From positions 1 to 54,363 of the forward strand of contig QZKJ01000027.1 of assembly GCA_003605035.1 (NCBI GenBank): a stretch of 54,363 nt of DNA, in the 5' to 3' direction. The translations under genes were made by a program, and so were the position numbers. Of this stretch, positions 1 through 54,363 are shown in pieces. The stretch is from Desulfurivibrio sp. (lineage in GTDB: Bacteria; Desulfobacterota; Desulfobulbia; Desulfobulbales; SURF-16). Position 1 is the stretch's first letter. Every line of letters starts with the position of its first letter. Under the pieces are notes generated by a model. It was not told the DNA's origin, made no database searches, and worked only from the letters and a program-made list of their open reading frames with translations.

Positions 1-79
1 ACCAGCAAAATGCAAAGCCTTTTTTGTGGCGCAAACGAGAAGTCAAAGGCAGTCAGCTTAAAAATACTATCGTTAATTT

Positions 80-565
80 ATGCAATTAAACACTAGCACG
101 ACCATGACCGCGTCCATGGTGATCATCCGGCCGGCCCTGCCAGGAGACATTGACAGCCTCACGGGCCTGCTGAAAATCCTCTTCAGCATCGAAGAGGACT
201 TTATTTTTGATGAAATGCGACAGCGCCGGGGCCTGCAGATGATGCTGGACAACTACCGGGCCTGCGTTCTGGCGGCCGAGGCGGATGATCAGGTCATCGG
301 CATGTGCTCCGGCCAGCTCACCGTGTCCACGGCGGAAGGCGGACCCGCCCTGCTGGTGGAGGATGTGGTGGTCCTGCCGGACTGGCACGGCCGGGGCATC
401 GGCCGGCGCCTGATGGACAGCCTGGCGGCCTGGGCCGGGCAGCAGGGGGTGTGGCGGCTCCAGCTGCTGGCTGACCGCAATAACGGACCGGCCCTGGATT
501 TTTACAGCAAACTCGGCTGGCAGACCACGGAACTGATCTGCCTGCGCAAACGCCTGCCGCGCTGA
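80..565 (+). CDS. GNAT-family N-acetyltransferase
   Basis: A 161-residue protein with the GCN5-related acetyltransferase fold, which moves an acetyl group from acetyl-CoA to an amine; the substrate cannot be told. The core shows the acetyl-CoA loop as GRGIGRRLMDSL (about residues 110-121) after the VEDVVVLPDWH strand, and the late DFYSKLGW segment usual in the family. The start is uncertain: ATG codons at 80, 104 and 116 are in frame, none with a good ribosome site, and the conserved part begins at MVIIRPALPGD, so 116 may be the true start. The next gene begins 27 bases downstream on the same strand, so the two may be co-transcribed. Confidence 0.85.
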   Translation: MQLNTSTTMTASMVIIRPALPGDIDSLTGLLKILFSIEEDFIFDEMRQRRGLQMMLDNYRACVLAAEADDQVIGMCSGQLTVSTAEGGPALLVEDVVVLPDWHGRGIGRRLMDSLAAWAGQQGVWRLQLLADRNNGPALDFYSKLGWQTTELICLRKRLPR

Positions 566-592
566 AGTGGCGGCAGGAAAAGGATGTAAACC

Positions 593-1057
593 ATGACCAC
601 CGTGCATTCAAAAACCAGCGATATGGCTTCCACTGCTTTCCGATCCGATTTGATCGGCTTTGGCGATATCAAGTCCCATGCCATCAAGGGCTGGGAGGAG
701 TACCTGCACGAGGGGGAACAATACCTGACCACGGCCCGCAACGCCTTTGCCGGTCAGCGGCACGCCTTTACCGCCGAGATCCTGTACAACGTCATCGCCA
801 TGGCCATTGAAAAACTGGTGATGGGCGCCCTCATGCAGAGCGGCAACCTGCCCTATAACCACACCATGCGCGATCTGGCGGAAGCCATGGAGGAGCATTT
901 TCCCGGCCGGCTGGGCGGGATCAAGGACCGGCTCATCTCCCTTGACGCCTATCAGGAAATCTGCGACCTCGATACCTACCACAGACAGCCGCCAACCATG
1001 GAGGAGATTCCGGCTATGCTCAGTTTAGCGATTGAGCTGCAGGAGCTGGTGAGTTGA
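593..1057 (+). CDS. Small helical protein, HEPN-like
   Basis: A 154-residue, mostly helical protein preceded by a usable ribosome site (AAGGA about 10 bases before ATG). The middle (residues ~45-100) has the pattern of HEPN domains: a long helix with AIEKLVMGALMQSG followed by a short loop and a second helix beginning at NHTMRDLAEAME. HEPN proteins are often RNases or partners of nucleotidyltransferases, usually with an RxxxxH motif; I do not see a clean copy of that motif, so catalysis is unproven. It follows the acetyltransferase gene closely and precedes a convergent defence island. No nucleotidyltransferase partner is visible. It may equally be an unrelated helical protein. Confidence 0.5.
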   Translation: MTTVHSKTSDMASTAFRSDLIGFGDIKSHAIKGWEEYLHEGEQYLTTARNAFAGQRHAFTAEILYNVIAMAIEKLVMGALMQSGNLPYNHTMRDLAEAMEEHFPGRLGGIKDRLISLDAYQEICDLDTYHRQPPTMEEIPAMLSLAIELQELVS

Positions 1058-1104
1058 TGAGACTGATGCCGAGAAGAGGTGTTAAACGAATTTAATCGGC
1101 CATT

Positions 1105-3168
1105 TCACATCCGCAGATCATCGAGAAATTCCGATGGCAGATCGCCGCTCGTCACCAGCAGATGATCCCTTGCCCGGGTGCAGGCGACATAGAGCAAATG
1201 GCGCTCGGTATTGTAAACATCTTCCAGATCCGCGTTGTCGGTGACCGCTTCAATCCGGGCCTGGAGCGGAATGATTTCATCGTCACAGGCCATGACAACC
1301 ACGGCACGAAACTCCAGCCCCTTGGCCAGGTGCATGGTGCAAACCGAAATGAACCCCATTGTCGTTTCAATGGTATCATCAATGATTTTACAGGGAAAAG
1401 CCGAGTGCGCCACGGCACTCCCGGCTCTGTCCAGTTCCGCATCCGAACGTACGAACACCCCCACCTCATGCGGCATGATTCCCTCGGCCATCCTCTCCTG
1501 CAACCATTGGCCGACGAACCGTGCCTCCTCATCTCTACTCACCAACTCTCTGATAATCGGGCCTGGGCCGTTGAACACCGAAATGGTGCCCCGCCGTTCT
1601 TCGGTAATACCGTCCACATCGGACAATTCCGGAGCCAGCAACCGGTCTGCCTGCCTCCTGATCTGATGGGAGGTGCGATAATTGATCTTCAGGGTGCGGG
1701 AGCGGCCGCGGATATCGATCCCGAGCCCCTTCCAGGAAAAGGGCTGTTGAAATATCCGCTGCCCGAGGTCACCGGCGAAAAATAAACTGTTGGGCCGGCC
1801 ACCAGCCAGGGAGGCAAGAAAACGGAGCTGGGGGACATTGATATCCTGGGCCTCGTCCACCACGCAGAAATCAAACGGAGATCGCGCAATTTCGATCAAC
1901 CGGGCCGTCAGTTTGCCGAACATTGCCGCAGTGGTCATGAGACCGTCAGACTGCAACCGTGATCGGACCTGGTCAAATATCGCCCACAGCAACTGCCGCT
2001 GCTGTTCCGACAGTCGGGTTTTCCGTCCCAGTCGAGGCACATCACGATATGCCTCCCACGTTTCCAGCTGCCAGGCGTCAACGATCAGCTCCCATTCGGT
2101 TTGCAGAAAATGCGGGCTGAATTTATGTCCCTCGACCCCGGCCGATGCCTCAGCCAGCAGATTGCGCAGCACCTTCCGGTCGGCAATCTTCGCCCGGCCG
2201 AAGTGCAGGCCATAGAGCCGCTACCCGATGGCATCCATGGAGTGGACATCCAGCCGTTCACCCAGCCGGGGTTCATTGCCGATCAGCCGAAACAGTTTCG
2301 TGCGCAGGGCATTGGCAAGAGGCTCGGAAAAGGTGGTGAGCAGCACCCTGCTTGCAGGATTGGCGCGGGCCAGAAATACGGCCCGATGCAGGGCGACAAT
2401 GGTCTTGCCGGTCCCGGCTGAACCGGAAACCCGGACCGGGCCGCCATAATCGCGCTCCACCAGTTGGCGCTGGGCAGGATGGAGAAAGATGGTCCATTTT
2501 TCCCACGGATAATCCAGGGCGCGCTCCAGTTCCTCGACATCGCTCATCACCCGGAAACGACGCCGAGCGTCGGGGTGGTCGAAGGGACTGCCGCCTGCGG
2601 CAGCCGGTTGAACCGGTTGCGGCGTTACCCCGGTGGCCAGGTCGAGCAGGGCCTCGGCCGCTTCGGCAGGAAGATGATCGGCCAGACCCAGAAGCGAATC
2701 CTCGTCTGCCCGCCGGACATCCGCCAGCCAGTCCGCCGGCACTCCATAGCTCAGCAGGTTATCGTCGGACATGTGGGCAAACAATGGCGGCTTCGGCTCC
2801 GCCGCCTCCACATAAACGGGGATGATGATCTCCTGCACCGACTCCCGGACCTCCACCAGCTGGGCCGCCCCGGTGCTGGGATGGGTTTCCAGTTTGCGCC
2901 GTTCCGCCCACTGGTAGGCCTTGTCATGATGATCGACATAGCAGAGCAGCAGACTGTCATAGGTTTTATGAACAATCATGCGCAGATCACTGCTGACCCG
3001 CACCGACCAGAAATTCTTGTCCCTGGCGTTGTCAAGTTTGTGAAAACTCATGCCCGGACTGGCCGGGTTCAATTGCAGGTCAAAGGCCGTGGTCTTGACC
3101 GCCTTCTGCTCTTCGCCGGTGAGTTTGGCCAGGCTGTCGGTGAAGGTATCGGCGATACGGAAGTTCAT
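1105..3168 (-). pseudogene. RelE-fold/UvrD-type helicase, interrupted by an in-frame TAG
   Basis: A superfamily 1 helicase of 687 codons read from ATG at 3168, interrupted by TAG at codon 316 (2221-2223); the frame is the same on both sides, so one base change would restore it. Residues ~1-90 resemble the RelE/ParE fold (FWSVRVSSDLRMIVHK, LLLCYVDHHDKAYQWAERR). Walker A is GSAGTGKTIVALHRA (~residue 260). After the stop come the Walker B region (FDFCVVDEAQDINVPQLRFL), the motif IV-VI series (KINYRTSHQIRRQADR, SVCTMHLAKGLEFRAVVVM, LLYVACTRARDHLLVT). The gene overlaps the upstream AAA/TOPRIM gene by four bases (ATGA), so the pair is translationally linked, an arrangement recalling GajA-GajB of Gabija. 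A GTG at 2172 could restart the C-terminal half. It may be a pseudogene, a readthrough case or a sequencing error. Confidence 0.8.
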
Positions 3169-4916
3169 TGATGTGAAGCCACGAGTGCTATCAGTTTTGC
3201 GACAAATTGGTGCACATCTTCATGCAATTCATCAACGGTCATGACCATCGCCACCTCTTCTCGCAGGAGTTGTAAAGAAGGTGATCCATTCCGCAGATGA
3301 TGAAAAAGCGAATCATTTTTTTCAAACAAAAGACGCTTGCCATCCACCACGCTAAAAATTTCTGCCGAGACATTTCGCCAGGTTTTGCCAGGTGGCAAAG
3401 TCAGATTCTGTTCAGCAAAAAAACTGTCAATACGTTGCAAAACCGGATAGGCGAATAAGTTATCCTTGCCGCACTTCATCAGGCACAATGCTGCACGTTT
3501 CCAGGCATCGGGCACAAGAAGATAGTTTTCTATGTTTTTGCGCTTCCATTCAAACAAGGTCGGATTATCAGGTGGTGGATGGAACGCTTCGTCGGAGCTG
3601 TCATAATCGAAAAGCATCAGCCGTACTACATTAGGGATGATCTCTTTTAAGGCAGCGAAATGCTGATCTGCCCTTTCTTTCATATTCTCCTTTCCGCCAC
3701 CATCCATGGCCTTAAAGCAGACTGCCTCCATTGCGATTTCGGCTCCACATTGCTTTGCCCAGGCCCTTAGAATACGCTCGTCGGTTTCTCCCTCCACATA
3801 GACAATATAAGGGGAAGACATCAGTCTGGAGAGTTCCTCATTCGGAACATCGGCCATGGCGCGCAAAACAGCAGGTTTCGACTGAATTCGTGTCGGCTCT
3901 TGGCGCAGCAAAGAAACAACCTGCGTGGCGTCAACCCCCCGCACGAACTCTTCAGCGTGGGTGGCAACGAGAAACTGGATACCCTTTTCAATCGACTTAC
4001 GTTTGAAATAATCGAGAACTTCACGTTGCAGATTGACATGCAGATGAGCATCAGGCTCATCAAGAAGGATGGTTGTGGGCTGGTAACCATGCAAGAAAGC
4101 AAGCAAAGTCAAAACCTGATGAAAACCGCTTCCCCCGGCGATGATGTCGAAATTTTTATCTTTTTGATGGTATTCGACAGTTATATAAACGTCCTTGGCC
4201 GAGACGTATTGAGGCTTCCGAATCTGAACCGAAAACCAACGGTGAATGACAGCTTCCACCTCTTTCCAATCATCAGAAGAATGGTATTCTTTAGGTATAC
4301 GTCCACCAGCATCAGGAGCAGGTTGCGGACATACCCTCAAAAGCAGATTGCGCAGCACACTCCCAGGCTGCCCCTTGCCGATCTGCTGGCGGATAGGTGA
4401 GACATCCAGCCATTTTTCGGTTGGATCAAGACCTGAAAATGGTGGCACATATGCGATTTTTGGCAGATCTCCCAGCTCTTCGCATTCGCGGAATTTAGCC
4501 CAGCCCGCACTGGGGATGGCATAAATAGTCTGAGGTGAATGATACCGCAAATCTACCCCAAAAGAGCCAATCTTTCCCTCCTGCCGCTGCCACTCCACCT
4601 GAATACTAATCAGGATATATTCCTGTTTTTTCCGGCCATTGACCACAGGCCAATGACGATCAGTTCGATTTTTCCACAACAAGTTAAACTCAGGCAGCGG
4701 CAAGGCAGTAAAGTTAGGAAGCACGATCTGAATACCCTTGGTGCCGGTCCGCTTGGTGCGATGGAACTCGTCCACACAGAATTGCCAGATAGCCAGAGCC
4801 TGTAATACCGTACTCTTGCCGCAGTTATTCCGGCCAACCAGTAAGTCGAATTGGGTAAAGTCGTATACTTGTTCCTGTACACTTTTAAAATTGCGTAAGG
4901 TCAATCTGGTAATCAT
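3165..4916 (-). CDS. AAA ATPase with TOPRIM domain, OLD/GajA-like nuclease
   Basis: A 583-residue protein with an ABC-type ATPase split around an insert, followed by a TOPRIM nuclease domain, as in OLD-family nucleases. Visible motifs: MITRLTLRNFKSVQ start, Walker A GRNNCGKSTVLQAL (~29-42), signature-like GGSGFHQVLTLLAFLHG, Walker B TTILLDEPDAHLHV (~280-293), H-loop FLVATHAEEF, and TOPRIM acidic residues in YVEGETDERIL (~375) and MLFDYDSSDE (~437). Length matches GajA of Gabija (about 580). The stop overlaps the start of the downstream RelE/UvrD helicase. Base composition is more AT-rich than the nif or nickel regions, suggesting transfer. Role inferred as phage or plasmid defence; the partner's odd N-terminus means this may not be canonical Gabija. 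Confidence 0.85.
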   Translation of the reverse strand: MITRLTLRNFKSVQEQVYDFTQFDLLVGRNNCGKSTVLQALAIWQFCVDEFHRTKRTGTKGIQIVLPNFTALPLPEFNLLWKNRTDRHWPVVNGRKKQEYILISIQVEWQRQEGKIGSFGVDLRYHSPQTIYAIPSAGWAKFRECEELGDLPKIAYVPPFSGLDPTEKWLDVSPIRQQIGKGQPGSVLRNLLLRVCPQPAPDAGGRIPKEYHSSDDWKEVEAVIHRWFSVQIRKPQYVSAKDVYITVEYHQKDKNFDIIAGGSGFHQVLTLLAFLHGYQPTTILLDEPDAHLHVNLQREVLDYFKRKSIEKGIQFLVATHAEEFVRGVDATQVVSLLRQEPTRIQSKPAVLRAMADVPNEELSRLMSSPYIVYVEGETDERILRAWAKQCGAEIAMEAVCFKAMDGGGKENMKERADQHFAALKEIIPNVVRLMLFDYDSSDEAFHPPPDNPTLFEWKRKNIENYLLVPDAWKRAALCLMKCGKDNLFAYPVLQRIDSFFAEQNLTLPPGKTWRNVSAEIFSVVDGKRLLFEKNDSLFHHLRNGSPSLQLLREEVAMVMTVDELHEDVHQFVAKLIALVASHQ

Positions 4917-5000
4917 TCAGGGTTTCCCTCCATTTTCCTGATGTCGCTCATAACGGCTGAACCTGCCATCTCTTATCACCGCAACCGCGAGGGGCTCCCC

Positions 5001-5270
5001 TCACACCCGAAACACCTTCATCACTTCATCGCCCAGGTGGTTGATTACCTTCACCGCAATCCGCCCGGTCTCCGGTTTGTCGAAAGGGCGGGAGGTGTCG
5101 CTGTTCAGAGTGGCCCAGGCTTCTTCGTTGATCTCCGCCTTGAGGGTTGTTTTGAGCGCCTTGTAGGGGTCGTTGGCTCCCAGGAAGTATGCGTGGCGGA
5201 CAAAGAAGCTTTCTTCGTTGTAGTCGGTATCGATGAACCAGCAGGCGATGCCTTCGGAACTCATTATCAA
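5001..5270 (-). pseudogene. C-terminal remnant of a site-specific DNA methyltransferase (mod)
   Basis: Encodes about 80 residues matching the very end of adenine-specific DNA methyltransferases of the type III/Mod kind: IACWFIDTDYNEESFFVRH, then GANDPYKALKTTLKAEI and the terminal VKVINHLGDEVMKVFRV. No catalytic or AdoMet-binding motif is present. The matching N-terminal piece lies at 6589-6795, with an HNH gene and a MazG gene between the two, so the bulk of the methyltransferase has been replaced. The piece begins directly after the mazG stop codon; translation from the in-frame ATG at 5264 is possible but would give no enzyme. Confidence 0.8.
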
Positions 5271-5611
5271 AGCTTATCATACTTGGTAAAAATCCCTTTT
5301 GCCTTTTCAACTGGATAGTTAGCACGATTTACATTTAATTTCTTGCTAACGGCATCTTCAATTGAAAGGCCAAGATCATGACACATGTATGAAAGGAGTA
5401 TAATTACATCAGCCAGTTCTGACTCAATTTCAGCTTTGTGTTCTTTTATTATAGATTCAATATCAGAGTCACGGGCCCAACGAAAATAGTCAAGCAGTTC
5501 AGCAGCCTCAACGCACAGAGCTGCACTGAGATTTCTGACAGTATGAAACTGTTCCCAGTTCCTTTCATGCCTGAATTCGAGTAATGAATTGAGTAAATTA
5601 TGCGAAATCAT
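5267..5611 (-). CDS. MazG-like nucleotide pyrophosphohydrolase
   Basis: A 114-residue all-helical protein of the MazG/dCTPase superfamily, which hydrolyses (d)NTPs to the monophosphate and pyrophosphate. The metal-binding acid pattern is present: LCVEAAELLDYFRW (ExxxE) and, one helix on, EIESELADVIILLSYM (ExxxD). It starts nine bases after the HNH gene and ends against the methyltransferase C-terminal remnant, so HNH and MazG form one inserted two-gene cassette. The cassette is more AT-rich than the restriction genes around it. A role in defence, for example altering nucleotide pools, is inferred only from context; housekeeping MazG is normally longer. Confidence 0.85.
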   Translation of the reverse strand: MISHNLLNSLLEFRHERNWEQFHTVRNLSAALCVEAAELLDYFRWARDSDIESIIKEHKAEIESELADVIILLSYMCHDLGLSIEDAVSKKLNVNRANYPVEKAKGIFTKYDKL

Positions 5612-5620
5612 GTCAGCACC

Positions 5621-6557
5621 TCATGCCTGGAATCGATTCTTGAAATGCCAGTCTAGCAAGGCAGGGTCAGGGCGCATTGACGGATTGACTGGCACGACAG
5701 ACAAAGGTTTGTCATCAAGACGATAGTAAACCTTGCCATTGAACCATTCCTCGCGGATGCGTGGACTGACGCGTATTTTGAGATCAGGTGTGACACTGAC
5801 CAAACCTACGTCAAATAGTCGATGAAAGTCTGCCCGAAGCAGAATGCCATTACGAATATTATGCTCGCCTGCGCCGGAATAAGGAACAATGTGTGCCGCT
5901 TCCAACGCTATCAAGGTTTTTTCTCCAGTGATAGCACAACGACGCTGATAAGCTTCTGTCACCAAGAGACGGAATGAAGATTGTCCAATCCTGGGCCTAA
6001 CTGTAACTGGGGCACCATACTTCATTCCAGGCTCTGCTGTTATGTTCACCCCCACCTCGTTCACTTTCGTAAAATCAACCGGCGCCGACATTCGAAGTTG
6101 AATATCATTCCAGATCTTGTTTCCGGCATACTCAGTAGTTTCATACATCTTTCCTCTCACGATAGATGAAGCCCAACCGGGCGGATCCGCGAGCCACTGA
6201 CTCTTGTTAAAAAAAAACGGATTTGCCAACACAGTACACCCAATCTCGCCATCATTCCGTTTTTTTGATATTAAAGGACTTATAAGATTACGGAGTTCAT
6301 CAAGCGAACTGCAACCATTTTTGGTACCAAATATTTCCCATGCGAGGCTCAACGGTAATTTGCTGTAAGTTACAAAAAAACCTCCACCAGCAATATGATT
6401 ATTAGGTCGCTTTAACTTAAAAGAGAAATGGAAGACCAATCGGCGCGCCAGAGAATGGTGGTGTCGCACTTGGTTGCCAAAAATTCACCTCCTCCGGCTG
6501 TAAATCTGAAAGGTATTCGAACCACTGATTGTCTGTGACACCAACCCAAAATTTCAT
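5621..6557 (-). pseudogene. HNH endonuclease, frameshifted near codon 46
   Basis: An HNH nuclease of about 310 residues whose frame breaks once. From ATG at 6557 (ribosome site GTGGAGAG) it reads MKFWVGVTDNQWFEYLSD, the usual start of this family, to GLPFLF and then TAA at 6417-6419. Dropping one base of the A4/T4 run at 6419-6422 continues into KLKRPNNHIAGGGFF and the rest of the protein, exactly the expected continuation. The nuclease core is near the C-terminus: CAITGE, LEAAHIVPYSGAGEHNIRNG, and HRLFDVG. Such proteins are annotated as putative restriction endonucleases. It is followed by mazG and sits inside a broken methyltransferase gene. The frameshift may be a mutation, a sequencing error in a homopolymer, or slippage. 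Confidence 0.8.
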
Positions 6558-6588
6558 TGATAACTCTCCACAAAAGAAGATAACTTTT

Positions 6589-6795
6589 TTAACCATTACG
6601 GAAAACATTTAGAGCCCCAATTGGCCAACCCTTCGGGTCGAGATCGCGTTTGCGCCGCTCGTAGGTCACCCGCACCGAACTCTTGTCGGCCTCGTGCATG
6701 ATCGACTGATGCTCGGCCGTGGGGATATTTTTGCGGGTTGCCTCGTCGTGGGTGATTGAATCGACGGTGAGTTTTTCTGTGGTTTTTTGGGTCAT
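6589..6795 (-). pseudogene. N-terminal remnant of the site-specific DNA methyltransferase (mod)
   Basis: The first ~55 residues match the N-terminus of the Mod-type methyltransferase whose C-terminus lies at 5001-5270: THDEATRKNIPTAEHQS and YERRKRDLDP are typical, and intact family members continue with an LVWxGKD segment. Here the match stops after RDLDP (about 6637) and 15 unrelated residues lead to a stop. It starts 14 bases after dinD, in the order res-dinD-mod, the order expected of this restriction cluster. The roughly 800 or more residues expected to follow, with the AdoMet and catalytic motifs, are absent. Confidence 0.75.
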
Positions 6796-6809
6796 GGCGA
6801 ACTCTTTTT

Positions 6810-7652
6810 CTATACGTCCAATCCGTCTGGATTTTTCAGGGCCTTCTTGTCTTCCGAGGCAATGCGGCGTTCCACTTTTTTTACATCCTCGGCCGCAGGT
6901 AAGTGTTCGGGGCGAATACCACGTTCAATGAGGGTGTTCCTGACGGCCTGGTTGTTGGTGATATGTTCTTGCGAGATTGCGACTTCGGTGGTCATCTGGT
7001 GCTGTCTGGCATTAAAAATAGTGATCTCGGTCGCAAAATCCTTGGCCTTCAGGATAATGGTGGGAGCGAAGTCGGCCAGAGGGCGGTTATCCGGCACTTT
7101 CCACTGCGCCTTCATGGCCTGGGTCGGTTTGCCGAAAAGGGCCTGGTCGCCTTTGCTGCGGATAAGGGCGAAATTCTGGTTGCCGCCGGTCTGCTCGTAG
7201 ATGACATCTGACAGTTCTTTCTCCGTGGCCGATAGTTTCTTGCGGGCGGACACCCGTTCGGCTTCCAGCAGGCGTTGTTCGATAAGCTCTGCCTTGCGGG
7301 TCTGGATGGCGAAATAGGTTTGCGCAAAGGCGATCTCCTGCTTCTTGGGGTCGCCGTTCTGGGCGATCAGATAGCAGGCGTAGCGGGTGAGCATGATGTC
7401 GGGAACTTCTTTCTCCGCCCCCTTCGGCATGGCTATCGTTTTGCCGACGTCGGCAAAATGATCGGATACCTCGTGCCCTGAGACTTCGCAGGCAGTTTTT
7501 GCCTTGGAAACGACATTCAGGAAATTGTCCCATTTCGTATAGCCCAAAAGATGCTGGAGATCACGGGCAAGCCAAAACTCGATGCCGCCTTCGGTCAGCT
7601 GGGCGTTAGCCTCAAAGGTCGCTGTGAGGGTAATGATAATGTCTGTTTTCAT
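6810..7652 (-). CDS. dinD: DNA damage-inducible protein D (DinD-like)
   Basis: A 280-residue protein with a BRO-like N-terminal region (GIEFWLARDLQHLLGYTKW, residues ~22-40) and the DinD helical body (MLTRYACYLIAQNGDPKKQ, FAQTYFAIQTRKAE, SDVIYEQTGGNQNFALIRSKGD). In E. coli DinD is an SOS-induced inhibitor of RecA-mediated strand exchange. Here it lies between a res-type helicase/nuclease and the remains of the matching methyltransferase, so it is probably a fixed member of that cluster rather than an SOS gene. I saw no clear LexA box in front of it. The upstream spacer holds two perfect palindromes (7685-7699 region and 7733-7767). Confidence 0.85.
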   Translation of the reverse strand: MKTDIIITLTATFEANAQLTEGGIEFWLARDLQHLLGYTKWDNFLNVVSKAKTACEVSGHEVSDHFADVGKTIAMPKGAEKEVPDIMLTRYACYLIAQNGDPKKQEIAFAQTYFAIQTRKAELIEQRLLEAERVSARKKLSATEKELSDVIYEQTGGNQNFALIRSKGDQALFGKPTQAMKAQWKVPDNRPLADFAPTIILKAKDFATEITIFNARQHQMTTEVAISQEHITNNQAVRNTLIERGIRPEHLPAAEDVKKVERRIASEDKKALKNPDGLDV

Positions 7653-7732
7653 GGTTCACGCCTTAATAATTTTATTTGCAAACACCGACAATTTGTCGAC
7701 AGTTCACAGAAGAATATCAGTAACTACTGATT

Positions 7733-7767
7733 CATCAAGTGGGGGACAAGTTGTCCCCCACTTGATG
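7733..7767. repeat. 35-bp perfect inverted repeat between res and dinD
   Basis: Two 17-base arms (CATCAAGTGGGGGACAA and its complement) around a single G. A T-rich stretch follows on the plus strand, but on the minus strand, where res and dinD are transcribed, there is no U-tract, so it is not a standard terminator for res. A shorter palindrome, CGACAATTTGTCG, lies about 35 bases away. It could be a protein-binding site, a cruciform or an RNA-processing hairpin in a res-dinD transcript. Confidence 0.6.
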
Positions 7768-7783
7768 TTGATTTTTTCTTTTC

Positions 7784-10700
7784 TCACTTTTCAATATCGG
7801 TGACACCCGCAAGCATCCGGTTGAACTCCGATTCCACCCTGGCCTCGAAATCCGTCTCAATCCGGTAGACCTCGGTGAACTCGGCAAAGGCCCAGCGGCC
7901 ATAGTGCTCCAGGTTGTTTACCCCCGGCACCCAGTAAGTATCCATGGTGGACTTTTTTTCCTTGGCGTCCTCACGGCGGTAGCCCTTGATCTCAACGATG
8001 AGGTGGAGAGGGTCTTCTTGCCCATCATCCACCATTACAATGAAATCAGGAATATAGGTACGCGTTTCCGAGCCGTAGCGGTACGGCACCTCCAGACCGA
8101 GGTTGTGGTTCTTGACGTAGGCCTTGACCTTGGGATGCGACTCGGCCACCCGGCAGAACTCCGCCTCCCAGTCGCTGTCCAGCACCACCCAGTTGACGTG
8201 ACAAGCACGGGCGTCCGTCTGCCAGCGGTCTTTCCTGGAGGTGTTGAAGTTGACGTGGCTGGTGGAGCCGGCCGGATTGTAGGGATCGAGCACCGCCTTG
8301 ATGGGCCGGTTGCCTTGTTCCGCCCTGGTGATGGCGGCCGTGATGCGCTCGCAGGCCATGTCCGCCAGTTCCTGATACATGAGCTGGGCCGGATAGGTGC
8401 TCCCCTTGCAGACCAGACAGGTATCGAGCCACTGTTTGGTGATTCGTTTCAACTGGCCGAAGAGGTGAAGTTTGGGTTCCTCGCCTGGGTCGCGCCATTT
8501 GGTATAAAGCAAACGCTGGGTGAGATGAAACAGCAGGGTGGAACGGCGCATGTCTTCGAGATGCTTCAGGCTCAGATCGACAGCCTCGCCGATAATACCG
8601 GCATTCCTGGTGATGGAGGGTCCGACAATATCCGGAGAAAGCTCCAGCACGGAATCGTCGTTGAACTCGGCGCTCAGCCGTTCTTCCGGCAGTTCCACCC
8701 GGTAGCCAGCCACCCTGGGGAAGCGGATTTCCAGGTGGTCGCGATCCGGGCGCACCGCCTTGACCTGCACCGTTTCCCGGGGCGGCTGGGGAGGGGCCAC
8801 CACCGGCTTGGCGGTGAAGTCAAAGGGAATGCCCAGCACATCGGCATATTCAACATTGAACAGATCCTCCTCGTTCAGGTCATAGGACTGACGGCGCAGT
8901 GCCCGGCCGATGACCTGCTCGCAGAGCAGCTGGGTGCCGAAAGCGCGCACCCCGAGGACATGGGTGACGGTGTTGGCGTCCCAACCCTCGGTGAGCATGG
9001 AGACCGAGACCACGCAGCGGATCGATTCACCCAGGCGCCCCTCTTTGCCCACGGTGTTCATGACCTCGCGCAACAGGTCCTGATCGGTAAGGTTCTCGGC
9101 CTGACGGAGGTCGCCGGTGCGCTCGACGATCTCGCGCCGGAAGCGGTCAATTTCGTCGGCTGCCATTTTGCGGAAATTGCTGTCCAGGGCATCCCCTGAT
9201 TCAAGCTGCTCGCTGTCAATCAACAGGGTGCGGGGCCGCCCCAGTTGGTTGCCGTGGTCATCGAAGTTGCGAAACAGTGCCAGCCGGCCGTTTTCCAGGG
9301 TGCTGGTACCGTCTTCATTCTCTCGATGGAAACCGGAAATAAACTTATAAACCAGCATGGAGATTGAGGTATTCTGGCAGACCACGATGAAACAGGGCGG
9401 CACCGAAATTCCTTCCTGCTGCCAGAGCTGGAAGGTTTTTTCGTAATGACCGTAAAGTGCCTCCAAAGCGGTTTGCAACCTGACCGGCAAACTAAGGGGA
9501 TCAAGATCTTTCGCCTTGCCGCGCCCTTTTTTGGGCATATCCTTGCGAATATGCTCCCAGAGATTGCGGAACATGGGCATTTCATCGCCGGGCAGGTTCT
9601 GGGCCACCGGCACCCGAGGCAGTTTGACGATGCCGCATTCGATGGCATCCATGAGGGAAAAATCGCACATGGTCCAGGGAAAGAGGGTGCCCTCGGCATA
9701 ACCGGAGCCACTGAGAAAAAACGGGGTGGCCGACAGATCGAGGACCCGACTCAGGCCGAGTTTGCGGTTGACGATTTCAAGTCCGGAAATCCAGAGGCGG
9801 GCGGCCTCGTTGTTCTTTTCCGCCTCTTTGCGTTCATCGCCTTTCAGCTTTTCCTCTTCCTCGTCACCCGGCTTTTCCCGGTAGCAGTGATGGGCCTCGT
9901 CATTGATGGCAATAATGTTTTTCATGCCCATCAGGTCCGGCATCACCCGCTGGAGCATCTGACCCTCGGTTTCCAGGGTATGCAGCTCTTCTCCGCCGCG
10001 CCCCTGCAGCAGTAATCTGCCCCCCTTGGAAAGCTCCAGCCTCTCCCGGAGCTTAAAGGCGTGGTAATTGGTGATGACGATCTTGGCTCGCTCCAGATCT
10101 CCCAACATATCGTGGGGAATCAGCTCCCGGCTCTGGTAATAGCTGTCCGGATCATTGGGCTGCAAAACGCGCAAACGGTCACGGATGGTAATGCCGGGGG
10201 TGACGATCAGAAAGCCGCGGCTGAACTTTTTGCTGGCGGGGCGGCGCACGGCGTTGATGGTCTGCCAGGCGATCAGCATGGCCATGACCGTGGTTTTGCC
10301 CGCGCCGGTAGCAAGTTTCAGGGCCAGGCGCATCAATTCGGGATTGGCATCGTGGTTGGCGCTGGCCAGGTGCTCGATAAAACGGGTGCCGCCCTTGCCG
10401 ATTTTTGGCGCCACCTCGGTCAACCAGATGGCGGTTTCAACCGCCTCGACCTGACAGAAGAACGGCCTTATTGAGCTGAAACGGTGGTGCCGCCAGTGCT
10501 GGAGCAGACGAGCGGTTTCAGGGGTTACCTGCCAGTCACCGGGGTTCTGCCGGCTCCGCCACTGGTCGACATGCCTGCGAAGTTCATTGATGATTGAGGT
10601 GGGGTCGTACTGCTGGGTTTGGGATGTCAAATCATGCACGGCAAAAAGGCTTTGCTGGATTGCCTTGCCCTGCCGCTTTCTTGGTTTGGGAATCGGGGTG

Positions 10701-10831
10701 ATAAACTTGGCGGGCCGGCGGTTCTCAACAATCTTTTGCGTTGGCTGGCCCTGATCGTCAAGCTCCCAGTGCCGGACCGGATAGGCATAGGGGGAGTTGA
10801 GGACAGGCTTTGCGAAAAATCGGTTATCCAT
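7784..10831 (-). CDS. Restriction endonuclease, DEAD/DEAH helicase subunit (type III Res-like)
   Basis: A 1015-residue superfamily 2 helicase with a C-terminal nuclease-like domain, of the Res type found with Mod methyltransferases. Motif I is LATGAGKTTVMAMLIAWQ (~residue 230), motif II is INDEAHHC, motif III LDLSATPFF, and the C-terminal RecA lobe has SVSMLTEGWDANTVTHV and EQVIGRALRR. Near the end, YIPDFIVMVDDG followed by HLIVEIKGYR is the PD-(D/E)xK nuclease pattern. The start at 10831 (MDNRFFAKPV) is chosen because a GGGGGGGAAG ribosome site lies 8 bases upstream; the open frame beyond it runs through a repeat element. With the methyltransferase destroyed the host sites would be unprotected, so activity without Mod is an open question. 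Confidence 0.88.
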   Translation of the reverse strand: MDNRFFAKPVLNSPYAYPVRHWELDDQGQPTQKIVENRRPAKFITPIPKPRKRQGKAIQQSLFAVHDLTSQTQQYDPTSIINELRRHVDQWRSRQNPGDWQVTPETARLLQHWRHHRFSSIRPFFCQVEAVETAIWLTEVAPKIGKGGTRFIEHLASANHDANPELMRLALKLATGAGKTTVMAMLIAWQTINAVRRPASKKFSRGFLIVTPGITIRDRLRVLQPNDPDSYYQSRELIPHDMLGDLERAKIVITNYHAFKLRERLELSKGGRLLLQGRGGEELHTLETEGQMLQRVMPDLMGMKNIIAINDEAHHCYREKPGDEEEEKLKGDERKEAEKNNEAARLWISGLEIVNRKLGLSRVLDLSATPFFLSGSGYAEGTLFPWTMCDFSLMDAIECGIVKLPRVPVAQNLPGDEMPMFRNLWEHIRKDMPKKGRGKAKDLDPLSLPVRLQTALEALYGHYEKTFQLWQQEGISVPPCFIVVCQNTSISMLVYKFISGFHRENEDGTSTLENGRLALFRNFDDHGNQLGRPRTLLIDSEQLESGDALDSNFRKMAADEIDRFRREIVERTGDLRQAENLTDQDLLREVMNTVGKEGRLGESIRCVVSVSMLTEGWDANTVTHVLGVRAFGTQLLCEQVIGRALRRQSYDLNEEDLFNVEYADVLGIPFDFTAKPVVAPPQPPRETVQVKAVRPDRDHLEIRFPRVAGYRVELPEERLSAEFNDDSVLELSPDIVGPSITRNAGIIGEAVDLSLKHLEDMRRSTLLFHLTQRLLYTKWRDPGEEPKLHLFGQLKRITKQWLDTCLVCKGSTYPAQLMYQELADMACERITAAITRAEQGNRPIKAVLDPYNPAGSTSHVNFNTSRKDRWQTDARACHVNWVVLDSDWEAEFCRVAESHPKVKAYVKNHNLGLEVPYRYGSETRTYIPDFIVMVDDGQEDPLHLIVEIKGYRREDAKEKKSTMDTYWVPGVNNLEHYGRWAFAEFTEVYRIETDFEARVESEFNRMLAGVTDIEK

Positions 10832-10864
10832 AATTACGCTTCCCCCCCAATGGACACAAGGTAA

Positions 10865-10968
10865 GCCGTTGTAAAAAAAGAACTGCAACATCGCGTTATC
10901 GTGAACGGCATACGAGGCCGTAACTAAATGATTAATGATTAAAGACCTTATAGTTATTTCGCAACGGC
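10865..10968. repeat. MITE-like element, copy A
   Basis: About 104 bases starting GCCGTTGTAAAAAAAGAAC and ending in a complementary GTTATTTCGCAACGGC, so it has terminal inverted repeats of about 16-19 bases. The interior shares GGCCGTAACTAAATG and CGGCCCCTAAATT with the copy at 22077-22173. It carries no gene. It lies just upstream of the res start and may hold or displace the promoter of that gene. Confidence 0.75.
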
Positions 10969-11197
10969 CCCTAAATTCCCTCCAGCAAAAAAAATGCTCG
11001 GCTGCCAACCGATTTTTGCAGTAAATACCCTCTATCCGCGCAATGATCAAGCGAAAGGTCTGGTCATGGCATGGTCTCCTTCACGTTAAAAACGGCACTC
11101 CCCTGCTGCACTTTCATAATCCGTGCGATTTACGGTAATAACTGAATCTTCCCCCCTCACCCTGGCGCAAGCACGCATTCATACGCAGTTGCCGCCT
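10969..11197. other. Intergenic spacer between res and hipA
   Basis: No gene is supported here. A weak hairpin (GCAAAAA ... TTTTTGC at about 10984-11020) is the only structure seen. The stretch lies downstream of hipA and upstream of res on the minus strand, so it should hold the end of the hip transcript and the res promoter. Confidence 0.4.
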
Positions 11198-12424
11198 CTA
11201 TTCGGGGGCTATTTTCCTCATCCGCTGTTTGATATCAATGCCGACAGCCTCGGCATCTTTCTCCGGCACCTCGCAGGCTGTGAAAACTGCATCCCGCTCC
11301 GCGACAACCTCATAAACTTTAATTGCAATATCCAGGGCCTGCTGACGGCGCTTTATGCCAAAATACCTGGCCTCGGCCAGGATAGTGCCGAGATCCGGCG
11401 GCCGGTTATCCAGCCCGATGCGCAGCACATGTTCCTGATTGAAGCCGATGTTCGGAATCAGGTCAAAGGCCGGGCTCAGCCTCCAGCCCTCGTCATCGTG
11501 CAGCATGCAGAAATTTTTGAGATGGTCATCGGTGTTACCGATCATCACGTTGAATACCATCTGCCTGTAGAGCATGCGCAGATCCCGTTGCGGAGTTGTT
11601 GAAACATGCCTTATCACCTCCGCCAGATCCCGGTAGCCGGCATTGTAATAGCCATCGGCTTTCAGCAGCGACTGCATGCTGATCAGGTGGTTGCGCCCGC
11701 CCGCCGCATTGATGTCAAACCGTTTCACCAACAGACACCTGCGGGCGCCCAAGGTCAAAAGGCTGGTCTCGGCCGTATCTATTCCCGCCCGCCGCGCCAA
11801 CTCCATGGCGGCGGCTTCCAGGCTTACCACGTCCAGTTGGTCCCTGCTGCTGGCAAATTTCGCCAGATATGCCCCTTTTTCGTCAATAACGAGCGCTTTG
11901 GGCCTCGCCCCGCCAGCAGAGCTGCCCGCCTGGAATAACATGGCAAGTTCTTCGTCAGCCATGGCAGCGGGGGCCTGCTCAAACTTTTCCGCCTGATGAG
12001 CAAGTTCTGCCAGGTGACGACAGGAAACCCCGGCTGACGACGGCGGAGGCTTTCCTCTTTCCGCATAGAGCAAAGCGCCCATTCCCTGCCCGCCCAGCAA
12101 GCGTAAAAGGTGCGGCACGCGCTGTTCGGCCCGTCCAAGTCTATAACGGCGGGCCATAAGTTTTCGCCCCCAGTCATCGGGCAGGCTGTCTTCAAAGACG
12201 CCGTGGACCCCGGCCTGTGGCCGGTCCGCATCACCTGATCCTGCGACCAGCGGCAGATGCAACGGATCGAGTGGAAAGGCTCGCGGCTCCTCCAGATATT
12301 CCCGCACGTACCGGAATTGCCCCGCCAAAGCCCCCCTGGCATCGGGATCTTTTACCGCCAATTCCCCTGTTTTGATGATTTCTCCCGTCGGCAAGGTCAA
12401 CCAGACGTTGAGTTTTCTGATCAT
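11198..12424 (-). CDS. hipA: HipA-type serine/threonine kinase toxin
   Basis: A 408-residue HipA-family kinase. HipA of E. coli phosphorylates glutamyl-tRNA synthetase and induces persistence. Visible features: N-terminal MIRKLNVWLTLPTGEI, FEDSLPDDWGRKLM (~80-93), the ATP-loop-like AGSSAGGARPKALV (~167-180), the catalytic loop NVMIGNTDDHLKNF (~290-303, with the Asp base) and the metal-binding SPAFDLIPN (~315). Its start overlaps the end of hipB by four bases, the usual antitoxin-toxin order. Divergence from E. coli HipA means its target cannot be assumed. Confidence 0.92.
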   Translation of the reverse strand: MIRKLNVWLTLPTGEIIKTGELAVKDPDARGALAGQFRYVREYLEEPRAFPLDPLHLPLVAGSGDADRPQAGVHGVFEDSLPDDWGRKLMARRYRLGRAEQRVPHLLRLLGGQGMGALLYAERGKPPPSSAGVSCRHLAELAHQAEKFEQAPAAMADEELAMLFQAGSSAGGARPKALVIDEKGAYLAKFASSRDQLDVVSLEAAAMELARRAGIDTAETSLLTLGARRCLLVKRFDINAAGGRNHLISMQSLLKADGYYNAGYRDLAEVIRHVSTTPQRDLRMLYRQMVFNVMIGNTDDHLKNFCMLHDDEGWRLSPAFDLIPNIGFNQEHVLRIGLDNRPPDLGTILAEARYFGIKRRQQALDIAIKVYEVVAERDAVFTACEVPEKDAEAVGIDIKQRMRKIAPE

Positions 12425-12735
12425 CGCTTTCCTTTGCGCCTGCCGCCAGCCCGCAGCCTCTGGCCGCTTTTTTTCTCGAATTGGGCAAACAGATCTTGCT
12501 GTTCGGCAAGCACATCCTGCCAGCTGCGCAGCCTGCCGAGAATACTGCTTGCGGCAAGCCAGTTGCCGATCGGCGTTTGCGGGGAGCCTTTTTCCATCTT
12601 GCTGTAAGACTGCCGGGTAATGCCAAGCCGTTGCGCGAACAGCTCCTGGCTCTCGTTGCGGGCCAGCCGCGCTTCCTTCAGCCGCTCGCCAAGCTGTTGC
12701 AGCAATGATTCTTGATTTACATCTTGGTTAATCAT
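12421..12735 (-). CDS. hipB: HipB-type antitoxin, XRE-family repressor
   Basis: A 104-residue protein with a Cro/CI-type helix-turn-helix (LGERLKEARLARNESQELFA, ITRQSYSKMEKG, residues ~15-50) and a basic tail ending RAGGRRKGKR. It should bind and neutralise the downstream HipA and repress the operon. An AT-rich block with two inverted repeats lies just upstream (12746-12784). It overlaps hipA by ATGA. The region between this operon and the nif promoter marks the border of the defence island. Confidence 0.88.
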   Translation of the reverse strand: MINQDVNQESLLQQLGERLKEARLARNESQELFAQRLGITRQSYSKMEKGSPQTPIGNWLAASSILGRLRSWQDVLAEQQDLFAQFEKKSGQRLRAGGRRKGKR

Positions 12736-12745
12736 ATTTAACTTT

Positions 12746-12784
12746 ATACTCTAAAATTTAGTATTACGTAAATAATTTATTACG
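12746..12784. promoter_or_regulatory. Probable hipBA operator
   Basis: Two inverted repeats in an AT-rich block 10-50 bases upstream of hipB: ATACT-N9-AGTAT at 12746-12764 and the imperfect CGTAAATAA/TTTATTACG at 12767-12784. HipB-family repressors typically bind paired palindromes at this position. The assignment rests on location and symmetry only. Confidence 0.5.
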
Positions 12785-12958
12785 AAGTAATTTTACTCCG
12801 GCATCATTTTGTTCTCCCACAAAGCGATGATGCACTCGTAAAAAGCCGGAGAGCCACATTCCGTCATCCCGGCTGATCCTGGAGCGAGTCCAGCCAGACC
12901 TGGATATTTTTCTCTCCCCCCCCTACACCTCGACAAAATTGTCCCCCTTCTTCATTTT
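12785..12958. other. Intergenic spacer between hipB and the nif promoter
   Basis: No gene is supported. The stretch includes a GACAAAATTGTC palindrome near 12935 and a run of C residues. It separates the divergently arranged hipBA and nifENBX units. Confidence 0.4.
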
Positions 12959-12974
12959 TGTAACCTTTCCGACA
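12959..12974 (+). promoter_or_regulatory. NifA-type upstream activator site
   Basis: The sequence TGT-AACCTTTCCG-ACA fits the NifA enhancer consensus TGT-N10-ACA exactly and lies about 100 bases upstream of the -24 element of nifE, the normal distance. It overlaps a perfect palindrome CCGACA-AA-TGTCGG at 12969-12982, which could be a second regulator site. Confidence 0.65.
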
Positions 12975-13071
12975 AATGTCGGGGCCTGCGTCAGGCCGCG
13001 CCCAAGCCAGGCAGGCCCACCTCAACGCCTAACACAGTAGAATCACGCGCTTTTCACTTCAGTATTTCCCA

Positions 13072-13087
13072 TGGCACACCCGTTGCT
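13072..13087 (+). promoter_or_regulatory. Sigma-54 (-24/-12) promoter of nifE
   Basis: TGGCAC-ACCCG-TTGCT is a perfect match to the RpoN consensus TGGCAC-N5-TTGCW, about 75 bases before the nifE start. With the NifA-type site upstream it indicates nitrogen-status control of the whole nifENBX group. Confidence 0.85.
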
Positions 13088-13159
13088 AAAACAGTGATCA
13101 AACAGCACAAACAGCCACTCCGGCATACTCGCCTTTCCGTCATTTTACATGGGACCACT

Positions 13160-14521
13160 ATGGAAGAAATCGCCTTAGCAGCAAGAGAAACGCAGATCTA
13201 CCGCAAGGGGGAAAAACCCTTTGAAATTACCTGCAACAAGGACAGCCTGGCCGGCGCGGTCAGCCAGCGGGCCTGTGTCTTCTGCGGCTCGCGGGTGGTG
13301 CTCTATCCCATTGCCGACGCCCTGCATCTGGTGCATGGTCCCATCGGCTGCGCCGTCTACACCTGGGACATCCGCGGCGCGCTCTCCTCCGGCCCGGAGC
13401 TGCATCGCCTGAGTTTTTCCACCGACCTGCAGGAGCGGGACGTTATTTTCGGCGGCGAAAAGAAACTCGAAGCCGCCCTGCATGAGCTCATCGACCGGCA
13501 CAGCCCCAAGGCGGCCTTTGTCTATTCCACCTGCATCGTCGGCATCATCGGCGACGATCTGGAGGCGGTCTGCCGCCGGGTGACAGAACAGAAAGGCATC
13601 CCGGTCATTCCCGTACAGTCCGAAGGATTCAAGGGCAACAAGCGCTCCGGCTACAAGGCGGCCTGCAATGCCATGTTCCGCCTGATCGGCACCGGCGACA
13701 CCACCGGCATCAGCAAATACAGCATCAATATCCTGGGCGACTTCAACCTGGCCGGCGAGATCTGGATGGTGCGCGAATATTTCCGGCGCATGGGCGTTCA
13801 GGTGGTGGCCAACATCACCGGCGACGGCCGTATTGACGACATCCGCCGGGCCCACGGCGCGGCCTTGAATGTGGTGCAGTGCTCCGGGGCCACCATGGAT
13901 CTGGCCAACATGATGGAAGAGAAATACGGCACCCCCTCCATCCGCGTCTCCTATTTCGGCATCGAGGACATGTCCGAGGCCCTCTACGATGTGGCCCGCT
14001 TCTTTAAAGACCCGGAGATGCTGGCCCGCACCAGCGAGCTGATCAAGGAGGAGGTGCAGAAAATCCAGCCCGAGCTGCAGCGCTACAAAAAGGCGCTGAC
14101 CGGCAAAAAGGCGGCCATTTACGTGGGCGGCTCGTTTAAGGCCTTTTCCCTGGTCAAGGCCTTTCGGCTGATCGGCATGAACGTGGTGATGGTCGGCTCC
14201 CAGACCGGCACGAAAGAGGATTATGAGGAGCTGGCCCAGATCACCGATCCGGGCACCATTATCGTCGATGACTCCAATCCCCTGGAGCTGACCTCCTTTC
14301 TCAAGGAGAAGGAGGTGGATGTCTTTGTCGGCGGGGTCAAGGAACGGCCCATCGCCTACAAGCTGGGCGTGGGCTTCTGCGACCACAACCATGAACGTAA
14401 GGAGGCCCTGGCAGGCTTTGCCGGCATGCTCAACTTCGCCCGGGAGGTCTACTCCTCGGTGATGAGCCCGGTATGGAAATTCGTGCCCCGCAAGGAAAAG
14501 GGAAACGATCAAGCGTTATAA
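13160..14521 (+). CDS. nifE: Nitrogenase iron-molybdenum cofactor scaffold subunit NifE
   Basis: A 453-residue subunit of the NifEN scaffold, on which the NifB-cofactor is matured to FeMo-co before transfer to NifDK. Family signatures: RACVFCGSRVVLYPIADALH (with cluster Cys), VHGPIGCAVYTWD (Cys), STCIVGIIGDD (Cys), and near the end FCDHNHERKEALAGFAGM. The His and Cys residues expected of NifE are in place. The start at 13160 (MEEIALAARE) is chosen because the preceding in-frame residues lack family similarity; the ribosome site is weak (GGGA, 5 bases). First gene after the sigma-54 promoter. Structural genes nifHDK are not in this window. Confidence 0.95.
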   Translation: MEEIALAARETQIYRKGEKPFEITCNKDSLAGAVSQRACVFCGSRVVLYPIADALHLVHGPIGCAVYTWDIRGALSSGPELHRLSFSTDLQERDVIFGGEKKLEAALHELIDRHSPKAAFVYSTCIVGIIGDDLEAVCRRVTEQKGIPVIPVQSEGFKGNKRSGYKAACNAMFRLIGTGDTTGISKYSINILGDFNLAGEIWMVREYFRRMGVQVVANITGDGRIDDIRRAHGAALNVVQCSGATMDLANMMEEKYGTPSIRVSYFGIEDMSEALYDVARFFKDPEMLARTSELIKEEVQKIQPELQRYKKALTGKKAAIYVGGSFKAFSLVKAFRLIGMNVVMVGSQTGTKEDYEELAQITDPGTIIVDDSNPLELTSFLKEKEVDVFVGGVKERPIAYKLGVGFCDHNHERKEALAGFAGMLNFAREVYSSVMSPVWKFVPRKEKGNDQAL

Positions 14522-14616
14522 CGTTTCAGCGTTCAACCGTTGCAGTGCTCAAACGTTTGATCGCTTGAATGTTGAAACGCTTGAACATTGAAACGTCTGC
14601 AAAAGAGGAAAACCCC
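14522..14616. repeat. Fold-back spacer of ~9-nt units between nifE and nifN
   Basis: The spacer is built of degenerate 9-base units: CGTTTCAGC, GTTCAACCG, TTGCAGTGC on the left and their approximate complements CGCTTGAAT, GTTGAAACG, CTTGAACAT, TGAAACG on the right, so the whole spacer can fold on itself. The nifN ribosome site (AGAGGAAAA) follows at 14604. The same design with other unit sequences occurs between nifN and nifB. Confidence 0.65.
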
Positions 14617-15975
14617 ATGACGAAAATGCCCAATTACATATCAACCACCAATGCCTGCAAACTGTGCAAGCCCCTGGGCGCCTCCCTGGCCTTCCGCGGC
14701 ATGGAAGGCACCGTCCCCTATCTGCACGGCTCCCAAGGCTGCGCCACCTATATGCGGCGCTACATCATCAGCCATTTCAACGAGCCCATTGACATCGCCT
14801 CCTCATCGCTCAGCGAAAAGCATGCGGTCTACGGCGGGGCGGCCAATTTGAAGCTCGGCCTGACCAATGTCACCAGGAAATACCAGCCGCAGATGATCGG
14901 CATTGCCACCACCTGCCTCACCGAGACCATCGGCGATGACGTGCCGATGATCGTCAAGGAATATGAACGGGAAACGAGCGCAACAAACCGGCCGCTGCTG
15001 GTGCATGTCTCCACCCCGAGCTATAGCGGCACCCACATGGAGGGCTTTCATGCCGCGGTGACCGCCGCCATTGATCAGCTGGCCCAGGGGCCGGCGGTGA
15101 CCAACGATACGGTCAACCTGCTGCCAGGCTTTGTCTCGTCCGCCGACTACCGCTACCTGGCCGAGATCATGGCTGATTTCGGCATCCCGGCCACCATGCT
15201 GCCCGACCTGTCGACCACCCTGGACGGCCCGGCCCTGCTTGAGTACGAAAAGATCCCCGGCGGCGGCACCCCGCTGGCAAGCATCCGCCGGATGGGCGGG
15301 GCCAGGGCTACCATCGAGTTCGGCCGCACCCTGGGCAAGACCAGAACCGGGGCAACCCTTCTGGCGGAAAAATTCGGCGCCGCCAGTCACCGGCTGGGCC
15401 TGCCCATCGGTATCAGCGAGACCGACCGTTTCTTTGCCGTACTCGAAACCCTCAGCGGACGCCCCACCCCGGCCAAGTATCAGGGCGAACGGGGCCGGCT
15501 GGTGGACGCCTATGTGGACGGCCACAAGTACGGCTTCGGCAAAAAGGCCATCATCTACGGCGAAGAGGATATGGTGGTGGGCCTTACCGCCTTTCTGGCG
15601 GAAATCGGCGTGACCCCCATCCTCTGCGCCAGCGGCGGCCGCAGCGGCTCCATGGCCTCCGCCATTGCCGCGGCGACCGCAGGCGTTTTGCCCGAGCAGC
15701 CCAAGGTCTACGAGGGCATGGATTTTTTTGATATCGCCGAAGAGGCGGAAAACCTCGGCCCGGACCTGCTGGTCGGCCACAGCAAGGGCTATCCCCTGGC
15801 CCGCAAACTGAACATCCCGCTCATCCGGGTGGGTTTCCCCATCCATGACCGGGTCGGCGGCCAGCGCATCCTGCATCTCGGTTACCGCGGAGCCCAGCAG
15901 CTCTTTGACCTGGTGATCAACAGCCTGATCGAGAAAAAACAGAGCGATTCGCCTGTCGGCTACAGCTATATGTGA
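14617..15975 (+). CDS. nifN: Nitrogenase iron-molybdenum cofactor scaffold subunit NifN
   Basis: A 452-residue partner of NifE in the FeMo-co scaffold. The N-terminus shows NACKLCKPLGASLAF (Cys) and VPYLHGSQGCATYMRRY (Cys), then GIATTCLTETIGDDV (Cys) and VSTPSYSGTHMEGFH, all typical of NifN rather than NifK. The start ATG at 14617 follows AGAGGAAAACCCC; upstream in-frame codons fall in the fold-back spacer and are excluded. Ends with DSPVGYSYM. It lies between two fold-back spacers. Confidence 0.95.
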   Translation: MTKMPNYISTTNACKLCKPLGASLAFRGMEGTVPYLHGSQGCATYMRRYIISHFNEPIDIASSSLSEKHAVYGGAANLKLGLTNVTRKYQPQMIGIATTCLTETIGDDVPMIVKEYERETSATNRPLLVHVSTPSYSGTHMEGFHAAVTAAIDQLAQGPAVTNDTVNLLPGFVSSADYRYLAEIMADFGIPATMLPDLSTTLDGPALLEYEKIPGGGTPLASIRRMGGARATIEFGRTLGKTRTGATLLAEKFGAASHRLGLPIGISETDRFFAVLETLSGRPTPAKYQGERGRLVDAYVDGHKYGFGKKAIIYGEEDMVVGLTAFLAEIGVTPILCASGGRSGSMASAIAAATAGVLPEQPKVYEGMDFFDIAEEAENLGPDLLVGHSKGYPLARKLNIPLIRVGFPIHDRVGGQRILHLGYRGAQQLFDLVINSLIEKKQSDSPVGYSYM

Positions 15976-16216
15976 GTGTGGGAGTTGGTTGGGTTGGTTG
16001 GGTTGGTTGGGTTTATTGAGTTTGTTGGGTTTATTGAGTTTGTTGGGTTTGTTGGGTTAACCCAAGCAACCCTAGTAACCCGAGTAACCCGAGCAACCCT
16101 AGCAACCCTAGTAACCCGAGTAACCCTAGTAACCCGAGTAACTCAAGCAACCCAATAAACCCAATAAACCCAAGCAACCAAGTAACCCAAGCAACCAAGT
16201 AACCCAATAACCCAAT
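15976..16216. repeat. Head-to-head 9-nt repeat array between nifN and nifB
   Basis: About 80 bases of GGGTTGGTT/GGGTTTATT/GAGTTTGTT units are followed, from a GGGTTAACCC centre at about 16054-16063, by about 150 bases of AACCCAAGC/AACCCTAGT/AACCCGAGT units. The two halves are complementary and would form a very long imperfect hairpin in DNA or mRNA. Open frames through it give only low-complexity sequence and are not genes. Confidence 0.9.
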
Positions 16217-16228
16217 CCGGAGTTTGTC

Positions 16229-17500
16229 ATGAAAAAAGACTACAGTCATCACCCCTGTTTCAATGCCGAGGTCAAGGGCCAGTTCGGCCGGGTTCATCTG
16301 CCGGTTGCCCCGAAATGCAATATCAAATGCAATTACTGCAACCGCAAATATGACTGTGTCAACGAATCGCGGCCGGGCGTCACCAGCACCATCCTCACCC
16401 CGCAGCAGGCCCTCACCTACATGGACAGAGTGCTGGAGCGCGAGCCCCGCATCACCGTGGCCGGCATCGCCGGACCAGGCGACCCCTTTGCCAATGCCGA
16501 GGAAACCCTGGAGACCATGCGGCTGATCCGCAACAAATACCCGCAGATGCTTCTCTGCCTGGCCAGCAACGGCATGAACCTGGCCCCCCACGTGGAGGCC
16601 CTGGCCGAGCTTGACGTCTCCCACGTCACGGTAACGGTGAACGGCGTTGACCCGGACGTGATCAAAAACATTTACGGCTGGGTGCGGGACGGCAACGTGG
16701 TCTACCGCGGCATCCAGGCGGCGGAACTGATCCTGGCCCGGCAGCTCAAAGCCATCACCAAACTCAAGGAGCACGGCATCACCGTCAAGATCAACACCAT
16801 TGCCATCCCGGGCATTAATGATCATCATATCGAAGAGGTGGCCAGCAAGATGGCGGAACTGGGCGCGGATCTCTTCAACTGCATGGCCATGTTCCCCAAT
16901 GTGGACACCCCCTTTGCCGATATTCCGGAGCCCAGCAAACAGAAGATGGCCGTCCTGCGCAAGAAGGCGGAGAAATACCTGCCCCAGATGCGGCACTGCA
17001 CCCGCTGCCGGGCCGATGCCGTGGGCCTGCTCGGCCATGACCAGAGCGATGAGATGCACGGCTGCCTGTCTGCCTGCGCCTCCCTGCCCCCGGTCACTGA
17101 GCAGGACAGACCCTATGTGGCGGTGGCCACCCTGGAGGGGGTGCTGGTCAACCAGCATCTGGGCGAAGCGGCCCGCTTCCAGATCTGGGAGCAGAAAGAG
17201 GACGGCACCTTTAACCTGGTGGAGGAGCGGCCCGCTTCCCTGCCGGGCGGCGGCCCGCAGCGCTGGCACAACCTGGCCCGGGCGCTCAGGGACTGCCGGG
17301 CGGTGCTGGTCAATGACCTGGGGGAAGCGCCCAAGGAGATCCTGGGGAAAATGGGGGTAAGGCCGGTGACCATGAGCGGCTTTATCGAGATGGGGCTGGA
17401 GGCGGTTTACAGCGGCAAAGATCTGAGCAAGCTCAAGGGCCGCCAGCACAAATGCACCTCAAAAGGGGCCTGCTCCGGCGGCGGCAACGGCTGCGGTTGA
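16229..17500 (+). CDS. nifB: FeMo-cofactor core biosynthesis radical SAM protein NifB with NifX-like tail
   Basis: A 423-residue radical SAM enzyme making NifB-co, the [8Fe-9S-C] core of nitrogenase cofactors. The SAM cluster motif is CNIKCNYCNRKYDC (~residues 27-40), with GIAGPGDPFAN and NTIAIPGINDHHIEEVASKM further on, and the Cys pairs HCTRCRADAVG and MHGCLSACAS needed for the accessory clusters. Residues ~290-400 form a NifX/NafY-like domain (AVATLEGVLVNQHLGEAARF), giving the two-domain NifB common in bacteria. The tail is Cys/Gly-rich (CTSKGACSGGGNGCG). The ribosome site is CGGAG before ATG, right after the 9-nt array. Followed by nifX. Confidence 0.95.
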   Translation: MKKDYSHHPCFNAEVKGQFGRVHLPVAPKCNIKCNYCNRKYDCVNESRPGVTSTILTPQQALTYMDRVLEREPRITVAGIAGPGDPFANAEETLETMRLIRNKYPQMLLCLASNGMNLAPHVEALAELDVSHVTVTVNGVDPDVIKNIYGWVRDGNVVYRGIQAAELILARQLKAITKLKEHGITVKINTIAIPGINDHHIEEVASKMAELGADLFNCMAMFPNVDTPFADIPEPSKQKMAVLRKKAEKYLPQMRHCTRCRADAVGLLGHDQSDEMHGCLSACASLPPVTEQDRPYVAVATLEGVLVNQHLGEAARFQIWEQKEDGTFNLVEERPASLPGGGPQRWHNLARALRDCRAVLVNDLGEAPKEILGKMGVRPVTMSGFIEMGLEAVYSGKDLSKLKGRQHKCTSKGACSGGGNGCG

Positions 17501-17543
17501 TGGCCGGCAAATGAATGAAAATGAAGCAACAAGGAGGAGAACA

Positions 17544-17864
17544 ATGAAAATTGGAATCGTTTCCACGGACGGCAAGAATGTCAATGACCATTTCGGCAAG
17601 GCGGAACGCTTCCTGATCTACGAGGCGGGAACGGCCGCCCCGGCCAGCATCACGGAGCGGAAAATTTCCCCCCTGTCAACCGGCGATAAGTCCCACCAGT
17701 TTGATGCCGCACGTTTCAACGCGGTGGCCAAGGCCCTGGAAGGATGCCAGCGGGTTTACTGCACCCGCATCGGCGACCGCCCCCGGCAGGAACTGGAAAA
17801 ACGGGGGATCATGCCGATAATTTATGAGGGACCCATCGTCGCCATCAGAACGACTGCTGAGTAG
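17544..17864 (+). CDS. nifX: NifX-like FeMo-cofactor carrier
   Basis: A 106-residue protein of the dinitrogenase iron-molybdenum cofactor family (NifX/NafY/NifB C-terminus fold), which binds NifB-co or FeMo-co intermediates. Typical start MKIGIVSTDGKNVNDHFGKA and a strong ribosome site AAGGAGGAGA 4 bases before ATG at 17544. It lies 43 bases after nifB and completes the ENBX group. The name nifX is by context; the protein could also be a VnfX- or NafY-type carrier. Confidence 0.85.
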   Translation: MKIGIVSTDGKNVNDHFGKAERFLIYEAGTAAPASITERKISPLSTGDKSHQFDAARFNAVAKALEGCQRVYCTRIGDRPRQELEKRGIMPIIYEGPIVAIRTTAE

Positions 17865-17951
17865 CGCTCAGGCGTTGGGCGACAGCACCTGGCGACAACG
17901 GACCAGGCCCAACAGAGGAGGAGAGGCGGCGACTGGCTGGTGCTGCCTCTC

Positions 17952-17969
17952 CCGGCTCAGCCGGATTTT
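17952..17969 (+). terminator. Short hairpin after nifX
   Basis: CCGGCT-C-AGCCGG followed by ATTTT, about 90 bases after nifX and overlapping the 3' end of the convergent gene. A larger hairpin (GAGAGGC ... GCCTCTC, about 17921-17952) lies just before it. Confidence 0.5.
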
Positions 17970-18280
17970 GTGTCATCCCCTTTCTTCTTCAGCAATTCCA
18001 GGGTTTCCTCCATGCTCATCCAGCTGTCAAGTGAAGAGGTGAAACCAGGTACCCCGGCAAAGAGATCAAACCGCTTCTGAATAAATTTCTTTTCCTCAAA
18101 AGTGATCTGCGGCTCGGAAAATTTAAAGAAGGACATATAGTGGAAGTTTCCCTGGTCATCAATGGAAAAAAAAGGACCGAACCTTTTGACCGTGGCCGGC
18201 AGCTTGGGAAGCTGGCTGAATATCCTGATGGTTTCCTTCAGGCTGCTGCGGGGGAAACTCGCCCTTGCGATCAGTATCAT
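17957..18280 (-). CDS. Conserved hypothetical protein, 107 aa
   Basis: A 107-residue protein from ATG at 18280 (MILIARASFPRSSLKETIRI). It looks like a small alpha/beta protein: a beta strand, an amphipathic helix, a second strand block (FGPFFSIDDQGNFHYMSFFK) and C-terminal helices (MSMEETLELLKKKGDD). The pattern resembles a ferredoxin-like, ligand-sensing fold, but I do not recognise the family. It converges on nifX. Longer in-frame extensions upstream are Cys/Arg-rich and unlike a protein, so they are excluded. Confidence 0.6.
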   Translation of the reverse strand: MILIARASFPRSSLKETIRIFSQLPKLPATVKRFGPFFSIDDQGNFHYMSFFKFSEPQITFEEKKFIQKRFDLFAGVPGFTSSLDSWMSMEETLELLKKKGDDTKSG

Positions 18281-18530
18281 ATGTCTATTACCATGCGGTA
18301 GATTGAAAAATTTGCTGTTCCGGCAGCAAAGCCGGCATGTTCTGCAGAGGTTGACCGCAGCGGCCCCATTGAAACGGCAGCAGGTCACGGTGGCTGACTG
18401 AGCAGAACACCACTGGCCTGGTCTCTGCTCCTTCCCGGGAAAAAAACTCCTTTGCAAGACAAGTGCACACGTTGCCCAATACTCTGACAATCAAAGAGTA
18501 GCAAAAAACTCCTTGCCAGGTCCATGGCAA

Positions 18531-18562
18531 AATAAAAAAACCAGCCGCGGCAAAAAGCCGCA
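18531..18562 (-). terminator. Terminator of the EIIA gene
   Basis: On the minus strand a GCGGC-TTTTT-GCCGC stem at 18547-18561 is followed within a few bases by a T-rich run (18531-18540). It lies directly after the PTS EIIA stop codon. Confidence 0.65.
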
Positions 18563-18567
18563 GGTTA

Positions 18568-19038
18568 TCAGGTCAATGATGGGGGAAGGCGGCAGATAAT
18601 TGCCTTGCGCGAGCGATCCACCAGTGCAGCGGCAACCTCAGCCGGGGAACCCTGCCTGACCTCTGCCGCCTTAAGCAGCATCGGCAGGTTAACCCCGGCA
18701 ATAATCACCCCGCCGGCGGCTGCAAAAAACTCCCTGGCCACGGAAAAGCCCGTACCGCCATAGAGGTCGGTCAAAACGATGAGGCCGCCACCCTGATCAA
18801 CCTGGTGCCGGGCCTTGCTGATCTGTTCCCTGATCAGTTCCCGGCGCTCGGCAAAGGGCGACTGCCCGGTACTGTCAATGACATGTTGCAGTTCTCCCAT
18901 GAATGGCACTTGCACGCTAACAAAGTTGTCCAGTCTTCTGCCCAGAATATATTCGGCCACCGCCAGCAGCGATTCTCCGACATCCCCATGGGTAACAATG
19001 ATATACGATAGTTCTCTTTCCGTTTCCTGAGCTGACAT
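18568..19038 (-). CDS. PTS EIIA component, mannose family (regulatory PTS)
   Basis: A 156-residue EIIA-Man domain. The phosphorylatable His is in YIIVTHGDVGESLLAVAEYI (~residue 19), and GGGLIVLTDLYGGTGFSVA is the conserved active-site loop of this family. Deltaproteobacteria usually carry incomplete PTS sets used for regulation rather than sugar uptake, and no EIIB, EIIC, HPr or EI gene is adjacent here. The start at 19038 (MSAQETEREL) is preferred because the fold begins soon after it, but the ribosome site is weak. Confidence 0.85.
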   Translation of the reverse strand: MSAQETERELSYIIVTHGDVGESLLAVAEYILGRRLDNFVSVQVPFMGELQHVIDSTGQSPFAERRELIREQISKARHQVDQGGGLIVLTDLYGGTGFSVAREFFAAAGGVIIAGVNLPMLLKAAEVRQGSPAEVAAALVDRSRKAIICRLPPSLT

Positions 19039-19448
19039 CGGCGTGATACTGTTTCCCTGGGATAGGCGGACATGCGCAAGGTTGCCAGGCAGCCTGCGCT
19101 GAAGTTCTCTTGACAAATGCGACAATATCATACAAATTCTGCTTCGACCACTTTTACTTGCAGGGCCGGCAGGCCGCTCGTGTCAGCGCCGGGCTGGCGG
19201 ATGCCGGCCCGTTCTTTTCCCAGCGGCAGGCCGATGACGATCTTGCCGCATCCTGTGTCCCCAGGGGGGAAACATCTTCAGGGCCTTCCGCCCGTAACGC
19301 CTTGAAATGCTCAGGAAATCACCAGCCTGGCTTCACACCTTCTTTTTGTTGCCTGCAGATTACGCTGTCCAAATCCCTAAAAATTGAGTACGATATTCTG
19401 CTGTTTTTTGGTTTGCTGCAGGCAGCCCTTTTATTACCGCAAAATATT
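19039..19448. other. Intergenic region between EIIA and the GH17-GT2 gene
   Basis: About 410 bases between divergent genes. An open frame runs through it into the downstream synthase but has no protein-like character until just before ATG 19449. A TTGACA at 19114 could be a -35 element for the plus-strand gene, with no convincing -10. A long untranslated leader is possible. Confidence 0.35.
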
Positions 19449-22076
19449 ATGAACAGAGCCAATATCCTTATCAGCATAGCCATTGCTGTTATCTGCATCA
19501 GTTTCTGGGCCTTTCTGAACCAGCCGGAAACCGAACCCCCCTGGCCGGAGCGCATCCAGGGGTTTTCTTTTTCACCCATGCGTGAAGGCCAGAGCCCCAT
19601 CACTCACGTACTGCCCTCAGAAGAGGAGATCGATCGCGATCTTGCCCTGCTGGCGGATAAAACCTATGCCGTGCGCACCTACACCATGGAAGGCAGCCTG
19701 GCAAAGATCCCCGAACTGGCGCGCAAGCATGGGCTCAATGTAACCCTCGGGGCCTGGCTCGATAAGGACCTGGAAAAAAACGAGCGGGAAATCGAGCAGC
19801 TCATTGCCGTGGCCCGGGCAAATTACCGCAACGTGGTGCGGATCATTGTCGGCAACGAGGCGGTGCTGCGGGGAGAGCTCACCGTCGCGCAGCTCGCCGC
19901 CTACCTGGACAGGGTCCGTGATGCCCTGGATATGCCGGTGAGCACCGCCGAGCCCTGGCATGTCTGGTTCAACAACAAGGATCTGGTCAATCACGCCGAC
20001 TTCATTGCCGTCCATATGCTGCCCTACTGGGAAGGGGTGGATGTGGAGCGGGCCGTTGACTACGTGGTGGATCATATCAATCTCCTCAAGGCATCCTTCC
20101 CGGATAAAGAGATTATCATCGGCGAGGTGGGCTGGCCCAGTCACGGCCGCACCCGCTATTCAGCCGTGGCCTCGCCGGCCAACGAGGCCACCTTCCTGCG
20201 CCGCTTTCTGGACCGGGCAACCACGGAACAGTATATCTATTATGTGATGGAGGCCTTTGACCAGCCGTGGAAAAAAGTTTCCGAAGGCGCGGTGGGCGCT
20301 TACTGGGGAGTCTTCAATGTCTACCGGCAGCCCAAATTCGCCTTTTCCGAACCCATTGTGGAAATTCCGGAATGGCGCAAGCTGGCCGGCATATCCATCG
20401 GCATCGCCCTGATCACCTTCGCCTTTCTGCTCATCGACAGCAAGACCCTGAGCAAACGGGGCAGAGGCTTTCTGGCCGTCATCGCCTTTGGCGCCGCCAG
20501 CGGGGCGGTCTGGATCGTCTACAGCTATTCCCGGCAGTATCTCAGCCTGGCCACCATCCTGGTCGGCCTGCTGATGATTGTCGGCATGATCGGCGTCACC
20601 GTGGTGCTGCTGGCCGAGGCCCACGAATGGGCCGAAGCCACCTGGGTGTCCGCCCGGCGCCGCCAGTTCAAACGGGTTGAGCTCTCAGACGAGCAGCTGC
20701 CCATGGTGTCGGTGCACGTCCCGGCCTACAATGAACCGCCGGAGATGCTGAAACAGACCCTGGACGCCCTGGCCAAACTGGACTATCCCCATTACGAGGT
20801 GATCGTCGTTGACAACAACACCAAGGACCCGGCCGTCTGGCAGCCGGTGGAGGCACATTGCGCCAGGCTTGGTTCCCGTTTTCACTTTTTCCACGTTGAC
20901 CCGCTGTCCGGTTTCAAGGCCGGCGCCCTTAATTTCGCCCTGGCCCGCACCGCCCCCGAGGCGGAGGTGGTGGCGGTCATCGACAGCGACTATATGGTGG
21001 CCCCGAACTGGCTGCGGGATCTCACGCCCCAGTTCAGCAATCCAAAAATCGCCATCGTCCAGGCGCCCCAGGACTACCGGGATGACAGCGAAAGCCTGTT
21101 CAAGGCCATGTGTTATGCCGAATACCGCGGTTTCTTCTACATCGGCATGGTGACCCGCAATGAACGTAACGCCATCATCCAGCACGGCACCATGACCATA
21201 GTACGCCGCTCGGTGCTGGATGAAGTGGGAGGCTGGGCCGAATGGTGCATCACCGAAGATGCCGAGCTGGGACTGAAGATATTTGAAAAGGGATATGAGG
21301 CCGCCTACATTGCCGACAGTTACGGCAAGGGACTGATGCCCGACACCTTCATTGACTTCAAGAAGCAGCGCTTCCGCTGGGCCTACGGCGCGGTACAGAT
21401 CATGCGGCATCATGCCGGGGCCCTGTTCGGCGGCAAGACCAGCCTCACCTTCGGCCAGCGCTACCACTTTATCGCCGGCTGGCTGCCCTGGATGGCTGAC
21501 AGCCTGAACCTGCTGGTCACCCTGGCCGCGGTGTACTGGTCGGCGGCCATGGTGCTCTTCCCGCGCCTGGTGGACCCGCCCCTGGTGATCCTCTCCGCCA
21601 TGCCGCTGACGCTCTTCATCTTCAAACTGGCCAAGATGTTCTATCTTTACCGCAGCAGGGTAAACGCCACCGTGGCCCAGACCTTTGCCTCGGCCCTGGC
21701 CGGCCTCTCGGTGTCCCATACCATTTCCAAGGCCATCATGAACGGATTTGTCACCAAGAACAAGCCGTTCTTCCGCACCCCGAAAATGGCCACCGCCCAT
21801 GCCGTGCTGCGGGCCCTGATGTCAGCCCGGGAGGAATTTCTGGTCATGACCGCCCTCTGGTGCGCCGCCTACAGCGTCAAACTGACGCAGCTGGTCGATT
21901 CACCGGATCTGCTGGTCTGGATTATCGTGCTGCTGGTGCAGTCGATCCCCTATGTGGCGGCAGTGCTCATCTCGCTGATCAGCGGCTTTGCCCGGCTGCC
22001 GAAAAAAATCATCCAGGACATGACCACCACCCCGGATCTGGCAGCCAAGCCTGAAGGTGCGGCACCGGCAAAATAA
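19449..22076 (+). CDS. GH17-GT2 membrane beta-glucan synthase (NdvB-like)
   Basis: An 875-residue inner-membrane protein joining a periplasmic glycoside hydrolase 17 domain to a glycosyltransferase 2 domain, the layout of NdvB-type beta-1,3-glucan synthases. An N-terminal membrane segment (ILISIAIAVICISFWAF) leads to GH17 (~residues 35-300) with IIVGNEAVLRG (acid/base Glu) and IIIGEVGWPSHGR (nucleophile). Two or three membrane segments follow (~310-400), then GT2 with VSVHVPAYNEPPEML, VIDSDYM, CITEDAELGLKIFEKG and KKQRFRWAYG (QxxRW type), and C-terminal membrane helices. The start at 19449 precedes the signal anchor; its ribosome site is poor. The stop TAA abuts a MITE-like repeat. The product is probably a periplasmic or cyclic glucan or a transglycosylated beta-glucan. 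Confidence 0.88.
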   Translation: MNRANILISIAIAVICISFWAFLNQPETEPPWPERIQGFSFSPMREGQSPITHVLPSEEEIDRDLALLADKTYAVRTYTMEGSLAKIPELARKHGLNVTLGAWLDKDLEKNEREIEQLIAVARANYRNVVRIIVGNEAVLRGELTVAQLAAYLDRVRDALDMPVSTAEPWHVWFNNKDLVNHADFIAVHMLPYWEGVDVERAVDYVVDHINLLKASFPDKEIIIGEVGWPSHGRTRYSAVASPANEATFLRRFLDRATTEQYIYYVMEAFDQPWKKVSEGAVGAYWGVFNVYRQPKFAFSEPIVEIPEWRKLAGISIGIALITFAFLLIDSKTLSKRGRGFLAVIAFGAASGAVWIVYSYSRQYLSLATILVGLLMIVGMIGVTVVLLAEAHEWAEATWVSARRRQFKRVELSDEQLPMVSVHVPAYNEPPEMLKQTLDALAKLDYPHYEVIVVDNNTKDPAVWQPVEAHCARLGSRFHFFHVDPLSGFKAGALNFALARTAPEAEVVAVIDSDYMVAPNWLRDLTPQFSNPKIAIVQAPQDYRDDSESLFKAMCYAEYRGFFYIGMVTRNERNAIIQHGTMTIVRRSVLDEVGGWAEWCITEDAELGLKIFEKGYEAAYIADSYGKGLMPDTFIDFKKQRFRWAYGAVQIMRHHAGALFGGKTSLTFGQRYHFIAGWLPWMADSLNLLVTLAAVYWSAAMVLFPRLVDPPLVILSAMPLTLFIFKLAKMFYLYRSRVNATVAQTFASALAGLSVSHTISKAIMNGFVTKNKPFFRTPKMATAHAVLRALMSAREEFLVMTALWCAAYSVKLTQLVDSPDLLVWIIVLLVQSIPYVAAVLISLISGFARLPKKIIQDMTTTPDLAAKPEGAAPAK

Positions 22077-22173
22077 GCCGTTGTTCAAAAATAACTGCAA
22101 CAACGAAATGCTGTAAACGGTATAAGGGGCCTTAACTAAATGGTTAGATATGTAATGGTTATTTTTTAACGGC
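22077..22173. repeat. MITE-like element, copy B
   Basis: A 97-base relative of the element at 10865-10968, starting GCCGTTGTTCAAAAATAAC and ending with a complementary GTTATTTTTTAACGGC. It shares the internal GGGGCCTTAACTAAATGG and the flanking CCCCTAAATT. It begins at the base after the stop codon of the GH17-GT2 gene, as if inserted there, and may serve as its transcript end. Confidence 0.8.
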
Positions 22174-22290
22174 CCCTAAATTTTAAATTTTAGCTGTTGG
22201 GGAAAATCGCCCGGCAGGGATCAGGTTCAGCAAAAAGGGAAGTGATGAAGGACCCGCTCTCTCCTGCCGGGCTGCTGAGGCTTGCCGTTT

Positions 22291-23166
22291 TTGAAGAAAT
22301 TCAAGAAGATCTATATTGAGATTACCAACCACTGCAATCTCTCCTGCAGTTTCTGCCACCGCAGCGAGAGGCCAAAGGCCTTCATGGGGCCGGCCGACTT
22401 TGCCGAGGTGGTCCGGCAGATCAGCGGTCATACCGATTATCTCTGCCTGCATGTGCTGGGCGAACCGCTGCTGCACCCCCGGCTGGGCGAGCTGCTCGCC
22501 ATCTGCCACCAACAGGAGCTGCGGGTGAACCTGACCAGCAACGGCACCCTGCTGAGCAAGCAGCAATCGCTGCTGCTTGCCAGTCCGGCCCTGCGGCAGC
22601 TCAACATCTCCCTGCACAGCATGGCCGACCTGCAGGGCAAGGCCGGCACGGACACTGAGGAGTACCTGGCCGGCCTCTTTTCCTTTATCCGGGAGGCCCT
22701 CGCCGCGACCCGGCTGCTCATCAGCCTGCGACTGTGGAATATAACCGGAGAGAAAGACGGCACGAACAGCCGCCGTAATGAATTCATCCTGGCCCGGCTC
22801 GAAGACTTTTTCGCCCTGCCCGCCCCCATCGCTGCCCAACTGACCCCGGGCCACGGCATCACCCTGGCGCCCCGGGTGTTTCTCAGCCAGAACCAGCGCT
22901 TTACCTGGCCCCATGCGGCCGCAACCGACCTGGGCAACCGGGGCTTCTGCCGGGGTCTGCGCGACCATGTGGCCATCCTGGTGGACGGCACCGTGGTACC
23001 CTGCTGTCTCGATGCGGAGGCGGATATCAGGCTGGGCAACCTCTTTTCCCAGCCTTTTGGCGAAATCCTGGCCGGTCCCCGCGCCACCACGATGCGCCAG
23101 GGCTTTTCCGCCAGACTGGTGGTGGAGCAACTCTGCCGCCGCTGCTCGTACCGCCAGTCGTTCTGA
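22291..23166 (+). CDS. Radical SAM protein with SPASM-like C-terminus
   Basis: A 291-residue radical SAM enzyme. The cluster motif is ITNHCNLSCSFCHR (CxxxCxxC, ~residues 13-20), followed by LHVLGEPLLHPRL (GGEPL-like) and LRVNLTSNGTLL. The C-terminal part carries GFCRGLRDHVAIL, VVPCCLDAEADIRLGNL and LCRRCSYRQSF, the Cys set of a SPASM-type auxiliary cluster. The substrate is unknown; SPASM proteins often modify peptides, and no precursor peptide was seen here. The TTG at 22291 is preferred (GAGG 11 bases upstream, KKFKKIYIEIT follows); a TTG at 22282 is an alternative. Confidence 0.82.
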   Translation: MKKFKKIYIEITNHCNLSCSFCHRSERPKAFMGPADFAEVVRQISGHTDYLCLHVLGEPLLHPRLGELLAICHQQELRVNLTSNGTLLSKQQSLLLASPALRQLNISLHSMADLQGKAGTDTEEYLAGLFSFIREALAATRLLISLRLWNITGEKDGTNSRRNEFILARLEDFFALPAPIAAQLTPGHGITLAPRVFLSQNQRFTWPHAAATDLGNRGFCRGLRDHVAILVDGTVVPCCLDAEADIRLGNLFSQPFGEILAGPRATTMRQGFSARLVVEQLCRRCSYRQSF

Positions 23167-23225
23167 CCGGCTGTTGACAAGCTGCTGCACCCTGCGGGGT
23201 TCTTCCCGCATTTCTGCGACAACCC

Positions 23226-23259
23226 GGGTTTCCGTCCCGGCGGGCCGGAACGGAAACCC
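23226..23259. terminator. Convergent hairpin
   Basis: Ten-base arms GGGTTTCCGT and ACGGAAACCC enclose a GC-rich loop that can pair further. It lies between two convergent genes but has no U-tract, so it may end transcription poorly or through Rho. Confidence 0.45.
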
Positions 23260-23295
23260 CTGTCAATTACTCAGACAATTAACAGAATAAGCGGC

Positions 23296-24168
23296 CTAGA
23301 AGGCATACTGGGCGGAGATAACCCAACCCTTGCCAAAGGCCGAAGCCGTGGGATTTGAATAAAGATTCTCATTGCCGGTATCGGCATAGGAGAGAATCAG
23401 CGTGAAATCGTTGATCATCCACGCCACATGGGCCTCCCACATGGAATGGGTGCTGAAATCGACGGGATCAGAATCTACATAGGTTCCTTCAGCGTATTCC
23501 CAGCCGATTATGACATTTGCAACGGGTACTGTTTCGATGTTGCAGAAAAAGGCCTCATCACGATCCTCGCCGAAACCGAGCACCCCGCGGACATATCCCT
23601 TGGTGGAAAGCACGCCGGCATTCAGGATCACCGGAATCGGCAGGATGGTCAGCGTTTTGGTCGCCACCACGTAATAGTCCTCGCCGCTGTCGTCGTCCAG
23701 GAGATCTGCCACCACCAGGTCATTAAAATTGGTGTCTTTGTGGATGACGCCCACGGAAACCGCCGGCAGATAAGGCATGCCAAAACTGCCCTCAGGCAAC
23801 AGGTTCAGCTTGGCGGAGAAATTATTTTTATCAACCGACTCATTGAGCACATCAACATCGACCCACTCGTGGCTGTAGCCGATTTCCAGCCGGTTGAAAA
23901 AACTGAGATTGAAGCCTGCCGCCTCCCAGTTGATATCGCTTTCCGACAGACTGATATGCCAGGCGCCAACATTTGGTTTGCTGACCACCGAGCTGCCGAA
24001 CAGGCCGGTCTCATCCTTGCCGATAGGATTGGCAACATAGGCCAGCGGGTTCAGGGCGCAGCCGCCCACCCCCTCAACGTTGGTCATGGGAGGGCCGGCC
24101 AAGGCCGTGGACATATCACCCAGTACGAACAGTCCGCCGATCAGCAATCCAGTTAATTCCCTTCTCAT
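23296..24168 (-). CDS. Outer-membrane beta-barrel protein, DUF3034-like
   Basis: A 290-residue exported protein. A signal peptide (MRRELTGLLIGGLFVLGDM ... ALA) is followed by GVGGCALNPLAYVANPI and alternating beta strands typical of a barrel (NLSFFNRLEIGYSHEW, KGYVRGVLGFGED, HVAWMINDFTLILSYAD) and ends in a C-terminal aromatic (SAQYAF), the barrel-assembly signal. This matches the DUF3034 outer-membrane family, whose function is unknown. The start has a strong ribosome site (GGAGGTACAGGAG). A sigma-70 promoter lies about 160 bases upstream. Confidence 0.75.
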   Translation of the reverse strand: MRRELTGLLIGGLFVLGDMSTALAGPPMTNVEGVGGCALNPLAYVANPIGKDETGLFGSSVVSKPNVGAWHISLSESDINWEAAGFNLSFFNRLEIGYSHEWVDVDVLNESVDKNNFSAKLNLLPEGSFGMPYLPAVSVGVIHKDTNFNDLVVADLLDDDSGEDYYVVATKTLTILPIPVILNAGVLSTKGYVRGVLGFGEDRDEAFFCNIETVPVANVIIGWEYAEGTYVDSDPVDFSTHSMWEAHVAWMINDFTLILSYADTGNENLYSNPTASAFGKGWVISAQYAF

Positions 24169-24327
24169 CTCCTGTACCTCCTCTGCTTGATTGAATTTCT
24201 AAGCCTCCTGCAGGCTAGCGTTCACCCCACCAAGGCAAGGCATGCTCTCTCCCCTGAACGCGGCGGGTCGGCAACAGGCAAATCAGCCTCTCACCATCCC
24301 TTGCCGTGTCCCAACAGTAATCAATCT

Positions 24328-24356
24328 CTATCACATTGTGGTATGCATATTGTCAA
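24328..24356 (-). promoter_or_regulatory. Sigma-70-type promoter of the DUF3034-like gene
   Basis: On the minus strand TTGACA (24351-24356) and TGATAG (24328-24333) are separated by 17 bases. The rest of the 384-base spacer 24169-24552 shows no convincing gene; a 96-codon frame on the plus strand has no ribosome site or protein-like pattern. Confidence 0.55.
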
Positions 24357-24552
24357 GTCAAATTTTGTTTGTCACAGAATTAATCAGGAATTAAAAGGAC
24401 AAAATGAAAAATTGTTCAAGAAAAAAATGAAAAAATTTGCAAGGCACCCCGGTCGGCCTTGCCAGGACCTCCTGTGATCTGCTGCCTCGACTCCCGGAAA
24501 AAGCTGTCCTCCAGCCGCGCAGGTACTGCCATGCCGAATGGCTGGCACCTGG

Positions 24553-25671
24553 CTAATCAATATTGAGAATCACGGCATAGGCATTGAAGAAGACCCACAC
24601 CGTCTCGTTCTCCCTGATGCCGAGCCGCCTGTCGCTTTCCCGGCTGACGATGGTGCAGAGTTCCGTGCCGTCGGCGATACGAACCACAAACTCGGTGGTG
24701 ATCCTGCCCCTGCTGATACGGGCAACCGTGCCCTGGAAGCGGTTTTCCGCGCTGCAGGCTGGCTGGGCACCACTGTTCCGGGCAATAATCACCCAGGGGG
24801 CCTTGATCTCGGCCGTGACCAAAGAACCGGGCTTGAGCCCCAGCCGGGCCAGACTGTCATTGGTGATGACCGTCTGCAGGGTGTCGCCGCCCAGGGTGAG
24901 CAGCTCCACGCTTGCCTGAATATCGCTGCGGCGGATCCGGGTTATCCTGCCGAAAAAGGTATTCCGGGCACTGGTTTTCCGCCGGCTTTCCCTGTCGAGA
25001 AAATGCTGCATCACCGGCCGCATGTCCCTGTCCGAGAAATCCACATAGGCAGCGGTGAGATTGGGGGTTGAGTGGCCGAGGAGCTTCTGCACCACCGGCA
25101 GCGGCACGTTGCTGCGCAGCAGTTCAATGGCCCGGGAGCGCCTGATGGCATTGGGATTGACCAGATCCGGCGGCAGACCGCAGGCGCCGGCCCGCTCATA
25201 AAATTTGCGCCGCACATGGCCCGGATCAACCTGCAGCAGGGCACCGGGTCGGCTGTCCGCGACGTGTTCTGCCATGAAGGCCTGCAGTTCCAGGCAGACC
25301 TGGGCCGGGATCTGCACCTGCCGCCCGCCGCCGTCCCCCCCGTTTTCCGTACGGCCGAGCCGAATCAGCTCATTTTCCCAGTCGATATCCCTCTGTTCGT
25401 CCAGGGTGAGGATCTCATTCAAGCGGCCGGCCGAATAGCGGATCAGCAGAAAAATAAGCAGGATCCGCCTTCGCGAGGCGCGGACATCGCTGCGGGCCGA
25501 CTCATCCACCCACTGGCGGAAGGCGTTTTCCAGCTCTGCCAGCTGGGCGGTATCCAGACACTTTATCTCCTTGGGCACGGAAAAGATGCCTGCCGGGTTG
25601 AAACGGCCCCGCAGGGATTCAGTCTCAAATTGTTTCAGCAGATCTTCGACCGGATCATTTCTGTCATTCAT
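24553..25671 (-). CDS. TunR-like regulator: integrase-type DNA-binding domain plus two TOBE domains
   Basis: A 372-residue protein joining a tyrosine-recombinase-type domain (~40-235) to two Mop/TOBE oxyanion-binding domains (~240-300 and ~308-372: NTFFGRITRIRRSDIQASV and FQGTVARISRGRITTEFVV). This is the architecture of TunR, the tungstate-responsive regulator described in sulfate-reducing bacteria, in which the integrase fold is used for DNA binding. Recombinase landmarks remain in part: Arg in SAGRLNEIL, NPNAIRRSRAIELL where the usual HxxR histidine is Asn, LGHSTPNLTAAYVDFS with His and Tyr. So recombination activity is doubtful. No molybdate or tungstate transporter is in the window; it diverges from a TauE/SafE permease. 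Confidence 0.82.
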   Translation of the reverse strand: MNDRNDPVEDLLKQFETESLRGRFNPAGIFSVPKEIKCLDTAQLAELENAFRQWVDESARSDVRASRRRILLIFLLIRYSAGRLNEILTLDEQRDIDWENELIRLGRTENGGDGGGRQVQIPAQVCLELQAFMAEHVADSRPGALLQVDPGHVRRKFYERAGACGLPPDLVNPNAIRRSRAIELLRSNVPLPVVQKLLGHSTPNLTAAYVDFSDRDMRPVMQHFLDRESRRKTSARNTFFGRITRIRRSDIQASVELLTLGGDTLQTVITNDSLARLGLKPGSLVTAEIKAPWVIIARNSGAQPACSAENRFQGTVARISRGRITTEFVVRIADGTELCTIVSRESDRRLGIRENETVWVFFNAYAVILNID

Positions 25672-25958
25672 ATGCTGTCCCGCATTGCTGGCAAATTATT
25701 AAACCGGTTTGGCCCGGCTCCTATAGATTACACGCCCTGACCCATAACTGCAATCTCCAATCAGGCACAATGCAAAACTGATGACCAGACAATTTCACCA
25801 AACCAGCAAGAGGGAGATGATCAGCATAAAAAAACGGGAAAAAAAGAAAATCATTGACAGTGTACTGCTGAATAATGTAGGACTACTGACACGAATATTA
25901 TAATTATGGTGTCTGTTGTTCCTGGTCGTCCCAAACAAAACGCCTCAGGAGGTACCGT
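25672..25958. other. Divergent promoter region of the TunR-like gene and the TauE/SafE gene
   Basis: AT-rich, no gene. A TATAAT at about 25900 and a TTGACA at about 25854 are promoter-like elements but not at standard spacing to each other. The TauE/SafE gene has a strong ribosome site (AGGAGG, 6 bases before ATG 25959). Confidence 0.4.
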
Positions 25959-26918
25959 ATGTATTTTCCCATTGCCGGCATCGAGGTCTCACCCTGGCTG
26001 CCTCCCCTGGTCGCCTTCAGCGTCTCCTTTTTCACCTCCATGGGCGGGGTGTCCGGCGCCTTTCTCCTGCTGCCCTTTCAGGTAAGCGTCCTGGGCTTTA
26101 CCAGCCCGTCGGTCTCCGCCACCAATCAGGTGTTCAATATCGTGGCCATCCCCAGCGGGGTTTACCGTTATATCCGAGAGGGCCGCATGGTCTGGCCCCT
26201 CACCTGGGTGGTCATTATCGGCACCCTGCCGGGGGTGCTGATCGGCGCGGTGCTGCGCATCAGTTACCTGCCTGACCCGAAAAACTTCAAGCTGTTTGCC
26301 GGCCTGGTGCTGCTCTATATCGGCGGCCGGCTGCTGCGCGATCTGCTGAGGAATAAACAGGGCCAAGGCGGCAAGGCCTCGGCCGAGGAACAGTTCCAGA
26401 AGGTGGTGCGGGAGTACCAGCAGCGCAATATCGCCCGCTCCTCGACCGGGAAGGAAGAGCTGCCCCGGGTAGCGGTCCGGAAATTTTCCCTGACCCGCAT
26501 TGTCTATGAATTCTATGGGGAGACCTTTGATGTCAACGTCATGGGCATCATGGCCCTGAGCTTCATCGTCGGCATTATCGGCGGGGTTTACGGCATCGGC
26601 GGCGGGGCCATCATCGCCCCGTTTTTCGTCAGCTTCTTCAGACTGCCGGTGTATACGGTGGCCGGCGCGGCGCTCATGGGCACCTTTGTCACCTCGGTGG
26701 CCGGGGTGGCCTTCTACCAGCTGATCGCTCCCTTTCACCCCGGGATGGCCATTGCCCCGGACTGGCTGCTGGGCTTTCTCTTCGGGACAGGCGGCTTTGC
26801 CGGCATGTACTGCGGGGCACGATTCCAGAAATTCGTGCCGGCCAAAGTGATCAAGTGGATCCTGGCCTTCTGCATCCTGGTGCCGGCCCTGCGCTACATC
26901 TGGGGATTTTTTGGGTGA
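25959..26918 (+). CDS. TauE/SafE-family sulfite/anion exporter
   Basis: A 319-residue inner-membrane permease of the TauE/SafE (DUF81) family, proposed exporters of sulfite, sulfoacetate or related anions. Two repeats of the family signature are visible: VSFFTSMGGVSGAFLLLPFQ (~25-45) and GIIGGVYGIGGGAIIAPFFV (~207-227). About eight hydrophobic segments flank a charged cytoplasmic loop at ~130-185 (EEQFQKVVREYQQRN). Export of sulfite or thiosulfate-type anions would suit a sulfur-metabolising anaerobe, but the substrate is not set by sequence. A perfect 44-bp palindrome follows the stop codon. Confidence 0.88.
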   Translation: MYFPIAGIEVSPWLPPLVAFSVSFFTSMGGVSGAFLLLPFQVSVLGFTSPSVSATNQVFNIVAIPSGVYRYIREGRMVWPLTWVVIIGTLPGVLIGAVLRISYLPDPKNFKLFAGLVLLYIGGRLLRDLLRNKQGQGGKASAEEQFQKVVREYQQRNIARSSTGKEELPRVAVRKFSLTRIVYEFYGETFDVNVMGIMALSFIVGIIGGVYGIGGGAIIAPFFVSFFRLPVYTVAGAALMGTFVTSVAGVAFYQLIAPFHPGMAIAPDWLLGFLFGTGGFAGMYCGARFQKFVPAKVIKWILAFCILVPALRYIWGFFG

Positions 26919-26924
26919 GAAGGG

Positions 26925-27006
26925 AGTGAGGAGTAGGGGCGGTTCGCGAACCGCCCCTACTCCTCACTCCTCACTCCTCACTCCTTACTTTTTACTCCTC
27001 ACTCCC
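26925..27006. repeat. Palindrome plus CTCCTCA heptad array
   Basis: A perfect 44-bp palindrome (26925-26968) centred on GGCGGTTCGCGAACCGCC and flanked by GTGAGGAGTA/TACTCCTCAC, running into a tandem series of 7-base units CTCCTCA, CTCCTCA, CTCCTTA, CTTTTTA, CTCCTCA up to the porin stop codon. It separates two convergent genes and could end transcription in both directions. The core palindrome recurs at 38368-38388. Confidence 0.85.
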
Positions 27007-28281
27007 TTAAAATTCCACCGCCACCTGCATGGTGGCGGCATCGGCATCGTTGCCCGTGCCGCCGTCTGAGATGCCGTAGTCCTCATCATGCAGATACTCC
27101 AGCGCCACGCTGGTGTTCTGGAGGACAAACATTCTGAGCGCCGCGCCATAGCGGTCCTCGGGCAGCTCTAAAGCCAGGGCCTCGTCGCTTCCCTGCCAGG
27201 CCAGCGAAAAAATCGTCTCCCGGTCCAGCAGCTCAAAGCCCAGGCCCGCCTCAAGACTCCAGGCCTCCGGCTCGGCGCCGGACCCGGCAAAAGCCAGCTC
27301 ATCAGCCCGGAACGCCTCGAGGGCCCCGACATATTCGGCAATAAAACTAACAGGCCCATACTGGAGCAGCAGGTGGGCGGCCAGGCCTTCCACATAGTCA
27401 TCAATCTCACTACCAAGCCTATCCCCCAGCCCGTCGGTGTCGCCGATGTTGTTCAGCCAGTCCAGCCCCGCATCCACTGTGAAGCCTTCGCTTTCCCCGG
27501 CATAGCCCAGGCTGGCGCCCCAGGCGTCAATCCTGTCATCCTCGCCCCTTTCGCTGAGATCGCCGTTAAAGGCATACAGAGAGCCATAGAAACCGGAGGC
27601 CTGAAAGCCGCTCAGCACGGCGGAATCGTTGATCTCGCCAAGCGCAAGCGGCAGGGTGTCCGAGATCATATTGGTGTCATAGGCGCCAAAGGGCAGATAC
27701 ATCTTGCCCAGCGTGAGAAACGCCGGGAAGGCCTCCAGCTTGCCCAGAGTGACCGTCCCCTCGTCGACGAGCAGATGATCGCTTTCCTCGCCCTCCTCGT
27801 AGAGCAGCAGCAGATGGGCCTGGGACCAGTCGGAAATCCGGGCGTCCAGCCCCACTTCCACGGTGGCCAGGCTGATGTCGCTGGTGTCAGTGCCGGCAAA
27901 ATCCTCGGCAGCGGTGGCCTCCACCTCAACCAGCCCCTTCAGGTCAACATGATCGTTGATGCCTTGCAGCAGGGATGGTTCAGCTGCGGCGGCGGCCGCT
28001 GCCTCCTGTCTGCCCGCCAGAGTGGTTTCAATCTGCTGCAGGCGCTGCTCCACGCTCTCCCTGCCCTCGGGGCTTTCCGGTCTTTCCGCCAATGGCTGGG
28101 CTGCTGCCGGCTGCTGCCGACCCACCAGCATTTTTTCCAGCACGACCACCCGTTCAAGCAGCATCTGATTCTGCCGGGTCAACTCCTCCACCTTTTTTTC
28201 CAGGGTGGCGCTGTCAGCCGCCCAGCCGGTGGACGCACTGGCCAATAACCCCATTGCCGCGATACTGATGCCTTTTTTCAT
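27007..28281 (-). CDS. LbtU-like outer-membrane porin with N-terminal coiled coil
   Basis: A 424-residue exported protein. A signal peptide (MKKGISIAAMGLLASASTGWAA) is followed by a coiled coil (~25-50, EKKVEELTRQNQMLLERVVV), an Ala/Gln/Pro linker, and a beta-barrel ending in MQVAVEF, whose terminal Phe fits barrel assembly. The barrel portion (KMYLPFGAYDTNMISDTLPL, FYGSLYAFNGDL) matches the LbtU siderophore-porin family. It lies 69 bases after cbiO on the same strand, so it probably belongs to the NikR-controlled nickel operon and may admit nickel or a nickel chelate through the outer membrane. That role is inferred from position only. Confidence 0.78.
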   Translation of the reverse strand: MKKGISIAAMGLLASASTGWAADSATLEKKVEELTRQNQMLLERVVVLEKMLVGRQQPAAAQPLAERPESPEGRESVEQRLQQIETTLAGRQEAAAAAAAEPSLLQGINDHVDLKGLVEVEATAAEDFAGTDTSDISLATVEVGLDARISDWSQAHLLLLYEEGEESDHLLVDEGTVTLGKLEAFPAFLTLGKMYLPFGAYDTNMISDTLPLALGEINDSAVLSGFQASGFYGSLYAFNGDLSERGEDDRIDAWGASLGYAGESEGFTVDAGLDWLNNIGDTDGLGDRLGSEIDDYVEGLAAHLLLQYGPVSFIAEYVGALEAFRADELAFAGSGAEPEAWSLEAGLGFELLDRETIFSLAWQGSDEALALELPEDRYGAALRMFVLQNTSVALEYLHDEDYGISDGGTGNDADAATMQVAVEF

Positions 28282-28350
28282 CTCTCTTCCCCCATCACAC
28301 TATTTACATTGACTCATCATTCATTCAATCAGTTACACCCATGCGCGCTT

Positions 28351-29106
28351 TCACCTGCCCTTGCCGCACACCGGGCAGCCCTGCATGGAGAGCGGCTTTT
28401 CCAGCCGGCACTCGGCCAGCAGGGCCTCATTGCCGAAAATCTCCAGGGTGGGTCCGTCGGCCTTGACCACCCCCTGATGCAGGACAATGGTCCGCTGGCA
28501 GAGCTCGACCACCATGTCCAGATCATGACTGGTGAAGATCCTGGTATGCGCAAAATCCTTGAGCAGGCCGATGAGCTGCCGCCGGGCAAATGGGTCGAGG
28601 CCGCTGGTCGGCTCATCCATGACCAGGATATCCGGCGACATGGAGAGCACCGTGGCAATGGCCACCCGCTTCTTCTCCCCGCCGGAGAGATGATAGGGGG
28701 GCTTTTCCTGCAGATGGGCCGCGCCCACCTGTTCGAGCACGTCTTTCACCCGCTGCCTGACCTCATCCACCGGCAGCCCCAGGTTGAAGGGGCCGAAAGC
28801 CACATCATCAAAAACCGTGGGCATGAAGAGCTGATCATCCGCGTCCTGAAAGATCATGCCCACCGTGCGCCGGATCTCCGGCAGGGTCTTCTTGGTGAGC
28901 GGGAAATCACCGATGCGGATCTCCCCGGTCGTCGGGGTCAGGTAGCCGTTGAGATGGAGCAGCAGGGTCGATTTGCCGGCCCCGTTGGCGCCGATGATCG
29001 CCACCGACTCGCCGTGATGGATGGTAAAGCTCACATCCTGCAATGCCACCGTACCGTCCGCGTAGACATGCTGCAGATGCTTGACCGCCACGATATGATG
29101 GCTCAT
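28351..29106 (-). CDS. cbiO: Nickel/cobalt ECF transporter ATPase CbiO/NikO
   Basis: A 251-residue ATPase of the energy-coupling-factor transporter for Ni2+ or Co2+. Walker A is GANGAGKSTLLLHL (~39-52), the Q-loop region FQDADDQLFMP, signature LSGGEKKRVAIATVL, Walker B ILVMDEPTSGLDP, and switch His in IFTSHDLDM. The start at 29106 (MSHHIVAVKH) overlaps the cbiQ stop by four bases (ATGA). The protein ends with a CPVCGKGR tail, a possible metal-binding CxxC not general in the family. NikR control points to nickel as the substrate. Confidence 0.92.
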   Translation of the reverse strand: MSHHIVAVKHLQHVYADGTVALQDVSFTIHHGESVAIIGANGAGKSTLLLHLNGYLTPTTGEIRIGDFPLTKKTLPEIRRTVGMIFQDADDQLFMPTVFDDVAFGPFNLGLPVDEVRQRVKDVLEQVGAAHLQEKPPYHLSGGEKKRVAIATVLSMSPDILVMDEPTSGLDPFARRQLIGLLKDFAHTRIFTSHDLDMVVELCQRTIVLHQGVVKADGPTLEIFGNEALLAECRLEKPLSMQGCPVCGKGR

Positions 29107-29915
29107 GACAAAAACCCCGCGAACAGCCCACCCAGCCACTGGGCGCCATTTTCCAGCCGGAGCGCCACAAACAGGGCCGACCAGCCGGCCACATAAAACA
29201 GCTCGCGCCAGCCGAAGGCCGAGATCTGGCGGGAATGGAATTCCCCGGTAAAGCCGCGGGCCAGCATGGCCATGTGGATGCGCTCGGCCCGCAGCCAGGT
29301 GCGGATGAGCAGATGGCCGATGAGCGGCCCGAAACTGGCCAGCCCCAGCCCTTTTCTGCCGCAGGCCCGGAGTTCCCTGGCCCGTGCGGCCCGGGCCCCT
29401 TCCTCGGTGAGCACGAAGATATACCGATAGAGAAAGAGCAGCTGCACGGTGAAGGTCCTGGGCGTGCCCAGACGCTCCAAGGCCTGGCAGACGGCGAGAA
29501 AGCCGGTCACCCCCACCAGGATCACGGCGGCGCCCACGGTAAGCACGGCGCGGATGATGATGGAGGCGCAGGAGATCCAGCCGCCACTGACGGCCAGCGG
29601 GCCGAGCCGGACCAGCACCTCCCGGTCAAACAGCGGGTTCAGCATGCCCACCACAAAGGCAAAGGGGATCACCAGGCTGATCTTTCTGACGATATAGCCC
29701 CCAGGCAGATTGCCAAGCGAGGTAACAATCACGGGATAAAGGAAAAAAGGGAACAGGGCGGTGAATTCATAGCGGTCAAACGATACCACGCTGATGATGA
29801 AGACCAGGGTGGTCAGCACCTTGGCCCTGGCGTCAAGGCGATGGATAAGCGAATCCCCTGTTGCCAGCAGGTCCAGCCTTTTAAGATCGAGTACCGCTCC
29901 GTCAATGGATCGCAT
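29103..29915 (-). CDS. cbiQ: Nickel/cobalt ECF transporter transmembrane subunit CbiQ/NikQ
   Basis: A 270-residue T-component. Hydrophobic segments at ~35-130 are followed by the coupling helices with the two Ala-Arg-Gly signatures: ARAARARELRACG (~170) and ERIHMAMLARGFTGE (~208-222), which bind the ATPases. The start at 29915 (MRSIDGAVLD) is chosen because the in-frame extension upstream is low-complexity spacer. It overlaps cbiO by four bases. Its spacer from cbiM is a 132-base fold-back array. Confidence 0.92.
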   Translation of the reverse strand: MRSIDGAVLDLKRLDLLATGDSLIHRLDARAKVLTTLVFIISVVSFDRYEFTALFPFFLYPVIVTSLGNLPGGYIVRKISLVIPFAFVVGMLNPLFDREVLVRLGPLAVSGGWISCASIIIRAVLTVGAAVILVGVTGFLAVCQALERLGTPRTFTVQLLFLYRYIFVLTEEGARAARARELRACGRKGLGLASFGPLIGHLLIRTWLRAERIHMAMLARGFTGEFHSRQISAFGWRELFYVAGWSALFVALRLENGAQWLGGLFAGFLS

Positions 29916-30047
29916 GGTGAGTGAGTAAGGAGTCAGGAGTAAGGAGTCAGCAGGGAGAAGGGAGAAGGGAGGAGTTAGGAATCTCTTGCTTTTTCTCCTC
30001 ACTCCTCACTCCTAATTCCTCACTTTTTACTTCTCACTTTTCGCTTC
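29916..30047. repeat. Head-to-head heptad array between cbiM and cbiQ
   Basis: Left half made of GAGTAAG/GAGTCAG/AAGGGAG heptads, right half of CTCCTCA/CTTCTCA/CTTTTTA heptads, with a short centre at about 29985. The halves are complementary and could fold into a long imperfect hairpin within the operon message. No coding character. Confidence 0.85.
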
Positions 30048-31097
30048 TCACTTTTCCCTTGCCAGCTGCCGCTTGAGGACAAAACCGATGCCAAAGGCAA
30101 GGGCAAGGGTAAGCAGAGCGCCGACACCGCCGGAAACACTGGTGGCGAACCTGGCGTTCTCATCAGCTTTTGCCTCACCGGCATAGGCCACCCCATCCTC
30201 AACTGCTGCTGCATCCTGCTTGAAAGAATAGTCGGGCAGAAAGGCCAGTTTCTCCTGCAGGCCTGCCAGCATGCCGTGCACGCCATCCTCGGCGCCCGCC
30301 ACCTCTTCGGCGCCGGTCACTTTGGCAATGGCCCATTCCAGGCCGTCCGGATTTTCCGAGGCAAACCAGGAGACAAGTCCGCCGGTGAACAGAGTGGCCG
30401 CCAAAAAAGAGAGAAAAACATTGCGCAGCGGCAGGTTGCCAAGGGATGAGGAATCAGTTGACGCCCTGATGATCTCCGGCCTGACGGCGGAGACAAAGGC
30501 AACCACCGAGGCGGTTACCAGGCCTTCAACGATGCCGATGGCCAGGTGGATCGGCTGCATGAGGGCGACAAAGGCGGAGAACGGCAGAGAGGAAATGCCC
30601 GAGGCCACGGTTTCCAGCACCACGGAGAAGGCGCCCAGCTGCAGGCCGACCACCGCGGCGATAACGGCGGCCGCGGTCAGCCGCGCCCTGCCCGGCTGGC
30701 CGCCGGCAATGGCGCGGTAGATGAAGGGATAGGCGATGAAGGCCGGAAAGAAGCCGAGATTGAAGATATTGCATCCCAGGGCCAGGATGCCGCCGTCGGC
30801 AAAGAACAGCGACTGCACCACCAGCACCGAGGCGATGGTGAGAAAGGCGGCATGGGGTCCCAGCAGGATCGCCAGCAGCAGACCGCCGCCCAGATGCCCG
30901 CTGGAACCGGTGGCGGGAATGGTGAAATTGATCATCTGGGCGGCAAAGATGAAGGCACCGAGCACCCCCATGAGCGGAATCCTGCGCTCATCAAGCTCCT
31001 TTTTCACCTTCATGGAACTGTAGGCGATGGTGCCGGCGGCAGCCCCCCACATGCTTGCCCCGACGGCCGGTGACAAAAGCGCATCTGCCATATGCAT
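30048..31097 (-). CDS. cbiM: Nickel/cobalt transporter substrate-binding subunit CbiM with fused CbiN/PDGLE-like tail
   Basis: A 349-residue membrane protein. It starts MHMADALLSP, where the N-terminal amine and His2 ligate the metal in CbiM/NikM; the start at 31097 is therefore firm, with AGGAGGAAAAA upstream. Residues ~1-220 are the S-component with about six to seven helices (GSSGHLGGGLLLAILLGPHA, AFVALMQPIHLAIGIVEGLV). After ~residue 230 come a helix, a periplasmic stretch with ENPDGLEWAI (PDGLE motif) and a last helix (LLTLALAFGIGFVLKR), as in fused NikMN/CbiMN proteins. First gene of the operon; a NikR operator lies 43 bases upstream. Confidence 0.92.
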   Translation of the reverse strand: MHMADALLSPAVGASMWGAAAGTIAYSSMKVKKELDERRIPLMGVLGAFIFAAQMINFTIPATGSSGHLGGGLLLAILLGPHAAFLTIASVLVVQSLFFADGGILALGCNIFNLGFFPAFIAYPFIYRAIAGGQPGRARLTAAAVIAAVVGLQLGAFSVVLETVASGISSLPFSAFVALMQPIHLAIGIVEGLVTASVVAFVSAVRPEIIRASTDSSSLGNLPLRNVFLSFLAATLFTGGLVSWFASENPDGLEWAIAKVTGAEEVAGAEDGVHGMLAGLQEKLAFLPDYSFKQDAAAVEDGVAYAGEAKADENARFATSVSGGVGALLTLALAFGIGFVLKRQLAREK

Positions 31098-31139
31098 GGC
31101 TTTTTCCTCCTGGAAAATAAAATAGGCGAACAGCAGCTC

Positions 31140-31167
31140 GTGTTATAAAGTTTAATAAACGTAACAC
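31140..31167. promoter_or_regulatory. NikR operator between cbiM and nikR
   Basis: GTGTTAT-N14-GTAACAC matches the deltaproteobacterial NikR consensus GTGTTAC-N13/14-GTAACAC in all but one base. It sits in the divergent spacer 43 bases before cbiM and 183 before nikR, so NikR with nickel should repress the transporter operon and possibly itself. Confidence 0.8.
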
Positions 31168-31350
31168 CTATTACATACGATACTACGATTCGTGTGTCAA
31201 CATCTTTTCTCTGAACAAGACGGAAATCCCCGCAGCGGTTAAATGCGGCTGCAACCGGTTAACCACAGGGAATTCATTTATTTCTCGCGGGAAATCAGGT
31301 AGTATTTGCCCAAGGCAGGGCATGAAAAATCGCAACGGAGAGGGAGCAGC

Positions 31351-31767
31351 ATGGGAAAAACTGTCAGATTCGGGATTTCGCTTGATGAGAAACTGCTGAT
31401 CGACTTTGATCAGCTCATTGAACAGAAACGATACACCAACCGCTCAGAGGCGATCCGCGATCTCATCCGGGCCTCGCTGGTGGAGAACAAGAGTGAATCC
31501 AAGGAAGAGGCCATCGGCACCGTCACCCTGATCTACAACCATCACGTGCGGGATCTGGCCGACAAGCTGACCGAGCAACAGCACTCCCATCATGACCGCA
31601 TCATCTCTTCCCTGCACGTCCATCTGGACGCCCATAACTGCCTGGAGGTGCTGATTGTCCGTGGGGCAGCCCGGGAGGTCAGACAGATAGCCGATGAGCT
31701 GATCGGCGTCAAAGGGGTCAAACACGGCAAACTGGTGATGACCACCACCGGCCATGACCTGGCCTGA
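31351..31767 (+). CDS. nikR: Nickel-responsive repressor NikR
   Basis: A 138-residue ribbon-helix-helix regulator with an ACT-like nickel-binding domain. The DNA-binding part is [19 protein letters not shown] ... [15 protein letters not shown] (~4-45). The nickel site is in [15 protein letters not shown] (His-x-His ... Cys), with further His at HSHHDRI. ATG at 31351 follows GGAGAGGGAGCAGC. It diverges from the cbiMQO-porin operon and its predicted operator lies between them. Confidence 0.94.
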
Positions 31768-31842
31768 GCTGCCGGCCGGGGGGGAAACCCGGCTCCCGGC
31801 GGAGTTTAATGCCGCCAGTCTCACTGGTATTTTCCGAGTCTC

Positions 31843-33324
31843 TCAAGGCAAACTCCCCTCGAATTTTACCCTGTAGTCAGGGGTGCCGTCCGCGGCAACA
31901 CGGTAGATAATACCGTTCTTCGCTGCCGCGTACAAAACGCTGCCGGTTAGATCATCGGCGCCCACGGTCATGGAGACGATCTCCGGAAAACTGACATATT
32001 TTGCGTGGGCCGCAAAGGTCTCGTCTTCCACGAAGATATCCCCTAAATGGGCAGATTTTTCTATGGCGGAGTACTTGCGTATCCCACCATTTTTAAAAGC
32101 AATGTAGATGGTATCATCCGCCCCGGAGGAAGCAATTGCTGAAATCTCCTGTTCCGGCGGGAAAAGCATGATCGGCTCAAAGTAATACTCATCCTTCTCT
32201 TTGCGGCACAGGTGGATGCGACTGTCAACCGCGGATTTTGTTAAAAGTATTATATAGGGGGCATCATGCAGGCGGATGGTGGAAACCGCCTCCAGGGTCG
32301 GCAGGGCACTGGTTTCATCGCTGAAAATGGAAATCTCCCCCCGGCTGATGACCTTTTTGGCATAAGCATCCCCGGCAGCATTTTCCCCGGGCTTCAGCTC
32401 ATACGCACAAAAATAGATGCCTCCACCCTCAATAGTGTAAAACCGCTTCCAATCACCGGTAATGGCGGATATATCGCCATGAGCAGGCGTGAGGCGGACA
32501 AGCTTGTTGTCTCCCTCTGTTTTTTGCATATTTCTGTCCGGCAGGATGAAGATGCCATCTTTGCCGGCAAAGATGGCCGGTTCTGCCTGACTGCTTGACA
32601 TTGAGTTCCAATCCTTCATAACAAATCGGGCGGCCGGCGCGGTTTTCCCGGCGCAATCCAGGGCCAGCCACTGCTGGTTCTTTGCATCATAGGCCCAGAT
32701 AAAGCTTCCGCCCATTGCCCGGTCTTCATCGTAGTAATCGCCCTGCCAGAAGACCTTGCTGAATTGCCGTTGTGGATCCTGGAGAAAAACCCCGGTGGCA
32801 GACGTTTTCGTGAGCCAGGGTGATGTAACGGCATGCAGCCAGCCCTGATAGCCTGTTGAAGTTTTGACATTCTGCTCCGGCACATCAAGGGCAAATTCGG
32901 GCAATTTGCGGTAATGCAGATAATGGGTCATTTTCTGCAGGGTTACAGGCTGAACACTGACTGTCCGGGTTTTTGCCGGGAAATACCCAGGTGCCAGAAT
33001 ATAGAGATGACTGAGCCCCAGCCTGCCGTAATCGCCTTTATTAAAGACTTTCGTATCAGGGATCAAAAATTCTCCACCGGAGTCGGTGCTCGCCTCCTGG
33101 GCGTCCACATCAACATGACCCAAGCCGGTGCTGCCTTCATAGACCGCCAGGGCCAGTGCATCCTTCACCGGTTTGCTGGTCTCCAGATCAACGACTCGTC
33201 CCTTGACTTCTGGCATGTGGTAGTGCGGCTGCCCAAGGGGGGCGCAACCGGAGAACATGGCGCCAATCAGGAGTGGAGCAATGGCCCGGCCAAGAGATTT
33301 ATTGAGGAATTTATTCATAATCAT
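31843..33324 (-). CDS. Large lipoprotein with carboxypeptidase-regulatory-like domain
   Basis: A 493-residue predicted lipoprotein. The signal peptide ends in a lipobox at IGAMFSGC (about residue 27). Residues ~40-120 resemble a carboxypeptidase-regulatory/Ig-like beta domain (VKGRVVDLETSKPVKDALAL). The rest is beta-rich, with repeated strand-turn segments such as AIFAGKDGIFILPDRN and SVLYAAAKNGIIYRVAADG that suggest a propeller-like fold. Function unknown. The start is taken at 33324 (MIMNKFLNKS) because GGACGAG lies 3-9 bases upstream; ATG 33318 is an alternative. Confidence 0.7.
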   Translation of the reverse strand: MIMNKFLNKSLGRAIAPLLIGAMFSGCAPLGQPHYHMPEVKGRVVDLETSKPVKDALALAVYEGSTGLGHVDVDAQEASTDSGGEFLIPDTKVFNKGDYGRLGLSHLYILAPGYFPAKTRTVSVQPVTLQKMTHYLHYRKLPEFALDVPEQNVKTSTGYQGWLHAVTSPWLTKTSATGVFLQDPQRQFSKVFWQGDYYDEDRAMGGSFIWAYDAKNQQWLALDCAGKTAPAARFVMKDWNSMSSSQAEPAIFAGKDGIFILPDRNMQKTEGDNKLVRLTPAHGDISAITGDWKRFYTIEGGGIYFCAYELKPGENAAGDAYAKKVISRGEISIFSDETSALPTLEAVSTIRLHDAPYIILLTKSAVDSRIHLCRKEKDEYYFEPIMLFPPEQEISAIASSGADDTIYIAFKNGGIRKYSAIEKSAHLGDIFVEDETFAAHAKYVSFPEIVSMTVGADDLTGSVLYAAAKNGIIYRVAADGTPDYRVKFEGSLP

Positions 33325-33504
33325 TTTCTCGTCCGCCAATCGGCATCATTTGTTTGTTCATCATTGTACCAGGTTTTTTCATGCAGCAAAACCAGGCGAA
33401 ACCAGAATAAAGATATTAAAAAATACCACTGTTGCCCTTGCTGCCCCTCTGCCGCCATCCTCATCCAGTTTGTCGAGCATTTCAATAAATTCAGGTGAGC
33501 CCTC

Positions 33505-35328
33505 TCACCCCGCACCATTCCGCACCCCGTTGCCATTCTGGCCGGCAAGCTGCAGATCCTGCAGGCGACGGTAGATGCCGCCGCGGGCCATCAGGCTTTC
33601 ATGGCTGCCCTCCTCGACGATGCGGCCCTGGTCCATGACCAGGATATGGCCGGCCCGTTTGATGGTGGACAGGCGGTGGGCGATGACGATGCTGGTGCGG
33701 TTGGCCAGGGTGGAGTCAATGGCCCGGTCGATGAGCATCTCGGTCTCCGAGTCCACGCTGGAGGTCGCCTCGTCCAGGATGAGGATGCGGGGATCGCGGG
33801 CCAGCACCCGGGCAAAGGCCAGCAGCTGCTTCTGGCCGGCGGAGAGATCCATGCCGCCCTCGCCGATGATGGTGGCCAGCCCCTGAGGCAGCCGGCGGAT
33901 CACGGTGCCGAGCTGGGCCCGCTCGATGATGTCCTGCAGCTTCTCATCGTCCATGTCCCGGTCCAGCAGAATATTGTCCCGGATAGTGCCGGGCACGATG
34001 AATACATCCTGCATGACCAGACCGATCTGCTGCCGCAGCCAGCGGGTATTAATTGAACGTAGGTCCCGGCCGTCGATCTCGATAGCGCCGCTGTCCGGGT
34101 CATAAAAGCGCTCCAGAAGATTGACGATGGTGGATTTGCCCGAGCCGGTGGCCCCGACAATGGCCAGGGTCTGTCCGGGCGCGATCTGAAAGGAGAGATC
34201 ATGCAGGATGGGCTGCCCCGCCTCATAGCCGAACCGCACCTGGCGGAAGTCCACCGCGCCCCGGATATCCGGGTGCCTCTCCTCTGCCGTGGGGGACGGC
34301 AGGGTGCCGCGGGTGTCCAGCAGCTGGAAGATGCGTTCCGCCGAGGCCATGGCGGACTGGACGATGGAGTATTTCTGGGAAAGCTCGCGCACCGGCTGAA
34401 AAAACAGCCGCATGTAGGAGATAAAGGCCACCAGCTCGCCCAGGGTCATGTGCTGCTGGATCACCTGGCCGCCGCCGTACCAGATGATGCAGCCGGTGGC
34501 CAGGGCGCTGAACAGCTCCATGGCCGGCATGAAGATGCCGAAGATCCTGATCTGGTAAAGGTTCTGTTCCAGATACTCCCGGCTCAGCCCGACAAAGCGC
34601 TGGCGGGTGTCATCTTCCCGCAGGAAGAGCTGGATCACCGAGATGCCGGACAACGACTCCTGCAGAAAGGCGTTGATCCGGGCGAGCTGGGTGCGGATGG
34701 CGCGGAAGGCGTCCCTGGCCAGCCGGCTGAACCAGCTGATGCTGAGCACGATCAGCGGCAGCAGGAAGCTGAGAATCAGGGCCAGCCGCCAGTTCATCCA
34801 GAAGAGGATGGCCATGATGCCGGCGATCTGAAAGAAATCATTGAACAGGGTGACAATGACCGAGGTGAACATCTCATGCATGTTCTGGATGTCGTTGGTC
34901 AGCCGGGTCACCAGCTTGCCGCTGGGATTGCGGTTGAAAAAGGCCAGATCGAGACCCAGCATGTGGCCGAAGAGCTGCTGCCGCATCCGGTGCATGATGG
35001 TCTGGCCGGTCCATTCCAGGATGACCACCTGGTAGAAGTTGGCGGCAAAACCGGCCAGGATGACGCCGATAAACATCGTGGCCAACCGGCCAAGGCCGCT
35101 GATGCGGGCTGCGCTCTCCAGGTTGGGGTTGACCACATAACGGTCGATGCCGATCCGGACCATGTAGGGCAGGGCCAGGCTTGCACCGATGACGAGCATG
35201 GACAGGACAATGGCGCCGGCCACCTTGCCCCAGTGGGGCCGGGAATAGGCGATGATGCGCCGCCACAGGCCGATGTCGGCGACCTGACCCAGGTGATCCT
35301 CTTCAAAGTATCCGAAACCGTAGCGCAT
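33505..35328 (-). CDS. ABC exporter half-transporter with canonical ATPase site
   Basis: A 607-residue type IV ABC half-transporter: six membrane helices (~30-320) and a C-terminal ATPase with Walker A GATGSGKST (~394), Q-loop LVMQDVF, signature LSAGQKQLLAFARVL, Walker B RILILDEATSSVD with the catalytic Glu, and H-loop VIAHRLSTI. It begins 6 bases after the partner gene. Together they form a heterodimeric exporter like TM287/288, BmrCD or YheHI, which pump drugs, lipids or peptides. The substrate is unknown. It is the last gene of the ABC pair. Confidence 0.92.
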   Translation of the reverse strand: MRYGFGYFEEDHLGQVADIGLWRRIIAYSRPHWGKVAGAIVLSMLVIGASLALPYMVRIGIDRYVVNPNLESAARISGLGRLATMFIGVILAGFAANFYQVVILEWTGQTIMHRMRQQLFGHMLGLDLAFFNRNPSGKLVTRLTNDIQNMHEMFTSVIVTLFNDFFQIAGIMAILFWMNWRLALILSFLLPLIVLSISWFSRLARDAFRAIRTQLARINAFLQESLSGISVIQLFLREDDTRQRFVGLSREYLEQNLYQIRIFGIFMPAMELFSALATGCIIWYGGGQVIQQHMTLGELVAFISYMRLFFQPVRELSQKYSIVQSAMASAERIFQLLDTRGTLPSPTAEERHPDIRGAVDFRQVRFGYEAGQPILHDLSFQIAPGQTLAIVGATGSGKSTIVNLLERFYDPDSGAIEIDGRDLRSINTRWLRQQIGLVMQDVFIVPGTIRDNILLDRDMDDEKLQDIIERAQLGTVIRRLPQGLATIIGEGGMDLSAGQKQLLAFARVLARDPRILILDEATSSVDSETEMLIDRAIDSTLANRTSIVIAHRLSTIKRAGHILVMDQGRIVEEGSHESLMARGGIYRRLQDLQLAGQNGNGVRNGAG

Positions 35329-35334
35329 GGCGGT

Positions 35335-37113
35335 CTATCCCTGTCTCTCCCGTACCGTGGTCTGGTAGGTATAGATTCTGGCATAAAAGGGGTTGCTGGC
35401 AAACAGCTGGTCATGCCTGCCCCGGGCCGCGATGCGGCCCTGGTCCATGACCAGGATTTCTCCGGCGTCCGCCAGCGGCGCCACCCGGTGGGAAACCACG
35501 ATGCAGGTCCGGCCCTGCAGGTAGGAGGCCATGGAGCGGATGATGGCCTGTTCGGTTTCCATGTCCACGGCGGACAGCCCGTCATCGATGATGATGATCG
35601 GCCGGTCGAGCAGCAGGGCCCGGGCCAGGGCGATGCGCTGGCGCTGGCCCCCGGAAAGCTTGACCCCCCGCTCCCCCACTCTGGTCTGGTAGCCCTCGGG
35701 CAGGGCCATGATCTCCTGATGGATTGCGGCGGCCCGGGCCACCTCCTCGATCTCGGCGATAGTGGCATGCTCGCGGCCCAGGGCGATGTTGAAGCCGATG
35801 GTCTCGGAAAACAGGATGGTCTCCTGGGGCACGTAGGCGATGCTGCCCCGCACCGCGGCGAGCGGCAGGGTGTTGACATCCCTGTTGTCCAGCAAATAGG
35901 CGCCGTCCGCCACCGGATAGAGGCGGGCGAGAATGTTGCACAGGGTCGACTTGCCGGAGCCGCTCTTGCCCACCACGCCGATAATGCCGGGGCCGATGGT
36001 CACGCTCACGTCATCGATGGCGGGCGTGGTCTGGCCGGGAAAGACAAAAGAGAGATGATTGAGGCGGATATTGCCGGCGGCAGGCGGCAGGGTGGGCCCG
36101 GCCGCCCGGTCGACAAGCTCCGGCTTCTCCTGCAGGATGCGCTCAATGCGGCCCAGGGAGGTGACGCCCCGCTGGAAGAGATTGGCCACCCAGCCCAGCG
36201 CCATCATCGGCCAGGTCAGCATGAACAGGTAGGAGAAGAAGGCGACGAAATCGCCCACCGTGATCACCCCCTGGATGGTCAGCCGGCCGCCGAAAAAGAG
36301 CACCAGCAGCAGACAGCAGTTGGCGATCAGGCCGGAAAAGGGAGAGAGCACCCCCTGCACCATGGCCACCTTGAGATTGTTGCGGATGTACTCCTCGCCC
36401 ATGCGGTCAAACTGCAGGGTCTGCGGGGCCTCCTGGGTATAGGCCTTGATCAGGCGGATGTTGGCCAGGGCGCTGCGGGCAAACTCGGTGAGTATTTCAA
36501 ACTGCTCCTGCACCCTTTTGAATCGGCGGTGCATGCTGGCCGACAGCAGCCGGGTGGAAAAAACCAGCACCGGCATGGGCAGCACGGCCAGCACCGTCAG
36601 CATGGGATGGATATAGGCCATGAAGGCCAGGGCGGCGAGCGTCATGACCAGCGCATCGACAAAGGCGATCAGCCCCATGCCTCCGGCCAGCTGCACCGCG
36701 GCAAGGTCGTTGGTGACCAGGGCCATGATCTCGCCGGTGGTGTGACGCTGGAAAAACATGCGGTCCAGGGTCAGCAGGTGGGCCAGCAGCCGGTCCCGCA
36801 GGTCGCGCTCCAGCAGCCGGGAAAAGCCGAGCACCAGGTAGCGCCAGATAAAGCGGCAGACGGCAATGCCCGCAGCCAGCAGCAGCAGCAGGCCGGCATA
36901 ACGCAGCAGGCCGGGCCCGGTGGCGGTGCCGATGCCCAGCTCGTCAACCGCCCGCTTGATGATGCGCGGCATCCACAGCTGCAGAAAATCAACGAGCAGC
37001 AGGGCGCCGATGCCGCCGGCCAGCCTGGCGGCATACTGTCTGAAAAACGGCAGCAGCAGCCGGACGGATTGCAGGGAAAAACCCGGCCCGCCTTTTTCCG
37101 CATCATCTGACAA
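35335..37113 (-). CDS. ABC exporter half-transporter with degenerate ATPase site
   Basis: A 592-residue half-transporter with six membrane helices and a C-terminal ATPase. Walker A is GKSGSGKST (~376), signature LSGGQRQRIALARAL, Walker B IIIIDDGLSAVD, where Asp replaces the catalytic Glu, and H-loop VSHRVAPLA. A Glu-to-Asp change in one half is the hallmark of asymmetric heterodimeric ABC exporters, and the downstream partner keeps the Glu. The start is TTG at 37113, with AGGAGG 10 bases upstream. The kinase gene upstream ends 14 bases away on the same strand. Confidence 0.9.
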   Translation of the reverse strand: MSDDAEKGGPGFSLQSVRLLLPFFRQYAARLAGGIGALLLVDFLQLWMPRIIKRAVDELGIGTATGPGLLRYAGLLLLLAAGIAVCRFIWRYLVLGFSRLLERDLRDRLLAHLLTLDRMFFQRHTTGEIMALVTNDLAAVQLAGGMGLIAFVDALVMTLAALAFMAYIHPMLTVLAVLPMPVLVFSTRLLSASMHRRFKRVQEQFEILTEFARSALANIRLIKAYTQEAPQTLQFDRMGEEYIRNNLKVAMVQGVLSPFSGLIANCCLLLVLFFGGRLTIQGVITVGDFVAFFSYLFMLTWPMMALGWVANLFQRGVTSLGRIERILQEKPELVDRAAGPTLPPAAGNIRLNHLSFVFPGQTTPAIDDVSVTIGPGIIGVVGKSGSGKSTLCNILARLYPVADGAYLLDNRDVNTLPLAAVRGSIAYVPQETILFSETIGFNIALGREHATIAEIEEVARAAAIHQEIMALPEGYQTRVGERGVKLSGGQRQRIALARALLLDRPIIIIDDGLSAVDMETEQAIIRSMASYLQGRTCIVVSHRVAPLADAGEILVMDQGRIAARGRHDQLFASNPFYARIYTYQTTVRERQG

Positions 37114-37127
37114 GGGCCTGTTTCCTC

Positions 37128-38246
37128 CTATTTGCCGGGCCGCACTACCGGCTGCAGGCAGGGCCCTGCCAGCCGCGGCAGGGTGATGGCCACCGTGGTG
37201 CCCCTGCCTTCCTCGCTTTCCAGGGAAAACAGGCCGCCGGGGTGCTCATCGACGATTCTTTTCGAGACACAGAGACCAAGGCCGGTGCCATGCTCCTTGG
37301 TGGTGAAAAAGGGGGAAAAGATCTTCTCCCTGATGCTCGCCGGAATGCCCTGGCCGCTGTCGGTAATGGTGACCAGGATGCTGTCGCCTTCAAGTCTCGA
37401 CGCCACGGCAACCGTGCCCGGCCCGGCCAGGGCCTCGGCGCCGTTCTTGACCAGATTGAGCAGCACCTGTTTCAGTTTATCCCGGTCGCCGCTGATCATT
37501 TTGGCGCCCGGCTCGGCCTGGCAGTTGATGGTAATGGCATCGTTTTTCAGATTGGCTATGGTGAGGTTGCACACCTCCTGCAGCAGCTCGTCGATATCGA
37601 AATTGACCAGATTGAGCCGCCGGGGCCGGTAGAGATCCTTGAGATCAGCCAGCAGCTTCTCCAGCCGCTCCACTTCGCTGACAATGATCCCCAGCTTGGC
37701 CTGCTCCTGTTCGCCCTTGATCTTTTTTTTCAGCTGCCGGGCAAAACCGCCGATCATCACCAGGGGGTTCTTGATCTCGTGGCTGATCTCGGCCACCATC
37801 TGGCCCAGGGCGGCCAACCGCTCCGCCTGCATGATCTGCGCATGCAGGGCCTTGGTCTCGGTGAGTTCGCGCACGATGCCGGTGAAAAACAGCCTGCCGT
37901 CCACCTCGGTCAGGGAAAAGGAGATGGAGGCCGGGAAGATCTCGCCGTTGCGCCGCATGGCCTCGAATTCGCTGGCGTGGCCGATGAGTTTGCCCCGGCG
38001 GGTTTTCACGTAGGCGGCCACGGCCCGCTGATGGCCTTCCCGGCACCCTGGCCCCAGGATCTCGGCCAGATCACGGCCGACCACCTCGCACTGCCGGTAG
38101 CCGAACATCCGCTCCGCCGCCCGGTTGAAGAAAATGACCCTGGACTGCTCATCGATGGTCACAAAGGCCTCATTGGCATTTTCCACCGCACCCTGCAGGA
38201 TGCTGATTTCCATCAGACTGCCGCCTTTACCCGCATTCTTTTGCAT
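37128..38246 (-). CDS. PAS-domain sensor histidine kinase
   Basis: A 372-residue cytoplasmic histidine kinase. A PAS domain (~12-130, FVTIDEQSRVIFFNRAAERM, IGHASEFEAMRRNGE) precedes the dimerisation H-box MVAEISHEIKNPLVMIGGF (His ~155) and the ATPase boxes N (LLNLVKNGAEAL), G1 (ITDSGQGIPA), F and G2 (FFTTKEHGTGLGLCVSKR). No membrane segment. No response regulator is next to it. The start ATG 38246 has GAGGAAAGG nine bases upstream. It lies 14 bases before the ABC exporter pair and may share its transcript. Confidence 0.9.
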   Translation of the reverse strand: MQKNAGKGGSLMEISILQGAVENANEAFVTIDEQSRVIFFNRAAERMFGYRQCEVVGRDLAEILGPGCREGHQRAVAAYVKTRRGKLIGHASEFEAMRRNGEIFPASISFSLTEVDGRLFFTGIVRELTETKALHAQIMQAERLAALGQMVAEISHEIKNPLVMIGGFARQLKKKIKGEQEQAKLGIIVSEVERLEKLLADLKDLYRPRRLNLVNFDIDELLQEVCNLTIANLKNDAITINCQAEPGAKMISGDRDKLKQVLLNLVKNGAEALAGPGTVAVASRLEGDSILVTITDSGQGIPASIREKIFSPFFTTKEHGTGLGLCVSKRIVDEHPGGLFSLESEEGRGTTVAITLPRLAGPCLQPVVRPGK

Positions 38247-38365
38247 GGGATCAACCTTTCCTCATGGTAAATTCAGAATCCCGACCTGACAACAGAACGG
38301 GAAAGAAAACCTGTCCATCATTTCGTCCCACTGTTGCTATGAACGTTGCAGGGTCGTTTTGCACC

Positions 38366-38392
38366 GGGCGGTTCGCGAACCGTCCCTACACC
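38366..38392. repeat. Second copy of the GGCGGTTCGCGAACCG palindrome
   Basis: A near-perfect palindrome GGGCGGTTCGCGAACCGTCCC followed by TACACC, matching the core of the palindrome at 26936-26960 over about 24 bases. It lies in the 205-base spacer between two kinase genes, with no gene on it. Confidence 0.75.
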
Positions 38393-38451
38393 CCCTGCAC
38401 GCCGCTGCCTGTTGTAATGGCGGGGTCATTTACCGGACTGTTGCATCACCG

Positions 38452-40137
38452 CTAGCCGACCGGAAACAGGAGATTCAAGGTGGTTCCCTCACCCACCCTG
38501 CTTTTGACCCGGATGAAACCGCCATGCTCTTCCACCACTTTTTTGGCCAGCACCAGCCCCAGACCGGCCCTCTTCTGGGACCCCTTGGTGGTGAAGAAGG
38601 GTTCGAAGATCATTTGCAACTGCTCCTCCGGGATACCCGCGCCGCTGTCCTGGATGGCGATATCCGCATAGGGTTTGCCGGCCACCGTTTCTTCGCTGGT
38701 GGCGACCCGCAGTCTGCCGCCCCTGGCCATGGAATCAATGGCATTGGCCACCACGTTCATCACCGCCTCCCGCACATGTTCCCGGTCAATCAGGATAGCC
38801 GGCTCCGTCAGTTCGTAGGTCCGGGTAACCATGATGGACCGCTCCCGGCAGAGGAACTCGTAAAGCCGCAACACCTCATCCAGCAGGACATGAATATTCT
38901 CGCGCTTTCTGGCCAGCTCCGCCCCGTTGGAGATGATCAGCACATTATTGAGGATCTTCTCCAGACGGGCCACCTCGGCCACAATGATTGCAACATATTC
39001 CTCTCCTCTGCTTCCCAGATGCACGTTTTTCTGCAGCCGCCTGGCAAAACCGCCCACCGCGGTCAGGGGATTGCGGATCTCATGGGCCACATTGGCGGTC
39101 AGGCGGCCCAGGGCCACCATCTTTTCCATCTGCATGAGCTGCTCCTGCAGCATGGCTTTTTCCTCATTGGCCCGGTGGCGCTCAATAATGCCGGCCAGGG
39201 TGTTGGCAATGGCCACCAGGAACTCCTCCTCCGACTCCTTGCGCTTATGCCCTTCCTTGACAAAAACGTTGATCAGCCCGAGGGTCCGCTCGCCGGAGAG
39301 AATGGGGACGCAGTAGTGGCCGTGGGGGAAAGGCAGCGGCTCAATGTCGTGGCCTTCCTCCAGGCAGTTGCTGAAGATGACCTTGCCGGTGGCCACCGCC
39401 TTGCCGCACAGACACTGGCCCTGGGCAATGCGCAGGCAGGGCGGCCGCTCCCCGGGGCCGAAACCGCGGATGGCTTTCATCACCAGGTCGCCGGTCCCTT
39501 CCTCGACCAGGCAGATGCCGCCTTTTGACTGCAGGGAAAGATGGGGAATGGTCAGGGTCAGATCAAGGATGCGGTCAAACTGCTCATCAAGGGGAAGCGG
39601 CTCCAGGGCGATTTTCAGCACCGAGCTGGTCACCCGCTGGATATGATAATTGTGTTCCAGCTTTTCCTCCACCTGTTTGCGGTCGGTGATGTCCCTGACC
39701 GCGGCCACTGCCACGGTTTCCTCGTCCATCTTCAGGCAGCTGAGGCTGATATCGGCCGGGAAATCGGTGCCGTCCCTGCGCAGACCGTAGATTTCATAGA
39801 TCAGACCCATGGGCCGCGAACCGGGTTGCTCAAAATAACGGGCCAGCAGTTTCCGGTGCTTGTCACGGAAACGTTCCGGGATCAAACAGCCCAGGTCACG
39901 GCCAAGCAGCTCGCCGGCATCATAGCCGAACATCTTTTCCAGCTGGACATTGACCAGCACGATGGTGCCCTGCCGGTTGACAAAGACCATGGCATCCGGC
40001 GCCGTTTCCAACAGCTTCTGATACTCCCCCTTGCGCTGCTCCAGCGCCTCGCGACACTTTTCCAGGGCCTGCAGCGAGTTGCGCATGTCGGCCAGCTGCT
40101 GCTCAAGCTGCTCTCTGGTGATGGATGTACTTTTCAT
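38452..40137 (-). CDS. PAS-GAF sensor histidine kinase
   Basis: A 561-residue cytoplasmic kinase: an N-terminal coiled coil (~8-45), PAS (~50-165, MVFVNRQGTIVLVNVQLEKM), GAF (~190-340, with the Cys-bearing RIAQGQCLCGKAVATG), H-box NVAHEIRNPLTAVGGFARRL, and the N, G1 and G2 boxes (VVANAIDSMARGG, IQDSGAGIPEEQ, GSQKRAGLGLVLAKKVVEEH). The start at 40137 (MKSTSITREQ) is chosen because the coiled coil begins there. The GAF cysteines could ligate a cofactor or sense redox state, which is speculative. It resembles the downstream kinase in its catalytic part; no regulator is adjacent. Confidence 0.88.
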   Translation of the reverse strand: MKSTSITREQLEQQLADMRNSLQALEKCREALEQRKGEYQKLLETAPDAMVFVNRQGTIVLVNVQLEKMFGYDAGELLGRDLGCLIPERFRDKHRKLLARYFEQPGSRPMGLIYEIYGLRRDGTDFPADISLSCLKMDEETVAVAAVRDITDRKQVEEKLEHNYHIQRVTSSVLKIALEPLPLDEQFDRILDLTLTIPHLSLQSKGGICLVEEGTGDLVMKAIRGFGPGERPPCLRIAQGQCLCGKAVATGKVIFSNCLEEGHDIEPLPFPHGHYCVPILSGERTLGLINVFVKEGHKRKESEEEFLVAIANTLAGIIERHRANEEKAMLQEQLMQMEKMVALGRLTANVAHEIRNPLTAVGGFARRLQKNVHLGSRGEEYVAIIVAEVARLEKILNNVLIISNGAELARKRENIHVLLDEVLRLYEFLCRERSIMVTRTYELTEPAILIDREHVREAVMNVVANAIDSMARGGRLRVATSEETVAGKPYADIAIQDSGAGIPEEQLQMIFEPFFTTKGSQKRAGLGLVLAKKVVEEHGGFIRVKSRVGEGTTLNLLFPVG

Positions 40138-40430
40138 TTCCGCCCGCCGTTTTCTCTGTATTTCCCTGAAGTAACCGATAGTTCCACTATGCCAAATCCC
40201 ATGGCCCGGAGTCAACTCTTTGCTGGGGCAGTATCCCGGCCGGCTGACAGAAAAAAATCCTGTCCAACTTTATCATCTTGAATCTCGTGCCTACACGTAA
40301 TATATTATTTTCATTAAAAACATTTTTAAGCCGCAAGACAGAAATTCAATTGCCTGAACTGTGTTAACATATGGAAATTAAATAGACATTCACTGGTTTC
40401 CCGCAGCTTGTCCCCCGAGAATTCAGCGGC
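40138..40430. other. Divergent spacer between the PAS-GAF kinase and the UspA gene
   Basis: AT-rich from about 40290 to 40390 with several A/T runs, consistent with promoters for both genes, but no clear -35/-10 pair was settled. No gene is supported. A hairpin element follows at 40431. Confidence 0.35.
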
Positions 40431-40483
40431 CAGGAGTCAGAATAAAACGTAATAAAATCAATCATTCTGAATTCTGTCTCCTG
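40431..40483. repeat. Dispersed hairpin element, copy C
   Basis: Arms CAGGAGTCAGAAT and ATTCTGTCTCCTG flank AAAACGTAATAAAATCAATC. The core (ACGTAATAAAATCAAT ... CTGAATTCTGTC) recurs at 46448-46521 with only a few differences. It lies upstream of the UspA gene and has no coding capacity. Confidence 0.7.
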
Positions 40484-40595
40484 CATTCCCACGACGGAGG
40501 CCAGAGCAGCAACCAGGTCTCAGGTCACAACATACCCTTATTTCGACAAAATTGATCAAGTCAGAAAGTTGAGACAGAAAAAAAAGGAGACAGCC

Positions 40596-41045
40596 ATGTA
40601 CAACACCATTCTCGTACCACTGGACGGCTCGAAGCGAGCCGAGGTCATTTTAAGTCATGCTATTGAACTGGCAAAGAAATTCGCCGCCAAGGTTATTCTG
40701 CTGGAGGCGGTGGAGCAGAAACTCGTCTACACCGGCGACCTGGAAGTATCAGCCGTGATCAAGAAGGATGAAGAACTTGCCAGCCAGCTCAACACCGCTG
40801 AGTCCTACCTCAAGAGCATCAAGGAAAAACTGGAACAGCAGGGTGTTCAGACAATCACCCGGGTCATGCAGGGCCCGCCGGTTGAGGCGATCATCACCAT
40901 CGCCAAGGACGAAAACGCGGACCTGATCGCCCTGGCCAGCCACGGCCGCACCGGCCTGGCCAGGGTTTTCTACGGCAGTGTGGCAGCAGGCGTCCTGCAG
41001 CAGGCTGACCGGCCGCTGCTCATTATCCGCGCAGGCAACCTCTAA
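40596..41045 (+). CDS. Universal stress protein, UspA family
   Basis: A 149-residue Usp domain: MYNTILVPLDGSKRAEVILS at the start and the ATP-binding signature ALASHGRTGLARVFYGSVAA (G-2x-G-9x-G-S/T type) near residue ~125, so it probably binds ATP. The ribosome site AAGGAGA is 5 bases from ATG 40596. It stands alone and is followed by a strong terminator. Confidence 0.92.
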   Translation: MYNTILVPLDGSKRAEVILSHAIELAKKFAAKVILLEAVEQKLVYTGDLEVSAVIKKDEELASQLNTAESYLKSIKEKLEQQGVQTITRVMQGPPVEAIITIAKDENADLIALASHGRTGLARVFYGSVAAGVLQQADRPLLIIRAGNL

Positions 41046-41105
41046 GGGATTTGGCAACAGCCACAGCAACAATTGGCTGCGCCCCTCAGTGCACACCGCA
41101 TCGAC

Positions 41106-41140
41106 AAAAAAAGGGAGACCTGGCAGGTCTCCCTTTTTCT
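41106..41140. terminator. Bidirectional intrinsic terminator
   Basis: Arms GGGAGACC and GGTCTCCC around TGGCA, with seven A on the left and five T on the right, so it works in both directions. It separates the UspA gene from the convergent MinD-like operon. Confidence 0.9.
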
Positions 41141-41216
41141 TAGCACACTCTCCGCAATTCCGCCAGGCAGGAAAAAACAAGTCCCCTGCCGGCCAAATTT
41201 ACTGCCTGCCCCGGGT

Positions 41217-42089
41217 TCAGCCGCTGATCACCCGCTGCAGATTCCGCCACAGCTCCCGCACCGCCGCCGAAGCCGGGGCTTCAGGCCTATGGGCGAGGAG
41301 CGGCATACCCCGGACAATCGATACCGCCACCGCCTCATCAAAAGGAATGCGGCCGACCAGCTCGATGCCGCCCTGGCCGCAGACCTGGCTGATCAGCGCA
41401 CTGGTTGCCGGGTGCAGGTCCCATTTATTGACGCAGACCCCGCAGGCGATCTTGAAATGCCGGACCAGATCCGCCACCCGCAGCAGATCGTGCAGACCCG
41501 AGCGGGTGGGCTCGGTGATGAGCAGCACATAGTCTGTGCCGGACATGGAGGCGATGGCCGGGCAGCCGATGCCGGGCGGCCCGTCCACCAGCAGCCAGTC
41601 GGCCTGCTGGTCTGTCGCCAGCTCCCTGGCCTGCCTTTTTACCATGCTGACCAGTTTTCCCGAATTTTCCTCGCCGATGCCGAGCCGGGCATGCACCAGC
41701 GGCCCATAGTCGGTATCGGCGATAAACCAGTGGCCGCTCAGCTTGTCGCGCAGGGTGATGGCCTGTTCCGGACAGAAATAGCTGCAGACGCCGCAGCCTT
41801 CGCAGGAAAAGGGCAGCACCCTGGCCGTCTCCGCAAGCTCCAGGGCATGAAAGCGGCACAGCTCGACACAGGTGCCGCAACCGCTGCACAGCGCGCTGTC
41901 CACCTCGGCTTCCACGCCGCTCCAGAACTCATTTTCCTGCCGCGGGCGCGGGGAGAGAATAAGATGCAGGTCCGCCGCATCGACATCGCAGTCCGCCATC
42001 ACCTTGTTGGTCGCAAGAAAAGCCAGGGCCCCGGTAATGGTGGTCTTGCCGGTGCCGCCCTTGCCGGAAAGCAACAGGATCTCTTTCAT
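41217..42089 (-). CDS. MinD/Mrp-type ATPase with inserted two-[4Fe-4S] ferredoxin domain (second copy)
   Basis: A 290-residue ATPase of the deviant-Walker family: LLLSGKGGTGKTTITGALA at the start, ADCDVDAADLHL, WLLVDGPPGIGCPAIAS. Inserted at ~64-115 are two cluster motifs, CSGCGTCVELC and CEGCGVCSYFCPEQA. This architecture occurs in pairs next to NifX-like proteins in anaerobes, including the orange protein complex genes of Desulfovibrio. The start overlaps the stop of the preceding paralogue by four bases. Function is not established; a role in metal-cofactor or Fe-S handling, or in cell division, has been considered for relatives. Confidence 0.9.
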   Translation of the reverse strand: MKEILLLSGKGGTGKTTITGALAFLATNKVMADCDVDAADLHLILSPRPRQENEFWSGVEAEVDSALCSGCGTCVELCRFHALELAETARVLPFSCEGCGVCSYFCPEQAITLRDKLSGHWFIADTDYGPLVHARLGIGEENSGKLVSMVKRQARELATDQQADWLLVDGPPGIGCPAIASMSGTDYVLLITEPTRSGLHDLLRVADLVRHFKIACGVCVNKWDLHPATSALISQVCGQGGIELVGRIPFDEAVAVSIVRGMPLLAHRPEAPASAAVRELWRNLQRVISG

Positions 42090-42913
42090 GATTGCAGTTC
42101 CTCCAGCAGCCGGGCAAAGGAGTCGCGCAACGCGGGCCGACTGGCGATAAGCGGCTCGCCGGCGGCATATCCTGCCGCTATCCCGCGGTCAAAGGGGATC
42201 TGCAGGTGCACCTTGATATTTTCCTCCAGGCACCACCTTTCGGTCCGGTTATCCCCGAGGTCGGACCGGTTGATGATGACCCCGAAGGGCCGCGCAAGTT
42301 TGCGCAGCACACCGGCCGCGATCCGCAGATCATGCAGGCCGAAGGGAGTGGCCTCGGTGACCAGCAGGGCATAGTCGCAATCCTTGACAGTGGCCACCAG
42401 CGGGCAGGAGGTACCCGGCGGGGCGTCGACGATGATCAGGCCATCGGCGGCGCACTCCTCCTGCACCGCCCGGATCAGCGGCACGGCCATGGCTTCCCCC
42501 ACCCGCAGCCGGCCGTGGACAAAGGCGACCCCGGACGCGTCCCCCTTTTCCACCACGCCCACCAGCCTTTTTTCCTCGGCCAGGGCCTGCTCCGGGCAGA
42601 CCAGAAAACAGCCGCCGCAGGAATGGCAGAGATCGGTAAAGGCCATGATGGTCCGGCCGAAGACGGTAATGGCCTTGAAGCGGCACAGGTCCCGGCATTT
42701 GCCGCAGTAACTGCACCGCTCCTCAAGCACCCTGGGCACGGCAAGATGAACATCCCGACTTGCCGCAATAGTCGGACTCAGAAAAAGATGCCCGTTAGGT
42801 TCCTCCACATCGCAGTCCAGGTACTGAACCTGGCCCCGGGCTGTCAGGGCCAGGCTCACCGCAACCGTGGTTTTGCCCGTGCCCCCCTTGCCGCTGGCAA
42901 CCGCAATTTTCAT
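42086..42913 (-). CDS. MinD/Mrp-type ATPase with inserted two-[4Fe-4S] ferredoxin domain (first copy)
   Basis: A 275-residue paralogue of the next gene: MKIAVASGKGGTGKTTVAVS, LDCDVEEPNGHLFL, then CSYCGKCRDLC and CHSCGGCFLVCPEQA (~60-110), and IIVDAPPGTSCPLVATV. The start at 42913 has GGGGAGACAGTG just upstream; the in-frame extension overlaps the preceding gene and is excluded. It follows the NifX-like gene by 13 bases and overlaps the next ATPase by ATGA, so the three are one operon. Confidence 0.92.
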   Translation of the reverse strand: MKIAVASGKGGTGKTTVAVSLALTARGQVQYLDCDVEEPNGHLFLSPTIAASRDVHLAVPRVLEERCSYCGKCRDLCRFKAITVFGRTIMAFTDLCHSCGGCFLVCPEQALAEEKRLVGVVEKGDASGVAFVHGRLRVGEAMAVPLIRAVQEECAADGLIIVDAPPGTSCPLVATVKDCDYALLVTEATPFGLHDLRIAAGVLRKLARPFGVIINRSDLGDNRTERWCLEENIKVHLQIPFDRGIAAGYAAGEPLIASRPALRDSFARLLEELQS

Positions 42914-42926
42914 CACTGTCTCCCCA

Positions 42927-43412
42927 TCAACCCTGCCTTCTTCCCTGGCGGGCGCATTGCCCCTGCCGGCGTCCGCCGCCCAGGCCCCGCCCCATGCCCA
43001 TGCCTCCTCCCTGTCCCATGCCCCTGCCGCCGGCCTGGGCTGTCGAGGATTCCGGCCTGCTTTCCGGACTGGCCGCCGCCTGGCCGGCCGCCGCGCTGTT
43101 GACAAAACGCCGCACTGCCTCCCGCACGGTCCCGCTGGCGTTGTTGACCATGATGATGCCTGCCTTTTCGCAGACCGCCGCGGCCTTGGGCCCCACGTAG
43201 CCGCTCAGCACCGCCTGGGCTCCTGCCTGGGCGACCAGACTGGCGGTGTTGATGCCGGCGCCATGTTCGATATTTTTTGCCGCCTGGTTGTCGATAACCT
43301 GCACGATGGCCTCCGTCCCGGTATCGACAATGAGCAGATATTCCGCTCTGCCGAATCGCTGATCAACTGTTGCATCCAGATCTTTTCCCGTTGCACTGAC
43401 CGCTACTTTCAT
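42927..43412 (-). CDS. NifX/NifB-tail-like (dinitrogenase iron-molybdenum cofactor family) protein
   Basis: A 161-residue protein with the cofactor-binding fold in residues 1-110 (MKVAVSATGKDLDATVDQRF, GAGINTASLVAQAGAQAVLS, GPKAAAVCEKAGI) and a low-complexity Gly/Met/Arg tail (GGGMGMGRGLGGGRRQGQ). The orange protein of Desulfovibrio, which carries a Mo-Cu cluster, belongs to this family. The ribosome site is GAGGAGG, 7 bases before ATG. Its promoter, operator and leader are duplicated at 46551-46660. A 21-codon upstream frame (43409-43474) overlaps the start by ATGA and may couple translation. Confidence 0.9.
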   Translation of the reverse strand: MKVAVSATGKDLDATVDQRFGRAEYLLIVDTGTEAIVQVIDNQAAKNIEHGAGINTASLVAQAGAQAVLSGYVGPKAAAVCEKAGIIMVNNASGTVREAVRRFVNSAAAGQAAASPESRPESSTAQAGGRGMGQGGGMGMGRGLGGGRRQGQCARQGRRQG

Positions 43413-43467
43413 GGCGTATCCTCCTCTTCATTTTGCCGTGACAGGTGATAAAACTCAGGTGTTATTT

Positions 43468-43519
43468 TGTGCATATGCTCATAATCATAATAAGCACCAC
43501 GATGTTTATGTCAAGAAAA
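43468..43519 (-). promoter_or_regulatory. Promoter and overlapping GCATATGC operator of the NifX/MinD operon
   Basis: On the minus strand TTGACA (43509-43514), a 16-base spacer and TATTAT (43487-43492) are followed by the near-palindrome TGAGCATATGCACA (43468-43481), which covers the expected transcription start and so suits a repressor. The layout and spacing are repeated at 46551-46602. The rest of the spacer up to 43743 shows no gene. Confidence 0.7.
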
Positions 43520-43743
43520 TTAAGAAGATATTTTTAATTTACATCGCGCCTGGAGGCTCTTTCAGGGACGGCAAAGCCTGCCCTCCGGGCGGCGGCAGCG
43601 GGATAAAGAAGGCAAAACGCAGCGGGGATGCGGCAAAAGGATTCATGAGGGGGGGGGCAATACGCGGTCGCGGCAGGACCGCCGCCAGGGCAGGCACTGC
43701 CACGCCAGGTCGCCAGGATAGGCGGCCAACAAAGAAAGCCGGG

Positions 43744-44259
43744 TCAGTTCTGCGCAGGCGGCATGAAGAGAGGAGCCAACAGGGGAGAGGGCCGGCCCTC
43801 CCGGTTCAGCAGGGGGATCTTTCCCTCATGATCGAAGTTGAAGGTATGATTGATAATGCCCAGGCCGCCCACCCGCACCTTGCCGGTGAGACGGAAATCA
43901 AGCTCCTCGCCCTGCTCGATGTTGCCGGCAAAACGGAAGAGATCCCAGTAGGCGCTGGACAGACGCAGGTCAATACTGCCGTAATCGTTGGCGGCAATGT
44001 CCAGACTGTTTAATGACTGACCGGTCGAAACCTTCACCCCGTTGAGCTGCAGCTCATACTCGACATTTTCCACGCTGAGGGTCACGGCATTGGGGTTGAA
44101 CAGACGGAGATTGGCCACCATGTTGACGTGGCTCAAGGTGACCTCATCCATGACCAGGCCCATGAGATTGATCTCCGGGGCCACGGGCTGCATGGCGGCG
44201 CAGGAGGCAAGGAGCACGGCAAGCAGCAGACTGCAGAGGGAGGCTCGTAATTTTTTCAT
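43744..44259 (-). CDS. LEA14-like (WHy domain) lipoprotein
   Basis: A 171-residue predicted lipoprotein with a signal peptide and lipobox LLASC (Cys ~20). The body is a single late-embryogenesis-abundant type 2/WHy beta domain (VTLSHVNMVANLRLFNPNAV, NVEYELQLNGVKVSTG). Such proteins are found in the envelope of many Proteobacteria; the function is not defined. It stands alone on the minus strand. Confidence 0.85.
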   Translation of the reverse strand: MKKLRASLCSLLLAVLLASCAAMQPVAPEINLMGLVMDEVTLSHVNMVANLRLFNPNAVTLSVENVEYELQLNGVKVSTGQSLNSLDIAANDYGSIDLRLSSAYWDLFRFAGNIEQGEELDFRLTGKVRVGGLGIINHTFNFDHEGKIPLLNREGRPSPLLAPLFMPPAQN

Positions 44260-44618
44260 GGGAAAGCCTTCACTTCATGTTCGTGAGATTATGGGGTGGT
44301 TGCCGCCAACAGCTGCCCGCGGGACCATCTCAGATGACAAGATAATTAAACTAACTGCCGGATGGCTGAGCTGTCAAACAAATTCTCTTTGTCATCAGGC
44401 CTGGGAGCTTTCCCGTCACTTTGCCGGAGTTACGTTTTTTATCTCAGAATTCAAGCATCATATTGCAACAAGCTGCACATTACGTTATTAACATATTCGG
44501 GAAAATGAAAGTATCAGACTGGATTGAAGTACAGGGAATTTTGAGGCCGCATAATCCTGGAGGGGATTATGCATTGCTGTTTCCTATCTATTCTAAGTGA
44601 AAAGTGGAGGACAAAGGG
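44260..44618. other. Spacer upstream of the CxxCH microprotein
   Basis: No gene is supported. A perfect inverted repeat GCATAATCC-TGGAGG-GGATTATGC at 44549-44572 lies about 47 bases before the downstream start and could be an operator or a 5' leader hairpin that hides the GGAGG loop. Confidence 0.5.
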
Positions 44619-44834
44619 ATGAAAAAAATGAGTGCATTACTGATTGCCGCGGGAATCGTGCTGGTTTCCTTCAGCATGGCGAACGGGCACAGCGACTGGG
44701 CCAAGTACCAGTTTATTGAGGTGCCGGATTATCTGAACGTGCCCGAAGCATACATCAACGAGGATGGCACCCTTGACTGCTGCGGCTGCCACTGGAACAC
44801 CAAGCACGCCGGTCCCAAGGGTTTATGCAACTGA
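44619..44834 (+). CDS. Small exported protein with a CxxCH motif
   Basis: A 71-residue protein with a clear signal peptide (MKKMSALLIAAGIVLVSFSM, cleavage probably near ANG) leaving a mature chain of about 47 residues. The C-terminal part has DCCGCHWNTKHAGPKGLCN: CCGCH is a CxxCH haem-attachment pattern, a His lies seven residues on and a Cys next to the end. It could be a very small c-type cytochrome or a metal-binding protein. ATG 44619 follows GTGGAGG. A strong terminator follows at once, so it is a single-gene unit. The family is not one I recognise. Confidence 0.75.
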   Translation: MKKMSALLIAAGIVLVSFSMANGHSDWAKYQFIEVPDYLNVPEAYINEDGTLDCCGCHWNTKHAGPKGLCN

Positions 44835-44869
44835 ACCCTTGACTGTTTCCCGGCAATCGCCTGACCTTA

Positions 44870-44903
44870 GGGGCGGCAAGTCATCTTGCTGCCTCTTTTT
44901 TTT
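44870..44903 (+). terminator. Intrinsic terminator
   Basis: GGGGCGGCAAG-TCAT-CTTGCTGCCTC stem (eleven pairs including two G-U) followed by eight T. It ends the small CxxCH gene. Confidence 0.9.
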
Positions 44904-44959
44904 GCTCAATCCCATGACAGGGTCTTCATCCATTATTTTCATGCCAGGCTGCCCTATTC

Positions 44960-46135
44960 TCACTCCACCGGTCCCCGCCGCTGAAAAAGCAGGTGGCTGA
45001 ACGCGGCGATCAACTGATCCAGCCGGCTCCAGAACCAGCGCTGCAGCCTCCCCGGCCAGCCGATCCTGGCCACGTCGGCCAGGAGGATCTCCACCGCCTC
45101 GGCGAAGTCTGCCTCCAGCATGCCGGCGAAACGGCCGGCGAACCCGGCATCGAGGATTTCCTGATTGGCCTCATGGTTCCAGCGCATATTCCAGCGGTCG
45201 AAGTTGGATGAGCCGAGCGAAACCCAGCTGTCGCAGAGCACCGCCTTGTAGTGCAGAAAGCGCGGCTGGTATTCGAAGATGCGCACTCCGGAAAGCAGCA
45301 GGCGCGGGTAAAACCGGCGGCCGATCAGCGTCATCAGCGGATGATCGCTGAAGGCGCCCGGCACCAGCACCCGCACATCAACTCCGTTGCGGGCCGCGCT
45401 GCGCAGGGTGCGTCTGATTTTGGCGGGGGGAACGAAATAGGGGGTGACCAGCCACACCCGCTCCCTGGCCCGCCGGGCGCGAACGAAAAAGGATCTTGTG
45501 ATTTCCCTCTGGACCGGCACGCAGCTGACGGCCACCCGGCCGCGCAGCGTCCCGGCCGCGGGGCCTGGATCCACCGGGGGCAGGGACAGCTCCGTGCGGG
45601 TGGCGCGGAGCCAGATCTGCTGAAACGACGTCACCCAGTCCGCCACCACCGGGCCCCGCATCTCCAGCATGGTCTCCCGCCAGTAGCCCTGCGGGGTAAC
45701 GGCCGGATCAAAATCATCGGAGAGCCCCGTGCCGCCGATAAAGGCGCATGAGCCGTCAACCACCAGCAGTTTGCGGTGATCGCGGAACAATCTGTCCACG
45801 TTGAACAGCCGCCACAGATACAGGGGGTTGAAGAAGGCCAGCTGCAGGTTGGCATGGGACAGCCTGGCCGCGTCCTGGCTCGACAGGCCCAGGGTGCCGA
45901 AGGCGTCAAACAACACCCACACCCTGACCCCCCGCCCGGCCGCCGCCAGCAGGGCCTCAATAAAGCTCGCCGCCACCCGGCCCGACTCCACCAGATACAT
46001 CTCCAGCAGGACAAACTCGCGGGCCTCGGCAATGGCCCGCAGCATGGCCGGGAAAAAGACATCGCCGTTACGGTGCATAATCCCCTGATTGCCGTCATGC
46101 CAGGGAAACGCTTTATACTGCCGCAGCTTTTTCAT
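44960..46135 (-). CDS. Phospholipase D-family cardiolipin synthase-like protein
   Basis: A 391-residue enzyme with two HKD motifs: RDHRKLLVVDG (~117-127, followed by SCAFIGGTGLSDDF) and FLHYKAVLCDSWVSLGSSNF (~300-320). Two HxKxxxxD sites define the PLD superfamily; the length and spacing fit ClsB-type cardiolipin synthases, which join phosphatidylglycerol or phosphatidylethanolamine into cardiolipin at the inner membrane. No N-terminal membrane helices, as in ClsB. The start MKKLRQYKAF is at 46135. It stands alone. Confidence 0.88.
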   Translation of the reverse strand: MKKLRQYKAFPWHDGNQGIMHRNGDVFFPAMLRAIAEAREFVLLEMYLVESGRVAASFIEALLAAAGRGVRVWVLFDAFGTLGLSSQDAARLSHANLQLAFFNPLYLWRLFNVDRLFRDHRKLLVVDGSCAFIGGTGLSDDFDPAVTPQGYWRETMLEMRGPVVADWVTSFQQIWLRATRTELSLPPVDPGPAAGTLRGRVAVSCVPVQREITRSFFVRARRARERVWLVTPYFVPPAKIRRTLRSAARNGVDVRVLVPGAFSDHPLMTLIGRRFYPRLLLSGVRIFEYQPRFLHYKAVLCDSWVSLGSSNFDRWNMRWNHEANQEILDAGFAGRFAGMLEADFAEAVEILLADVARIGWPGRLQRWFWSRLDQLIAAFSHLLFQRRGPVE

Positions 46136-46447
46136 AGCAGGCCAATGGTGATGGAATCGCTTGTATACCCTTCGCAGGCAATAGGTCCGGGCACCGAGTT
46201 TCTGTTAGACAAATCTGCAAGTTTATCACACCAGGAGAGCTGGCAGGAGGTTTTGCGCGGGATAGCCAATCCGGGCTGTAATGGTATTTTATGGCCTCCC
46301 GCCCCTCCCAAACACTCCCCAGCTGCTCCTGGCATGTCTTGGCCCCGTGAAAATCTATAACTCTTTGGCCGAATCGTCGCAACCAATTCTCCCCACCCCC
46401 CCCCAGGCCGACCACACACGCAGCGATTACAGATGCAGGCTGATGAA
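46136..46447. other. Spacer upstream of the hairpin element
   Basis: About 310 bases between divergent units with no supported gene; short frames on both strands lack ribosome sites and protein-like patterns. It should contain the promoter of the cardiolipin synthase-like gene, which I could not locate with confidence. Confidence 0.35.
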
Positions 46448-46521
46448 AATTCAGCAGTCTGGAGTCAGGAGCCAGAAAAACGCAATAAAATCAATGATCC
46501 TGAATTCTGTCCCCTGTCTCC
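46448..46521. repeat. Dispersed hairpin element, copy D
   Basis: AATTCAGCAGTCTGGAGTC, GGAGCCAGAA on the left and CTGAATTCTGTCCCCTGTCT on the right pair in part, and the centre ACGCAATAAAATCAATGATC is shared with the copy at 40431-40483. It lies 30 bases before the duplicated promoter at 46551. Confidence 0.65.
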
Positions 46522-46550
46522 CGCATGGGGGTTTTGCCAAAATACAACAA

Positions 46551-46602
46551 TTTTCTTGACATAAATCTTCCGGGGTTTATTGTAATTTTGAGCATATGCA
46601 CA
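46551..46602 (+). promoter_or_regulatory. Promoter and GCATATGC operator of the B12-radical SAM gene
   Basis: TTGACA (46556-46561), a 16-base spacer, TATTGT (46578-46583), then TGAGCATATGCACA (46589-46602) over the expected start point. Aligned without gaps to the promoter at 43468-43519, it shares the -35 block TTTTCTTGACATAAA, the operator plus GAGCATATGCACAAAA and the following AACACC. Further down, GAGGAGG and AAAGTAGC are also shared. Confidence 0.7.
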
Positions 46603-46715
46603 AAACAACACCCCAGGGCATATCTCCTGGCATTGGAGGATGCGGAGGAGGCTGTTCCACAAAAGTAGCTGTCAGAGAAAAAGTGGAACAGATTCAACTT
46701 TTTGCGAGATCATGA
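46596..46715 (+). CDS. Possible 39-aa Gly/Cys peptide, or remnant of a NifX-like gene start
   Basis: ATG within the operator opens a frame of 39 codons: MHKTTPQGISPGIGG, then CGGGCSTKVAVREKVEQ, ending QLFARS just before the radical SAM gene. Two readings are possible. It may be a peptide substrate of the adjacent B12-radical SAM enzyme, given the CGGGC motif. Or it is a relic: the stretch GAGGAGG-N7-ACA-AAAGTAGCTGTCAG matches GAGGAGG-N7-ATG-AAAGTAGCGGTCAG at the start of the NifX-like gene, so the ATG start was lost after duplication. The ribosome site for ATG 46596 is poor and the transcript would be nearly leaderless. I favour the relic. Confidence 0.25.
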   Translation: MHKTTPQGISPGIGGCGGGCSTKVAVREKVEQIQLFARS

Positions 46716-46731
46716 AAAGAGATTTCCAAAG

Positions 46732-48474
46732 ATGAAAATCCTTGTCATATATCCTTACTGTCTCGAAGAGCGGATCCAGGCGGAAAATGTCGAGAGCATG
46801 CCCATCGGCATCTACTATGTGGCGGCGCTGTTAAAAGAAAAAAATTATGATGTCGAGATCATCAACTGGCAGAAACTCGGCCGCACCCCTGAAGAGATAA
46901 AGGCCGTACTCATCGCAAGGAGTCCGGATGTCATCGGGTTTTCCATCCTCCAGGCAAACCGCTGGGGCGGCATCGCCATTGCCAGGGTCGCCAAACAGCT
47001 CAACCCGGATGTAAAAATAGTCTTCGGCGGCATTACCCCCACATTTCTCTGGAAACATTTTCTCACCCACTTCCCTGAAATAGACTGCATTGTTCGCGGA
47101 GAAGGCGAATACACCTTTCTCAGGCTGGTGCAATGTTACGAAAAAAAGGACTCCGCCGGCCTCGGCGCCATCCCCGGAATTGCCTTCCGGAAAAACCGCA
47201 TGCCGGTAAAGACCCGTGATGCCGAACCCATCCAGAATCTTGACGCACTACCCAATCCCGCGAAATATTATACCTTCAACCACCTTTCCATGATGCGGGG
47301 CTGCCCCGGCAACTGCACATTCTGCGGCTCCCCCCAGTTCTGGGGGCAGCGGGTGCGATTTCACTCGACCGGTTACTTTGTTGACCAGCTCGAACTCCAA
47401 TACCGCAGAGGCCTCACCTTTTTCCTTATTTCAGACGATACCTTTTCGTTCAAAAAAGAGAAGGTGATCGAGATCTGCCGACAGATCATCGAACGTGGAC
47501 TCAAGATAATCTGGTTTGCCATATCAAGGGTCAATTTTATCACCGAAGAAGTCGTCTACTGGATGAGAAAAGCCGGATGCATCCAGATAAGTTTCGGCGT
47601 GGAAAGCGGTTCTCCGCAAATCAGAGACATCCTGAATAAAAAGACCACCAATGAACAGATCAGAAACGCCTTCAGAATCACCCTTCATTACGGCATCCTG
47701 CCCCGAGCCTATATAATTTTCGGCTCCCCCGGCGAAACGCGGGAGACAATCCGGGAAAGCATTGATCTCATCAACGAGATCAAGCCCCTGGTTATCATCT
47801 TCCACGTCCTCGTCCTGTTTCCGGGTACCGCTCTTTATCGGGATTTCAAAAACAGGTTCAACATTTCCGATGACCTCTGGCTGAAGCCGATCGAAGATAT
47901 CATGTACTTTGAAACCGACGAACATCTGTCCAGGGAAAGTGTCGAGCAATTCAAAAATATGCTGCATGCAAATTTTTTTAAAAATCTCCCCTCGTTTGTC
48001 GATGCCATCGAACTCATCGATGATCCCGACCTCTATCCCCTGCACGCGGATTTCTATTCAAGGCTGGCCCTGAGCTTTGACCATGGTGAATACGCAGGGG
48101 TGGAAGCCCTTGGCGAGAGTAAAAAAATCGCGGAAAAACTGTACCGGAAATCCCTGCGCTACCATCCGGTGCCCCGCTCTTATCTCGGCATCGGCATGCT
48201 TCGCCAGAAAGACCGGGACCTTGCCGGGTCAATTGAATGGCTTTCCGAAGGAGTAAAACACTTCCCGGATGACGAGCTGATAAACACCTGCCTGGCGATC
48301 AGCCATATGAACCTGGGCCAATTCGATACTGCCCTGTCCTATCTTCTGAAATTTCATGAATCGCCGCAGGCCTTGCATTTTATTGCCGCCTGTTACCAGG
48401 AATTGCACGACCAGGAAAACGAAGCAGCCGCCCGAAAAAAACTTCGCTCGTTCCATCAAGAGGTGAATCTCTGA
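46732..48474 (+). CDS. B12-binding radical SAM protein with C-terminal TPR region
   Basis: A 580-residue enzyme: cobalamin-binding domain (~1-135, MKILVIYPYCLEERIQ, DVIGFSILQANRWGG, IVFGGITPTFLW), radical SAM core with MMRGCPGNCTFCGSPQFWG (CxxxCxxC, ~190-208), ISFGVESGSPQIRDILNKKT and IIFGSPGETRETI, then from ~430 a helical part with tetratricopeptide-like units (YRKSLRYHPVPRSYLGIGML, HMNLGQFDTALSYLLKFHES). Relatives methylate or rearrange varied substrates. The start is ATG 46732, where the fold begins; a TTG 30 bases upstream is possible. The promoter region duplicates that of the NifX/MinD operon. A small unknown gene follows. Confidence 0.88.
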   Translation: MKILVIYPYCLEERIQAENVESMPIGIYYVAALLKEKNYDVEIINWQKLGRTPEEIKAVLIARSPDVIGFSILQANRWGGIAIARVAKQLNPDVKIVFGGITPTFLWKHFLTHFPEIDCIVRGEGEYTFLRLVQCYEKKDSAGLGAIPGIAFRKNRMPVKTRDAEPIQNLDALPNPAKYYTFNHLSMMRGCPGNCTFCGSPQFWGQRVRFHSTGYFVDQLELQYRRGLTFFLISDDTFSFKKEKVIEICRQIIERGLKIIWFAISRVNFITEEVVYWMRKAGCIQISFGVESGSPQIRDILNKKTTNEQIRNAFRITLHYGILPRAYIIFGSPGETRETIRESIDLINEIKPLVIIFHVLVLFPGTALYRDFKNRFNISDDLWLKPIEDIMYFETDEHLSRESVEQFKNMLHANFFKNLPSFVDAIELIDDPDLYPLHADFYSRLALSFDHGEYAGVEALGESKKIAEKLYRKSLRYHPVPRSYLGIGMLRQKDRDLAGSIEWLSEGVKHFPDDELINTCLAISHMNLGQFDTALSYLLKFHESPQALHFIAACYQELHDQENEAAARKKLRSFHQEVNL

Positions 48475-48563
48475 GTTCGGTGGACATGATACTTCATTCC
48501 AGCAATTTATAAATCCGGACCTCTTTTTAAATAATAATAAAATAAATTGATAAGGAGTTTAAT

Positions 48564-48980
48564 ATGGGAAAGGAGACAGATGCGGAACTGAATGCCTTTA
48601 TTGAAAAATGGAAAGAAACTCCCGAAAAAAACAGGGAGACGTTTCTGCATTTCAGAGAATACCTCGCCGGAAAAGAAGGCGTTACACTCGAATTCATTTC
48701 CAGACCCGGTGTCACGTATTCTCTCAGGGCTGCTCATGCCGTTCAGAAAAAAAAGGAACTTTTTGTCATGGTCGATGTGATCGAAGATGATCCCCGATGG
48801 CTTTCCGTCTGTTTTTTTGGTGAAATGATTAAAGATCCCGGAGAAAAAGGCGACTTTGTCCCCAAAGGTCTGCTCGGCGAGGATGCCGTCTGTTTCGATA
48901 TTGAAGAAAGAAATGAAGAACTTATCCGCTATATTGAATTCCGTCTTGATGAAGCCTGGCGGAGTGCCTCGGAGGGATAG
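48564..48980 (+). CDS. Conserved hypothetical protein, 138 aa
   Basis: A 138-residue soluble protein with a strong ribosome site (AAGGAG, 6 bases before ATG). An N-terminal helical part (LNAFIEKWKETPEKNRETF) leads to a beta-rich centre (VTLEFISRPGVTYSLRAAHA, LFVMVDVIEDDPRWLSVCFF) and a C-terminal helix (NEELIRYIEFRLDEAWRSA). The lone GEKGDFVPKGLLGEDAVCFD loop holds a Cys. I do not recognise the family beyond similarity to small proteins often seen in anaerobic Desulfobacterota. It lies 89 bases after the radical SAM gene on the same strand and may be co-transcribed. Confidence 0.75.
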   Translation: MGKETDAELNAFIEKWKETPEKNRETFLHFREYLAGKEGVTLEFISRPGVTYSLRAAHAVQKKKELFVMVDVIEDDPRWLSVCFFGEMIKDPGEKGDFVPKGLLGEDAVCFDIEERNEELIRYIEFRLDEAWRSASEG

Positions 48981-49181
48981 TGTTTTGTTCACAATGTTGC
49001 ATCAGGCAAAATATGCAGGAAGTGCTCCAGCGTACACAATAGCATTAAAGGGACCGGCGAACACCCGCGTTCTTCCGAGCAATGCAAGTTGAGCTGCATG
49101 AAAATTAAAGCCAAAGGTCGGCCGGCTCCTTATGCTTACATTGAACTTTCTTAACTTCTAATCAAATCCAGGAGAGCTGAC

Positions 49182-50528
49182 ATGAGCGTCAAAAAGAGTT
49201 TTGTGGTCATTGGCTGCGGCGGGGCCGGCGGACCGGCTGCTATTCTAACCAGCAAGATAAATCCAGACGTTGATGTGACGGTGATAAGGGCGGAACCCAG
49301 TTTTATTGTCCGATGAGCATTACCCTACGTTGTGGCCGGTCTGGCCACCAGTGAATCCCTGGTTGTCCCTGATGCCATGCTGAAAGATGCCGGCGTCACC
49401 GTTATCCGCGACAGGGTGACAGGCATTGACAGCGAGAAAAAAAATGTGACCCTGGCAGGGGGCCAGGTGCTTTCCTTTGACAAGCTTCTCCTGGCCAACG
49501 GGGCGGATCCTGTCTTGCCTCCGTTGCCGGGCCGGGACCTCCGGGGTATTTTCACCTTGCGCAGCACGCCGGATGCCGAGGCAATGCTGAAATTCATGCA
49601 GGAGAGGAAGCCCAGGAACCTCACGGTAATCGGGGCAGGCTTCATCGGCCTTGAGGTGGGCTCCCTCCTAAAGCAGGCCCAGCCGGATCTGCAGGTGACC
49701 GTGGTGGAATTTCTGCATCATCCCCTGCCGGTCATGCTGGATGCCGACATGGCCGCCAAGGTCGCTTCTTATCTTACCGAACAGGGAATGGATCTGCGCA
49801 CAGGCGTCAGGGTGACGGGAATTTCCGGAAAAGATGGCTATGCAAGCGGGGTTGAGCTGGATTCAGGCGATGTAACAGCTGCGGATATGGTCATCATGTC
49901 GGTTGGGGCCAAAAGCAACTTTGATCTTGCCAGGCAGGCCGGACTTGCCATCGGGGAGTTCGGCATAAAGGTAAACGAGTACATGGAGACATCGCACCCG
50001 GATATCTTTGCCGCGGGTGACAATGTGGAAAACAAATGCCTGGTTACCGGCCAAAGCATGCCCGGCCAGCTCAGGGGGACCGCTGTCTGTCAGGGACGTC
50101 TTGTCGCCAAACGGCTGAAAGGCGCGGCCATCCCGTTTCCAGGGGTGCTGAACAACTCCTGCGTCAAGCTGTTTGATCTCTGTGCCGCCAGCGTCGGCCT
50201 TACCGAGGAGAATGCCAAAAAACAGGGTATCAAAACAGCCTGTTTCACGGTTGACTCCCGCAGCAAGCATGGCATGATCAAGGGGATGAAGCCATGGACC
50301 CTGAAGGTGGTTTTTAACACGGAAAACAGAAAGGTTATAGGAAGCCAGATCGTCAGCATGAGCGAGGCCATGGCCAAGGAGATCGACGTCATGAACATGG
50401 CCATAAAGATGGGCGCGGTTCCTGAGGATCTATTGACCATCAACTGTGCCGGACACCCGGATCTTTCTTCGGAACCCAGCCTGGAACCCATATCCATCGC
50501 GGGACTCCAGGCATCAGGCAAGATTTGA
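49182..50528 (+). CDS. Selenocysteine-containing FAD/NAD(P)-disulfide oxidoreductase (CoA-disulfide reductase/NADH oxidase family)
   Basis: A 448-residue flavoprotein read through an in-frame UGA at codon 45 (49314-49316). It starts at ATG 49182 (ribosome site GGAGAG) with the FAD motif SFVVIGCGGAGGPAAI. The residue encoded by UGA sits in FIVR-U-ALPYVVAG, exactly where NADH oxidase, NADH peroxidase and CoA-disulfide reductase proteins have their redox-active Cys (C-x-x-P-Y). The rest follows in the same frame: LLLANGADPVLPPLPG, the NAD motif NLTVIGAGFIGLEVGSLL, FAAGDNVENKC, and a dimerisation domain ending LQASGKI. A hairpin fitting a bacterial SECIS follows the UGA. Role inferred: reduction of a disulfide, persulfide or CoA-disulfide. 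If UGA acted as stop, the redox residue and FAD site would be lost. Confidence 0.9.
49314..49348 (+). promoter_or_regulatory. UGA selenocysteine codon with SECIS-like hairpin
   Basis: UGA at 49314-49316 is followed, 15 bases later, by a perfect six-pair stem GTGGCC (49332-49337) / GGCCAC (49343-49348) with loop GGTCT. The loop starts with G and lies about 21 bases after UGA, within the range of bacterial SECIS elements recognised by SelB. Confidence 0.75.
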
Positions 50529-50735
50529 TGCCTGTTCCGTATGTCTTTCGGGGCTGCCGGGCAAACTGTGCGATTGCAGTGATTATTTACCCACCTGTTA
50601 ACCCTGCATCAATTTTTTCGTCGCGGTTGCGACAATTTGCCACATTTATAGTTCCTACACTACCAACTATAAGTTAGTAGATGTGAGCCCAATGTCAGTA
50701 ACTTCAGCTTTTTCTCATGGCAGAAGCCTCGGGTT
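50529..50735. other. Spacer after the selenoprotein gene
   Basis: No gene. An imperfect hairpin CTACCAACT-ATA-AGTTAGTAG lies at about 50661-50681. No U-rich terminator follows the selenoprotein stop. Confidence 0.4.
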
Positions 50736-50804
50736 GTCATTCCGGCGAAGGCCGGAATCCAGGGATTTGTAGGAGTTCTGGACCCCGGCCTTTGCCGGGG
50801 TGAC
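50736..50804. repeat. Paired-hairpin repeat of the GTCATTCCGG...GGTGAC type
   Basis: GTCATTCCGGCGAAGGCCGG and, 40 bases on, CCCCGGCCTTTGCCGGGGTG, ending in GAC. The outer ends (GTCA ... TGAC) and each half are inverted repeats, and CCAG...CTGG flank the middle. Repeats of this design are scattered in many proteobacterial genomes. It lies in the promoter region of the downstream regulator gene. Confidence 0.75.
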
Positions 50805-50931
50805 GGCGGATCTGCACCGCAGCAGACCTCGCGCAATAGGAAGTTCCGGCGTGAATACCCGTTTTTCTAACAAACCAAATACATTTTTCCGGACACTCGA
50901 TCGTGTCATTTCATGAAATCCAAGGGATAAT

Positions 50932-51729
50932 ATGGGGCAAGATACTTTAGGAAATAACGGCAGGAAGATTCTCGTGGTGGATGATGAACCCCTGATTCAT
51001 GACTTCTTAAGCACCTTCCTCGGAAGATATGGTCATGCGGTTGAAACAGCTAATAATGGTCTGGAGGCCCTGCATATTCTGGCCGAGAAAAATTTTGATA
51101 TGGTCTTGATGGATATCAGAATGCCGTTGATGGACGGTTTGACCGCAACGCAGGTTTTGCGGAAGTGCGAAGCTGGTGACCTTTCCTCGGCGGATGGGTA
51201 TAGCGAACTTGCTCAATCGCTCCATTCCCGCAGAAAAGGGACAAGAATACCCGTGGTGGCTGTTACGGCAAATCTGGATTTTCGTGAAACGGTGCTCCAG
51301 GCCGGGATGGATGAATTAATTTTGAAGCCGTTCAATTTCGAAAATATCTTGAGCACCATCAACCAATATTGTTCAAAGCAGGAGGCCGGCAGGGATGTTG
51401 AGAGGAGGCGGCATATCCGGCATGCAGCAGGAGGCGGCATCCTGTTCATAAACAATGGCTGCCGGAGCAAAGTCCTGAACATCAGTTATGGCGGTTTGGC
51501 AGTGCAGTGCACGAATCAGGACGCGGGACCAGGCGATTGGCAGGGCAACGTGCTTGACCAGGCCAGGAACATCTCGATTGAACGGCTGAGATTAAAAGTT
51601 GTCCGCCGGGAAGAGGTTCCATCGCCTAAAAGCGCAGACGCTGCACTGCTGACCATCGGGGCGGTGTTTGATCATCCGGATGCCGGCCAGCAGAGCCAGC
51701 TCAGGAGATTTCTTGAAGAAATGCCGTAA
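50932..51729 (+). CDS. Response regulator with C-terminal PilZ-like domain
   Basis: A 265-residue protein. The receiver domain (~10-150) has KILVVDDEPLIHDFL (acid pair), MVLMDIRMPLMDG (phospho-acceptor Asp), VVAVTAN and LILKPF; a 25-residue insert (SSADGYSELAQSLHSRRKGT) precedes the last-but-one strand. The C-terminal part (~155-265) has ERRRHIRHAAGG (RxxxR) and LNISYGGLAVQC (near the D/NxSxxG motif), as in PilZ domains that bind cyclic di-GMP. It may link phosphorylation to c-di-GMP signalling. No kinase is adjacent. The start ATG 50932 follows AAGGGATAAT. Confidence 0.82.
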   Translation: MGQDTLGNNGRKILVVDDEPLIHDFLSTFLGRYGHAVETANNGLEALHILAEKNFDMVLMDIRMPLMDGLTATQVLRKCEAGDLSSADGYSELAQSLHSRRKGTRIPVVAVTANLDFRETVLQAGMDELILKPFNFENILSTINQYCSKQEAGRDVERRRHIRHAAGGGILFINNGCRSKVLNISYGGLAVQCTNQDAGPGDWQGNVLDQARNISIERLRLKVVRREEVPSPKSADAALLTIGAVFDHPDAGQQSQLRRFLEEMP

Positions 51730-51796
51730 GGAGATCCTTGCCGAAATCTGCATTACGGCCGGGATGTGGAATTATCGAGAGTTGCCGGCCATTCTT

Positions 51797-52126
51797 CTAT
51801 AGCCCCCCCAGCAACCTGCGCTGGAGGAGCGTTTGCATATCTCGCCGGCCATCAGCAATGAGGTAGATATAGACATTTGCTTTGGCAATCCGATAGATGA
51901 TGCGATAAGGCTTAAAAAAAATCTCCCGATAATCACGAATTCCCAAAGCTATCAGTTCCTTCGGGTACACTCCCCGCTCCGGCAATTCGCTCAAACTGAC
52001 AAATTTTTTCTCGATCTCGTCAAGCACATGCTCCGCATTGTTTGCCGAGTCATGTTCTGATATGTATGTGTGGATGTCTTTGAGGTCAGCAGCAGCGTCT
52101 TCGGTGAGCAGAACCGTGAAAATCAC
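51797..52126 (-). CDS. RelE/ParE-family toxin
   Basis: A 109-residue toxin of the RelE/ParE fold: VLLTEDAAADLKDIHTYIS at the start, ELPERGVYPKELIALGI, YREIFFKPYRIIYRIAKAN and VYIYLIADGRRDMQTLLQRR at the end. The ParE-like length and helix pattern do not decide between mRNA cleavage and gyrase inhibition. It starts with GTG sharing one base with the antitoxin stop codon, so the two are translated together. Confidence 0.9.
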   Translation of the reverse strand: MIFTVLLTEDAAADLKDIHTYISEHDSANNAEHVLDEIEKKFVSLSELPERGVYPKELIALGIRDYREIFFKPYRIIYRIAKANVYIYLIADGRRDMQTLLQRRLLGGL

Positions 52127-52401
52127 TAGATCGATTCCTTTTTTTTACGAAGACGGTTTATTGCTTCAGTTGCTGAAACTACTTTCCCTTCTTCAATCTG
52201 ACGACTCCCAAGGGCAAGAATTTTAAGCAATGCCAAGGTTTCCTGGGTTTCCTCGTAACTCTTAATCCCTTGGATAATGACTTTAGCTTCTCCGTTTTGG
52301 GTAATGATGAGCGGATCTCCTTTGTCTTCAAAATTTCTGATGATCTCAGCGGCATGGGCCTTCAAGTAGCTGATTGGCTTAATTTGGCCAGATAATCTCA
52401 T
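52126..52401 (-). CDS. Phd/YefM-family antitoxin
   Basis: A 91-residue antitoxin with the Phd/YefM N-terminal DNA-binding fold (MRLSGQIKPISYLKAHAAEI, DPLIITQNGEAKVIIQGIKS) and an acidic C-terminal helix that should wrap the toxin. It precedes the toxin gene and overlaps it by one base. Confidence 0.9.
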   Translation of the reverse strand: MRLSGQIKPISYLKAHAAEIIRNFEDKGDPLIITQNGEAKVIIQGIKSYEETQETLALLKILALGSRQIEEGKVVSATEAINRLRKKKESI

Positions 52402-52508
52402 TAGTCGCCTCCGTGTAAAGGGTATAGGACCATATTAAAACCAAATTCAGTCGCACGTCAACAGGGTCGTTAAAAAAGAAAAGAAAGCGGAATCCGCCCG
52501 TTTTCCGC

Positions 52509-52790
52509 ATGTGCTCCTTCCCTGCGGCAATGGGCTCCTTCTTCCGGTGGAAAATGCCGACCGCCAGGGCCGCCTCCCCATCGATGACTGCCGCAATTTT
52601 TTCCTATCAGGAACTGTTCAACCAGGTTATTCGTGGAGGTAATGATGATGTCACTTGCCCGGAAGGGATCACATTCGACCGGGCACCTGCCCCTGCCCCC
52701 GCGCCAGCCACCATCCAGCTCTTCGGTTCCGGCTTGGCCGGCTTGATTGGCAGCAGGCTGCGCAGCAAAAAATTAGGGGTTCCGGCAACA
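52509..52790 (+). pseudogene. Remnant of a PEP-CTERM protein gene
   Basis: The frame to about 52772 ends in PAPAPAPATIQLFGSGLAGL followed by IGSRLRSKK, the shape of a PEP-CTERM sorting signal (PEP-like motif, hydrophobic helix, basic end), with PAP in place of PEP. A PEP-CTERM protein should stop here; instead the frame runs on past AAAAAATTAG, and losing one A would give the stop TAG. A strong terminator sits 25 bases further. Upstream sequence has no signal peptide or domain, so the gene is decayed or truncated. Confidence 0.5.
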
Positions 52791-52799
52791 GATTACCAC

Positions 52800-52829
52800 G
52801 GCAGGGTCCGTTCAGGCCCTGCCTTTTTT
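52800..52829 (+). terminator. Intrinsic terminator
   Basis: GGCAGGG and CCCTGCC arms around a ten-base loop, then six T. It fits the end of the PEP-CTERM-like gene on the plus strand. Confidence 0.85.
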
Positions 52830-53112
52830 ATTTGGAACCCAACCACGGATGAAATATCACCTCACCCGCCTGTGTCCGGATCTGTGCCTGTTTTCCCTAA
52901 AAAAATGATTTTCAGTGAAAATGCCGGATTAAAAATGGCTAGAATATCCTATACTTGTTGCCAAGAATGTTAGGTTGGAGTAGATATCAAGAAATTTGAT
53001 AATTGCTTATTGTGCTAACAAATTAAGAAGAAATAAATATATCCGTCCGCTTTTTCTGCCTGACCCCCAAGCATTTTGCTTTAAATAATTACTGCAGGAC
53101 CAGGAGACATCA
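52830..53112. other. Spacer before the TPR gene
   Basis: AT-rich, no gene. It probably holds the promoter of the TPR gene. The ribosome site of that gene is weak (CAGGAGACATCA before ATG 53113). Confidence 0.4.
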
Positions 53113-54309
53113 ATGCCGACAAGATTGATCAGAAATAGTATGCTGATTGTTTTGTGCCTCGGTTTTGTTCCCTTATCGTTTGGAGCCTTAACAGGCGATA
53201 AAATAGAGCAAAGGGTTGACAAGGACTCGATTGGTGTTGTCCATACCGGCACAGGAGACATCCACATAGGAATTACCCTTGAACAATATGAAGATGGGTT
53301 GAGGCGGCGAGCAAAAGAAGTGACAGAGCAGCTCGAGAAAGCTCACAACAGAGAACGCGAGGCGCTGCAGTCCCAACTCGATATCATCAAAAAACAGACT
53401 GCCGATATAGAACAGAGCTATAAGAATCATATCAAAGATTTGCAGGAAAGAATTTCACAACTTGAATCCATTCGAGGTCAGGTCCCGGATGAGTTATTGG
53501 ACCAGGCTCAGAATGCATTGGCAAAAGGCGACACCGAAAAAGCAGACAAGCTGTTTCAAGAGGTGGAGAAACAATCTCAGGGAGCTATCAAGGCGGCAGC
53601 TGAAGCTAATTACCAGCGCTGCAAAATTGCTGGAGATGCCATCAAGTATCAAGAGGCTTTACCGCTATGTGAACGAGCGGTTCAATTAGTTCCTAAAAAC
53701 GGCACTTATCTCAATTACACAGGATTGGTAGCCAATACCCTCGGTCGCTTTGGAGCAGCGAAAGATTACTACGAACAGGCCCTGGCCAGTGACCTGAAAA
53801 CCTATGGTGAAGACCACTCAACTGTGGCGAAAGATCGCAACAACCTCGGTTCAGCATGGCAGGCTCTTGGCGATTACCAGAAAGCCATCGTCTACTTGGA
53901 ACAGGCTCTGGCCAGTGACCTGAAAACCTATGGTGAAGACCACCCAACTGTGGCGGGAGATCGCAACAACCTCGGGACAGCATGGCATGATCTTGGCGAT
54001 TACCAGAAAGCCATCGTCTACTTGGAACAGGCCCTGGCCAGTGACCTGAAAACCTATGGTGAAGACCACCCCAAGGTGGCGATTATTCGCAACAACCACG
54101 GGACAGCATGGCTTGCTCTAGGCGATTACCAGAAAGCCATCGGTTGCTACGAACAGGCTCTGGCTAGTGACCTGAAAACCTATGGTGAAGACCACCCCCA
54201 GGTGGCGATTTATCGCAACAATCTCGGTTCAGCATGGTATTCTCTTGGCGATTACCAGAAAGCCATCTATGGTGGACCCCATCGTCAAGACAAATTTTCT
54301 CCCAAATAA
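53113..54309 (+). CDS. Exported coiled-coil/TPR protein, 3' end interrupted
   Basis: A 398-codon frame with a signal peptide (NSMLIVLCLGFVPLSFGA), a coiled coil (~55-115, EVTEQLEKAHNREREALQSQ), and tetratricopeptide repeats from ~120. The last part has four nearly identical 42-residue kinesin-light-chain-type TPR units (NNLGSAWQALGDYQKAIVYL, EQALASDLKTYGEDHP). The fifth unit breaks off after DYQKAI and a foreign tail YGGPHRQDKFSPK ends the frame. The full gene was probably longer. Such proteins mediate protein contacts in the periplasm. Confidence 0.8.
   Translation: MPTRLIRNSMLIVLCLGFVPLSFGALTGDKIEQRVDKDSIGVVHTGTGDIHIGITLEQYEDGLRRRAKEVTEQLEKAHNREREALQSQLDIIKKQTADIEQSYKNHIKDLQERISQLESIRGQVPDELLDQAQNALAKGDTEKADKLFQEVEKQSQGAIKAAAEANYQRCKIAGDAIKYQEALPLCERAVQLVPKNGTYLNYTGLVANTLGRFGAAKDYYEQALASDLKTYGEDHSTVAKDRNNLGSAWQALGDYQKAIVYLEQALASDLKTYGEDHPTVAGDRNNLGTAWHDLGDYQKAIVYLEQALASDLKTYGEDHPKVAIIRNNHGTAWLALGDYQKAIGCYEQALASDLKTYGEDHPQVAIYRNNLGSAWYSLGDYQKAIYGGPHRQDKFSPK
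53773..54267 (+). repeat. 126-bp tandem repeat encoding TPR units
   Basis: The marker GACCTGAAAACCTATGGTGA recurs at 53791, 53917, 54043 and 54169, an exact 126-base period. Copies are nearly identical at DNA level, so they arose recently or are kept alike by recombination. Confidence 0.9.
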
Positions 54310-54363
54310 GATATAAAATCCCCGGGAGAAAACACCATTGCATCCATCAACCAGCCCTTTGTC
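54268..54363. other. Foreign sequence joined to the TPR repeat, possible insertion-sequence end
   Basis: The match to the 126-bp unit stops at 54267 and TATGGTGGACCCCATCGTCA follows. TGGACCCC at about 54273 resembles the terminal bases of some IS3-group elements, but no transposase frame is visible before the window ends, so this is weak. Confidence 0.3.

Follow-up and report, generated by a model that had tools for sequence, protein, structure and literature searches.

A predicted selenocysteine branch of the single-cysteine flavoprotein disulfide reductases with an altered active site in Desulfurivibrio sp. and its relatives

The stretch of DNA analysed here (the window) is the whole of contig QZKJ01000027.1, 54,363 nucleotides long, from a Desulfurivibrio sp. 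assembly (GCA_003605035.1). Its positions 49182–50528 (plus strand) carry a gene of 448 residues that starts with ATG at 49182, ends with TGA at 50526–50528 and is preceded by a leader (49167–49181) with a Shine-Dalgarno-like AGGAG. Apart from the terminal codon, the frame holds only one TGA, at 49314–49316, which corresponds to codon 45 in the context FIVR-U-ALPY and which we read as selenocysteine (Sec). Upstream of this codon, the frame encodes an FAD-binding GxGxxG motif (GCGGAG, residues 11–16; 49212–49229) with a cysteine, Cys12, inside it. Downstream, an internal GTG at 49332–49334 is where standard ORF calling begins a 398-aa ORF (49332–50528). The original prediction had described a frame open on both sides of a single UGA and a standard gene call that loses the FAD motif together with the redox residue, and both descriptions are borne out; what enters the annotation is an enzyme that lacks both cofactor motif and catalytic residue. 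Moreover, pN/pS for codons 1–44 is 0.31 and 0.27 against two Desulfobacula copies of the gene, values that come from few changes and suggest that constraint at the protein level also holds 5′ of the UGA.

The nearest named homologues are found in two Desulfobacula MAGs, with 85% and 84% identity, which points to a kinship with sulfate reducers. A search of 257 genomes of the class (E ≤ 1e-90) gave a strong match in 20 of them, the window's own genome included, at 22 places; exactly one TGA is present at 21 of these, and the remaining one is a C-terminal fragment that stops short of the site. A draw of 395 genomes from the phylum (E ≤ 1e-70) gave 14 places, six with one TGA and eight without, the window's own locus being counted in both searches. 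Together with the named contigs this amounts to 29 UGA loci, two of which (L102 and L023) are the same locus, leaving 28 distinct ones, window included; one genome (G050) holds two of them. In all 28, the UGA is at residue 45 (residue 44 in L104, by the chosen start) and is followed by [AS]LP, and homology extends to both sides of the same UGA. The redox column in an alignment of 35 proteins contains 27 U and eight Cys and nothing else. The gene was not found at E ≤ 1e-80 in any of the five other genomes of the genus, and the matches listed from up to 5000 plasmid records are all below 60% identity.

A candidate SECIS stem-loop (GTGGCC, loop GGTCT, GGCCAC; 49332–49348, plus strand) lies 21 nt after the UGA, with the arms of its 6-bp stem at 49332–49337 and 49343–49348 and the loop at 49338–49342. 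The published bacterial SECIS rule calls for a stem of 4–16 bp, a loop of 3–9 nt with a G in the first two positions, a distance of 16–37 nt after the UGA and an MFE of at most −7.5 kcal/mol (PMC13188914). The window hairpin satisfies this rule (6 bp, GGUCU, 21 nt and −10.1 kcal/mol for the bare stem-loop). The same rule, in the version used here, is passed by 140 of the 1913 TGA triplets within the window, and the fold of the single sequence is not significant (z of −1.84 for 29 nt and +0.20 for 51 nt). With bare stem-loop scoring, 21 of the 28 loci reach −7.5 kcal/mol and seven miss it, and an Rfam search of the window at the gathering thresholds gave no match. The evidence from the single sequence is weak, and conservation carries the case.

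In an alignment of 28 rows (26 distinct), in which the stem occupies columns 19–24 and 30–35, 98.1% of the 156 stem cells are paired, and slid versions of the stem reach at most 50.6%. Three of the six pairs have changed on both sides: A-U replaces G-C in eight distinct rows, while C-G for U-A and A-U for C-G are seen in one row each. The covariation score of 0.317, against a shuffle mean of 0.217, was attained in none of 500 shuffles, and RNAalifold recovers the same 6-bp stem. All 28 rows have GGT in the loop. When L023 and L133 are set aside, the codons that cover the inner stem and the loop are GCC in 26, GGT in 26 and CTG in 25 of the remaining 26 rows, and those for Ala +1 and Val +5 make use of all four synonyms. 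In L023 the three codons are GCA, GGT and CTT, and a compensating change preserves the inner pair. The Cys homologue L125 has no stem that fits the SECIS rule. Since 28 distinct loci retain the UGA and the stem covaries, the hairpin stands above chance.

The machinery for Sec insertion is present in the assembly to which the window belongs: a tRNA-Sec gene (71.1 bits, anticodon tca, i.e. UCA), SelA (541.5 bits), SelB (362.9 bits) and SelD (379.6 bits). Its selD gene has one in-frame TGA of its own, presumably at the usual redox position of SelD. A wider search for SelA covered 31 genomes, of which 25 carry the UGA gene and six have Cys relatives only; the hosts of L021 and L022 are not among them. 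It scores above the cut-off in 19 of the 25 UGA-bearing genomes. Five of the other six are 72–86% complete, and of these four have tRNA-Sec and one has SelB. The sixth, G139, is a single contig and 97% complete, with the UGA gene, tRNA-Sec and SelB, and a SelA match of just 19.4 bits. The genome whose copy of the gene has Cys (G540) retains SelA, SelB and tRNA-Sec.

These data confirm what had been predicted for codon 45: the UGA falls at the redox Cys of the family, since its column in the 35 proteins is Cys or U only and all eight non-UGA homologues have Cys there; a SECIS-like stem lies at the correct distance, agrees with the published rule, and is conserved and covarying; and selA, selB, selC and selD are all present in the genome. 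The selenoprotein reading of 49182–50528 is therefore well supported at the level of sequence, and the internal stop codon almost certainly encodes Sec at a flavoenzyme's reactive site. A genuine stop or a sequencing error at this UGA, with the gene either broken or beginning at GTG 49332, has a very slim chance: standard ORF calling does yield the 398-aa ORF from that GTG, but this ORF is without the FAD motif, and the 28 distinct loci with the UGA, the homology on its two sides, the covarying hairpin and the Cys in non-UGA homologues all speak against it. A stop codon, frameshift or pseudogene was rejected on the 28 conserved loci. Equally, a recoded genome in which UGA specifies another amino acid, e.g. 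Trp, has a vanishingly small probability, as we found no point in its support; the eight non-UGA rows have Cys and not Trp, the SECIS and full Sec machinery are present and the gene itself terminates at TGA.

With respect to the type of enzyme, Pyr_redox_2 and Pyr_redox_dim are among the five Pfam families found in the protein; rhodanese is not one of the five, and the protein ends at residue 448. The best NCBIfam matches are models of CoA-disulfide reductase (CoADR), both below their cut-offs (258.4 bits against 578.8 for TIGR03385, a cut-off passed by none of the 395 phylum genomes, and 224.2 against 458). The best structural matches are CoADR and persulfide reductases, and among solved structures the top relatives are that of the Archaeoglobus fulgidus persulfide reductase (6pfz) and those of CoADR enzymes. 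A CxxP-type redox site near the N terminus is present as U45 and P48. The CoADRs of Bacillus anthracis, Staphylococcus aureus and Pyrococcus have the fold in common with the window protein, as well as a single redox residue by the FAD. The A. fulgidus NADH-dependent persulfide reductase uses Cys and carries a C-terminal rhodanese domain, whereas the window protein has Sec and ends without rhodanese.

Alignment with 3icr was used to pair the columns (365 and 424) that we take to hold the CoADR active-site tyrosines, supplied by the partner subunit. The titles of PDB entries include the CoADR Tyr mutants Y361F and Y419F, and S. aureus CoADR has its tyrosines at 361 and 419, in place of which the window clade has Met and Gly or Cys. 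Among 25 clade members (L102, being the L023 locus, the partial L133 and L023, and L122, a near-copy of L105, were left out), column 365 is Met in 25, and column 424 is Gly in eight and Cys in 17. The canonical type, by contrast, retains Tyr424 in all 40 Sec rows and in all 19 Cys rows without a gap there (four of the 23 Cys rows are gapped). A two-residue insertion (430–431) follows column 424. Residues 422–424 are Cys-Ala-Gly in the window protein (50445–50453, plus strand), and each of the 25 members has a Cys either in the second tyrosine column or two residues ahead of it, a feature specific to the clade: SAC is found in 17 and CAG in eight. Among canonical rows, a Cys at 422 or 424 is seen in none of the 40 with Sec and none of the 23 with Cys (four of the latter again gapped). 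Such a Cys in the 422/424 region is also found in four of the eight near Cys relatives, and Cys12 of the FAD motif is shared by all but one of the 25 clade members and appears in none of 71 other rows. The structure model, a monomer, has pLDDT below 50 at residues 362–367 and 424–429. In water-forming NADH oxidase and NADH peroxidase, a His in the first FAD loop is catalytic. The window protein is without it; the corresponding column, defined by two yardsticks (L041 and L044, both His), is Gly14 in 25 of 25 clade members.

The placement in the CoADR/NADH oxidase family made by the original prediction therefore stands at the level of the superfamily, on the Pfam, NCBIfam and structural matches, and is not supported for CoADR or NADH oxidase proper. 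A genuine CoADR in Sec form, which would pass through a Sec45-CoA selenylsulfide and keep CoASH reduced, is in our view unlikely, given Met365 and Gly/Cys424 in all 25 members, the insertion at 430–431 and the low TIGR03385 score, though the cut-off on that last point is a strict one that no genome among the 395 passes. A role as NADH oxidase or peroxidase, in which a selenenic acid centre would remove O2 or H2O2, is, with Gly14 in the place of the His by both yardsticks, quite improbable. Our preferred reading, a likely one, is that the protein is an NAD(P)H-dependent flavoenzyme with Sec45, decoded through the SECIS, that reduces the S-S bond of a small disulfide, persulfide or polysulfide, perhaps assisted by the clade-specific Cys of the partner subunit. 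What the alignments, models and tree establish about it is the fold, the Sec coding, the loss of the CoADR and NADH oxidase signature residues and the separate clade; the reductase activity and the type of substrate we infer.

In a tree of 97 rows, 25 U[AS]LP rows together with the Cys row L125 form a group (SH-aLRT 99) apart from the canonical Sec rows. The tree is a quick one, with SH-aLRT support only and a long-branch warning for L137, L134, L229, L228 and L146. The trees are built from relatives in the phylum, with rows chosen and not drawn at random, the canonical Sec rows having been picked for carrying TGA and the Geobacter metallireducens sequence itself being absent. A topology that unites all 65 Sec rows is rejected (p-AU 2.5e-60, 96 rows). 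A loss of Sec in L125 was considered, as the tree nests this row among the Sec rows, but the AU test does not reject a topology that keeps the 25 Sec rows together (p-AU 0.13). The 97-row tree requires at least four changes between Sec and Cys, of a kind (gain or loss) that the tree does not separate. On this sequence comparison, the U[AS]LP group is a separate clade with an altered active site within a known Sec superfamily. A tentative reading goes further, holding that U[AS]LP is an undescribed class in which Sec45 and the Cys 422/424 of the other subunit form a selenylsulfide redox pair across the dimer interface, with the Cys in place of the tyrosines, and in which the change from Cys to Sec was separate from that in UGxP; the chance of this is perhaps a minor one. 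L125, in G540, is a U[AS]LP-type gene with Cys in place of Sec and provides a natural Sec/Cys pair. Pairs of this kind would allow direct tests of the advantage of selenium.

Enzymes of this class are described as passing electrons from NAD(P)H to FAD and on to a single redox Cys, the residue that attacks the disulfide, persulfide or polysulfide, often with the involvement of a bound CoA (PMC7969121, PMC6026696, PMC9405070). For the window protein, SelB, directed by the hairpin 3′ of the UGA, would insert Sec at codon 45. The product would be, by homology, an FAD-dependent homodimer of the single-cysteine pyridine nucleotide-disulfide oxidoreductase superfamily, with Sec45 positioned by the flavin. 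NAD(P)H would reduce the FAD, which would in turn reduce oxidised Sec45, and the Sec45 selenolate may then attack a small disulfide, persulfide or polysulfide. The resulting mixed selenylsulfide would be resolved by FADH2, possibly with Cys422 of the partner subunit at the site of the CoADR tyrosine. By homology, Cys422/424 would come from the partner subunit; their role in resolving the selenylsulfide is speculative. CoA may or may not take part, since the CoADR tyrosines are missing. To our knowledge, activity has been measured for none of these proteins.

The selenoprotein form of the family named in the original prediction is not new, a Sec form of the superfamily having been in print since 2006. 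A Sec "NADH oxidase" of G. metallireducens was tabulated in that year (PMC1794560), one such Sec sequence was reported from ocean metagenomes in 2008 (PMC2398784), and the Sec family figures in reviews of 2022 and 2026 under WP_011365774.1 (PMC9312934, PMC13188914), which we infer to be the Geobacter protein. The 2026 review gives the motif UGxP under TIGR03385 (PMC13188914). The Geobacter-type Sec CoADR belongs to the same superfamily and likewise has Sec. In contrast to the reviewed UGxP motif, the window clade has U[AS]LP in 28 of 28 loci and is without the CoADR tyrosines; it is set apart from UGxP-type sequences of the phylum, in a comparison that leaves the Geobacter sequence itself outside. 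No description of the U[AS]LP subgroup was found in the portions of the literature searched. The 34 putative selenoproteins of a marine deltaproteobacterium, listed in supplementary tables (PMC8318568), could include the U[AS]LP gene. Another Sec flavoprotein oxidoreductase is the selenoprotein subtype of Type III sulfide quinone reductase (NF049943, motif HxxU; PMC13188914), which appears as a COG1252 oxidoreductase in PMC12013277. NF049943 is a different family and is absent from the best 25 of the 55 NCBIfam matches of the window protein.

A TIGR03385 search of the 395 phylum genomes gave at least 41 rows with exactly one TGA. In the 40 of these 41 CoADR relatives that were fetched, the TGA is at the active-site column as UxxP in every case and as UGxP in 17. 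Because the UGA is at the active site in all 40, Sec use in single-cysteine flavoprotein reductases is probably much broader than the few examples in the published tables consulted suggest. The motifs of these 40 canonical CoADR-type UGA genes (L196–L235) include UGIP, UETP, USEP, ULMP, UDLP and others, and several groups within them look like further Sec branches. A subgroup of Sec-CoADR genes (L208, L223, L231 and L234) has a near-perfect hairpin, GTATCTGGTCAGATAC, shortly 3′ of the UGA, with the variant GTATCTGGTCAGGTAC in L234; this hairpin differs in sequence from that of the window.

The gene neighbourhood was compared in 32 stretches (two of which, L023 and L170, are the same locus), and no neighbour was found to be common to the clade. 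The recurring ORF families span at most seven stretches and, judged by eye, resemble response regulators, ABC ATPases or antisense ORFs. Downstream of the two Desulfobacula copies lie three genes that are common to both and absent from the window. An assignment of the substrate from the gene neighbourhood was rejected, as there are no conserved neighbours. At L187 (G577:C65), a canonical Cys CoADR gene lies close 3′ of the U[AS]LP gene on the same strand, and in L175, L177 and L185 a second relative, 28–31% identical, is found within a few kb.

In the window, a 138-aa ORF (48564–48980, plus strand) lies just upstream of the selenoprotein gene and matches no Pfam family at E ≤ 0.001. On the other side, positions 50736–50804 hold a palindrome, GTCATTCCGGCGAAGGCCGGAATCCAG, followed by a partly inverted copy, which resembles a dispersed intergenic repeat; a 27-base pattern taken from it occurs once in the window at up to three mismatches. 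Further downstream are a ParE toxin/Phd-YefM antitoxin pair (51797–52401, minus strand) and an ORF (53113–54309, plus strand) that encodes highly similar tandem TPR repeats (TPR_12, five stretches).
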